From Bacteroidota bacterium (GTDB lineage Bacteria; Bacteroidota; Bacteroidia; Bacteroidales; GCA-2748055), in contig QMPQ01000007.1 of NCBI GenBank assembly GCA_003648635.1, positions 1 through 35,356 on the forward strand: a stretch of 35,356 nt of DNA, written 5' to 3'. Of this stretch, positions 1-35,356 are shown in pieces (position 1 is the stretch's first letter; each line of letters starts with the position of its first letter). Made by a program: the position numbers and the translations under genes. Under the pieces are notes generated by a model. The model made no database searches, was not told where the DNA came from, and saw only the letters and a program-made list of their open reading frames with translations.

Positions 1-1520
1 GCCTCCTCATCTGTAAAGCCCAGGTTATCGAACATCTGTTTCTGCAGTCCCTCGTCATGGATCCGGATGGAACCACCACCGATCTCCACCCCATTGATCA
101 CCAGGTCGTATGCCTTGGCGCGTACCTTTCCCGGATCGGTCCGGAACAGCTCCATGTCCTCTTCGTAGGGACTGGTAAAGGGATGGTGCATGGCATGGAA
201 GCGTTTGGTCTCCTCGTCCCACTCAAGTAGCGGGAAGTCCACCACCCATAATGGTTTAAATACACTGGGATCGCGCAATTCCAATCTGTTGCCCATCTCC
301 AGCCTAAGCTCACTCAATGCTTTCAGGGTAAGTTCATGGTCACCTGCCAGTACCAGGATCAGATCACCAGGCTTGGCGCCAAACAATGCTACCCACTCCT
401 TGAGGGCGGCTTCATCGTAAAATTTATCGGCCGAGGACTTCAGGGTTCCGTCCTCGTTGTATTTTACATAGACCAGTCCCTTCATCCCTATCTGAGGTCG
501 CTTTACCCAATCGGTCAAAGCATCCAGTTGCTTGCGGCTATACCCGGCACATCCTTCAGCACAGATTCCACCCACATACTCGACCGAGTCAAATACCTGA
601 AATCCCTTCCCTTTCACCAGGTCCGACATTTCGCTGAGCTCCATACCAAAACGGATATCGGGCTTGTCGTTTCCAAAGCGGCTCATGGCCTCTGTGTAGG
701 GCATCTTTATGAACTCTCCCTCAATTTCCACCTCCTTGATGGAGCGGAACAGGTACCTGGTTAATCCTTCAAATGCATGGAGCACATCGTCGCGTTCCAC
801 AAAGGACATCTCGCAATCGATCTGGGTGAACTCGGGCTGACGGTCGGCCCGAAGGTCCTCGTCCCTGAAGCACTTTACGATCTGAAAATATTTATCAAAA
901 CCCGCCACCATCAGCAGCTGCTTAAAGGTCTGTGGTGACTGTGGAAGGGCATAAAACTCCCCAGGATTCATACGGGAAGGCACCACAAAGTCCCTGGCCC
1001 CTTCCGGGGTGGACTTGATCAGTACAGGGGTCTCCACCTCCAGGAATCCTTCTTCGCTCAAATACTTCCTGATCTCAATGGCCATGCGGTGCCTCAGTTG
1101 CAGGTTTTCACGAACCACCTTCCGGCGCAGGTCGAGGTAACGGTATTTCATACGAAGGTCATCTCCCCCGTCTGTATTCTCTTCAATGGTAAAAGGGGGT
1201 GTTTCTGAACTATTCAGGACCTCCAGTTTCCCCACCAAAATCTCAATCTCCCCGGTGGGAATCTGCGGATTCTTATTGCTTCGCTCGGCCACCTTTCCTG
1301 ACGCCTTTACAACAAATTCTCTTCCCAGTTTACGCGCTTCCTGACACAAAGCAGGGTTGGTCTCCACATTAAACACCAGCTGGGTAATCCCATAGCGATC
1401 GCGCAGGTCCACAAAGGTCATCCCACCCAGGTCCCTGGACTTCTGAACCCAGCCTGAGAGCATCACTTCCTCACCAACATTCTTCATATTCAACTCTCCG
1501 CAATTGTGTGTCCTGTACAT
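1..1520 (-). CDS. aspS: Aspartyl-tRNA synthetase (3' end beyond the window)
   Basis: This class II synthetase charges tRNA-Asp with aspartate in the cytoplasm. I translated it by hand because the frame runs off the left edge and is missing from the ORF track. It begins [11 protein letters not shown], the usual bacterial AspRS start, with an in-frame stop just upstream. The N-terminal anticodon-binding OB fold ([19 protein letters not shown]) is followed by class II motif 2 ([16 protein letters not shown]), an inserted GAD-type domain, and then [10 protein letters not shown] and [13 protein letters not shown] of motif 3. About 506 codons are present. The family is usually about 585 residues, so roughly the last 80 lie outside. 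It diverges from tadA across 78 bp holding a TAAATTTG element. AspRS rather than AsnRS or LysRS is supported by the bacterial insertion and the GGGSIRIH signature. Confidence 0.97.
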
Positions 1521-1551
1521 AAGATTCTATTTTTGTAACTTTATTGAGCTG

Positions 1552-1559
1552 CAAATTTA
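1552..1559 (-). promoter_or_regulatory. Putative -7 promoter element for aspS
   Basis: Read on the minus strand the sequence is TAAATTTG, an exact match to the Bacteroidota -7 consensus TAnnTTTG. It ends 31 nt before the aspS ATG. No convincing -33 TTTG box is visible at the expected distance. A second match, TATTTTTG, lies at 1528-1535 on the plus strand and could serve tadA. Confidence 0.45.
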
Positions 1560-1598
1560 GCAACTTTTTAAAGGAAATAGTAAGAAAGCTTATCTATC

Positions 1599-2057
1599 AT
1601 GGTATACCCCGTACTCTCCGATGAATATTTTATGAATGAGGCACTTAAGGAAGCTCACAAGGCCATGGACATGGAAGAGGTGCCGGTGGGAGCAGTAGTG
1701 GTGAATCAGAACAGGATCATTGCCAGGGCGCATAACATGACCCAGCAATTGAATGATGTGACCGCCCATGCAGAAATGATTGCTATTACCTCAGCCGCCA
1801 ACTACCTTGGTGCCAAATATCTTACAGAGTGCACCCTCTATGTTACTCTGGAGCCCTGTGTGATGTGTGCCGCCGCCCTGAAATGGGCCCAACTGGGCAG
1901 CCTGGTTTTTGCAGCCTCCGATCCAAAGGAGGGTTTTTCCCATCTGAAAGAGAAGATTCTTCATAAAAAAACGGTCGTGCTTCCGGGCATGCTGGAAGAA
2001 GAGGCATCCCTCCTGCTTAAGCAGTTTTTCCTGAAACGTCGCGACTCGAAAAACTAG
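1599..2057 (+). CDS. tadA: tRNA-specific adenosine deaminase (tRNA A34 to I34)
   Basis: This is a zinc-dependent cytidine/adenosine deaminase-fold enzyme that converts the wobble adenosine of tRNA-Arg(ACG) to inosine. The 152-residue length fits TadA. The catalytic signature is complete: H57-A-E59 supplies a zinc ligand and the proton shuttle, and P86-C-x-x-C90 supplies the other two ligands. VPVGAVVV near residue 29 is also typical. The ATG at 1599 begins the helix usually seen in TadA (MNEALKEAHKAM). Its TAG stop overlaps the stop of the convergent GH20 fusion gene inside the tetranucleotide CTAG, leaving no intergenic space. A guanine or cytosine deaminase is possible from the fold alone, but the length and the EPCVMC context favour TadA. 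Confidence 0.94.
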   Translation: MVYPVLSDEYFMNEALKEAHKAMDMEEVPVGAVVVNQNRIIARAHNMTQQLNDVTAHAEMIAITSAANYLGAKYLTECTLYVTLEPCVMCAAALKWAQLGSLVFAASDPKEGFSHLKEKILHKKTVVLPGMLEEEASLLLKQFFLKRRDSKN

Positions 2058-5000
2058 ATGCCTGCCACCGGTTCAGCTTCTTTTTGAAAATAGAGAGAGC
2101 TGTAGTATTCTATGTAATCGAGCAGTCTCTCTCTGTACTCCTCCAATCCAAGCTCTTCCTCATCACAGATCAAATAAGACATATCGGCCCGCCTGAAAGC
2201 AAAGTGCCGGGCGCGGTCCTGCCTGTGAAAGAACTCTTTATCATCGGTCGACATTCCTTTGGGAAGTCTGGTACGTTCCCAAATGCTTACCAGCTCGCTG
2301 TACACTTTCTCTCGTTCCCGCAGGTTGCTCTCAATAATTTGAACTGCTTTCTCCAGGGACCCCAGGGCCGCTTCATGATTCCGAAAGCGCTGATTATGGG
2401 CTTCCTTGATGCTTCGCTCAAGTTCTGAAAGTGTCAGGTAGGTATTGCAGCTATGGTTTACCAGTTGAACGATGGAAGAGAAGATCTCCAGATCATAGCT
2501 GTTCCGGATACCAGCCGACTGATTTGCCCGGATGATTTCCATGGCACGTTCCATATGTTTGATCTGCTTCCGGGATTCATCAATTTTCTCAGCATACTCG
2601 CGATTCCAGAATTCATCATACTCCAGGTTGTCACCGCGAGGCAGATCAGGCAGATGCGTCTTGCCGATATCGCCATAGTGCCAGACCCTGCGTTCAAAAG
2701 ATTTATAATAGAAATAGGCTGCCTTATTAAGCAATAGGAACAGTTCCTTCATATCACTGGACCTATCCCCGTAATAGTTCAGGAAAAACTTGTTACTAAA
2801 CTCCTCCGCTGATGGATTGGCACCGCTCCAGGACCATTCGGCCGAGTTGATAAAACTCATCATCCAGACTTGATTATGCAGCCCTGAATCATCCCATGAG
2901 GTGTTGATCATACCATCAAAATATCCTGATACTGCCGCCCGGGAGACCTCCTTATGGGATCTTTGCAATGAGTTTTCAGCCTCATGTTCATTCTCTCCTT
3001 CCCCTCTAAGTTTGTAAAAGTAGGGAAGGAAAAGCGGTTCAATGCCCGGGTTGGGATCATAGGTGAAAATTTCGTAGCCTGCCTCACTTGCTTCCCTGGC
3101 ATAGGTGAAGTCATCACTCTCATACTTGTAATCCTCCATCAATACCAGTCCCTCCAGCGGCTCTTTACCCCTGGCAGGCGAATCACTATGTGCCCAGCCC
3201 ATGGGCCTTTCCCAGGCCATTACTGTTCTGCCTAAAGCCTGCAGGGGTGCTCCGGCCTGTTTGATAAACTGGTGATAGAGTCCGCTTTTTCCAATTTCCT
3301 CAGATTTTTGCTGGCAGAGCTCACACAGACCCAATTCATAGGTCTCATCGGAGCCGATGTGGATGTATTCCGAACCGGGAGTAGCCTCTATGGCATCTTT
3401 CCAGAGATCCCAGAGCAAGTCATAACTTCCCTCTTTCAGCGGGCAGAACTCCCAGTTGGAGGCCTCGATCTCACGAAGGTGACTATGTTGTGGCCACTTC
3501 AGGATGTAGCTCACATGTCCAAGCCCCTGAACCAGGGGTACCAATTGCACATGGTATTTCTTTGCATAGTGTGTGATTTCCTGCATCTCTTCCATGGTGA
3601 AGGCTCCCGGAGCCCCAATCTCGGGATGGCTGGGGTAGAGGAATTTGTCCTCCCATTCCCAGACCAGCATATTGATCTTATACCTGGCCAGATCCCGGAT
3701 GAAGCCTTCGACATATTCGCGCTTGTCCTGGTGATGCTTGGTATCGTAGTGACAGGCCCGCTGCGGAATATCTGGCCAGTCGGTAATTCTCATTCCGGGA
3801 ATATAGGATCCCGCCTCGCCTGCTTTCAGGATCTGCAGCAAAGTCTGGGTACCATAAAAAAGGCCAGCATCCCCCATAGCCCTGATGGTCAATTGATCCT
3901 TATTTACGAGCATTTCATATCCCTGGAGGGCTGTCTTTTCCGGGAGTGAAGTGATTTTTTCAGAAACTCCATCATGGGTCAATCGGATGGCCCCGGGGGA
4001 CTCCTGCTCGGTGATCTCAGCTTTTATGGCCCATTCTGTTTCAAGAGTTCGGGCCAGCTCCCGGGCCGTAAACTTCACCTGATCTGTGGCATCCCTGTCA
4101 AGAACAATGCGCAGTTCATCTCCAGGAACAAAATCTCCCTCCTGAAAGCTCACTTCCTGGGGATATGGGATGAGGGTGATTCCCTCCTTAAAGAGTGCAG
4201 TTATAGCCTCCTCTCCGCCCTCTTCCTTTTTAACAATGACAATTCTATGTGCCGGTCCGGATACCCCTGCCAGATTCATGGTCCGAAAATGAAATTCATG
4301 CCTCTCCCCGCTCAGCTCCATGTCCAGGGAATCCTTCACCGCTTCCCACTCCCCTGAAGGACCTATCCTTAACTGGTACTCTTTCAGATTGGGAGTTTCA
4401 GAGAAGAGCCTTATCCTGGCCATGTGACCCTCGAGCCGGATCTCCGAATAAATTGTATTGGGCGTCCACTCAATAGCATCACGGTTGCTAACCCGGCGCA
4501 TAAACTCGGGCTTGTCATAGGCCCAGTGGGGTTTCCCATCCCAGATCCAGGTATGATTCAGAAAATAATCATCTTCATACATGCTCAGTAAAGTTTCATG
4601 CTCCGGCCAAACAGTAAACATATCGTTGTGGGTATGATACTCGATCCAGGTATAGGTCTGTGCACTGCGTTCCCAGCTTGATCCGGTTTCAGGATTAATT
4701 TGCTTGGGGATTCGATCCGGACCTCTTACCAGAGTGATATCCGCCGCCCCGTTTTTCAAATATTCGTCACGGATTTCCAAAGCAGATAAAGGGATCCCAT
4801 CTTTTTCAAAATGATGATCGTACTTGGCATCTGAGAGAAACCATTTCTGGTAGTCGTTGAGCCAGATCTCGTTGATTCCATGATGCCCATCTGGTCCATC
4901 CATCACTCCGGGACCTGCACCAAGCGTTCTGCTCACATAGCCATAGGCATTCATGATACCATTCTGTACCTTCATGAAATGACCGCAATGAAATCCCTGT

Positions 5001-5323
5001 CCCTCTAATGCTTCATCTAATATACCCTCCACATATCCCCCTCCGGGGTAGGGATCGCCATGATCATCAATCGATACTACCGACCGGATCCAATGCCTGA
5101 GCATCAGAATTCTTTTAAACTCATCTGTCTCTCCCCGAAATATGGTATCCAGCTGATACTTCTCTTTTAGGACCTGAAATCCGGGATGGTTCAGGTCTTC
5201 GTTGCCCATAAATTCAACATTGGGCTTGAACAGGGGATTGTCAACTTTCTCAAGAACATATTCCGGATTAGAGCATCCGGCAACTACAATTAATAACAGG
5301 GCAGGCAAAAATTTAGCTTTCAT
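2054..5323 (-). CDS. Lipoprotein with transglutaminase-like domain fused to GH20 beta-N-acetylhexosaminidase
   Basis: This 1089-residue protein is predicted to be exported and lipid-anchored (lipobox VAGC, Cys17). I start it at MKAKF (5323) because the track's 42 extra N-terminal residues precede a clear signal peptide. Residues about 70-170 resemble a transglutaminase/PNGase fold with a possible triad of Cys113 (GFHCGHF), His147 or His148 (GHHGINEIWL) and Asp165 (FLSDAKYD). Residues about 290-360 look like a beta-rich linker. Residues about 380-510 match the GH20b accessory domain (LIPYPQEV, GYEMLV, GLFYGTQTLLQIL). A GH20 TIM barrel follows, with HIGSDE at 655-660 providing the Asp-Glu pair of substrate-assisted hexosaminidases. 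The last 190 residues are helical and charged. It diverges from the DUF4832-type gene, suggesting a shared glycan or glycoprotein target. The hexosaminidase call is strong; activity of the N-terminal domain is inferred. Confidence 0.85.
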   Translation of the reverse strand: MKAKFLPALLLIVVAGCSNPEYVLEKVDNPLFKPNVEFMGNEDLNHPGFQVLKEKYQLDTIFRGETDEFKRILMLRHWIRSVVSIDDHGDPYPGGGYVEGILDEALEGQGFHCGHFMKVQNGIMNAYGYVSRTLGAGPGVMDGPDGHHGINEIWLNDYQKWFLSDAKYDHHFEKDGIPLSALEIRDEYLKNGAADITLVRGPDRIPKQINPETGSSWERSAQTYTWIEYHTHNDMFTVWPEHETLLSMYEDDYFLNHTWIWDGKPHWAYDKPEFMRRVSNRDAIEWTPNTIYSEIRLEGHMARIRLFSETPNLKEYQLRIGPSGEWEAVKDSLDMELSGERHEFHFRTMNLAGVSGPAHRIVIVKKEEGGEEAITALFKEGITLIPYPQEVSFQEGDFVPGDELRIVLDRDATDQVKFTARELARTLETEWAIKAEITEQESPGAIRLTHDGVSEKITSLPEKTALQGYEMLVNKDQLTIRAMGDAGLFYGTQTLLQILKAGEAGSYIPGMRITDWPDIPQRACHYDTKHHQDKREYVEGFIRDLARYKINMLVWEWEDKFLYPSHPEIGAPGAFTMEEMQEITHYAKKYHVQLVPLVQGLGHVSYILKWPQHSHLREIEASNWEFCPLKEGSYDLLWDLWKDAIEATPGSEYIHIGSDETYELGLCELCQQKSEEIGKSGLYHQFIKQAGAPLQALGRTVMAWERPMGWAHSDSPARGKEPLEGLVLMEDYKYESDDFTYAREASEAGYEIFTYDPNPGIEPLFLPYFYKLRGEGENEHEAENSLQRSHKEVSRAAVSGYFDGMINTSWDDSGLHNQVWMMSFINSAEWSWSGANPSAEEFSNKFFLNYYGDRSSDMKELFLLLNKAAYFYYKSFERRVWHYGDIGKTHLPDLPRGDNLEYDEFWNREYAEKIDESRKQIKHMERAMEIIRANQSAGIRNSYDLEIFSSIVQLVNHSCNTYLTLSELERSIKEAHNQRFRNHEAALGSLEKAVQIIESNLREREKVYSELVSIWERTRLPKGMSTDDKEFFHRQDRARHFAFRRADMSYLICDEEELGLEEYRERLLDYIEYYSSLYFQKEAEPVAGI

Positions 5324-5329
5324 GGGATC

Positions 5330-5370
5330 CAAATATTGAATAAATTTATAGAAATATACTCCAATATTTG
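5330..5370. promoter_or_regulatory. Divergent promoter/operator region with 9-bp inverted repeat
   Basis: CAAATATTG (5330-5338) and CAATATTTG (5362-5370) are perfect inverted copies 23 bp apart in the 60-bp gap between two divergent carbohydrate-related genes. Each outward-facing arm reads AATATTTG, one mismatch from the -7 consensus TAnnTTTG. They lie 6 nt (minus gene) and 13 nt (plus gene) from the start codons. They could be paired -7 elements, a regulator site, or both. Confidence 0.4.
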
Positions 5371-5383
5371 CAAATAAACTGTG

Positions 5384-6838
5384 ATGAAAAAGCTTACATC
5401 TATCCCGATTGCAACACTTGCGGTCCTGCTCCTTATTATTCCGTTTCAAAATGCTATTTCACAAATTGAAGATGATGTAGTTGTTATCCGGTCTCAGGAA
5501 ATTGACAAGGTCTTAGATAATCCGGGAATGGGATTTATGACCTTCCAGCGCTTCAATGGTGATGAGTTGAATGAAGGCAGCGGCTGGACCGAAGGATTCC
5601 CAATTGATTATCAGGAATTTGATGGAGATTTATCCAACCTGAATTATCCCTCTACCACCATCGCCTACTGGCGCATATATTGGAAGTTTATGGAGCCTGA
5701 AGAGGGAGCATATCAATGGGACATGCTGGACAGGGCACTCGCTTTGGCCAGATCAAGGGGACAAACCCTAATTATTAGGATTGCTCCCTATGGAACAGGC
5801 GATGAGCGAGATGTCCCCCAATGGTACCGTGCTTTGGTTGGCGATGAAAAAGAGTGGACCTATAGCAATCCCGTGAATAAGTGGATGGTGAATCCTGAAG
5901 ATGCACGCTATGCCAAATACTTCGGGGGACTTATAGGTGCGATGGGAAAGCGCTATGATGGCCATCCCGACCTGGAAGCGGTGGACCTTGCGATAATCGG
6001 AGCATGGGGAGAAGGTGCCGGATCAGAACTACTGAGTCAGCCTACAAGGGAAGCACTGGTAAATGCCTATACCTCTTCGTTCAGGAAAACTCCCTTGATT
6101 GCCCTGCTCATGGATGAAAAAACAAACATGTACGCTAATTCACAGATACCAGTAGGATGGAGAGTCGACTGCATAGGTGACCTGGGATTCTGGGCAGATG
6201 AACAAAACGGGTGGACCCACATGTATGACTTTTACCCTCAGGAAATTATTAACTGCGGGCTTGAAGATGATTGGCTTAGCTCGCCCCTCAGTTTTGAAAT
6301 CTGCGGAACATTCCTTCGCTGGAGAGACCAGGAGGGTTATGATAGGGACGATGTGAAGTATATTTTCGACGAAACACTCAAATGGCATATCTCCTCTTTT
6401 AACGCCAAATCGTCCCCGGTACCAGAAGAGTGGAATGATCTGGTTGAGGAGTGGTTGAAAAGAATGGGTTATAGGTTTGTTTTAAGAAGATTCAGCTACC
6501 CCAAACAGGTACATCCAAACGGCTGGCTCCCATTCCTTAGCTGGTGGGAGAACAAAGGCGTTGCTCCCTGCTACAAAGATTTCACCCTGGCCCTGCGCTT
6601 GTTTTCTGATAATCAATCCATTGTGCTTCCTACAGATGCCGTTGTCAAAGAGTGGCTCCCCGGAGATAATATTTATGATCATTCCCTCTTCATTCCGGAT
6701 CATGTATCTGAAGGCATTTATGAATTACAAGTAGCTGTTGTAGATCGTAGAAATCATGAACCCAGGGTAAATCTTGCTATTGAAGGCAGAAAAGATGATG
6801 GCTGGTATCAACTTGGAAAAATTGAAGTTGTCCGATAA
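5384..6838 (+). CDS. Secreted DUF4832-type TIM-barrel protein, putative glycoside hydrolase
   Basis: The protein has 484 residues from the ATG at 5384; the track starts one codon earlier at a GTG. Residues 1-27 form a Sec signal peptide ending AIS-Q without a lipobox, so it is probably periplasmic or secreted. The segment LDNPGMGFMTFQRF followed by AYWRIYWKFMEPEEGAYQWDMLDRAL resembles the N-terminal half of DUF4874/DUF4832 proteins, which share the clan A glycosidase barrel. IIGAWGEGAG carries a candidate acid/base Glu, and MDEK a possible second acid. The C-terminal beta-sandwich (about 385-484, with SDNQSIVLPTDAVVKEWLPGDN) matches the DUF4832 part. It shares a short control region with the divergent GH20 fusion gene. 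No substrate can be assigned from the sequence. Confidence 0.75.
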   Translation: MKKLTSIPIATLAVLLLIIPFQNAISQIEDDVVVIRSQEIDKVLDNPGMGFMTFQRFNGDELNEGSGWTEGFPIDYQEFDGDLSNLNYPSTTIAYWRIYWKFMEPEEGAYQWDMLDRALALARSRGQTLIIRIAPYGTGDERDVPQWYRALVGDEKEWTYSNPVNKWMVNPEDARYAKYFGGLIGAMGKRYDGHPDLEAVDLAIIGAWGEGAGSELLSQPTREALVNAYTSSFRKTPLIALLMDEKTNMYANSQIPVGWRVDCIGDLGFWADEQNGWTHMYDFYPQEIINCGLEDDWLSSPLSFEICGTFLRWRDQEGYDRDDVKYIFDETLKWHISSFNAKSSPVPEEWNDLVEEWLKRMGYRFVLRRFSYPKQVHPNGWLPFLSWWENKGVAPCYKDFTLALRLFSDNQSIVLPTDAVVKEWLPGDNIYDHSLFIPDHVSEGIYELQVAVVDRRNHEPRVNLAIEGRKDDGWYQLGKIEVVR

Positions 6839-6856
6839 AGAGACAACACGCCCCTA

Positions 6857-8089
6857 TTAGGCCTGGGTGATTCCAAATCCAGCCTTTTCAAGGTCTTTCC
6901 AGTAGCCGGGATATGATTTGCTCACTACCCCGGGATCTTCAATGGATATCTTCCCCAGCGGGATGGCCAGCGGCGCAAAGGCCATGGCCATACGATGATC
7001 GTGATAAGTCCGGATAAGTGGATCACCCTCCGGATCACATCGGGCTCCATCCCATTCCAGCCACTCTCCCCGGGGATCGGCGCTCAGAACAAAGCCCACC
7101 CGTTTTAATTCTGTCTGCAGGGCTGCAATACGGTCGGTTTCCTTTACCCGCAGGGTGGTGGTCCCGGTAAACCTGAAGGGAACACCCAGGGTGCACAGGC
7201 TTACTGCCAGAGTCTGCACCAGGTCGGGACAAGCGGTAAAATCATAGACATATTGTTCAGGTAACTCCTGTTTTTGAGAACGCAGGATCAGTCCTTCTTC
7301 ATTGAAGGTGGTGCGAACACCCAGGGGCTCAAAAATCTTTACCAGGGCGGAATCGCCCTGCAGACTGTTCTGAGAAAGATTGGGTAATGTGATTTCCGAT
7401 CGCGGTAGAAGTGCCGCCACCTGGTACCAGTAAGAAGCCCCGCTCCAGTCCGATTCCACCCTGAAATCCTCCATGGAATAAGTGCCCTGAGGCACGGTGA
7501 TTGTCCTTCCATCAAAGCGGGCTCCGACACCACAACTATTCATCAATGAAAGAGTCATCTCTATATAGGAAGCCGATACAACATCGCCCTTCAGTTCGAT
7601 GCGCAGACCTCCTTCCAATACTGGCCCAATCATCATCAAGGCACTGATAAACTGGCTGCTGATTCCTGCTTCGATCGCAATGCTTCCCCCGGTCAATCCT
7701 CCACCTGAGATTCTGAGTGGCGGACAGCCCTCATTTTCGAGATATTCTATACGGGCACCCACCTGTTTTAAAGCATCCACCAGGGGGCCCACAGGACGCT
7801 GCTTCATCCGCTGCGATCCTGTCAAAGTAACTTCGCCCGGCTGTGTGGAGAGATAGGCAGTCAGGAAACGCATAGCTGTACCGGCATGCCCTACATATTT
7901 TACATCTGACTCTGTATCAAGGGCTTCACTTAACACCTTTGTGTCATCACTATCCGATAAATTGTAAAGAGTAGCCCCGGAACCAGCCAGGGCCCGAATA
8001 ATTAACATCCGGTTAGAGATGCTCTTGGAGGAGGGAATATGGATGCTACCTGAGAATGCTTTTAAAGGAGCAGAGATGACATTTTTCAT
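6857..8089 (-). CDS. aroA: 3-phosphoshikimate 1-carboxyvinyltransferase (EPSP synthase)
   Basis: The enzyme condenses shikimate-3-phosphate with phosphoenolpyruvate in the sixth step of aromatic amino acid synthesis. At 410 residues it is slightly shorter than the E. coli enzyme, as is common in Bacteroidota. Visible family motifs are SSKSISNR (residues 20-27), AGTAMRFLTAYL (the phosphoenolpyruvate loop, here preceded by His where many enzymes have Asn), RMKQRPVGPLVDAL, ISSQFISALMM, the KETDRI segment and the C-terminal DHRMAMAFA. The start ATG is preceded by TATCTTTG with only four bases between, so the transcript may have almost no leader. It lies between the DUF4832-type gene (convergent, 18-bp gap) and the divergent proline dehydrogenase. 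No other aro gene is nearby. Confidence 0.95.
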   Translation of the reverse strand: MKNVISAPLKAFSGSIHIPSSKSISNRMLIIRALAGSGATLYNLSDSDDTKVLSEALDTESDVKYVGHAGTAMRFLTAYLSTQPGEVTLTGSQRMKQRPVGPLVDALKQVGARIEYLENEGCPPLRISGGGLTGGSIAIEAGISSQFISALMMIGPVLEGGLRIELKGDVVSASYIEMTLSLMNSCGVGARFDGRTITVPQGTYSMEDFRVESDWSGASYWYQVAALLPRSEITLPNLSQNSLQGDSALVKIFEPLGVRTTFNEEGLILRSQKQELPEQYVYDFTACPDLVQTLAVSLCTLGVPFRFTGTTTLRVKETDRIAALQTELKRVGFVLSADPRGEWLEWDGARCDPEGDPLIRTYHDHRMAMAFAPLAIPLGKISIEDPGVVSKSYPGYWKDLEKAGFGITQA

Positions 8090-8093
8090 AAAT

Positions 8094-8101
8094 CAAAGAT
8101 A
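8094..8101 (-). promoter_or_regulatory. Putative -7 element directly upstream of aroA
   Basis: The minus strand reads TATCTTTG, an exact TAnnTTTG match, then four bases and the aroA ATG. If it is used, transcription would begin at or near the start codon, giving a leaderless or near-leaderless mRNA. No clear -33 box is seen. Confidence 0.45.
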
Positions 8102-8151
8102 ATAATTAGCATATATTGCGACCCTGAAATAGTAGCAAGTAACGAGAGACC

Positions 8152-9327
8152 ATGAAAGAAATTAATTTTGAAGATACAAAGACGGCTTTCCGGATCAAGT
8201 CGGACCGTGACCTACGCAGGGCGTATATACTTTTTAAACTGATCTCATACCCCATCCTGGTGAAGATAGGCAACCCGGTGATAAAAGTTTTATCTGTTTT
8301 AAGAATACCCATCGGGTGGATCGTGAAGCCCACCGCATTTAAACATTTTGTTGGAGGCGAAACCCTTGAAGATTGCCAGCCAGCCGTTGAGAAGATCAAA
8401 ACTGCCAATGTATACTCCATTCTCGACTATTCAGTGGAGGGTAAGGAGAGCGAAAAAGCAATTAACGCTGCACTGGAAGAAACACTTCGTGCAGTAAAAA
8501 ATGCAGGAAAGAATCCCGAGATTCCCTTTGCTGTTTTCAAACCCACCGCTTTTGGTAAGCACCATGCCCTGGAAGTACTCAGCGGAGAAGGCACTTCTGA
8601 CGCAGAGACCAAAGAAGAGGGTGAGAAGTTCCGCAACAGGATAGACACCCTCTGCAAGACTGCCTTTGCTTATGACATTCCCATTATGATCGACGCTGAA
8701 GACACCTATATTCAGCACTTTATCGATAAAGTAGTGATGGAGATGATGCAGCTCTATAACAAAGAGAAATGCATCGTATTCAATACCTACCAGATGTATC
8801 GTCATGACCGGATCGCAATCCTTGAAGCCGATATCAAGAAGGCACGTGAAGAAAAATTCTTCCTGGGGGCCAAGTTTGTACGTGGTGCCTATATGGAAAG
8901 AGAACGCTTACGTGCCGAGAAAATGGGCTATGAAGATCCCATCCAACCCGACAAGGAGAGTACCGACAAGGATTACAACCTGGCTCTCAAAATTTCCATG
9001 GATAACCTGGATATTGTTTCCATCTTCAACGGAACCCATAACGAGTACAGCAGCAAGTACCTGGCTGATCTGATGATTGAGCAAGGGATTGATCCAGCCG
9101 ATAAGCGTATCTGGTTCTCCCAGCTTTATGGCATGAGTGAACACATCTCCTACAACCTGTCTGACGCTGGTTTTAATGTCGCAAAATATGTACCTTACGG
9201 TCCGGTTCATTTTGTACTGCCCTACCTAATGCGCCGGGTAGAAGAAAACACATCGGTTAAGGGGCAAACAGGGAGAGAGCTGTCCCTGATTAAAAAAGAG
9301 CGGCAACGTAGAAAACATGAGCATTGA
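8152..9327 (+). CDS. Proline dehydrogenase (monofunctional)
   Basis: This FAD-dependent enzyme oxidises proline to pyrroline-5-carboxylate, the first step of proline use as carbon and nitrogen source. The 391-residue length fits the stand-alone PRODH barrel of Bacteroidota; the aldehyde dehydrogenase half of bifunctional PutA is absent. Recognisable segments are FAVFKPTAFG, IMIDAEDTYIQ, VFNTYQMYRHDR, GAKFVRGAYMERER (flavin-binding strand), IFNGTHNEYSS, and the C-terminal FSQLYGMSEHISYNL, YVPYGPVHFVLPYLMRR motif with the paired arginines that bind the substrate carboxylate. The first 60 residues are a basic, hydrophobic lead-in. The gene overlaps the next small membrane-protein gene by 11 nt, so the two are probably translationally linked. 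It diverges from aroA. Confidence 0.93.
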   Translation: MKEINFEDTKTAFRIKSDRDLRRAYILFKLISYPILVKIGNPVIKVLSVLRIPIGWIVKPTAFKHFVGGETLEDCQPAVEKIKTANVYSILDYSVEGKESEKAINAALEETLRAVKNAGKNPEIPFAVFKPTAFGKHHALEVLSGEGTSDAETKEEGEKFRNRIDTLCKTAFAYDIPIMIDAEDTYIQHFIDKVVMEMMQLYNKEKCIVFNTYQMYRHDRIAILEADIKKAREEKFFLGAKFVRGAYMERERLRAEKMGYEDPIQPDKESTDKDYNLALKISMDNLDIVSIFNGTHNEYSSKYLADLMIEQGIDPADKRIWFSQLYGMSEHISYNLSDAGFNVAKYVPYGPVHFVLPYLMRRVEENTSVKGQTGRELSLIKKERQRRKHEH

Positions 9328-9799
9328 TAACCAGAAAAACACCTATCGGATCTGGCTGAGCAGGCTGGTAATGACCATTGTATTTTCATTGATCATTCTG
9401 GCGATTGTATTTCTTCCCTGGTTTGATGAAACAGAGTTCTGGCTCTCCAAATATCATGTGGCCATCTTTATCTCTGCCATCTACATCATTCTAAACTGGA
9501 TCAACTTCCTGAAGCGCCCCTACTTTATCTCTTACAACGACCAGGGGGAGAAGATTGTGGTGAGGTTCTACCCGGTAAGCATGTTTACCAGCCGGAAGAA
9601 CTCCATTGAGATCCCAAAAAAGCAGTTTGTAAAATACGAACTCAAGCCCTTTCTCTTTAAAACACAGCACTACCTGATCCTCCACCAGAACTTCCGTGGT
9701 AAGGTAGTCGCTTATCCACAGATCAGCCTATCCGCCCTGGATAAGGAGGACCGGGAGAAGATGCTTGAGTCGCTGGAAAAATATACTTCCCAGGGCTAA
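9317..9799 (+). CDS. Small two-helix membrane protein of unknown function
   Basis: The protein has 160 residues and is not one I recognise. Two hydrophobic segments lie at about 13-34 (LVMTIVFSLIILAIVFLPWF) and 44-62 (YHVAIFISAIYIILNWINF). A mostly beta region of about 95 residues follows, rich in Lys and Tyr (YFISYNDQGEKIVVRFY, KYELKPFLFKTQHYLILHQ), and it ends in a short helix. The two-helices-then-beta layout resembles small bacterial PH-like membrane proteins, but I cannot assign the family. The ATG lies inside the last codons of the proline dehydrogenase gene, implying co-expression. A perfect 8-bp hairpin follows downstream. Confidence 0.8.
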   Translation: MSIDNQKNTYRIWLSRLVMTIVFSLIILAIVFLPWFDETEFWLSKYHVAIFISAIYIILNWINFLKRPYFISYNDQGEKIVVRFYPVSMFTSRKNSIEIPKKQFVKYELKPFLFKTQHYLILHQNFRGKVVAYPQISLSALDKEDREKMLESLEKYTSQG

Positions 9800-9817
9800 T
9801 TCAATTTGAATTCTTAA

Positions 9818-9836
9818 CCATTGGTACCACCAATGG
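9818..9836. terminator. Candidate bidirectional hairpin between convergent genes
   Basis: CCATTGGT-ACC-ACCAATGG forms a perfect 8-bp stem with a 3-nt loop in the gap between the membrane-protein gene (+) and the small lipoprotein gene (-). Neither side has a strong T run, so termination activity is uncertain. Confidence 0.4.
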
Positions 9837-9853
9837 AGTGCTTTAACGAATCT

Positions 9854-10366
9854 TTAGTAGGTGATTTCGCCCAAACCCTGCAGATCGAATATCATATTTA
9901 CCTCATCAATAAGGCCCCACATATCTATGTGTCCCGTGGCTCCTTCAAAACGTCCGTCCCCTTCCAGGATTGCATAATGGTATATGAGTCCCAGATCCTC
10001 ATCTATCGAATAACCAATGACCATCGTGAAAATATGGTCCCCATTAGCGGCTGTCAATATCCCTCTTATGGGATGAATCGGATTGAAATTGGCATCCAGG
10101 CAATAGGTATTTTGAACCTTAAAAGCCCCCAGATGCGTGGCATGACCTGTGCCATCAAGTAAAATTTGAAATCCTGATTCAGTGCACTCCGCATTGGCAA
10201 CCACAGCCATGGTTCCTGAGGATTCATGAATCTTTAAGGTTTTGGTAACAAGTTTTGCTCCTTTTAAAAAATTATCTCCGGAATCCGAATCAGGGATTAC
10301 ACTCTCTTTGGTGCAGCTGAAAACAAATAACAAAATAACAAATAAAGCAGTGCTTGCTTTTTTCAT
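9854..10366 (-). CDS. Small secreted lipoprotein-like protein, possible calycin-type barrel
   Basis: I start this 170-residue protein at MKKASTALF (10366), which begins the signal peptide; the track adds 15 unlikely residues. The leader MKKASTALFVILLFVFSCTKES ends in a Cys typical of Bacteroidota lipoproteins, although Phe before Ser-Cys makes the lipobox imperfect. The mature part is predicted to be mostly beta. GDGRFEGATGHIDMWG near the C-terminus resembles the GTGRFAGATG turn found in allene-oxide-cyclase-like and related small barrels. No catalytic residues are evident. It stands alone, convergent with the membrane-protein gene. Function is unknown. Confidence 0.75.
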   Translation of the reverse strand: MKKASTALFVILLFVFSCTKESVIPDSDSGDNFLKGAKLVTKTLKIHESSGTMAVVANAECTESGFQILLDGTGHATHLGAFKVQNTYCLDANFNPIHPIRGILTAANGDHIFTMVIGYSIDEDLGLIYHYAILEGDGRFEGATGHIDMWGLIDEVNMIFDLQGLGEITY

Positions 10367-10558
10367 AATTAAACATTTTAATTTGTGTAAAAAAATTGCC
10401 TGTAGTAACACTAATGCAGTGTCGGAGAGAGAAATGGCTTTTTATTTCGGAATTTAAATTCACAATATATAAGATACAAAGTCAAATAAAAGGGGATATA
10501 AAAAAGTCCAATTCGAAGGTCGATTAATCGCTAGCAAAACACATCAACCCTGTAAAAG

Positions 10559-11686
10559 ATGTCTTCTTCCACCAACAGTGAACTGCAATACCAGATCGCA
10601 TTAGCCATGGCCCCGGCCATCGGACCAATTACCGCCCGAAAACTCATCAAAAAGAGCGGGTCGGCCAGGGCTGTATTCAGACAGAACAAAGCTATCCTGG
10701 AAAAGATTGAAGGCATTGGTCCGGTGGTTTCAGGATCTCTCTCTTCAGCCTCGCTGCTTCACCAGGCTGAAAAAGAGCTGGAGTTTCTTGATCGGTATCG
10801 CATTTCAGCGTTCTATTTTAAAGACGCAGAATACCCGGCACGGCTAAAGGAGTGCGAGGATGCTCCCATCCTGTTATATACCCGTGGTAGCAAAGGATTA
10901 AATTCAAAAAGAGCCTTAAGTGTTGTGGGAACCAGAAAAGCCTCCTCCTACGGGAAGGAACTTTGCCGTTCCATAGTCCTGGATCTGAGTTGCATGATCA
11001 ACGACCTGGTGATTATCAGCGGGCTGGCCTTTGGCATCGATGTTATTGCTCACCGGGCAGCACTTGAAGGTGGGATTCCAACAGTGGCCGTGCTGGGACA
11101 TGGCCTTAGCACGCTTTATCCCCATGCCCACCGGGAAACGGCAAAAAAGATTTGTGGACAGGGTGCCTTAGTCACAGACTTCCATTCGGGTATGGGACCG
11201 GAGCGTAACAATTTTCTCCGACGCAACCGCATCATCGCAGGAATGGCCGATGCCACCCTGGTGGTCGAATCGGCCTCATCAGGAGGAGCCCTGATCACTG
11301 CAGATATGGCCTCCTCCTATCAAAGGGATGTTCTGGCGGTTCCCGGACGTTCTACGGATGAGCGATCTAGAGGTTGCAATGGACTTATCAAGAAAAATGT
11401 GGCGGCCATGGTTGAATCTGCCCAGGATGTAATCGACCATCTGAACTGGACAGATGATATTACTCAAACCCCAAAGCATCGTTCCAAAAAAATCTCTTTT
11501 ACTGAGCAAGAGAAGCAAGTGCTCGAGTTAATGACTATGCATAATGGTTTAAGACCAGAAGAGCTTAGCTCCTTTTCAGACATTCCCATCCCTACTATGC
11601 TCTCACTGCTTACCCAAATGGAACTGAAAAGATGGGTCCGTGTAGAGCCTGGAAACCTGTATCAAACCATAGTTGACCTCTCCTGA
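10559..11686 (+). CDS. dprA: DNA processing protein DprA
   Basis: DprA binds incoming single-stranded DNA during natural transformation and loads RecA. The 375-residue protein has the full three-part layout. An N-terminal helix-hairpin-helix/SAM-like region (about 1-75, IGPITARKLIKKSG, IEGIGPVVSG) comes first. The Rossmann core follows, with SVVGTRKASSYG, ISGLAFGIDVIAHRAAL, VAVLGHGLSTLYPHAH, FLRRNRIIAG and ESASSGGALITA. A C-terminal winged helix (about 310-375, LELMTMHNGLRPEELSSFS) completes it. The ATG is preceded by AT-rich sequence without a recognisable promoter. It stands alone between the lipoprotein gene and gdhA. No competence-channel genes are in the window, so transformability cannot be judged. 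Confidence 0.95.
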   Translation: MSSSTNSELQYQIALAMAPAIGPITARKLIKKSGSARAVFRQNKAILEKIEGIGPVVSGSLSSASLLHQAEKELEFLDRYRISAFYFKDAEYPARLKECEDAPILLYTRGSKGLNSKRALSVVGTRKASSYGKELCRSIVLDLSCMINDLVIISGLAFGIDVIAHRAALEGGIPTVAVLGHGLSTLYPHAHRETAKKICGQGALVTDFHSGMGPERNNFLRRNRIIAGMADATLVVESASSGGALITADMASSYQRDVLAVPGRSTDERSRGCNGLIKKNVAAMVESAQDVIDHLNWTDDITQTPKHRSKKISFTEQEKQVLELMTMHNGLRPEELSSFSDIPIPTMLSLLTQMELKRWVRVEPGNLYQTIVDLS

Positions 11687-11813
11687 ACAAGGGATGTGCC
11701 TAATCTATGTAAGCTGATAATGTTTAATGACATACGGAGTACATGATAAAGGGCATATGCAACTGTGCTAAATAATTTTAGATTTACTCCCGTCGAACCC
11801 AATAAAAAAAGAT

Positions 11814-13154
11814 ATGGATCCAAAAGTTGAACAATTCATGGCCAAAATCAAGGCCAAAAACCCATCAGAACCAGAGTTTTACCAGGCAGTCCACGAAGTG
11901 GCTGAATCACTGATTCCCTACATAGAAGAGAATCCAAAATACAAGCATGCCAAGATTCTTGAGAGAATCGCCGAACCCGAGAGGGTCATTATGTTCAGGA
12001 TTCCCTGGATAAATGACAAAGGTGATGTGGAGATCAACAGAGGTTACAGGATAGAGATGAACTCTGCCATCGGGCCCTACAAAGGTGGTCTGCGTTTTCA
12101 CCCTACAGTAAACCTTGGAATTTTGAAATTTCTTGCCTTTGAGCAGGTATTGAAAAACAGCCTTACCACCCTGCCCATGGGAGGCGGTAAAGGAGGATCC
12201 GACTTTGATCCCAAAGGAAAATCAGATAACGAAGTGATGCGCTTCTGCCAGAGTCTTATGACAGAACTTAACCGGCATATCGGACCCAATACAGATGTAC
12301 CTGCTGGGGACATCGGAGTGGGCGGTCGTGAGATTGGTTACCTGTTTGGTCAGTATAAGCGTATCAAGAATGAATTTACCGGGGTGCTTACAGGAAAAGG
12401 CCTTGAATGGGGTGGTAGCCTGATCAGGCCCGAAGCCACCGGATACGGCGCAGTCTATTTTGCAGAAGAGATGCTAAAAGTCAAAGGTGATTCTCTTAAG
12501 GGAAAGATTGCCACTGTTTCCGGATCGGGAAATGTGGCCCAGTTTGCCGTTCAAAAATTAACTGAACTTGGTGGGAAAGCGGTCACCATGTCCGATTCTG
12601 CAGGAGCCATTTATGATCCCGAAGGTATTGATGCTGAAAAGCTGGCCTGGGTGATGGATCTGAAAAACAACCGCAGAGGCCGCATCAAAGAGTATGCAGA
12701 GCATTTCGGCTGTGAATACTTTGAAGGAAAGCGCCCATGGCACGTGAAGTGTGATGTGGCCTTCCCATCCGCAACCGAGAATGAGATCGATAAGAATGAT
12801 GCTGAAACCCTGGTTAAAAATGGTTGCTATTTGATCAGTGAAGGAGCAAACATGCCATCCACACCTGATGCCATTGAGGTATACATGGAAAAGAAAATTC
12901 TCTATGGCCCTGGCAAAGCTGCCAACGCAGGGGGTGTTGCTGTATCCGGACTCGAAATGACCCAGAACAGTATGAGGCTTCCATGGTCGAGGGAAGAGGT
13001 GGACAGCCGCCTGCAGACTATTATGAAAAATATACATCAAACCTGTGTGGATTTCGGTACAGAAGCGGATGGTTACGTTAACTATGTGAACGGAGCCAAC
13101 ATTGGCGGTTTTGTGAAGGTAGCCGATGCCATGCTGGCACAAGGAGTTGTATAA
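11814..13154 (+). CDS. gdhA: Glutamate dehydrogenase, NADP-type hexameric class
   Basis: The enzyme interconverts 2-oxoglutarate plus ammonia and glutamate, a main route of ammonium assimilation in Bacteroidota. Its 446 residues match the small hexameric class. The substrate site LPMGGGKGGSDFDP carries the conserved lysine (K126). PAGDIGVGGREIG and GVLTGKGLEWGGS follow, then the nucleotide-binding VSGSGNVAQFAVQKL with TMSDS after the second strand. Absence of an acidic residue there favours NADPH, but this is inference. SEGANMPSTPDAIEV and AANAGGVAVSGLEMTQN near the C-terminus are signature segments. A strong terminator lies 40 bp after the stop, so it is probably monocistronic. Confidence 0.96.
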   Translation: MDPKVEQFMAKIKAKNPSEPEFYQAVHEVAESLIPYIEENPKYKHAKILERIAEPERVIMFRIPWINDKGDVEINRGYRIEMNSAIGPYKGGLRFHPTVNLGILKFLAFEQVLKNSLTTLPMGGGKGGSDFDPKGKSDNEVMRFCQSLMTELNRHIGPNTDVPAGDIGVGGREIGYLFGQYKRIKNEFTGVLTGKGLEWGGSLIRPEATGYGAVYFAEEMLKVKGDSLKGKIATVSGSGNVAQFAVQKLTELGGKAVTMSDSAGAIYDPEGIDAEKLAWVMDLKNNRRGRIKEYAEHFGCEYFEGKRPWHVKCDVAFPSATENEIDKNDAETLVKNGCYLISEGANMPSTPDAIEVYMEKKILYGPGKAANAGGVAVSGLEMTQNSMRLPWSREEVDSRLQTIMKNIHQTCVDFGTEADGYVNYVNGANIGGFVKVADAMLAQGVV

Positions 13155-13193
13155 TCCCTTCCCCTGAGGGACTATATATAATGGAGTAGTTTG

Positions 13194-13246
13194 ACCCAGG
13201 GTGCTTAACAAGGCGGTAATGCGCTTATTAGCACCCTGGGTTTTTC
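13194..13246 (+). terminator. Strong intrinsic terminator after gdhA
   Basis: ACCCAGGGTGC (13194-13204) pairs perfectly with GCACCCTGGGT (13231-13241), an 11-bp GC-rich stem followed by a T run. The 26-nt apical part can form a small GCG/CGC inner stem. It separates gdhA from tatD. Confidence 0.85.
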
Positions 13247-13267
13247 TTCTATTTACTATCGATAATG

Positions 13268-13275
13268 TATGTTTG
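13268..13275 (+). promoter_or_regulatory. Putative -7 promoter element for tatD-ansA
   Basis: TATGTTTG is an exact TAnnTTTG match ending 15 nt before the tatD ATG. It lies between the gdhA terminator and the gene, which is where the promoter of this pair should be. The -33 region is T-rich but lacks a clear TTTG. Confidence 0.5.
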
Positions 13276-13290
13276 TAGCCGCAAACTAAA

Positions 13291-14076
13291 ATGTATACCG
13301 ACTCACATACACACCTATACCTGGATGCCTTTGAAGACGATAGGGATCAAATGATCCAAAGGGCCATCGAATCTGGTGTAAGTCGAATGTTGCTACCCAA
13401 TATCGACAGCTCATCCATCGGCCCCCTGTTTGCTCTTGCAGAACGTTTTCCGGACCACTGTTTTCCAATGATGGGCTTGCATCCCACATCAGTTAAGGAG
13501 AATTACCAGGAGGAGCTAATGCGCATTGAGGAAGCTTTAGATCACAAAGATATTATTGCCATCGGTGAGACAGGTATTGACCTTTACTGGGATAAAACTT
13601 TTCTAAAGGAGCAAGAGAAGGTTTTTAGTACTCAGATTGCCTGGGCCATGAAACTTGATCTTCCTCTGGTGATTCATGCAAGGGATTCTTTTCAGGAAAT
13701 ATTTGCTGTCCTGGACAGAGCCGGAGGTCCAGAACTCCGAGGAGTGTTCCATAGTTTTACAGGTGGACCGGCCGAACTGGAGCGTGCGCTTTCCTATAAC
13801 TTTATGATAGGCATCAATGGCATTGTCACTTTCAAGAACTCGAATCTGGCAGAGGTCGTCAGTAAAATTCCCTTAAACAGGCTCCTTCTGGAGACCGATG
13901 CCCCTTTTCTGGCGCCAGTACCTCACAGGGGAAGGAGAAATGAGAGCAGTTACCTGCTTGAAACTGCTGCTAAAGTGGCAGATATTCATAACTTGAACAA
14001 AGAAGAGATCGCCAGGATCACTTCTGTAAACGCTGAGCTATTGTTTCGCCTAAAACCCCAATATGAACCCAGATAA
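13291..14076 (+). CDS. tatD: TatD-family metal-dependent hydrolase/DNase
   Basis: TatD-type amidohydrolase-fold enzymes act as metal-dependent deoxyribonucleases. The metal-binding set is visible: H6 and H8 in DSHTHLYLD, the acidic ligand in IAIGETGIDLYW, His in PLVIHARDS, His in VFHSFTGG, and Asp in LLLETDAPFLAP. The length of 261 residues is normal. It overlaps ansA by 14 nt, which implies a two-gene operon started from TATGTTTG. The operon follows the gdhA terminator. The family includes members with different substrates, so DNase activity is inferred from family membership. Confidence 0.92.
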   Translation: MYTDSHTHLYLDAFEDDRDQMIQRAIESGVSRMLLPNIDSSSIGPLFALAERFPDHCFPMMGLHPTSVKENYQEELMRIEEALDHKDIIAIGETGIDLYWDKTFLKEQEKVFSTQIAWAMKLDLPLVIHARDSFQEIFAVLDRAGGPELRGVFHSFTGGPAELERALSYNFMIGINGIVTFKNSNLAEVVSKIPLNRLLLETDAPFLAPVPHRGRRNESSYLLETAAKVADIHNLNKEEIARITSVNAELLFRLKPQYEPR

Positions 14077-15100
14077 ACCCACCATATTAATAATTTATAC
14101 AGGTGGCACCATCGGTATGATTAATGACCCGGCCAATGGTTCATTGAAGCCCTTCGATCTTAATAAGATCATGGAGCACATCCCCGAAATCAAAAGCCTG
14201 GGCTACCGAATCGAATCCCACAGTTTTGATTCACCCATAGACTCTTCTGAGATTGAACCGGCCATTTGGACCCGAATCGCCGAAATCATCGAAGAGAACT
14301 ATCAGGCCTTTGATGGATTTGTCATATTGCACGGAACCGATACCATGGCCTATTCGGCTTCAGCACTCAGTTTTATGCTGGAAGACCTGGCGAAACCGGT
14401 CATTTTTACAGGCTCCCAACTTCCCATCGGGGCCCTGAGAACAGATGGAAAGGAGAACCTGATCACCTCCATCGTGATTGCAGCGGCAAAAGAATTTGAC
14501 AAGCCGGTAGTCCCGGAAGTGTGTGTGTATTTTGAGAGTAAACTCGCGCGCGGAAACAGAACCACCAAAGTCAGTGCCGAACAGTTTAATGCCTTTCAGT
14601 CTGCCAACTATCCCTACCTTGCAAATGCAGGAGTACATATTATATATCACAGGGAAGCCATCAGGTATCCGGGGGAACCAAAGGAACTTGTGGTTCACAA
14701 AGAGTTTAACAATCATATTGCAATCCTGAAACTGTTTCCTGGAATAACATCGGAATATATGGATGCAGTTCTTGGATACCAAGAATTGAAAGGTTTGGTT
14801 CTGGAGACCTACGGTGCCGGAAATGCTCCCACAGAATCCTGGTTTCTGGAGAGAATAAAAATAGCAATTGAAAAGGGGGTGGTCATTTTAGATGTGACAC
14901 AATGTATCAAAGGGAGTGTTGAGCTGGGAAGATATGAAACCAGCAGGCATCTTTTAAATGCCGGGGTAATAAGCGGTTACGATATTACAACGGAAGCTGC
15001 CACCACCAAAATGATGATTCTGCTGGCGCAGAATCTGGATGATGAAGAGGTTAAAATGCTTTTAAATAAATCGCTGAAGGGAGAAATCACTCTGCCTTGA
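14063..15100 (+). CDS. ansA: Type I L-asparaginase
   Basis: The enzyme hydrolyses asparagine to aspartate and ammonia. No signal peptide is seen, so it should be the cytoplasmic type I form. The 345-residue length fits. The first active-site threonine lies in IIYTGGTIGM (about residues 11-19) and the second in LHGTDTMAYSASALSFML (H90 to L107). FTGSQLPIGALRTDGKENL supplies the downstream loop. The C-terminal half has LVLETYGAGNAP, also characteristic. It overlaps tatD by 14 nt and is probably co-transcribed with it. With gdhA and proline dehydrogenase nearby, it adds to amino-acid nitrogen handling, though they are separate transcription units. Confidence 0.94.
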   Translation: MNPDKPTILIIYTGGTIGMINDPANGSLKPFDLNKIMEHIPEIKSLGYRIESHSFDSPIDSSEIEPAIWTRIAEIIEENYQAFDGFVILHGTDTMAYSASALSFMLEDLAKPVIFTGSQLPIGALRTDGKENLITSIVIAAAKEFDKPVVPEVCVYFESKLARGNRTTKVSAEQFNAFQSANYPYLANAGVHIIYHREAIRYPGEPKELVVHKEFNNHIAILKLFPGITSEYMDAVLGYQELKGLVLETYGAGNAPTESWFLERIKIAIEKGVVILDVTQCIKGSVELGRYETSRHLLNAGVISGYDITTEAATTKMMILLAQNLDDEEVKMLLNKSLKGEITLP

Positions 15101-15241
15101 GTGCTAGTTTTAATATTTTTTTGTATTTTTCGCCGCAAATTTCTCCCGAGTGAAAGGATGTAATCTGATACGGGAGTAGTTCTTACAAAATTCTGAAGAT
15201 AAGCGGGTTTGAGTGGCCCAGTTAGTCTTTACAGGTATAAC

Positions 15242-15329
15242 GGAGAGGTGCAGGAGTGGTTTAACTGGCACGCCTGGAAAGCGTGTGTACCTCAAAAGGG
15301 TACCGAGGGTTCGAATCCCTCCCTCTCCG
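15242..15329 (+). tRNA. tRNA-Ser(GGA)
   Basis: The acceptor stem GGAGAGG pairs with CCTCTCC and the discriminator is G. The anticodon stem CACGC/GCGTG encloses CTGGAAA, giving anticodon GGA for UCC/UCU serine codons. The long variable arm (GTACC/GGTAC) is typical of class II tRNAs, and the T arm is GAGGG-TTCGAAT-CCCTC. CCA is not encoded, and a short T run follows. It lies between ansA and the Exb operon. Confidence 0.97.
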
Positions 15330-15436
15330 CATTTTTCTTTTACAAATCGTATATTTACACTAACTTGTATAAATCATTAACCTAATTAAGGAAATATTTA
15401 ACGTTAAATAATAAAGTAAAACAAACAAACAACACC

Positions 15437-16249
15437 ATGAAAAAATTATTTGCATTGATAGCCGTATTCGGGATGCTTTTTATGGGAGCATCAATCTTTG
15501 CACAGGATGAAACAACGGATAGTCCTGCTGCTGAAGAGACCACACAGGTTGCTGAAGAGGTTGTACCTGAGCCCGTAGCTGCTGAACCAGCTGCCGAAGA
15601 AAAAGGTGGAATTGCAGTACTGCACACCACCCTGAAGACCAAATTCATTGAAGGTGGCGCCAGTTTTATGGGCGCTGTGCTTCTGTGCTTGATTTTCGGT
15701 CTGGCTCTGTCTTTTGAAAGGGTTATTTACCTGAACCTTGCCGCTACCAATACTGACAAGCTTCTCCAGGAAGTTGAAGAAGCGCTGAACAGTGGCGGAG
15801 TTGAAGCTGCCAAAGAATTATGCCGCAACACCCGCGGTCCTGTAGCCAGTATCTTTTACCAGGGTCTGGATCGTATCGATGAAGGAATTGATGTGGTCGA
15901 AAAATCAGTTGTATCCTATGGTAGTGTACAGATGGGCCTTATGGAGAAAAACCTTAGCTGGATCTCCTTGTTTATCGCCATCGCTCCTATGCTTGGTTTC
16001 ATGGGTACAGTAATTGGTATGATCGATGCATTTGATCAAATCCAGATACAGGGAGATATGTCTCCAACCGTTGTAGCGGGTGGTATCAAGGTCGCCCTTA
16101 TTACAACTGTTACCGGTCTGATGGTGGCCATCATCCTCCAGATTTTCTACAATTACCTGATATCTCAAATTGACGGTATCGTCAATAAGATGGAAGACTC
16201 TTCTATCTCACTTGTAGACATGCTGGTAAAACATAAACTTAAAAAATAA
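15437..16249 (+). CDS. exbB: MotA/TolQ/ExbB-family proton channel protein
   Basis: ExbB forms the inner-membrane proton channel that, with ExbD, energises TonB-dependent or Tol-type outer-membrane processes. The 270-residue protein begins with a hydrophobic leader (MKKLFALIAVFGMLFMGASIFAQ). A Glu/Pro/Ala-rich segment (about 25-60) follows, as in many Bacteroidota ExbB proteins. Membrane spans lie at about 75-95, 175-195 and 215-240. The conserved family core is SWISLFIAIAPMLGFMGTVIGMIDAF, followed by VAGGIKVALITTVTGLMVAIILQIFYN. It is the first gene of a four-gene run with very short spacing (6 nt to the next gene) closed by a terminator, and follows tRNA-Ser on the same strand. Confidence 0.92.
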   Translation: MKKLFALIAVFGMLFMGASIFAQDETTDSPAAEETTQVAEEVVPEPVAAEPAAEEKGGIAVLHTTLKTKFIEGGASFMGAVLLCLIFGLALSFERVIYLNLAATNTDKLLQEVEEALNSGGVEAAKELCRNTRGPVASIFYQGLDRIDEGIDVVEKSVVSYGSVQMGLMEKNLSWISLFIAIAPMLGFMGTVIGMIDAFDQIQIQGDMSPTVVAGGIKVALITTVTGLMVAIILQIFYNYLISQIDGIVNKMEDSSISLVDMLVKHKLKK

Positions 16250-16255
16250 GAAGCT

Positions 16256-16918
16256 ATGGCTTTTTCTAAATTAACAAAAATCATTTTGTGGGTGGTTGCT
16301 GGAATCTCCCTCATCGTGGTTCTTTTCTTCTACATCGGACCCAAGACCGTCGGTGATTATGACGCACTGGTGGACCGGGTTGATGACGCACTGGCCGGTG
16401 TGGATATTACTCCATTAGCCCCTATGCCTGTCATAGATACATCTCTGACAGACTCTATTGCTATTGCTGAGAATATTGCCGCCGTCCAGCAAGCTGAAGA
16501 GGAGCATCTTGCTGCAGCAACTGCGGCGGCCGAGGCTCCACAGAAAACTGTCAAAGAACTGACAACTGGCTGGGAAGCTCTACTCTATTTTCGTACCGAT
16601 ATAGCACTGATGTGGGCATATATCCTTATTCTCATCACTTTGATTGCTGCTATCGCGTTTCCGCTTGTTGCTGTAATTTCCAACCCCAAAGCCCTCATAA
16701 GGTTACTGATAGTACTTGCAGGTTTTGCAGTGTTGGTGGTGGTTTCATACCTGTTGGCCAGCGATACAGCCATGGAAATCATTGGTTACGATGGAACAGG
16801 AAACACTGATCCGGGAACCTTGAAGATGGTCGATACAGTCTTGTTTGTGACCTATATGCTGTTTGGATTGGCTCTTGGATCAATTCTCTATGCCATTACT
16901 TCAAAGGCATTTAAATAA
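16256..16918 (+). CDS. Uncharacterised membrane protein of the Exb cluster
   Basis: This 220-residue protein has no name I can assign. Hydrophobic segments lie at about 8-27, 118-141, 145-168 and 195-217, suggesting four membrane spans. A soluble stretch of about 85 residues after the first span is rich in Ala and Glu (QQAEEEHLAAATAAAEAPQKT) and is probably periplasmic. It sits between exbB and the first exbD with 6- and 24-nt gaps, so it is almost certainly co-expressed with them. I have the impression that a protein of this kind recurs at this place in other Bacteroidota, which would suggest an accessory subunit or assembly factor. That role is inference. Confidence 0.85.
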   Translation: MAFSKLTKIILWVVAGISLIVVLFFYIGPKTVGDYDALVDRVDDALAGVDITPLAPMPVIDTSLTDSIAIAENIAAVQQAEEEHLAAATAAAEAPQKTVKELTTGWEALLYFRTDIALMWAYILILITLIAAIAFPLVAVISNPKALIRLLIVLAGFAVLVVVSYLLASDTAMEIIGYDGTGNTDPGTLKMVDTVLFVTYMLFGLALGSILYAITSKAFK

Positions 16919-16942
16919 GAATCACTAGAAAAACAAAAACCG

Positions 16943-17578
16943 ATGGCATCAAGAGAAACACCGGAAGTAAATGGAGGATCACTGGCTGATATTGCCTTTC
17001 TCCTGTTAATATTCTTCCTGGTTACTACTACCATGGATACCGACACCGGGATCACCAGGCTGTTGCCTCCAGAACCCGATCCAGAACAGGAAGATGTTGA
17101 AGTGAGGGTAAACAAGCGAAATGTGCTGGTGGTGCTTCTCAACCGAAGCGACCTGCTGATGGTGGGTGGAGAAGTAATGGATAGGCTTGCTTTGAAAGAC
17201 AAGACCATTGAGTTCTTCACCAATCCGCTGTACAAAGAAGATCTGCCAGTTATGGAAGAGACTGAAATACAGTTTCCTCCTGGTAGTTCATCTCTTCTTC
17301 CCGAAGATGGAATGTGGAGGGGCGAGGTCTCCAAAGGGGTGATTTCGCTTCAAAACGACCGTTCAACCACCTACGGGAAATACCTGCAGGTTCAGAACGA
17401 GTTAGTTGCAGCGGTAAACACTTTGAGAAATGACTTCTGTAACCTATACTTCGACAAGGATTACAGTGAGCTAAACACAAATAATCCCATTGAAGAGGAG
17501 ATACAGCTGGGAATCCGGAAGAGGTATAAGATGAATATTTCCGAATCGGAACCTAAAAGTATAGGAGGGCGTAACTAA
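16943..17578 (+). CDS. exbD: ExbD/TolR-family protein, first copy
   Basis: ExbD-type proteins have a single N-terminal membrane helix with an essential aspartate and a periplasmic domain, and work with ExbB to convert proton flow into movement. Here the helix is LADIAFLLLIFFLVTTTMD (about residues 14-32), with the conserved Asp in LADIAF. A Pro-rich turn (RLLPPEPDPEQ) follows, then a periplasmic domain of about 170 residues. At 211 residues it is longer than typical ExbD (about 140) and carries an extra segment around 95-160. It overlaps the second exbD by one base in TAATG, so translation is probably coupled. Confidence 0.9.
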   Translation: MASRETPEVNGGSLADIAFLLLIFFLVTTTMDTDTGITRLLPPEPDPEQEDVEVRVNKRNVLVVLLNRSDLLMVGGEVMDRLALKDKTIEFFTNPLYKEDLPVMEETEIQFPPGSSSLLPEDGMWRGEVSKGVISLQNDRSTTYGKYLQVQNELVAAVNTLRNDFCNLYFDKDYSELNTNNPIEEEIQLGIRKRYKMNISESEPKSIGGRN

Positions 17579-18078
17579 TGTCTAAATTCAGAAAAAAAGG
17601 TGGGAAAGGTCTTCAGAAGATCAACACCTCTTCTCTTCCCGACATTGTTTTCATGCTGTTGTTCTTTTTCATGGTGGCAACAACAATGAGGGAAACTGAG
17701 ATTCAGGTAAGAGTTAAAGTTCCTGAAGCCACAGAGGTAAAGAAGCTGGAGAAGAAATCTCTTGTGAGTTACATCTACATCGGACGCCCCATTGCACACG
17801 TGGCCAGGATGTATGGAACTGAACCCCTGATTCAGCTTAATGACAAGCTGGTCAGTGAGGAGGGTATCCCCTATGAGGCGATTCAGGACTTTGTTCTGTT
17901 TGAGAGGGAAAAACTTCCCGAAGCTGATAAGAGCAAAATGGTCATATCCATGAGGGTCGACCAGGATATTTCTATGGGTAAAGTAGATGATGTGAAACAG
18001 TCGCTCAGAAGAGCAAAAGCTTTGATTATCAACTATTCTGCTAAGAAGGAATATAGAAATCAGGGAAGACAAAGGTAA
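17578..18078 (+). CDS. exbD: ExbD/TolR-family protein, second copy
   Basis: This is the second ExbD-type subunit of the operon, 166 residues. The short cytoplasmic lead is basic (MSKFRKKGGKGLQKINTSS). The single span SLPDIVFMLLFFFMVATTM carries the conserved Asp in PDIVF. A periplasmic domain (IQVRVKVPEATEVKKLE onward) follows. The first ExbD has a longer periplasmic part, so the two may form heteromers or couple to different partners. The start overlaps the previous stop in TAATG. A strong terminator follows 22 bp after the stop. No tonB or TonB-dependent receptor gene is in the window, so the target cannot be named. Confidence 0.9.
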   Translation: MSKFRKKGGKGLQKINTSSLPDIVFMLLFFFMVATTMRETEIQVRVKVPEATEVKKLEKKSLVSYIYIGRPIAHVARMYGTEPLIQLNDKLVSEEGIPYEAIQDFVLFEREKLPEADKSKMVISMRVDQDISMGKVDDVKQSLRRAKALIINYSAKKEYRNQGRQR

Positions 18079-18099
18079 CAGGATTAGATCCAAACATAC

Positions 18100-18134
18100 A
18101 GAGGGCGCCCATATGGGTTGCCCTCTTTTTTTTT
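18100..18134 (+). terminator. Intrinsic terminator of the Exb operon
   Basis: AGAGGGC pairs with GCCCTCT around a nested CCCATATGGG palindrome, and nine Ts follow on the plus strand. It ends the exbB-exbD transcript. Confidence 0.85.
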
Positions 18135-18194
18135 CTTATACTCAGCCATATATAGTTTCGCAGCTGAAATAAGAAAACCTGAAGAGAATAAGGG

Positions 18195-19178
18195 TTATTC
18201 GTATAGGGCGGCGTAAACCTGGTCAACCATGTCCTGGAAGGTCTCAGGCTGATCAAAGAGAGAACGTTTCTTCATGAAGCGCTCTGTGTGGTATAATAGC
18301 TTGGTTTTATCTGAGCCTGTATACTTTTCTATGGAACTATCAAAGTAGAGCTCACTGATGTTTTTATCGTACAGTTTCTTTACCGAGTTCCCGATGCCAA
18401 AAAGCAGGTAATATTTGGAGATCTGTTTGGCCGGATTCTCATAGTCGCAATAGATTTTATCCACGTAGGTTCCATTCTCATAAATCACCACCTCCCTGAC
18501 AAATCCCTCATAGGTATAGAAGACCCACTCCCCATGGCGCTGGCGTGTCTTTTTAAATCCCTGGACCTTGATGGTCCCATCATTATAAAATTCCATCTCG
18601 GGCACATACATCTTACCACTGGGTGCCTTTAGTTTGCCATTCACCAGGTTTCGGTCCTCAATGCCGAAATAACTCAGATAAGGCATGTCACGAATAATCT
18701 CCTCCGGATTTGAGGCATCTTCAGGCTTCTGGTAATTGGCACCAGCAAATACCTCTTCTGCTTGCTCAATAAACAGCTCCTGTTCATAAATACCATCCTC
18801 ATAAGCCTTCCTATCCCTCAATTTGGAAATAAGAAGCCCCATATCGCTGTGTTGGCTGCCACTCAGATCTGCCAGTCCCATGGATGTAAGAATCAACTCC
18901 TTTTCATTTCTGAAGAGAAAGGTGTTGAGTTTATCATGATGCAGAATCCTCAGGTTCTTGTACTCCTTGAACCAACGCTGGCCCCGGGTCTGGTTCCGCT
19001 CCTTCCCATATACCAGTGTAATGCGGACATTCCGTTGATCAGCCTGCTGAAACCTCAGGATAACACTTTCATGTAATTTCAGCACCGGGGCGAAGAAAAC
19101 AATCTCATTGTTGGCCTCCGAAATCATACGGTCAATCTGGTATGATGTCCCAACAGGTGACAGGAATTCAGCAGCCAT
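18195..19178 (-). CDS. PLD-like domain protein with MORN-like repeats, function unknown
   Basis: The 327-residue protein lacks a signal peptide and is probably cytoplasmic. Residues 1 to about 145 resemble the phospholipase D fold (SPVGTSYQIDRMISEANNEIVFFAP, NVRITLVYGKERN, then LHHDKLNTFLFRNEKELILTSMGLAD). The motif keeps His-x-Lys but lacks the Asp of HxKxxxxD and has a degenerate GSxN part, so catalysis is doubtful. Residues about 190-240 contain antitoxin/MORN-like units (MEFYNDGTIKVQGF, RHGEWVFYTYEGFVREVVIYENG). The rest is mixed, with a C-terminal helix. It is a single-gene unit convergent with the Exb operon. I do not recognise a named family for the whole protein. Confidence 0.78.
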   Translation of the reverse strand: MAAEFLSPVGTSYQIDRMISEANNEIVFFAPVLKLHESVILRFQQADQRNVRITLVYGKERNQTRGQRWFKEYKNLRILHHDKLNTFLFRNEKELILTSMGLADLSGSQHSDMGLLISKLRDRKAYEDGIYEQELFIEQAEEVFAGANYQKPEDASNPEEIIRDMPYLSYFGIEDRNLVNGKLKAPSGKMYVPEMEFYNDGTIKVQGFKKTRQRHGEWVFYTYEGFVREVVIYENGTYVDKIYCDYENPAKQISKYYLLFGIGNSVKKLYDKNISELYFDSSIEKYTGSDKTKLLYHTERFMKKRSLFDQPETFQDMVDQVYAALYE

Positions 19179-19294
19179 AAATTCTATCCTAAAAGTTATA
19201 TCAATTTGTTCCTAACGAAATTATAGAAAAAACAAACCCCTTTCAAAGGAAATATTAACAGTCAAAGGCTTTGAGAAAGTTTCCTTTCGGGTAG

Positions 19295-19323
19295 AAAAAA
19301 AAAGCCCTGATCAAATCAGGGCT
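19295..19323 (-). terminator. Intrinsic terminator downstream of tRNA-Arg
   Basis: On the minus strand AGCCCTGAT-TTG-ATCAGGGCT forms a perfect 9-bp stem followed by a run of eight Ts. It lies 15 bp beyond the tRNA 3' end and probably ends a transcript that may also include the upstream DUF4389/DUF4870/M48 genes. Confidence 0.88.
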
Positions 19324-19337
19324 GAAAGTTATGTATG

Positions 19338-19410
19338 TGACTCCAGGAGGACTCGAACCCCCACCATGGGAACCGGAATCCCACGTTCTATCCAGTTAAA
19401 CTATGGAGCC
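19338..19410 (-). tRNA. tRNA-Arg(CCG)
   Basis: On the minus strand GGCTCCA pairs with TGGAGTC (one G-U pair), with discriminator A. The anticodon stem TGGGA/TCCCA encloses TTCCGGT, giving anticodon CCG for the CGG arginine codon. The T loop has GGTTCGAGT. CCA is not encoded. It starts 29 bp after the stop of the shifted M48 frame, on the same strand, and a terminator follows. Confidence 0.95.
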
Positions 19411-19439
19411 GGAATGGACCGCAAAGTTAATATTTTTTG

Positions 19440-19601
19440 CTAAAGCTCAGCTCTTATAAGCTCCCAATCCAGATCAATGGGTTCCGCTTCAAAATCCTTT
19501 GCAGGCTTGAAGGAGAGCGCCTCTCTGATCCGGGAATGGAAGCTTGGATGAGTGGAGATGATCTCAAAATGTTGTATTAATTCATTGTCCATCTCCTCCC
19601 C
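19440..19601 (-). pseudogene. Out-of-frame C-terminal remainder of the M48 peptidase gene
   Basis: After the GGGG run (CCCC at 19598-19601 on the plus strand) a second reading frame continues with GEEMDNELIQHFEIISTHPSFHSRIREAL and so on to a TAG at 19440-19442. STHPSFHSRI is the LSTHPSTPERI motif found near the C-terminus of M48 peptidases. One extra G would join it to the upstream frame, giving a normal protein of about 258 residues. This is either a real frameshift mutation or a sequencing error. Confidence 0.75.
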
Positions 19602-20215
19602 AGCTTTCTGAAGAGGGTGGCCAAAGATCGCGGTTCAATGGAAGCTGTTTCAAGCAGCTTTGCTGCAAACAGGTCTGCCTCCTCCTCCTGCTTTCGGTCA
19701 AAACTGGTGGAAGTAAGCAGCTCGCTTACCTCCCCGATCACATATTGATCTCCAGATGTGAGGATCTCAATTCCCAGCTCCTTGATAAGTCGTGAAACTA
19801 CATGTCGTTCCTCCACATGACCCATCTCATGCGCTATAACTGCTGCAAGCTCCTCTGGTGTATCACAGAAAGCCAGGAGCCCGGTTGAGATCAGGATGTT
19901 TCCTCCCGGCACGGTAAAGGCATTGATCATTTCGCTGTCAAACACTACAAAATGGTAATTATATTCAGAATCCTCCAAACCCTCTTCCAGGCGGTCTGCG
20001 ATCACCCTGACCGCCGAATCGACGCGACTGTTATCAAACTCTCCGAAGACAGGATTCAAGAGGATCAGATCCACATAGACTTCCCCCAACTTCTCCTCTT
20101 TGTGGATGCTTATGAGCTGAGGATCCTCTGGATAGGAAAAGAGCGAAAATACCAGCCAGATGAGTCCAAAAACCCCCAGCAACACAAGCAGATCCCGAAG
20201 AATAGTTCTTTGCAT
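19577..20215 (-). CDS. M48-family zinc metallopeptidase, membrane-anchored, C-terminus frameshifted
   Basis: An N-terminal membrane helix (LRDLLVLLGVFGLIWLVFSLF, residues 7-27) anchors a peptidase domain on the periplasmic side. The active site is HEMGH at 129-133, and the third zinc ligand is probably E177 in QEEEADLFAAKLL. NAFTVPGGNILISTGLL is the typical M48 strand before it. The frame ends abruptly in GRRWTMN after 212 residues, and the conserved STHPS segment continues in another frame (separate entry). M48 proteases of this type often degrade misfolded envelope proteins; that role here is inferred. The gene is last in a minus-strand run: 9 nt from the DUF4870-type gene, which is 27 nt from the DUF4389-type gene. 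Confidence 0.85.
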   Translation of the reverse strand: MQRTILRDLLVLLGVFGLIWLVFSLFSYPEDPQLISIHKEEKLGEVYVDLILLNPVFGEFDNSRVDSAVRVIADRLEEGLEDSEYNYHFVVFDSEMINAFTVPGGNILISTGLLAFCDTPEELAAVIAHEMGHVEERHVVSRLIKELGIEILTSGDQYVIGEVSELLTSTSFDRKQEEEADLFAAKLLETASIEPRSLATLFRKLGRRWTMN

Positions 20216-20224
20216 CTTTGAGAT

Positions 20225-20710
20225 TTACTGGCGAGGGGGTCTGTTGCTGAAAGTGGATTGATCCCGCTCCGGCCTGATCCGATAAACCTGGTGGTAGGCC
20301 AGCTTACCGAAAAATAGGAAATAGTAAAAAACTCCTTTCCTGGCCTTCACAGCTCCAACAATGCTAAAGATAAAGTATACCAGGTTGGCTGTTGCTACCA
20401 TCACCAGGTATCCCCAGTAGAATCCGAAAAAATCCAGATCCCTGGCAAAATTAACAATGGTCCACACCACGAGTCCCGAATTCAAAAGCGTAACAGGAAT
20501 CTGGGAATACAGAGACTGCAGCGTATGAAACTGAACGAATCTTCCCTTATCCCGGTTCACATAGTAGTAAATAATGGCAGCCACCAGGTTCAGGATGGGA
20601 AGTGGCAGCCCCATAGCTGCGGTTGCAAACATCATGAAGTATGCCCCCATGGCATCTTCTTTGACTCTGGTCTCGATCTGATCGGGCTGTGGGAGTGGAT
20701 GATAGTCCAT
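20225..20710 (-). CDS. DUF4870-type membrane protein
   Basis: The 161-residue protein has hydrophobic segments at about 22-50 (GAYFMMFATAAMGLPLPILNLVAAIIYYY), 72-92 (VTLLNSGLVVWTIVNFA) and 97-120 (YWGYLVMVATANLVYFIFSIVGA). VNRDKGRFVQFHTLQSLYSQI is the conserved loop of the DUF4870/Tic20-like group (compare KSRFVRFHALQAL). Its first residues are Pro- and Gln-rich. The function of the family is unknown to me. It lies between the DUF4389-type gene and the M48 peptidase gene with short gaps, so the three are probably one transcript. Confidence 0.82.
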   Translation of the reverse strand: MDYHPLPQPDQIETRVKEDAMGAYFMMFATAAMGLPLPILNLVAAIIYYYVNRDKGRFVQFHTLQSLYSQIPVTLLNSGLVVWTIVNFARDLDFFGFYWGYLVMVATANLVYFIFSIVGAVKARKGVFYYFLFFGKLAYHQVYRIRPERDQSTFSNRPPRQ

Positions 20711-20737
20711 ATTCTTTATATGTTGATGTTCCGGGAT

Positions 20738-21337
20738 CTATACCTCATCTGGCAGTTCATCACCCGTAAAAGGTGGATAGGTATCAGTCATGTACATCAT
20801 GTAAAGACTCACCCGCAACTGCCATCGTATTTGTCCAGTTACCCAATCGAACATAAAATCCGGATACTTGGCGGTGAATAGTACGATCCACCAGGCCAGA
20901 AAGGTTAATATGCCTACAAACCAGGCCCTGAATATCAGGATAAACATATGTGGCAGGTAGACATAAAAAATCCCGAAAAACAGCCTTATCAACATCAATC
21001 CCCGGTTTACCTTTTCAGGATAGGGCACGACCAGATCGGTATTTTCATCGGTCGAATTAATCCCGAAGGCCGGGTAACCATCCGATACATTGTACATCCT
21101 GGCGTTTACTCGCAAGCTCCATTTCATGAGCCCTACCTGGAATTCAAACATACTCTGGGGGTAGCGCCCGGTAAAAAGAATGACCCAGAAGGCCGCAAAT
21201 TGAAGAATAGCTCCCCATAAGCTTACAAACATTAAAATGAAGACATGTGGAATAAGGATGTAAATCCAGCCAAACAGGGTTCTAAGCAATAGCTCACCTC
21301 TGGAATAGCGCTCCTGATGTTGAATGGTTAATTTCAT
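20738..21337 (-). CDS. DUF4389-type membrane protein with internal duplication
   Basis: The 199 residues are built from two copies of one unit: LLLRTLFGWIYILIPHVFILMF...FWVILFTGRYPQSMFEFQVGLMKWSLRVNARMY...GYPAF and LMLIRLFFGIFYVYLPHMFILIF...WWIVLFTAKYPDFMFDWVTGQIRWQLRVSLYMM...TYPPF. Each unit has two hydrophobic helices followed by an amphipathic segment, so four spans are likely. The layout matches DUF4389 proteins, whose role is unknown. It is the first gene of the run leading to the DUF4870-type and M48 genes. It diverges from leuS with about 115 bp between the starts. Confidence 0.82.
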   Translation of the reverse strand: MKLTIQHQERYSRGELLLRTLFGWIYILIPHVFILMFVSLWGAILQFAAFWVILFTGRYPQSMFEFQVGLMKWSLRVNARMYNVSDGYPAFGINSTDENTDLVVPYPEKVNRGLMLIRLFFGIFYVYLPHMFILIFRAWFVGILTFLAWWIVLFTAKYPDFMFDWVTGQIRWQLRVSLYMMYMTDTYPPFTGDELPDEV

Positions 21338-21396
21338 AGGTTCAAGTTTTATTTACAATGAATTTCGTAAAAAAAACCCCTTCATGTCAACTCTTT

Positions 21397-21429
21397 TTTG
21401 TTAAAATAAAGCAAAATAGGCTAATTTCG
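21397..21429 (+). promoter_or_regulatory. Putative leuS promoter
   Basis: TTTG (21397-21400), a 21-bp spacer and TAATTTCG (21422-21429, one mismatch from TAnnTTTG) form a plausible Bacteroidota promoter. The start codon at 21454 is 24 nt downstream. Its position supports 21454 over the upstream ATG at 21358, which would lie before the promoter. Confidence 0.5.
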
Positions 21430-21453
21430 CACACTGAATCAGAAGCTGACAGA

Positions 21454-24108
21454 ATGGAGTATAAATTTGCAGATATTGAGAAACGGTGGCAGGACTACTG
21501 GGAAGATAACCATACCTTCAAAACAGAGGATGACTTCTCAAAGCCAAAGTTTTATGTCTTGGATATGTTTCCCTACCCTTCAGGATCGGGCTTGCATGTG
21601 GGTCACCCCGAAGGATATACAGCAACTGATATTGTTGCCCGTTATAAAAGGATGAATGGCTTCAATGTGTTACACCCAATGGGATGGGATGCCTTTGGAC
21701 TGCCTGCAGAGCAGTATGCCATAGAAACCGGGACTCATCCCTCCCTGACAACACAAAACAACTGTGATAATTTCCGCAGACAAATCAAGGCACTGGGATT
21801 GGGATATGACTGGGACCGTGAGATAAATACCACCGATCCCGGCTATTTCAAATGGACCCAGTGGATCTTTATCCGCCTGTACAACACCTGGTTTGATGAG
21901 GAGCTTCAAAAGGGGCGTCCCATTGCAGAGCTAGATATACCTGCAGAAATCAAAGCTGCTGGAGAAGCGGCCGTCACGGAATACATTGTAGAAAAACGAC
22001 TGGCTTATTACGACGATGCTCAGGTATGGTGGTGCCCCCACTGCAGAATTGTCTGTTCCAACGAAGAGGTGCTTAATGACGGAATGCATGAAAAATGCGG
22101 AAATCCTGTAGAAAGAAAGAATCTAAAGCAATGGATGCTTCGAATTCCGCTTTACGCTGAAAGATTGCTGGCAGGATTAGAGAAGGTCGATTGGCCGGAA
22201 GGTGTTAAAGATATGCAGCGCAACTGGATCGGTCGCTCGACAGGGGCCGAGGTAGATTTCAAGGTGGAAGGCGCCAATGAAACCCTCCGGGTATTTACAA
22301 CGCGTCCGGATACGCTTTTCGGTGCTACGTACATGGTGGTTGCACCCGAGCATCCACTGTTGGATACATTTGCAACAGCAGGACAGAAATCCACGGTGGA
22401 TGCCTATGTGGCACAGGCCGGACTAAAATCAGAGCTGGACCGTTCCGATCTCTCCCGCGAGAAAAGCGGGGTCTTTACAGGCACCTATGCCATCAATCCT
22501 GTAAATAATGCAAAGGTCCCCATCTGGGTAGCCGATTATGTGCTGATGGGATATGGCACCGGGGCCATCATGGCTGTTCCCTGTCACGACACCCGCGACT
22601 TTGAATTTGCCTCCGCATTTGGACTTTCGATCCCTTGCATACTCGATCCGGATACCGATGATAAAGTCTTGCGTGAACAGGTAATACAGGGCTTAGCCTG
22701 CTGGATTGGCGATGGTCGCTATATAAACTCCGCCTCGGAGGAGACAGGACTTGATATCAACGGGCTTTCCAAGGAAGAAGGGATTGCAACATGCATAAAG
22801 TGGCTGCACCAGAATAAACTTGGAACTGAAGCCATCAATTACAAGATCAGGGACTGGCTCTTTAGCCGGCAACGTTACTGGGGAGAGCCCTTCCCGATAA
22901 TTCACTGGGAGGATGGAGAGATTACATTGCTGGAGGAGTCCCAACTGCCTCTGCAACTTCCCGAACTGGAAAAGTATGAACCGGGCAGCCATGGGGAATC
23001 GCCTCTGGCCAATGCCACTGAATGGCTCCACGTAAGGGATGAAAATGGTCGGAAAGGCAAGCGTGAAACCAATACCATGCCACAGTGGGCCGGATCATGC
23101 TGGTACTACCTCAGGTACATTGATCCCAAAAATGATAAAGAGCCCTTCTCCAAAGCCAAAGAAAACTACTGGCTTCCGGTGGATCTCTATGTGGGGGGAG
23201 CTGAACATGCAGTACTTCACTTGCTCTACAGCCGCTTTTGGCACAAAGTATTGTTCGATCTGGGCATAGTCTCTACCGATGAGCCCTATACAAAGCTGTT
23301 TAATCAGGGGATGATCCTTGCCTTTGCTTATGAAACTGAAGCCGGAGCCAAAGTAAGTAGCGACCTGGTGGTGGAACGGGATGGTTCGTTTTTTCATACT
23401 GGTACTGGCGAAAAGCTTACTCAGATTGTGGCTAAAATGTCCAAATCATTGAAAAATGTGGTGAATCCGGACGATGTGGTAAGGGTTTTTGGAGCTGATT
23501 CACTTCGCCTCTATGAGATGTTTCTTGGACCTCTCGACGCAGTAAAACCCTGGGTTGAAAACGGGGTCAAGGGTGTTTACAACTTCCTGAACCGCGTACA
23601 CAGGTTTTTTGCAGATACATCCCACTACCATGAGGGTGAAGAGGATCAGGAGCTAAGGAAGTCGCTTCACGCCACCATTAAAAAGGTGGGTGGCGATGTG
23701 GAGGCACTTCATTTTAACACCGCCATCTCGCAGATGATGATCTTTACCAATCTCGCTATAAAGAAGGGTAAGATAACCCGGACTAGTGCAGAAGCTTTCA
23801 TCAGGGTGCTGGGCCCCTTTGCTCCTCACCTGGCTGAGGAGATATGGAGTATTTTGGGGAACAGTGGCTCCATTGCTGAAGCACCATGGCCCCCATTTGA
23901 TGAATCCATGCTCCAGGAAGACTCTCACGAATATCCTGTCATGATCAATGGGAAACTCAGGTTTAAAATTCTACTTCCTCTTAATATGGCAGAAGAGGAG
24001 ATCAAAGAGCAGGTCCTGTCTCATGAAACCGCTCAGAAGTGGACCGAAGGAGCTGATCCCAAGCGGTTCATTCATGTTCCTAAAAAGATTATCAATATCG
24101 TGGTATGA
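21454..24108 (+). CDS. leuS: Leucyl-tRNA synthetase
   Basis: This class I synthetase charges tRNA-Leu. I use the ATG at 21454 (MEYKFADIEKRWQDYW), the standard LeuRS N-terminus; the 32 extra residues of the track have no family counterpart and precede the likely promoter. The product has 884 residues. HIGH appears as PYPSGSGLHVGH (40-51) and KMSKS is at 661-665. A zinc-type insertion (CPHCRIVC...KCGNPV) and the CP1 editing domain (TTRPDTLFGATYMVVAPEHPL and YGTGAIMAVPCHDTRD, with the conserved Asp that blocks mischarged amino acids) are visible. The C-terminal anticodon and tRNA-binding parts are complete, ending IHVPKKIINIVV. The stop overlaps the next start in ATGA. Confidence 0.97.
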   Translation: MEYKFADIEKRWQDYWEDNHTFKTEDDFSKPKFYVLDMFPYPSGSGLHVGHPEGYTATDIVARYKRMNGFNVLHPMGWDAFGLPAEQYAIETGTHPSLTTQNNCDNFRRQIKALGLGYDWDREINTTDPGYFKWTQWIFIRLYNTWFDEELQKGRPIAELDIPAEIKAAGEAAVTEYIVEKRLAYYDDAQVWWCPHCRIVCSNEEVLNDGMHEKCGNPVERKNLKQWMLRIPLYAERLLAGLEKVDWPEGVKDMQRNWIGRSTGAEVDFKVEGANETLRVFTTRPDTLFGATYMVVAPEHPLLDTFATAGQKSTVDAYVAQAGLKSELDRSDLSREKSGVFTGTYAINPVNNAKVPIWVADYVLMGYGTGAIMAVPCHDTRDFEFASAFGLSIPCILDPDTDDKVLREQVIQGLACWIGDGRYINSASEETGLDINGLSKEEGIATCIKWLHQNKLGTEAINYKIRDWLFSRQRYWGEPFPIIHWEDGEITLLEESQLPLQLPELEKYEPGSHGESPLANATEWLHVRDENGRKGKRETNTMPQWAGSCWYYLRYIDPKNDKEPFSKAKENYWLPVDLYVGGAEHAVLHLLYSRFWHKVLFDLGIVSTDEPYTKLFNQGMILAFAYETEAGAKVSSDLVVERDGSFFHTGTGEKLTQIVAKMSKSLKNVVNPDDVVRVFGADSLRLYEMFLGPLDAVKPWVENGVKGVYNFLNRVHRFFADTSHYHEGEEDQELRKSLHATIKKVGGDVEALHFNTAISQMMIFTNLAIKKGKITRTSAEAFIRVLGPFAPHLAEEIWSILGNSGSIAEAPWPPFDESMLQEDSHEYPVMINGKLRFKILLPLNMAEEEIKEQVLSHETAQKWTEGADPKRFIHVPKKIINIVV

Positions 24109-25382
24109 TCAAACGGAAGGGAATTCGGGTCACAGGCTTGTTGCTTTTTGTGGAGATTATCGGCTTAGGTCTGTTTTCCGCCTGTAAAAACACACCAAGT
24201 CCGGTAGCTGCTTCCACACCAATCGAAGCGACCTATACGGATACACTAGTTCAGGTAACAGATGTTTATGGTATTCCCCTGGGCATCTATAGCATTGAGG
24301 AAGGAAAGGTTCGTCGTAACCAGACCCTTTCCGACCTGCTCCAGCCCCTGGGCATAACTATGCAGGAGATTTATAAGATATCACTGCTTCCCGACAGCCT
24401 GGTAAACGAGCGAAAAATAAAGCAAGGCAACCGCTACCTGTTTTACACAAAGGCCGATACCATTTCTGAACTCCCCCTGCACGCGGAAACTGTTTTTATC
24501 TATGAAAAGGATCATCTGAATTTTGTAGTTATCAGTATTGATCCCGATACCATCTGGGCCAGAAATGGACGGAAACCCGTAGAAACAAGACTCAAGGTGG
24601 CCTCCGGTACCATTGAAACATCCCTTTGGGAGTCGATGCTGGCAGAAGATGCCAATCCCATGCTGGCAGTGGAATTAAGCGAAATCTTTGCCTGGACCAT
24701 TGATTTTTTCGGAATACAGCAGGGCGATCGTTACAAGGTAATTTATGAGGAGTCCTATGTGGATTCGAACTCCCTGGGCATTGATAAAATAACGGGTGCA
24801 TGGATTTACCATAATGAGACCGATTTCTGGGCGATACCCTTTGTCCAGGACAGTATCAGAAGTTTCTTTGATGAACAGGGAAACAGCCTTCGTAAGGCCT
24901 TTTTAAAGGCGCCTCTCAGGTTTTCCAGGATCAGTTCGGGGTTTTCCCACTCCAGGTACCATCCTGTATTAAAAATCAGGCGTCCGCACCACGGAGTCGA
25001 TTATGCAGCAGCCACCGGAACTCCGGTTCATACAGTGGGCGACGGCGTGATCACTAAAGTGGGTTATCAGAAGGGAGGTGGTGGCAACTATGTGAAAATC
25101 AAACATAACAGTGTGTATTCCACTACCTACATGCACCTGAGCGGTTTCGGGAAAGGTGTGAGACAGGGTGTTTATGTGAAGCAGGGCGATGTCATCGGGT
25201 ATGTGGGAAGCAGCGGCCTGGCAACTGGTCCGCACCTCGATTTCAGATTCTATAAGAATGGCAGTGCTGTTAATCCACTCAAAGTGGAAGCTCCTCCTGT
25301 GGAACCAGTACATGAAACGAACATGCTGGCCTATGGATGGACCCGGGCCTTCACCATAAGTTGGTTAAAGCTCCTTGAGTAA
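24105..25382 (+). CDS. M23-family peptidoglycan endopeptidase-like lipoprotein
   Basis: The 425-residue protein has a leader ending LFSAC, so Cys27 is the likely lipidation site. Residues about 50-270 form a LysM/OapA-like lead-in domain of the type that precedes many M23 enzymes (GIYSIEEGKVRRNQTLSDLLQPLGI, then FSRISSGFSHSRYHPVLK). The LytM domain keeps HxxxD (H295 to D299 in HHGVDYAAATG) and YMHLS (H344). The last motif is GPHLDFRF (377-379), so the usual HxH is HxD. Such enzymes cut cross-bridges in peptidoglycan or activate amidases. The gene overlaps leuS by 4 nt (ATGA) and its 3' end overlaps convergent purN by 18 nt. The start is fixed by the leader and the ATGA overlap. Confidence 0.88.
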   Translation: MIKRKGIRVTGLLLFVEIIGLGLFSACKNTPSPVAASTPIEATYTDTLVQVTDVYGIPLGIYSIEEGKVRRNQTLSDLLQPLGITMQEIYKISLLPDSLVNERKIKQGNRYLFYTKADTISELPLHAETVFIYEKDHLNFVVISIDPDTIWARNGRKPVETRLKVASGTIETSLWESMLAEDANPMLAVELSEIFAWTIDFFGIQQGDRYKVIYEESYVDSNSLGIDKITGAWIYHNETDFWAIPFVQDSIRSFFDEQGNSLRKAFLKAPLRFSRISSGFSHSRYHPVLKIRRPHHGVDYAAATGTPVHTVGDGVITKVGYQKGGGGNYVKIKHNSVYSTTYMHLSGFGKGVRQGVYVKQGDVIGYVGSSGLATGPHLDFRFYKNGSAVNPLKVEAPPVEPVHETNMLAYGWTRAFTISWLKLLE

Positions 25383-25934
25383 ACCTTCAATCACATTCGG
25401 GAAATAATCATACTCCAGTTCATGAATCTTTTTTGCAAGGGAATCTGGCGATTCGTCTGGTTCTATTTTACACCTGGCCTGGAAGATAATATCACCTTCG
25501 TCATATTTCTGGTTTAGGTAGTGAATGCTAATGCCCGATTCTGATTCTCCGGCTTCAATCACTGCCCTGTGTACTCGGCTGCCATACATTCCCTTTCCAC
25601 CATATTTGGGAAGTAGAGCAGGATGAATGTTAACTATCTTATTTTCAAATGGTAAGAGCAAATACTCTGGCACAAGCCAGAGAAAACCAGCCAGAACAAT
25701 ATAATCGATGTCCCGTTCGACAAGCAGATCCAGCACCTCCTGTGAACTGTAAAACTGCTCTCTTGTAAACACAAGAGATTCAACTTCAAGAGATTGAGCC
25801 CGATTGATCACCCCGGCATCCTTACGGTTGGTAAGCACGACCCGAACCTTGCCAAAGCGACTCGTTCGAAAAAAACGGATCAAATTTTCGGCGTTTGTTC
25901 CTGATCCGGAGGCAAATATGGCTATGTTCTTCAT
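25365..25934 (-). CDS. purN: Phosphoribosylglycinamide formyltransferase
   Basis: PurN transfers the formyl group of 10-formyltetrahydrofolate to GAR in the third step of purine synthesis. The 189-residue length is right. The phosphate-binding ASGSGTNAENLI lies at residues 8-19. The active-site set is N102 and H104 in VNIHPALLPKYGG and D146 in YDEGDIIFQA. GISIHYLNQ precedes the Asp as usual. It is a single gene on the minus strand, diverging from acpP and overlapping the tail of the M23 gene by 18 nt. No other pur gene is close by. Confidence 0.95.
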   Translation of the reverse strand: MKNIAIFASGSGTNAENLIRFFRTSRFGKVRVVLTNRKDAGVINRAQSLEVESLVFTREQFYSSQEVLDLLVERDIDYIVLAGFLWLVPEYLLLPFENKIVNIHPALLPKYGGKGMYGSRVHRAVIEAGESESGISIHYLNQKYDEGDIIFQARCKIEPDESPDSLAKKIHELEYDYFPNVIEGLLKEL

Positions 25935-25939
25935 TTTTT

Positions 25940-25970
25940 TTTGAAAATAGTCGAATTTTGCATTTCTTTG
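25940..25970 (+). promoter_or_regulatory. Putative acpP promoter
   Basis: TTTG (25940-25943), a 19-bp spacer and TTTCTTTG (25963-25970, one mismatch from TAnnTTTG) lie 43 nt upstream of the acpP start. The AT-rich leader fits a highly expressed acpP-fabF transcript. The -33 box overlaps the first codons of divergent purN's upstream edge. Confidence 0.45.
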
Positions 25971-26013
25971 CAGCGTTAAAAATAACCAATATTATTAATT
26001 AAAATTTACAGTT

Positions 26014-26250
26014 ATGTCTGACATTGCATCAAGAGTAAAAGCAATCATCGTAGACAAATTAGGTGTTGATGAGAATGAAGTAACTGCCGAAGCCAGTTTT
26101 ACAAATGACCTGGGAGCAGATTCACTTGACACCGTTGAGCTAATCATGGAATTCGAAAAAGAATTCAATATGGGTATTCCCGATGACCAAGCTGAAAACA
26201 TTTCTACTGTTGGTGACGCCATCAAGTATATTGAGGAAAATGCAGAATAA
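26014..26250 (+). CDS. acpP: Acyl carrier protein
   Basis: ACP carries growing acyl chains as phosphopantetheine thioesters in type II fatty acid synthesis. The 78-residue acidic protein has the standard four-helix layout. The attachment site is S37 in [19 protein letters not shown]. Residues [24 protein letters not shown] complete the family pattern (here [10 protein letters not shown]). It is followed 30 bp later by fabF, the usual order. It diverges from purN. Confidence 0.97.
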
Positions 26251-26280
26251 GGGTAGTTAAGAGTTCCAAAACTTATTTGT

Positions 26281-27528
26281 ATGAGACGGGTAGTTGTTAC
26301 AGGATTGGGGGCGATTACCCCCCTGGGTAAGAATGTACAAGACTTCTGGAACGCACTTGTTAAGGGTGAGAGCGGAAGTGATTGGATTACTAATTTCGAT
26401 ACTGAGAAGTTTAAGACCAAATTTGCCTGTGAGGTTAAAGGTTATAACTCGCAGGACTACTTTGACAGGAAAGAGGCCCGTAAACTGGACCGTTATGCCC
26501 AGTTTGCGATGATTGCCGCTCATGAAGCGTACCTGGATGCAGGGCTTGATACGGCTGAACATGATAAGGATCGTGCAGGGGTCATATGGTCATCCGGAAT
26601 CGGAGGTATTGAGACCTTCGCCAAAGAGATGTCGGACTTCGCGACAGGTGACGGAACTCCAAGATTCAGCCCTTTCTTTATCCCAAAGATGATCTCGGAT
26701 ATTGCAGCAGGGCACCTCTCCATGAAATATGGGTACAGAGGTCCCAATTATGCTACTGTCTCCGCATGCGCCTCATCCACCAATGCCATCATTGATGCGT
26801 TTAACCTGATCCGCCTGGATATGGCAGATCTATTTATCACAGGAGGATCTGAGGCTTCAGTAAATGTTCCGGGAGTAGGGGGCTTTAATTCCATGCAGGC
26901 GCTCTCCACCAACAATGAGGAGTACAAAACAGCCTCCCGTCCATTTGATGCAAACCGCGATGGTTTTGTTATTGGTGAAGGTGGGGCCGGACTCATCATC
27001 GAGGAGTTGGAACATGCCAAAAAAAGGGGTGCCAAGATCTATGCTGAACTGATCGGTGGCGGTATGTCGGCCGATGCATACCACCTGACTGCTCCACATC
27101 CCGAGGGAGACGGGGCCACTCTGGTGATGACCAATGCCCTGAGAGATGCGAAAATTGCCCCTGAAGAGGTCGATTATGTCAATGTCCACGGAACCGCCAC
27201 CCCGCTAGGGGATCGGTCTGAGATCAAGGCTATAAAGCGCGTTTTCGGGGATCATGCCTATAAGCTCAACATCAGTTCGACCAAATCAATGACCGGTCAC
27301 CTGCTGGGTGCAGCAGGAGCCATTGAATCCATGGCAGTGATCTTGTCCATCGTTAATGGTATCGTACCCCCTACCATTAACCTGAAGACCCTGGACCCGG
27401 AAATTGATCCCAAACTGAACCTCACAGCCAATAAAGCGCAGGAACGTGATGTAAATGTGGGTCTGAGCAATACCTTTGGATTTGGAGGACACAACACCTC
27501 CGCTGTTTTCAGGAAATTTAAGGATTGA
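26281..27528 (+). CDS. fabF: Beta-ketoacyl-[acyl-carrier-protein] synthase II
   Basis: FabF extends acyl-ACP by condensation with malonyl-ACP. The 415 residues match the family, and the Cys-His-His triad is visible: C163 in SACASS, H303 in VNVHGTATPLGD and H340 in SMTGHLLGAAGA. The N-terminus RRVVVTGLGAITPLG and the C-terminal NTFGFGGHNTSAVF are signature segments. It lies directly after acpP and before rnc. The 3' end may overlap the rnc start, depending on which rnc initiation codon is used. KAS II rather than KAS I is inferred from length and gene order. Confidence 0.97.
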   Translation: MRRVVVTGLGAITPLGKNVQDFWNALVKGESGSDWITNFDTEKFKTKFACEVKGYNSQDYFDRKEARKLDRYAQFAMIAAHEAYLDAGLDTAEHDKDRAGVIWSSGIGGIETFAKEMSDFATGDGTPRFSPFFIPKMISDIAAGHLSMKYGYRGPNYATVSACASSTNAIIDAFNLIRLDMADLFITGGSEASVNVPGVGGFNSMQALSTNNEEYKTASRPFDANRDGFVIGEGGAGLIIEELEHAKKRGAKIYAELIGGGMSADAYHLTAPHPEGDGATLVMTNALRDAKIAPEEVDYVNVHGTATPLGDRSEIKAIKRVFGDHAYKLNISSTKSMTGHLLGAAGAIESMAVILSIVNGIVPPTINLKTLDPEIDPKLNLTANKAQERDVNVGLSNTFGFGGHNTSAVFRKFKD

Positions 27529-27532
27529 TGCC

Positions 27533-28225
27533 TTGAAGAACCGTAGATTCTATTTGGATCTGGTTCATATGCTGGGATTTCTGCCTCGCAAAACATCCTT
27601 GTATAGACTAGCTTTTATACCCAAGTCTGCTCAACAAAAAACCCCATCCGGGAATCACCTCAATAATGAACGCCTGGAATACCTGGGTGATGCCGTACTG
27701 GACGCCATTGTAGCCAACCACCTGTTTATGCGCTATCCTGAGGGTGACGAAGGATTCATGACCAAACTGCGTGCCCGCATCGTTAAACGGAAAAATCTGG
27801 ATTACCTGGCTACAAAAATCGGTATTCCTGCTTTTATCGATCGTGGGATTACCACGGGAAGCAAATCAAAACACATCTATGGGAATGCGCTAGAAGCGCT
27901 TGTCGGGGCCATCTACCTCGACCGGGGTTTTGGGTGCGCCAAAAAGTTCTTCGAAAGGAAAATCCTGAAGAGACATATCGATCTGGTACTCGTGGCGCAG
28001 AAGGATCCTGATTATAAAAGCAGGATTATCGAGTGGACCCAGAAGAACAGTGTGGAGATTACTTTTGAAAGCAAAGAAGAGCACCTGTCGGGAAGCAAGG
28101 CACCCTCTTTTGTCTCCGTCATCCTCTTAAATGAAGAGGCGAAAGGTACAGGGAGAGGCGATTCTAAAAAAGAGGCAGAACAGCAGGCCTCAAAAGCAGC
28201 ACTGAAGAGCATTCATACTGTTTGA
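27533..28225 (+). CDS. rnc: Ribonuclease III
   Basis: RNase III cuts double-stranded RNA in rRNA and mRNA processing. The catalytic signature is NNERLEYLGDAVLDAIV, and the second acidic motif is GNALEALVGAIYLDRG. The C-terminal double-stranded-RNA-binding domain follows (DYKSRIIEWTQKN to GDSKKEAEQQASKAALKSI). The start is unclear: no ATG precedes the conserved FYLDLVHMLGFLPR. I prefer TTG at 27533, 5 bp after the fabF stop, giving 230 residues. TTG at 27476 would overlap fabF by 53 nt and add 19 residues unlike the family; the ATG at 27569 would remove part of the first helix. It belongs to the fabF-rnc-IPExxxVDY run. Confidence 0.93.
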   Translation: MKNRRFYLDLVHMLGFLPRKTSLYRLAFIPKSAQQKTPSGNHLNNERLEYLGDAVLDAIVANHLFMRYPEGDEGFMTKLRARIVKRKNLDYLATKIGIPAFIDRGITTGSKSKHIYGNALEALVGAIYLDRGFGCAKKFFERKILKRHIDLVLVAQKDPDYKSRIIEWTQKNSVEITFESKEEHLSGSKAPSFVSVILLNEEAKGTGRGDSKKEAEQQASKAALKSIHTV

Positions 28226-28227
28226 AC

Positions 28228-28656
28228 ATGGGCGTAAAAAAACATAAGCTGGAACTGGCCATTGAGGAGGATTTTTGTCTGCTGGGCGTGGTTGCAGATG
28301 AACCAGACTATAAGTTGTGCTGGTTGATTAACCATGCGCTTGACATGAACTTTGAGAAACAGGATGAGCTACAACTATTTCATAGCAAACTGGATGAGGA
28401 GCAGGTGTTTTCCAATTTCTCATATCACGATCAGGATGCATTGATCACCTTCAGAATAATCAGGAACCGAAGCGAAAACGGATACTTCCTGGACGAACTA
28501 AAAAACATCGACTTCCTGATCCATATCCAGGGAGATATCACCACCACCAGAATCAATAGTTTTATGCAAGCTGTGGGTGCACTGGAGCCGGTTAGAATGT
28601 GTGTTCCCTCCGACCTGAGCCGGATTAAGAACAAAGAGAGATTGATGCTCTGGTAG
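28228..28656 (+). CDS. IPExxxVDY-family protein
   Basis: The 142-residue soluble protein matches a small Bacteroidota-specific family usually found next to rnc. Visible features are KHKLELAIEEDFCLLGVVADEPDYKLCWLINHALDMNFEKQDEL at the N-terminus and LIHIQGD followed by a helix near the C-terminus. The terminal segment VRMCVPSDLSRIKNKERLMLW differs from the IPExxxVDY motif named in the family. I start it at ATG 28228, two codons after the TTG used in the track, just past the rnc stop. Its function is unknown, but conservation of place suggests a link with lipid synthesis or RNA processing. It ends directly against the convergent J-domain gene. Confidence 0.82.
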   Translation: MGVKKHKLELAIEEDFCLLGVVADEPDYKLCWLINHALDMNFEKQDELQLFHSKLDEEQVFSNFSYHDQDALITFRIIRNRSENGYFLDELKNIDFLIHIQGDITTTRINSFMQAVGALEPVRMCVPSDLSRIKNKERLMLW

Positions 28657-29892
28657 TCAAAATAACCATCTAACAAGAGGATATATTATCGAATATACCG
28701 GCAATTCCTGGTAGTTCTGATATCCATCATTGTATAGCGAATCCAATATGGCTCGCTGCTTGAACACTGGTTTGAACATTCTTCGGTAGAAAGGAAGAAA
28801 ACCAACCGCCAGATCAAAAATCATATCAAGCAAAAAGAGCAAGCCAGCCACTACCAGGTAAACGAAGCTCGAAATCTGAATATCAAATCCGGGACCCAGG
28901 CTGCTGATCAAGCTGAGAGAAACCATCCAGATAACAACTTTAACGATGAGTCCGGGCGTAAGTAGGTAGCTGACCTTTGACCGCACCCTGCCCAGCTTCA
29001 AAAAAAGGCTTGAGATAATCCCTCCAAATAACAACCCGGCTATAAACCTCCATAGAATACTTTCTACGGGGAAAAAAAACAGGAATGCCAGGATAGACAG
29101 GAACTTGATTAAAGAAGCCAGCCTGTGATAATACACAGCTCTGGCACTTCGTGGGACCACCACACGTTTTACTCTGTTCTTGTACTTGGCACTATGGTTC
29201 AAAGTTCCATAAGTACGGACCTCAATATCAACTGTCTTCAACAATTCTATTCTGTAAGCTTTCCCATCAGCCATGGTGCTTCGGCAATAGCAGCACCTGT
29301 CTTTGCTTGGCTTTCCAGGAACGAGTCTGAAAAAATTCAGCATCTCCCCTGGAGATGTATTGAGTTGTCCCAGGCGAAACCACAGTTTTCTTTTCTGGTA
29401 GATATAGACCAGAAGCACAATACCCATGACGATGAATATGGAGGTGCCAGCCAGGCTTTGCGGGTCCCCGAAAATCGCCAGAAGTACAGGGAAAACTACT
29501 GCTGAAACTGCAAAAAGAAGGGCGATGCCATTGCCAGCATATTTCAGGAGCAGGATGGGATCGTGCCATTCCGGTCTGTTGAAATACTCCTCCTGCTGCC
29601 TCTTTTTCTCGCGCTGGGCACTGGCCCGTTGCTTCATTTTTTCACGCTCTTTTTTGTATACCTCACCCGCCAACTGTTCTTCATAACTTTTGGCATCATT
29701 CAAACCTGCTTCGGGATGGTCTATCAGGTAGTCATATGCTTCGGTAAGCTCCTGGAATTTCCTGACGGCACCTGCTGAATTGTTTCGGTCTGGATGGTAT
29801 TTGAATGCCAGTTTTCGGTAGGCACTCTTTATCTGCTTCTTTGTCGCTCCTGGAGATAATCCCAGTACTTTGTGGTGTAAGGTCTGAGGCAA
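28657..29892 (-). CDS. J-domain protein with several membrane spans
   Basis: The 411-residue protein begins with a J domain (about 4-65) that keeps the HPD motif at 33-35 (FKYHPDRN) and so can probably stimulate an Hsp70 ATPase. A charged coiled-coil-like stretch (about 70-105, KKEREKMKQRASAQREKKRQQEE) follows. Hydrophobic segments lie at about 118-141, 149-166, 260-275, 281-298, 314-332 and 340-365. A soluble insertion between about 170 and 255 contains RCCYCRSTMADGKAY. There is no G/F region or DnaJ zinc domain, so it is not DnaJ itself. The only in-frame start near the J domain is TTG at 29892, with a stop shortly upstream. The C-terminal membrane part is not one I recognise. Confidence 0.85.
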   Translation of the reverse strand: MPQTLHHKVLGLSPGATKKQIKSAYRKLAFKYHPDRNNSAGAVRKFQELTEAYDYLIDHPEAGLNDAKSYEEQLAGEVYKKEREKMKQRASAQREKKRQQEEYFNRPEWHDPILLLKYAGNGIALLFAVSAVVFPVLLAIFGDPQSLAGTSIFIVMGIVLLVYIYQKRKLWFRLGQLNTSPGEMLNFFRLVPGKPSKDRCCYCRSTMADGKAYRIELLKTVDIEVRTYGTLNHSAKYKNRVKRVVVPRSARAVYYHRLASLIKFLSILAFLFFFPVESILWRFIAGLLFGGIISSLFLKLGRVRSKVSYLLTPGLIVKVVIWMVSLSLISSLGPGFDIQISSFVYLVVAGLLFLLDMIFDLAVGFLPFYRRMFKPVFKQRAILDSLYNDGYQNYQELPVYSIIYPLVRWLF

Positions 29893-29939
29893 TGGGGTGC
29901 TTTTTACGCAAGTTATTCATTCCCCAATAACCTACAACA

Positions 29940-29969
29940 AAAGCTGCCCGCCGGGAGACGAGCAGCTTT
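29940..29969 (-). terminator. Candidate terminator after the acidic secreted protein gene
   Basis: AAAGCTGC and GCAGCTTT form a perfect 8-bp stem around a GC-rich 14-nt loop. On the minus strand TTTTGTTGT follows, a weak T tract. It lies about 70 bp beyond the stop of the acidic protein gene and before the J-domain gene. Confidence 0.5.
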
Positions 29970-30037
29970 ACACCAATAAACCCTAAACTAAACCAAAATT
30001 GCCTGCTAAAGCATCTTAAACTACTTCTACTTGTATT

Positions 30038-30742
30038 CTATTTCTTTTCCTTCTTTTTAACAACTTTCACTTCCACTTCTACTTCTTCGCCGTGGTCACT
30101 GTCATGGTCATGGTCCACATCGTGATCCTCATGCAAATCTCCACTCTCAGTTATAACGATCACTTTCACATTCTCTCCATCACCCTCTTCTTCCATGATC
30201 TTCATAACCTTTACTTTCACATCATCATCTCCCTTCATGATAAAGACATTCTCATCCTTATCCATCATCTTCTCATCACCTTCGACTACAGTCCAGTTAC
30301 CCTCTTCATCGCTCGAAACCATTACTTTAATCTCCTTCTTCTTTACCACATCACCGCTCTTCATCACGATCACTTTTTTGCCATCATGCTCTTCCTCTGT
30401 CACCCAAACAAGGGAGTCTCCATGAAGCTCTGAGATTTCAGTTGTCTCACCATCCTTGGAGATAAACACCATTGTTTTTGCTTCACCGTGTCCAGAATGT
30501 GCCGTTGTATAGTTATATGTGACATGCTCCTTATGCAGTTCATCACCACTCATAAGCTCCATCATTTTCATCGCATTCTTAGCCTCTGCGGCATCATCAA
30601 ACTGGTAGCTTGTGTCCTTAACTACCTTGCCATCCTTTGTCACCTTGATGCTCATCTCGATTTGCTCCTGTGCCAGGAGTCCGGTCGAAAGAATAAGCGA
30701 GGCGGCAATACTTAATATCCAAAAGGGTATATATATTTTCAT
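30038..30742 (-). CDS. Secreted acidic, Asp/His-rich protein next to a two-component system
   Basis: The 234-residue protein has a Sec signal peptide (residues 1-24, ending LLAQ) without a clear lipobox, so it is probably periplasmic. The mature part is highly charged. Alternating patterns (EIKVMV, VKVKVMKI, NVKVIVI, EVEVEVKVVKKKEKK) suggest repeated beta strands. Residues 202-219 (DLHEDHDVDHDHDSDHGE) form a cluster of Asp and His that could bind divalent metals. Met is also frequent (MKMMELMSGDE). I recognise no named domain. It diverges from the histidine kinase gene, an arrangement similar to cpxP beside cpxRA, which suggests a regulated sensor partner or stress protein. That role is inference. 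Confidence 0.8.
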   Translation of the reverse strand: MKIYIPFWILSIAASLILSTGLLAQEQIEMSIKVTKDGKVVKDTSYQFDDAAEAKNAMKMMELMSGDELHKEHVTYNYTTAHSGHGEAKTMVFISKDGETTEISELHGDSLVWVTEEEHDGKKVIVMKSGDVVKKKEIKVMVSSDEEGNWTVVEGDEKMMDKDENVFIMKGDDDVKVKVMKIMEEEGDGENVKVIVITESGDLHEDHDVDHDHDSDHGEEVEVEVKVVKKKEKK

Positions 30743-30765
30743 GATTGTGTGCTTTTTTGTTTGAA

Positions 30766-30773
30766 CAAATCTA
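30766..30773 (-). promoter_or_regulatory. Putative -7 element for the acidic secreted protein gene
   Basis: The minus strand reads TAGATTTG, an exact TAnnTTTG match 23 nt before the ATG. The usual -33 TTTG is missing. The phased GTTAAA repeats begin 21 bp upstream, where an activator would replace a weak -33 contact. Confidence 0.5.
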
Positions 30774-30794
30774 TTCCAGAATATCGTTAGATAG

Positions 30795-30821
30795 GTTTAA
30801 AGGAAGTTAAAGAATGTTAAA
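30795..30821. promoter_or_regulatory. Three helically phased direct repeats, candidate OmpR-family regulator site
   Basis: GTTTAAA (30795), GTTAAA (30806) and GTTAAA (30816) recur at 11- and 10-bp steps, one DNA turn apart. This spacing is typical of OmpR/PhoB-type regulators, and CpxR itself uses GTAAA-N5-GTAAA. The site lies between TAGATTTG for the secreted protein and TATCTTTG for the kinase, so the linked response regulator is the obvious candidate binder. Confidence 0.5.
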
Positions 30822-30849
30822 ACACTCTGAATGAACCGATGAGGTGAGC

Positions 30850-30857
30850 TATCTTTG
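30850..30857 (+). promoter_or_regulatory. Putative -7 element for the kinase-regulator operon
   Basis: TATCTTTG is an exact TAnnTTTG match ending 4 nt before the kinase ATG at 30862. If used, the mRNA would be leaderless or nearly so. The phased repeats end 28 bp upstream. Confidence 0.45.
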
Positions 30858-30861
30858 GGCC

Positions 30862-32463
30862 ATGAGCAGAACCTTTCTGTGGATAGTATCCCTTTTCCTT
30901 GCATTCGGCATGGTGGCCATGATCCTGGTTCAAGGATACTGGATCAGGCGCTTCCTGGAGAATGAGGAGCATCAGCTTGGATTGGTTGTCAATGAAGTAC
31001 TTTCAGATATCTCCGACGAACTGGTTCAGAATGAAACGGTGATCACCATCCTCAATGAGATCCAACCCCCGGTAATTCAACACCAGAGTCAGGCAGTTTG
31101 GAACTTCCATATTGATAGCCGTTCTTCCTATGACCGGACAGAGAGCACTGTGGATATTGCCATTGAGGCAGAGGACATCTATGAGGAACACACAACCTTT
31201 AGCTATACACCACCTGATATTTCTCTGAAAAACCAGAAAGTACAGATGATCAATGATTCACTTCTGGTAGTTGTGGGTGAAGACATTTCCATGCGGGATA
31301 CCATCCTTGTTTCGGCCATGCACCCGGACATTGTCAGAAAGGAACTCAGAAACCAGGTAAAGAAACAAGAATACTTCGTAGATCATATTGTCAAGAAAAT
31401 GCTCATGGAAGAGGGTCAGGTATTGGACAATATCTCCGGCTCAATGATTGAAGCATCCCTCTCTGAAAAACTGACAACCCGGGTTGGGGATTATCCTTTC
31501 GAATACGCGGTATATGAGATGGGGCGTAAACCCATATACAGTTCGGAAAACTTCAATGAATATGAGCAATGCAGGTATTTCAGGAGATCCCTGTTCCCAA
31601 ACAGTGTATTTAATCGTTTCGTCTACATCAGTATTTATTTTCCCCAGGAAAGGCAACTTCTTCGCAATTCTATTAAAATCATGGGGGGATCATCTGTGAT
31701 AATCACGCTGTTTATTATTATCATGTTCAGCCTGACCCTATATATCATGTTTAAGCAGAAGCGTCTCTCGGAGATGAAGAATGACTTTGTTAACAACATG
31801 ACCCACGAACTTAAAACGCCTATCTCGACCATCAGTCTGGCCTCACAGATGCTCAATGACCGGTCGATTCCGGATGAACAGAAAAATCTGGGCCATATAT
31901 CCCGTATTATCCAAACAGAAAGCAGGCAGTTGGGTTACCAGGTAGAACGGGTGCTCCAGATGGCTATTTTTGATCACGGAGAGCTAAAGCTGAAAAGCGA
32001 AGCGGTGGATCTGCACGATATCATTGAGACTGTGGCGCAGAACTTCCTGTTGCAGATGGATAAACGGGGAGGAAAACTGGAGTTTCATCCGGAGGCAGAT
32101 CAATCTGTGATTACAGGTGACCTGATGCACCTCACCAATGTGATCTCCAACCTGATGGAGAATGCCCTGAAATATACCAATCGCAAACCCGAAATTACCA
32201 TTTCCACTCTGAATGAAAACAGCTCCCTTGTGGTCTCAGTGGCCGACAATGGAATTGGGATCAGCAAAGAAGATCAGAAACGTATTTTCGATAAGTTTTT
32301 CCGGGTCCCCACAGGGAATGTACACAATGTAAAAGGGTTTGGGCTGGGCCTTAGCTATGTCAAGCTAATTGTGGAAGAACATGGAGGTACCATTAAAATA
32401 AAAAGTGAGCCCACTGTGGGCTCCCGGTTCGATATTCACTTACCTTTAGAAGAGCAATCATAA
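30862..32463 (+). CDS. Membrane sensor histidine kinase
   Basis: The kinase senses an envelope signal and phosphorylates its partner regulator. I start at ATG 30862 (MSRTFLWIVSLF), not the track's GTG at 30844, because the first span begins there; the product has 533 residues. Membrane spans at about 7-25 and 272-297 flank a periplasmic domain of about 245 residues that I cannot assign. The HisKA domain has H315 in VNNMTHELKTPISTISLA. The ATPase domain has NLMENALKYTN (N434), VADNGIGIS, FDKFFRVPTG and GFGLGLSYVKLIVEEHGG. No HAMP domain is evident between the second span and HisKA. The regulator gene follows 11 bp later, and the acidic secreted protein gene diverges upstream. Confidence 0.93.
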   Translation: MSRTFLWIVSLFLAFGMVAMILVQGYWIRRFLENEEHQLGLVVNEVLSDISDELVQNETVITILNEIQPPVIQHQSQAVWNFHIDSRSSYDRTESTVDIAIEAEDIYEEHTTFSYTPPDISLKNQKVQMINDSLLVVVGEDISMRDTILVSAMHPDIVRKELRNQVKKQEYFVDHIVKKMLMEEGQVLDNISGSMIEASLSEKLTTRVGDYPFEYAVYEMGRKPIYSSENFNEYEQCRYFRRSLFPNSVFNRFVYISIYFPQERQLLRNSIKIMGGSSVIITLFIIIMFSLTLYIMFKQKRLSEMKNDFVNNMTHELKTPISTISLASQMLNDRSIPDEQKNLGHISRIIQTESRQLGYQVERVLQMAIFDHGELKLKSEAVDLHDIIETVAQNFLLQMDKRGGKLEFHPEADQSVITGDLMHLTNVISNLMENALKYTNRKPEITISTLNENSSLVVSVADNGIGISKEDQKRIFDKFFRVPTGNVHNVKGFGLGLSYVKLIVEEHGGTIKIKSEPTVGSRFDIHLPLEEQS

Positions 32464-32474
32464 CTGAATGTGCA

Positions 32475-33173
32475 ATGAATGAAATAAAAAACAGGATATT
32501 ACTGGCAGAAGATGATGAAAACCTGGGGTCCTTGCTCCAGGAATATCTCCAGGCAAAGAATTATGAAGCTGACTGGGTCACCAATGGCGAGAAGGCCTTC
32601 CGGCATTTTGAACAGTTCCACTACGACCTGTGCCTGCTGGATGTCATGATGCCCATCAAAGACGGTTTTACCCTGGCCTCTGAAATAAGGATCATGAACA
32701 GCAGCATCCCAATTATCTTCCTGACTGCTAAGTCTATGAAAGAGGATGTGCTGGAAGGCTTTTCCCTGGGAGCTGATGATTACATTACCAAACCCTTCAG
32801 TATGGAGGAGCTCTTGTTCAGAATTGAAGCCATCCTCCGACGAACAAAGGGAACCCGCGGTTTTGACAAAGAGAGCTGGGAAATTGGCTCATTCACATTT
32901 GACGTGAATAAACAGATGCTCACGGGAGATGGTACGGAACAAAAACTGACAACCAAAGAGTCAGAACTACTGAAGCTACTTTGCAATAACATCAACCAGG
33001 TATTGGAACGGAATTTTGCTCTCAAAGCAATCTGGATCGATGATAATTACTTCAATGCCAGAAGTATGGATGTCTATATCACCAAGCTTCGTAAGTACCT
33101 GAAAGCGGATCCAGGAGTACAGATCATCAATGTGCACGGGAAAGGTTACAAACTTGTCCTGGATGAAGGATAG
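32475..33173 (+). CDS. OmpR/PhoB-family response regulator
   Basis: This transcription factor is presumably phosphorylated by the kinase encoded 11 bp upstream. The receiver domain (about 6-120) has the acidic pair in LLAEDDEN, the phospho-acceptor D56 in LCLLDVMMP, T84 in FLTAK and K106 in ITKPF. The winged-helix DNA-binding domain (about 131-230) has LTTKESELLKLLCNNINQVL, the recognition helix in ARSMDVYITKLRKYL and the wing INVHGKGYKL. The length of 232 residues is standard. Phased GTTAAA repeats in front of the operon are its likely binding site, which would imply self-regulation and control of the divergent acidic protein gene. It converges with lepA. Confidence 0.95.
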   Translation: MNEIKNRILLAEDDENLGSLLQEYLQAKNYEADWVTNGEKAFRHFEQFHYDLCLLDVMMPIKDGFTLASEIRIMNSSIPIIFLTAKSMKEDVLEGFSLGADDYITKPFSMEELLFRIEAILRRTKGTRGFDKESWEIGSFTFDVNKQMLTGDGTEQKLTTKESELLKLLCNNINQVLERNFALKAIWIDDNYFNARSMDVYITKLRKYLKADPGVQIINVHGKGYKLVLDEG

Positions 33174-33187
33174 CGAGAAGGAGTGGA

Positions 33188-34975
33188 TTAATCAAGTTTG
33201 AGTACGGCGAGAAATGCAGACTGCGGAACTTCAATATTCCCCACCTGGCGCATCCTTTTCTTCCCTTTTTTCTGCTTTTCAAGCAATTTCCTCTTCCTGG
33301 TAATATCACCACCATAACATTTGGCTGTAACATCTTTTCGTAGCGCTTTAACTGTCTCCCTGGCTATCACCTTGGCCCCAATGGCCGCCTGAATGGCCAC
33401 CTCGTATTGCTGACGGGGTATCAGTTCTTTCAGCTTTACACAAATCCTTCTGCCGAAATCATAGGCATTGTCCCGGTGAATCAGGGTGGAGAGCGCATCC
33501 ACCATATCCCCATTCAACAGGATATCCAGCTTCACCAGGTCGGCTTTTCGATATCCATGGGGATGGTAATCAAAGGAAGCGTATCCTTTGGAGATACTCT
33601 TCAATCTGTCATAGAAATCAAATACAATCTCGGCCAGTGGCATATCAAAGGTGAGTTCCACACGGTTGCTTGTCAGATAGACCTGGTTTTTAAGAGTTCC
33701 ACGTTTATCCAGGCAGAGATTCATAACCGATCCCACATACTCAGCCTGTGAAATCACCTGTGCAGTGATAAAAGGCTCCTCTATATGATCGATGGCGGTG
33801 GAAACCGGCAAGCCCGATGGATTGTGCACTTCCATCAGCTCCCCTTTGGTACTGATCACATTGAAAGAGACATTGGGGACAGTGGTAATCACATCCATAT
33901 TGAATTCCCGGTCAAGTCTCTCCTGGATAATCTCCATATGTAAGAGTCCCAGGAAACCACAGCGGAATCCAAAACCCAATGCTGCTGACGATTCCGGGAT
34001 AAAGGTAAGAGAGGCATCATTCAACTGGAGTTTCTCTATGGAATTCCGAAGGTCTTCATAATCATCGGCATCCACCGGATAGATCCCCGCAAACACCATG
34101 GGCTTTACATCTTCAAATCCTGATATGATCTCAGTGGTTGGGCGATCAACATGGGTAATGGTATCCCCCACTTTCACCTCTTTGGAGGTCTTGATTCCAG
34201 AAATGATGTAACCTACATCACCGGCCGACAGAACATCCCTGGGCTCTGGACCGAACTTCAGCACCCCAACCTCATCTGCATAGTACTCCTTCCCGGTTGC
34301 CACAAACTTCACCAGCTCTCCCTTGCGGATGGAACCGTTCATAATCCGGAAGTAGGCAAAAATTCCACGATATGAATTGAATACTGAATCAAATATAAGG
34401 GCCTGTAAGGGAGCATCCGGATCGCCTTTAGGAGCTGAAATCCGCTCAATAATAGCTTCCAGGATCTCGTCCACACCCTGTCCCGTCTTCCCGCTTGCTT
34501 CGATAATCTCACTGCGATCGCAACCAATCAGATCCTCAATCTGGTCTTTAACATCATCGGGCATGGCACTATCCGAATCCATCTTGTTCAGAATCGGGAT
34601 GATCTCCAGGTTGTGCTCGATCGCCTGATAAAGTACGGAAATGGTCTGGGCCTGTATTCCCTGGGTGGCATCTACAATAAGCAGAGCCCCTTCACAGGCT
34701 GCAATGGAACGACTTACCTCGTAGGAGAAATCCACATGTCCCGGGGTATCAATCAAATTAAGCAAATATTGCTTTCCCTGGTGTTCATGTTCCATCTGGA
34801 TGGCATGACTCTTAATGGTAATACCTCTTTCACGCTCCAGTTCCATATCATCAAGCACCTGGTCCTGGAAATCCCTTTCGTCCAGGGTGCCGGTTTTCAT
34901 CAGCAGCCTGTCGGCCAGGGTACTCTTCCCATGATCAATGTGGGCAATGATGCAGAAGTTGCGAATGATATCCAT
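33188..34975 (-). CDS. lepA: Elongation factor 4 (LepA), ribosome-associated GTPase
   Basis: LepA is a translational GTPase that acts on the ribosome under stress or during initiation. I start it at [20 protein letters not shown] (34975); the ten extra residues in the track are upstream of the family's usual N-terminus. The 595-residue length is right. GTPase motifs are AHIDHGKST (P loop), the switch region with [16 protein letters not shown] and NKMDSD. The LepA-specific C-terminal domain ends [32 protein letters not shown] lies 27 nt upstream of the start on the minus strand. It converges with the response regulator gene across 14 bp with no obvious terminator. Confidence 0.97.
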
Positions 34976-35002
34976 AAAGAATTGACCTGTTTTTTGCGCC
35001 CA

Positions 35003-35010
35003 CAAAGATA
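35003..35010 (-). promoter_or_regulatory. Putative -7 promoter element for lepA
   Basis: The minus strand reads TATCTTTG, an exact TAnnTTTG match 27 nt before the lepA ATG. A -33 TTTG box is not apparent. Its position favours the ATG at 34975 over the upstream one at 35005, which would overlap the element. Confidence 0.45.
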
Positions 35011-35076
35011 GTTATTCTCCGGGATTAATATGTAGGCCTTTTGTTACTCTTCAGGATATTGTTATCGTTGCTTAAC

Positions 35077-35093
35077 CTGGCACTATGTGCCAG
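35077..35093. repeat. Short perfect hairpin upstream of lepA
   Basis: CTGGCAC-TAT-GTGCCAG forms a perfect 7-bp stem with a 3-nt loop in the gap upstream of lepA. Nothing nearby indicates its role. Confidence 0.4.
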
Positions 35094-35263
35094 CTGTAGG
35101 CTCCTCTCCCAATATCCTTTCGAGTAGTAAGACCTCCTCCACTTTTATCCCGTTGAACAGACAGGAAAAAATCTGAGAAATCCCGGATCAACGGAAATTT
35201 ATGGAATAAAGAAGCCGCCTCATGTGACTTATGAGACACCCTCTTCTTTATTAAGGCTCTAGT
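35094..35263. other. Apparently non-coding stretch upstream of lepA
   Basis: Between the lepA promoter area and the right-edge gene tail I find no start-to-stop frame with family resemblance. A minus-strand frame is open for about 65 codons after the TAA at 35264, but it has no ATG or likely product. The stretch holds the large hairpin at 35205-35252. Confidence 0.5.
35205..35252. repeat. Large two-tier inverted repeat, terminator-like or mobile-element end
   Basis: AATAAAGAAG (35205-35214) and CTTCTTTATT (35243-35252) are perfect inverted copies, and inside them CTCAT and ATGAG form a second stem. On the minus strand the inner part reads GAGGGTGTCTCATAAG. To my eye this resembles terminal repeats of some Bacteroidota insertion sequences, but that comparison is from memory. 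A terminator for the minus-strand gene entering from the right is the simpler reading. Confidence 0.5.
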
Positions 35264-35356
35264 TTAACTCTGCGTTGATATTAACATTTCGTACCTTGTT
35301 ACAATGCCGTGATACTTTTCCATGGCGACATTGCTCTCCATCGTCTTGGGCACAAA
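35264..35356 (-). CDS. Possible C-terminal end of an unidentified gene entering from the right
   Basis: A minus-strand frame is open from the window edge to a TAA at 35264-35266, reading FVPKTMESNVAMEKYHGIVT and ten more residues to ISTQS. Thirty residues are too few to identify. The hairpin directly downstream could be its terminator. It may also be chance. Confidence 0.25.
   Translation of the reverse strand, partial: FVPKTMESNVAMEKYHGIVTRYEMLISTQS

Follow-up and report, generated by a model that had tools for sequence, protein, structure and literature searches.

In enterobacteria, micF and ompC are divergent genes under OmpR, and cpxP, whose 3′UTR yields the sRNA CpxQ, is divergent from cpxRA. 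Pho and OmpR boxes are direct repeats located one helical turn apart, near or replacing the -35/-33 element, and the step of the Pho box is 11 bp. The locus described here resembles both circuits in having an OmpR-family regulator, a putative operator between divergent promoters, half-sites arranged head to tail, and the regulator's own operon facing away from a secreted protein and/or sRNA. As in the Pho and OmpR boxes, the direct repeats are one turn apart and lie close to the -35/-33 element or substitute for it. The differences are the TAnnTTTG promoters of Bacteroidota, a GTTAA half-site of another sequence with a 10-bp rather than an 11-bp step, an unrelated protein and sRNA, and a regulation that is predicted in this case.

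Also among the closest known systems are the RprXY pair of Bacteroides fragilis and RprY of Porphyromonas gingivalis, an organism that has no RprX (PMC3646045, PMC5706477). The present locus also has a kinase-regulator pair that includes an RprY equivalog. P. gingivalis RprY bound its own promoter in EMSA (reviewed in PMC5706477), and nqrA promoters are among its reported targets (PMC5706477). The literature searched on RprXY and RprY, including PMC3646045 and PMC5706477, yielded no RprY binding motif. FopS, a group of bile-salt-induced sRNAs, repress SusC translation in Bacteroides thetaiotaomicron (PMC11697453); the available text of that paper describes the induction by bile salts, and no regulator was found there.

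The rprXY intergenic region

The sequence analyzed, referred to as the window, is the whole stretch of 35,356 nucleotides. Its relevant features are the following.

29935..30003, minus strand: conserved 3′ RNA element, a single-stranded GGTTTAGTTTAGGG stretch plus an intrinsic terminator hairpin; candidate 3′UTR-derived sRNA
30038..30742, minus strand: divergent gene for a secreted, acidic, fast-evolving protein; no Pfam or NCBIfam match
30766..30773, minus strand: -7 element TAGATTTG of the divergent promoter; CAAAnnTA, 31 bp before the half-site 3-4 core
30786..30791, plus strand: half-site 1; GTTAGA here, GTTAAC or GTTAAG in other Bacteroidales
30796..30801, strand unassigned: half-site 2; TTTAAA here, CTTAAC or ATTAAC elsewhere, which is GTTAA on the minus strand
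30806..30811, plus strand: half-site 3; GTTAAA, core of GTTAA-N5-GTTAA
30816..30821, plus strand: half-site 4; GTTAAA, identified like half-site 3 by column conservation and GTTAA-N5-GTTAA
30850..30857, plus strand: -7 element TATCTTTG of the rprX promoter; in nearly all loci 43-45 bp beyond the core of half-sites 3-4
30862..32463, plus strand: rprX-like sensor histidine kinase (HisKA and HATPase_c); orthologues begin at ATG 30862
32475..33173, plus strand: rprY, OmpR-family response regulator; NCBIfam NF051850, RprY equivalog

The regulator scored 378.1 bits against NF051850 (curated cut-off, 370) and includes a receiver domain (PF00072) and a winged-helix output domain (PF00486). The kinase gene is located directly upstream of the regulator gene, an order kept in the relatives. 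The recognition-helix region of RprY, YFNARSMDVYITKLRKYL, is nearly invariant in this genus, in Bacteroides-type genomes and in Cyclobacteriaceae.

The intergenic sequence between the minus-strand gene (30038-30742) and the kinase-regulator operon (30862-33173) is GTTAGATAGGTTTAAAGGAAGTTAAAGAATGTTAAAAC. Positions 30795-30821 read GTTTAAAGGAAGTTAAAGAATGTTAAA, and the repeat array lies between the minus-strand TAGATTTG and the plus-strand TATCTTTG. The initial annotation described three copies of GTT(T)AAA at 11- and 10-bp steps. The three copies are present, with their TTAAA portions starting at 30797, 30807 and 30817, but a fourth half-site in the same phase, GTTA at 30786-30789, had been overlooked, and the array consists of two pairs. 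When aligned on TTAA, the four GTTAAA-type half-sites start at 30786, 30796, 30806 and 30816; the steps are exactly 10 bp and the extra T is part of the left side of the first copy. An operator of this family is expected to have at least two tandem half-sites 10-11 bp apart, and four were found. The window contains the pattern TTAAA-N5-TTAAA-N5-TTAAA a single time, and 100 dinucleotide shuffles never produced it. Since TTAA is palindromic, the orientation of half-sites 1 and 2 is ambiguous.

Both -7 elements, TAGATTTG and TATCTTTG, stand as originally described, as does the 28-bp gap that separates TATCTTTG from the last repeat. The proposal that neither promoter has a good -33 box was also borne out: TTTG and TTG are absent at the -33 spacing from both the divergent and the rprX promoters. 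Because the 5′-end of FopS in Rfam is likewise 4 nt after its TTTG, the rprX mRNA is probably leaderless, with its ATG 4 nt after TATCTTTG. A GTG at 30844 is upstream of the predicted rprX transcription start. The segment 30850-30864 reads TATCTTTG-GGCC-ATG, and the -7 box is separated from the ATG by 4-8 nt in most orthologues.

Conservation of the box and its half-site pairs

The genome, 416 contigs, was examined by pattern searches of the kind proposed in the initial annotation, which was to define a regulon from the motif upstream of TAnnTTTG and took frequent occurrence of the repeat at random AT-rich sites as evidence against it. The bare pair GTTAAA-N3..6-GTTAAA was found at background level genome-wide, with 3+3 matches versus 3+3 in the reversed control, and defined no regulon. 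The combination of GTTAA-N5-GTTAA with TAnnTTTG 22-52 bp behind it is unique to a single position, the rprX operator. The search recovered the rprX site and no further ones in this genome, so a large regulon based on the strict box is unsupported.

The array was found at the identical position in 20 of 20 orthologous loci of the same family; the relatives compared are Bacteroidales MAGs. The motif followed by a -7 box was present in 25 of 28 family genomes, with about 40 matches versus about 6 in the reversed control. Most of these matches are at rprX, and there is one in this genome. For a wider comparison, 72 loci were picked solely by RprY homology. In 51 of them the kinase gene is preceded by GTTAA-N5-GTTAA, while the shuffled expectation was 0.14 loci, and the 37.8 kb of upstream regions held 54 matches versus one in the remaining 629 kb. 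The loci that carry the box span Bacteroidales, Flavobacteriales, Cyclobacteriaceae and records labelled Chitinophaga. The other 21 of the 72 RprY loci have no GTTAA-N5-GTTAA upstream of the kinase gene, and most rprX upstream regions of Bacteroides/Prevotella-type genomes have no tandem repeat. Prevotellaceae RprY loci such as L073, L079, L107 and L129 are among those without the box upstream of the kinase, and autoregulation may therefore have changed there. The nqrA upstream regions served as an independent test of the box, and none of 24 had GTTAA-N5-GTTAA; nqrA is a reported target of P. gingivalis RprY, yet the box is absent from it in the genomes examined. PM2 of B. thetaiotaomicron, a near-palindromic -10/-30 motif according to its paper, was set aside as probably unrelated to the direct repeat.

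In 33 non-redundant loci all four half-site columns peak at the 10-bp phase. These loci were selected via half-sites 3-4 and the -7 boxes, which in part predetermined the heights of those columns; the selection made no use of half-sites 1-2 or of the spacing, and the GTTA peak of half-site 1 is 1.5-1.9 bits. The divergent -7 box (CAAAnnTA) lies exactly 31 bp before the core formed by half-sites 3-4 in 38 of 41 loci, and the rprX -7 box follows that core after 43-45 bp in nearly all.

The two pairs appear to belong to different promoters, pair 1-2 to the divergent one and pair 3-4 to rprX. The clearest sign of this division is that, of 31 loci with a divergent -7 box, 23 have both half-sites 1 and 2, as against 0 of 30 loci that have no such box (Fisher p = 2.6e-10, a value inflated by the descent that relates the loci). 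Taken singly, half-site 1 was found in 28 of 31 versus 6 of 30 loci, and half-site 2 in 24 of 31 versus 6 of 30. Across Bacteroidota, half-sites 3-4 are found repeatedly, in association with rprX. In nine loci the minus strand of half-site 2 spells GTTAA, which the plus strand never does, and pair 1-2 may thus be oriented toward the divergent promoter.

The predicted divergent transcript

Homologues of the divergent protein were found in about 10 relatives, and the gene is present in about half of the close relatives; conservation is mainly N-terminal. The gene is lost in L031, L039, L046 and L047, and a remnant is left in L043 and L050. In these loci the promoter and the 3′ RNA element persist. 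The element consists of GGTTTAGTTTTAGGGTTAAT followed by the intrinsic terminator, in loci with or without the protein gene, and 7 of the 12 pairs of the terminator stem show two-sided changes. In L042 and L048 the gene for the secreted protein is shortened in frame, with its middle missing.

A covariance model of the element, R1, was built from 16 loci. Positions 29935-30003, themselves part of the model, scored 66.9 bits. Outside the model, R1 elements were found beside the rprX operator in six genomes (G003, G005, G009, G015, G016 and G017), while across the order the matches were mostly weak, several of them to terminators alone. In more distant Bacteroidales (L062, L078, L087-L100), the divergent promoter is immediately followed by a short RNA built in the same way. 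Since several loci in which the protein gene has disappeared or shrunk retain the RNA and the promoter, what is conserved on the divergent side is probably a small RNA, either independent or processed from a 3′UTR. A search of the window against Rfam returned only two tRNAs at threshold. The site as a whole is of an ordinary regulatory kind. It stands out by its phylum-wide motif and by the putative divergent RNA beside rprXY, which is pointed out here; no description of either was found in the literature searched.

Probable control by RprY and a possible link to the FopS sRNAs

The operator anatomy, its conservation, the fixed spacings, the association of pairs with promoters and the retention of the RNA without the protein are all read directly from the genomes compared. 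Taken together, they make it likely that the array is an autoregulatory operator of RprY that controls both rprXY and a divergent transcript for the sRNA and the secreted protein. Phosphorylated RprY would bind GTTAA half-sites head to tail every 10 bp, on one face of the helix. Half-sites 3-4 would be the main site, for autoregulation of rprXY. Half-sites 1-2, a second pair adjoining the divergent -7 box, would cover the missing -33 region and control the divergent transcript, predicted to carry the secreted acidic protein and, at its end, the conserved FopS-like small RNA; in several relatives it is reduced to the RNA. We infer that RprY is the protein bound to the half-sites and that the divergent RNA acts as an sRNA. 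The OmpR-type direct-repeat operator for both promoters proposed in the initial annotation thus gains from the RprY equivalog, the conserved phase, the fixed spacings and the pair-promoter association. Besides the number and step of the half-sites, the part that changes is the divergent product, of which the longest-conserved portion looks like a small RNA and not a protein.

The absence of -33 boxes and the OmpR- and PhoB-like positions of the half-sites lead us to favour RprY as mainly an activator. About 12 bp separate the end of half-site 1 from the -7 box of the divergent promoter, and a protein bound there could block the polymerase. RprY could then have opposite effects, activating (or repressing) rprXY and repressing the divergent promoter through occupation of its spacer and -33 region. 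This is rather unlikely, because a divergent promoter with no -33 box, an exact 31-bp spacing and a pair of its own fits PhoB-type activation better. It is considerably less probable that a different regulator, either another OmpR-family member or a nucleoid protein, controls rprXY from outside through the repeats. Such control would agree with the lack of the box at nqrA and Bacteroides-type rprX promoters, with the presence of similar half-sites at FopS promoters while the rprX promoters of the same genomes mostly have none, and with the fact that binding by RprY is deduced from sequence. However, the motif is almost exclusive to rprX, as autoregulation predicts, and it tracks the RprY gene across families, in which the DNA-contacting helix stays constant. 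Chance repeats with no function in an AT-rich spacer, which the background frequency of the bare GTTAAA pair might suggest, are refuted for practical purposes by the window shuffles, the 51 of 72 loci and the column conservation.

Autoregulation by RprY is the preferred reading. The analysis yields a candidate RprY binding motif that is conserved phylum-wide and testable in cultivated species, and it suggests RprY as a transcription factor that may act on the FopS sRNAs in gut Bacteroides. The divergent RNA shares with Bacteroides FopS (RF04319; PMC11697453) a single-stranded 5′ seed stretch followed by a terminator hairpin, an alignable GGU..UUUAAGGUUAAU and the half-sites at -63/-53. Unlike FopS, the RNA on the rprX side is a single copy beside rprX, often as a 3′UTR, with a sub-threshold score. 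The RNAs of L062, L078 and L057 match RF04319 exactly at the predicted place with 30-34 bits, below the gathering score of 56 that marks membership, and this genome has no match. When 50 FopS copies of other Bacteroidales were lined up by their -7 box, TTAA peaked at -63 (14 copies) and -53 (18 copies), positions that half-sites 1-2 also occupy with respect to the rprX -7 box. Both half-sites are present in 12 of the 50 copies versus 0.43 in shuffles. The rprX promoters of the FopS-bearing genomes mostly have no box, and in view of this and of its absence from nqrA, the connection between FopS and RprY is a lead and not a result. It is conceivable, although we hold it only tentatively, that RprY is a phylum-wide envelope-stress regulator that drives its own operon and FopS-type sRNAs through GTTAA-N5-GTTAA, and that Bacteroides FopS are RprY targets related to the sRNA divergent from rprXY. 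If so, the bile-salt-induced FopS sRNAs, which tune the translation of glycan transporters, would be under RprY.

Other conserved RNAs were observed. A second FopS-like RNA of the genus, CTTTTCATAGATTTAGTTTTAGGGTTAG plus a terminator, is located at G000:C5:28633-28703 on the plus strand (L294, this genome) and in relatives (L295-L300), and upstream of most copies lie GTTAAAGATA and TATTAACA, at a phase of roughly 10 bp. A third RNA, TTAACAATAGGGTTAGATTTAGGGCTTGAAAAGCTGTCC, has an upstream ATGAGAAATCTCAT-type palindrome (L301-L303; G006:C50, G010:C37 and G004:C72). A TATGTTNTATAACATA palindrome, perhaps the site of a second regulator, immediately precedes the -7 box in many FopS promoters (L131-L180).
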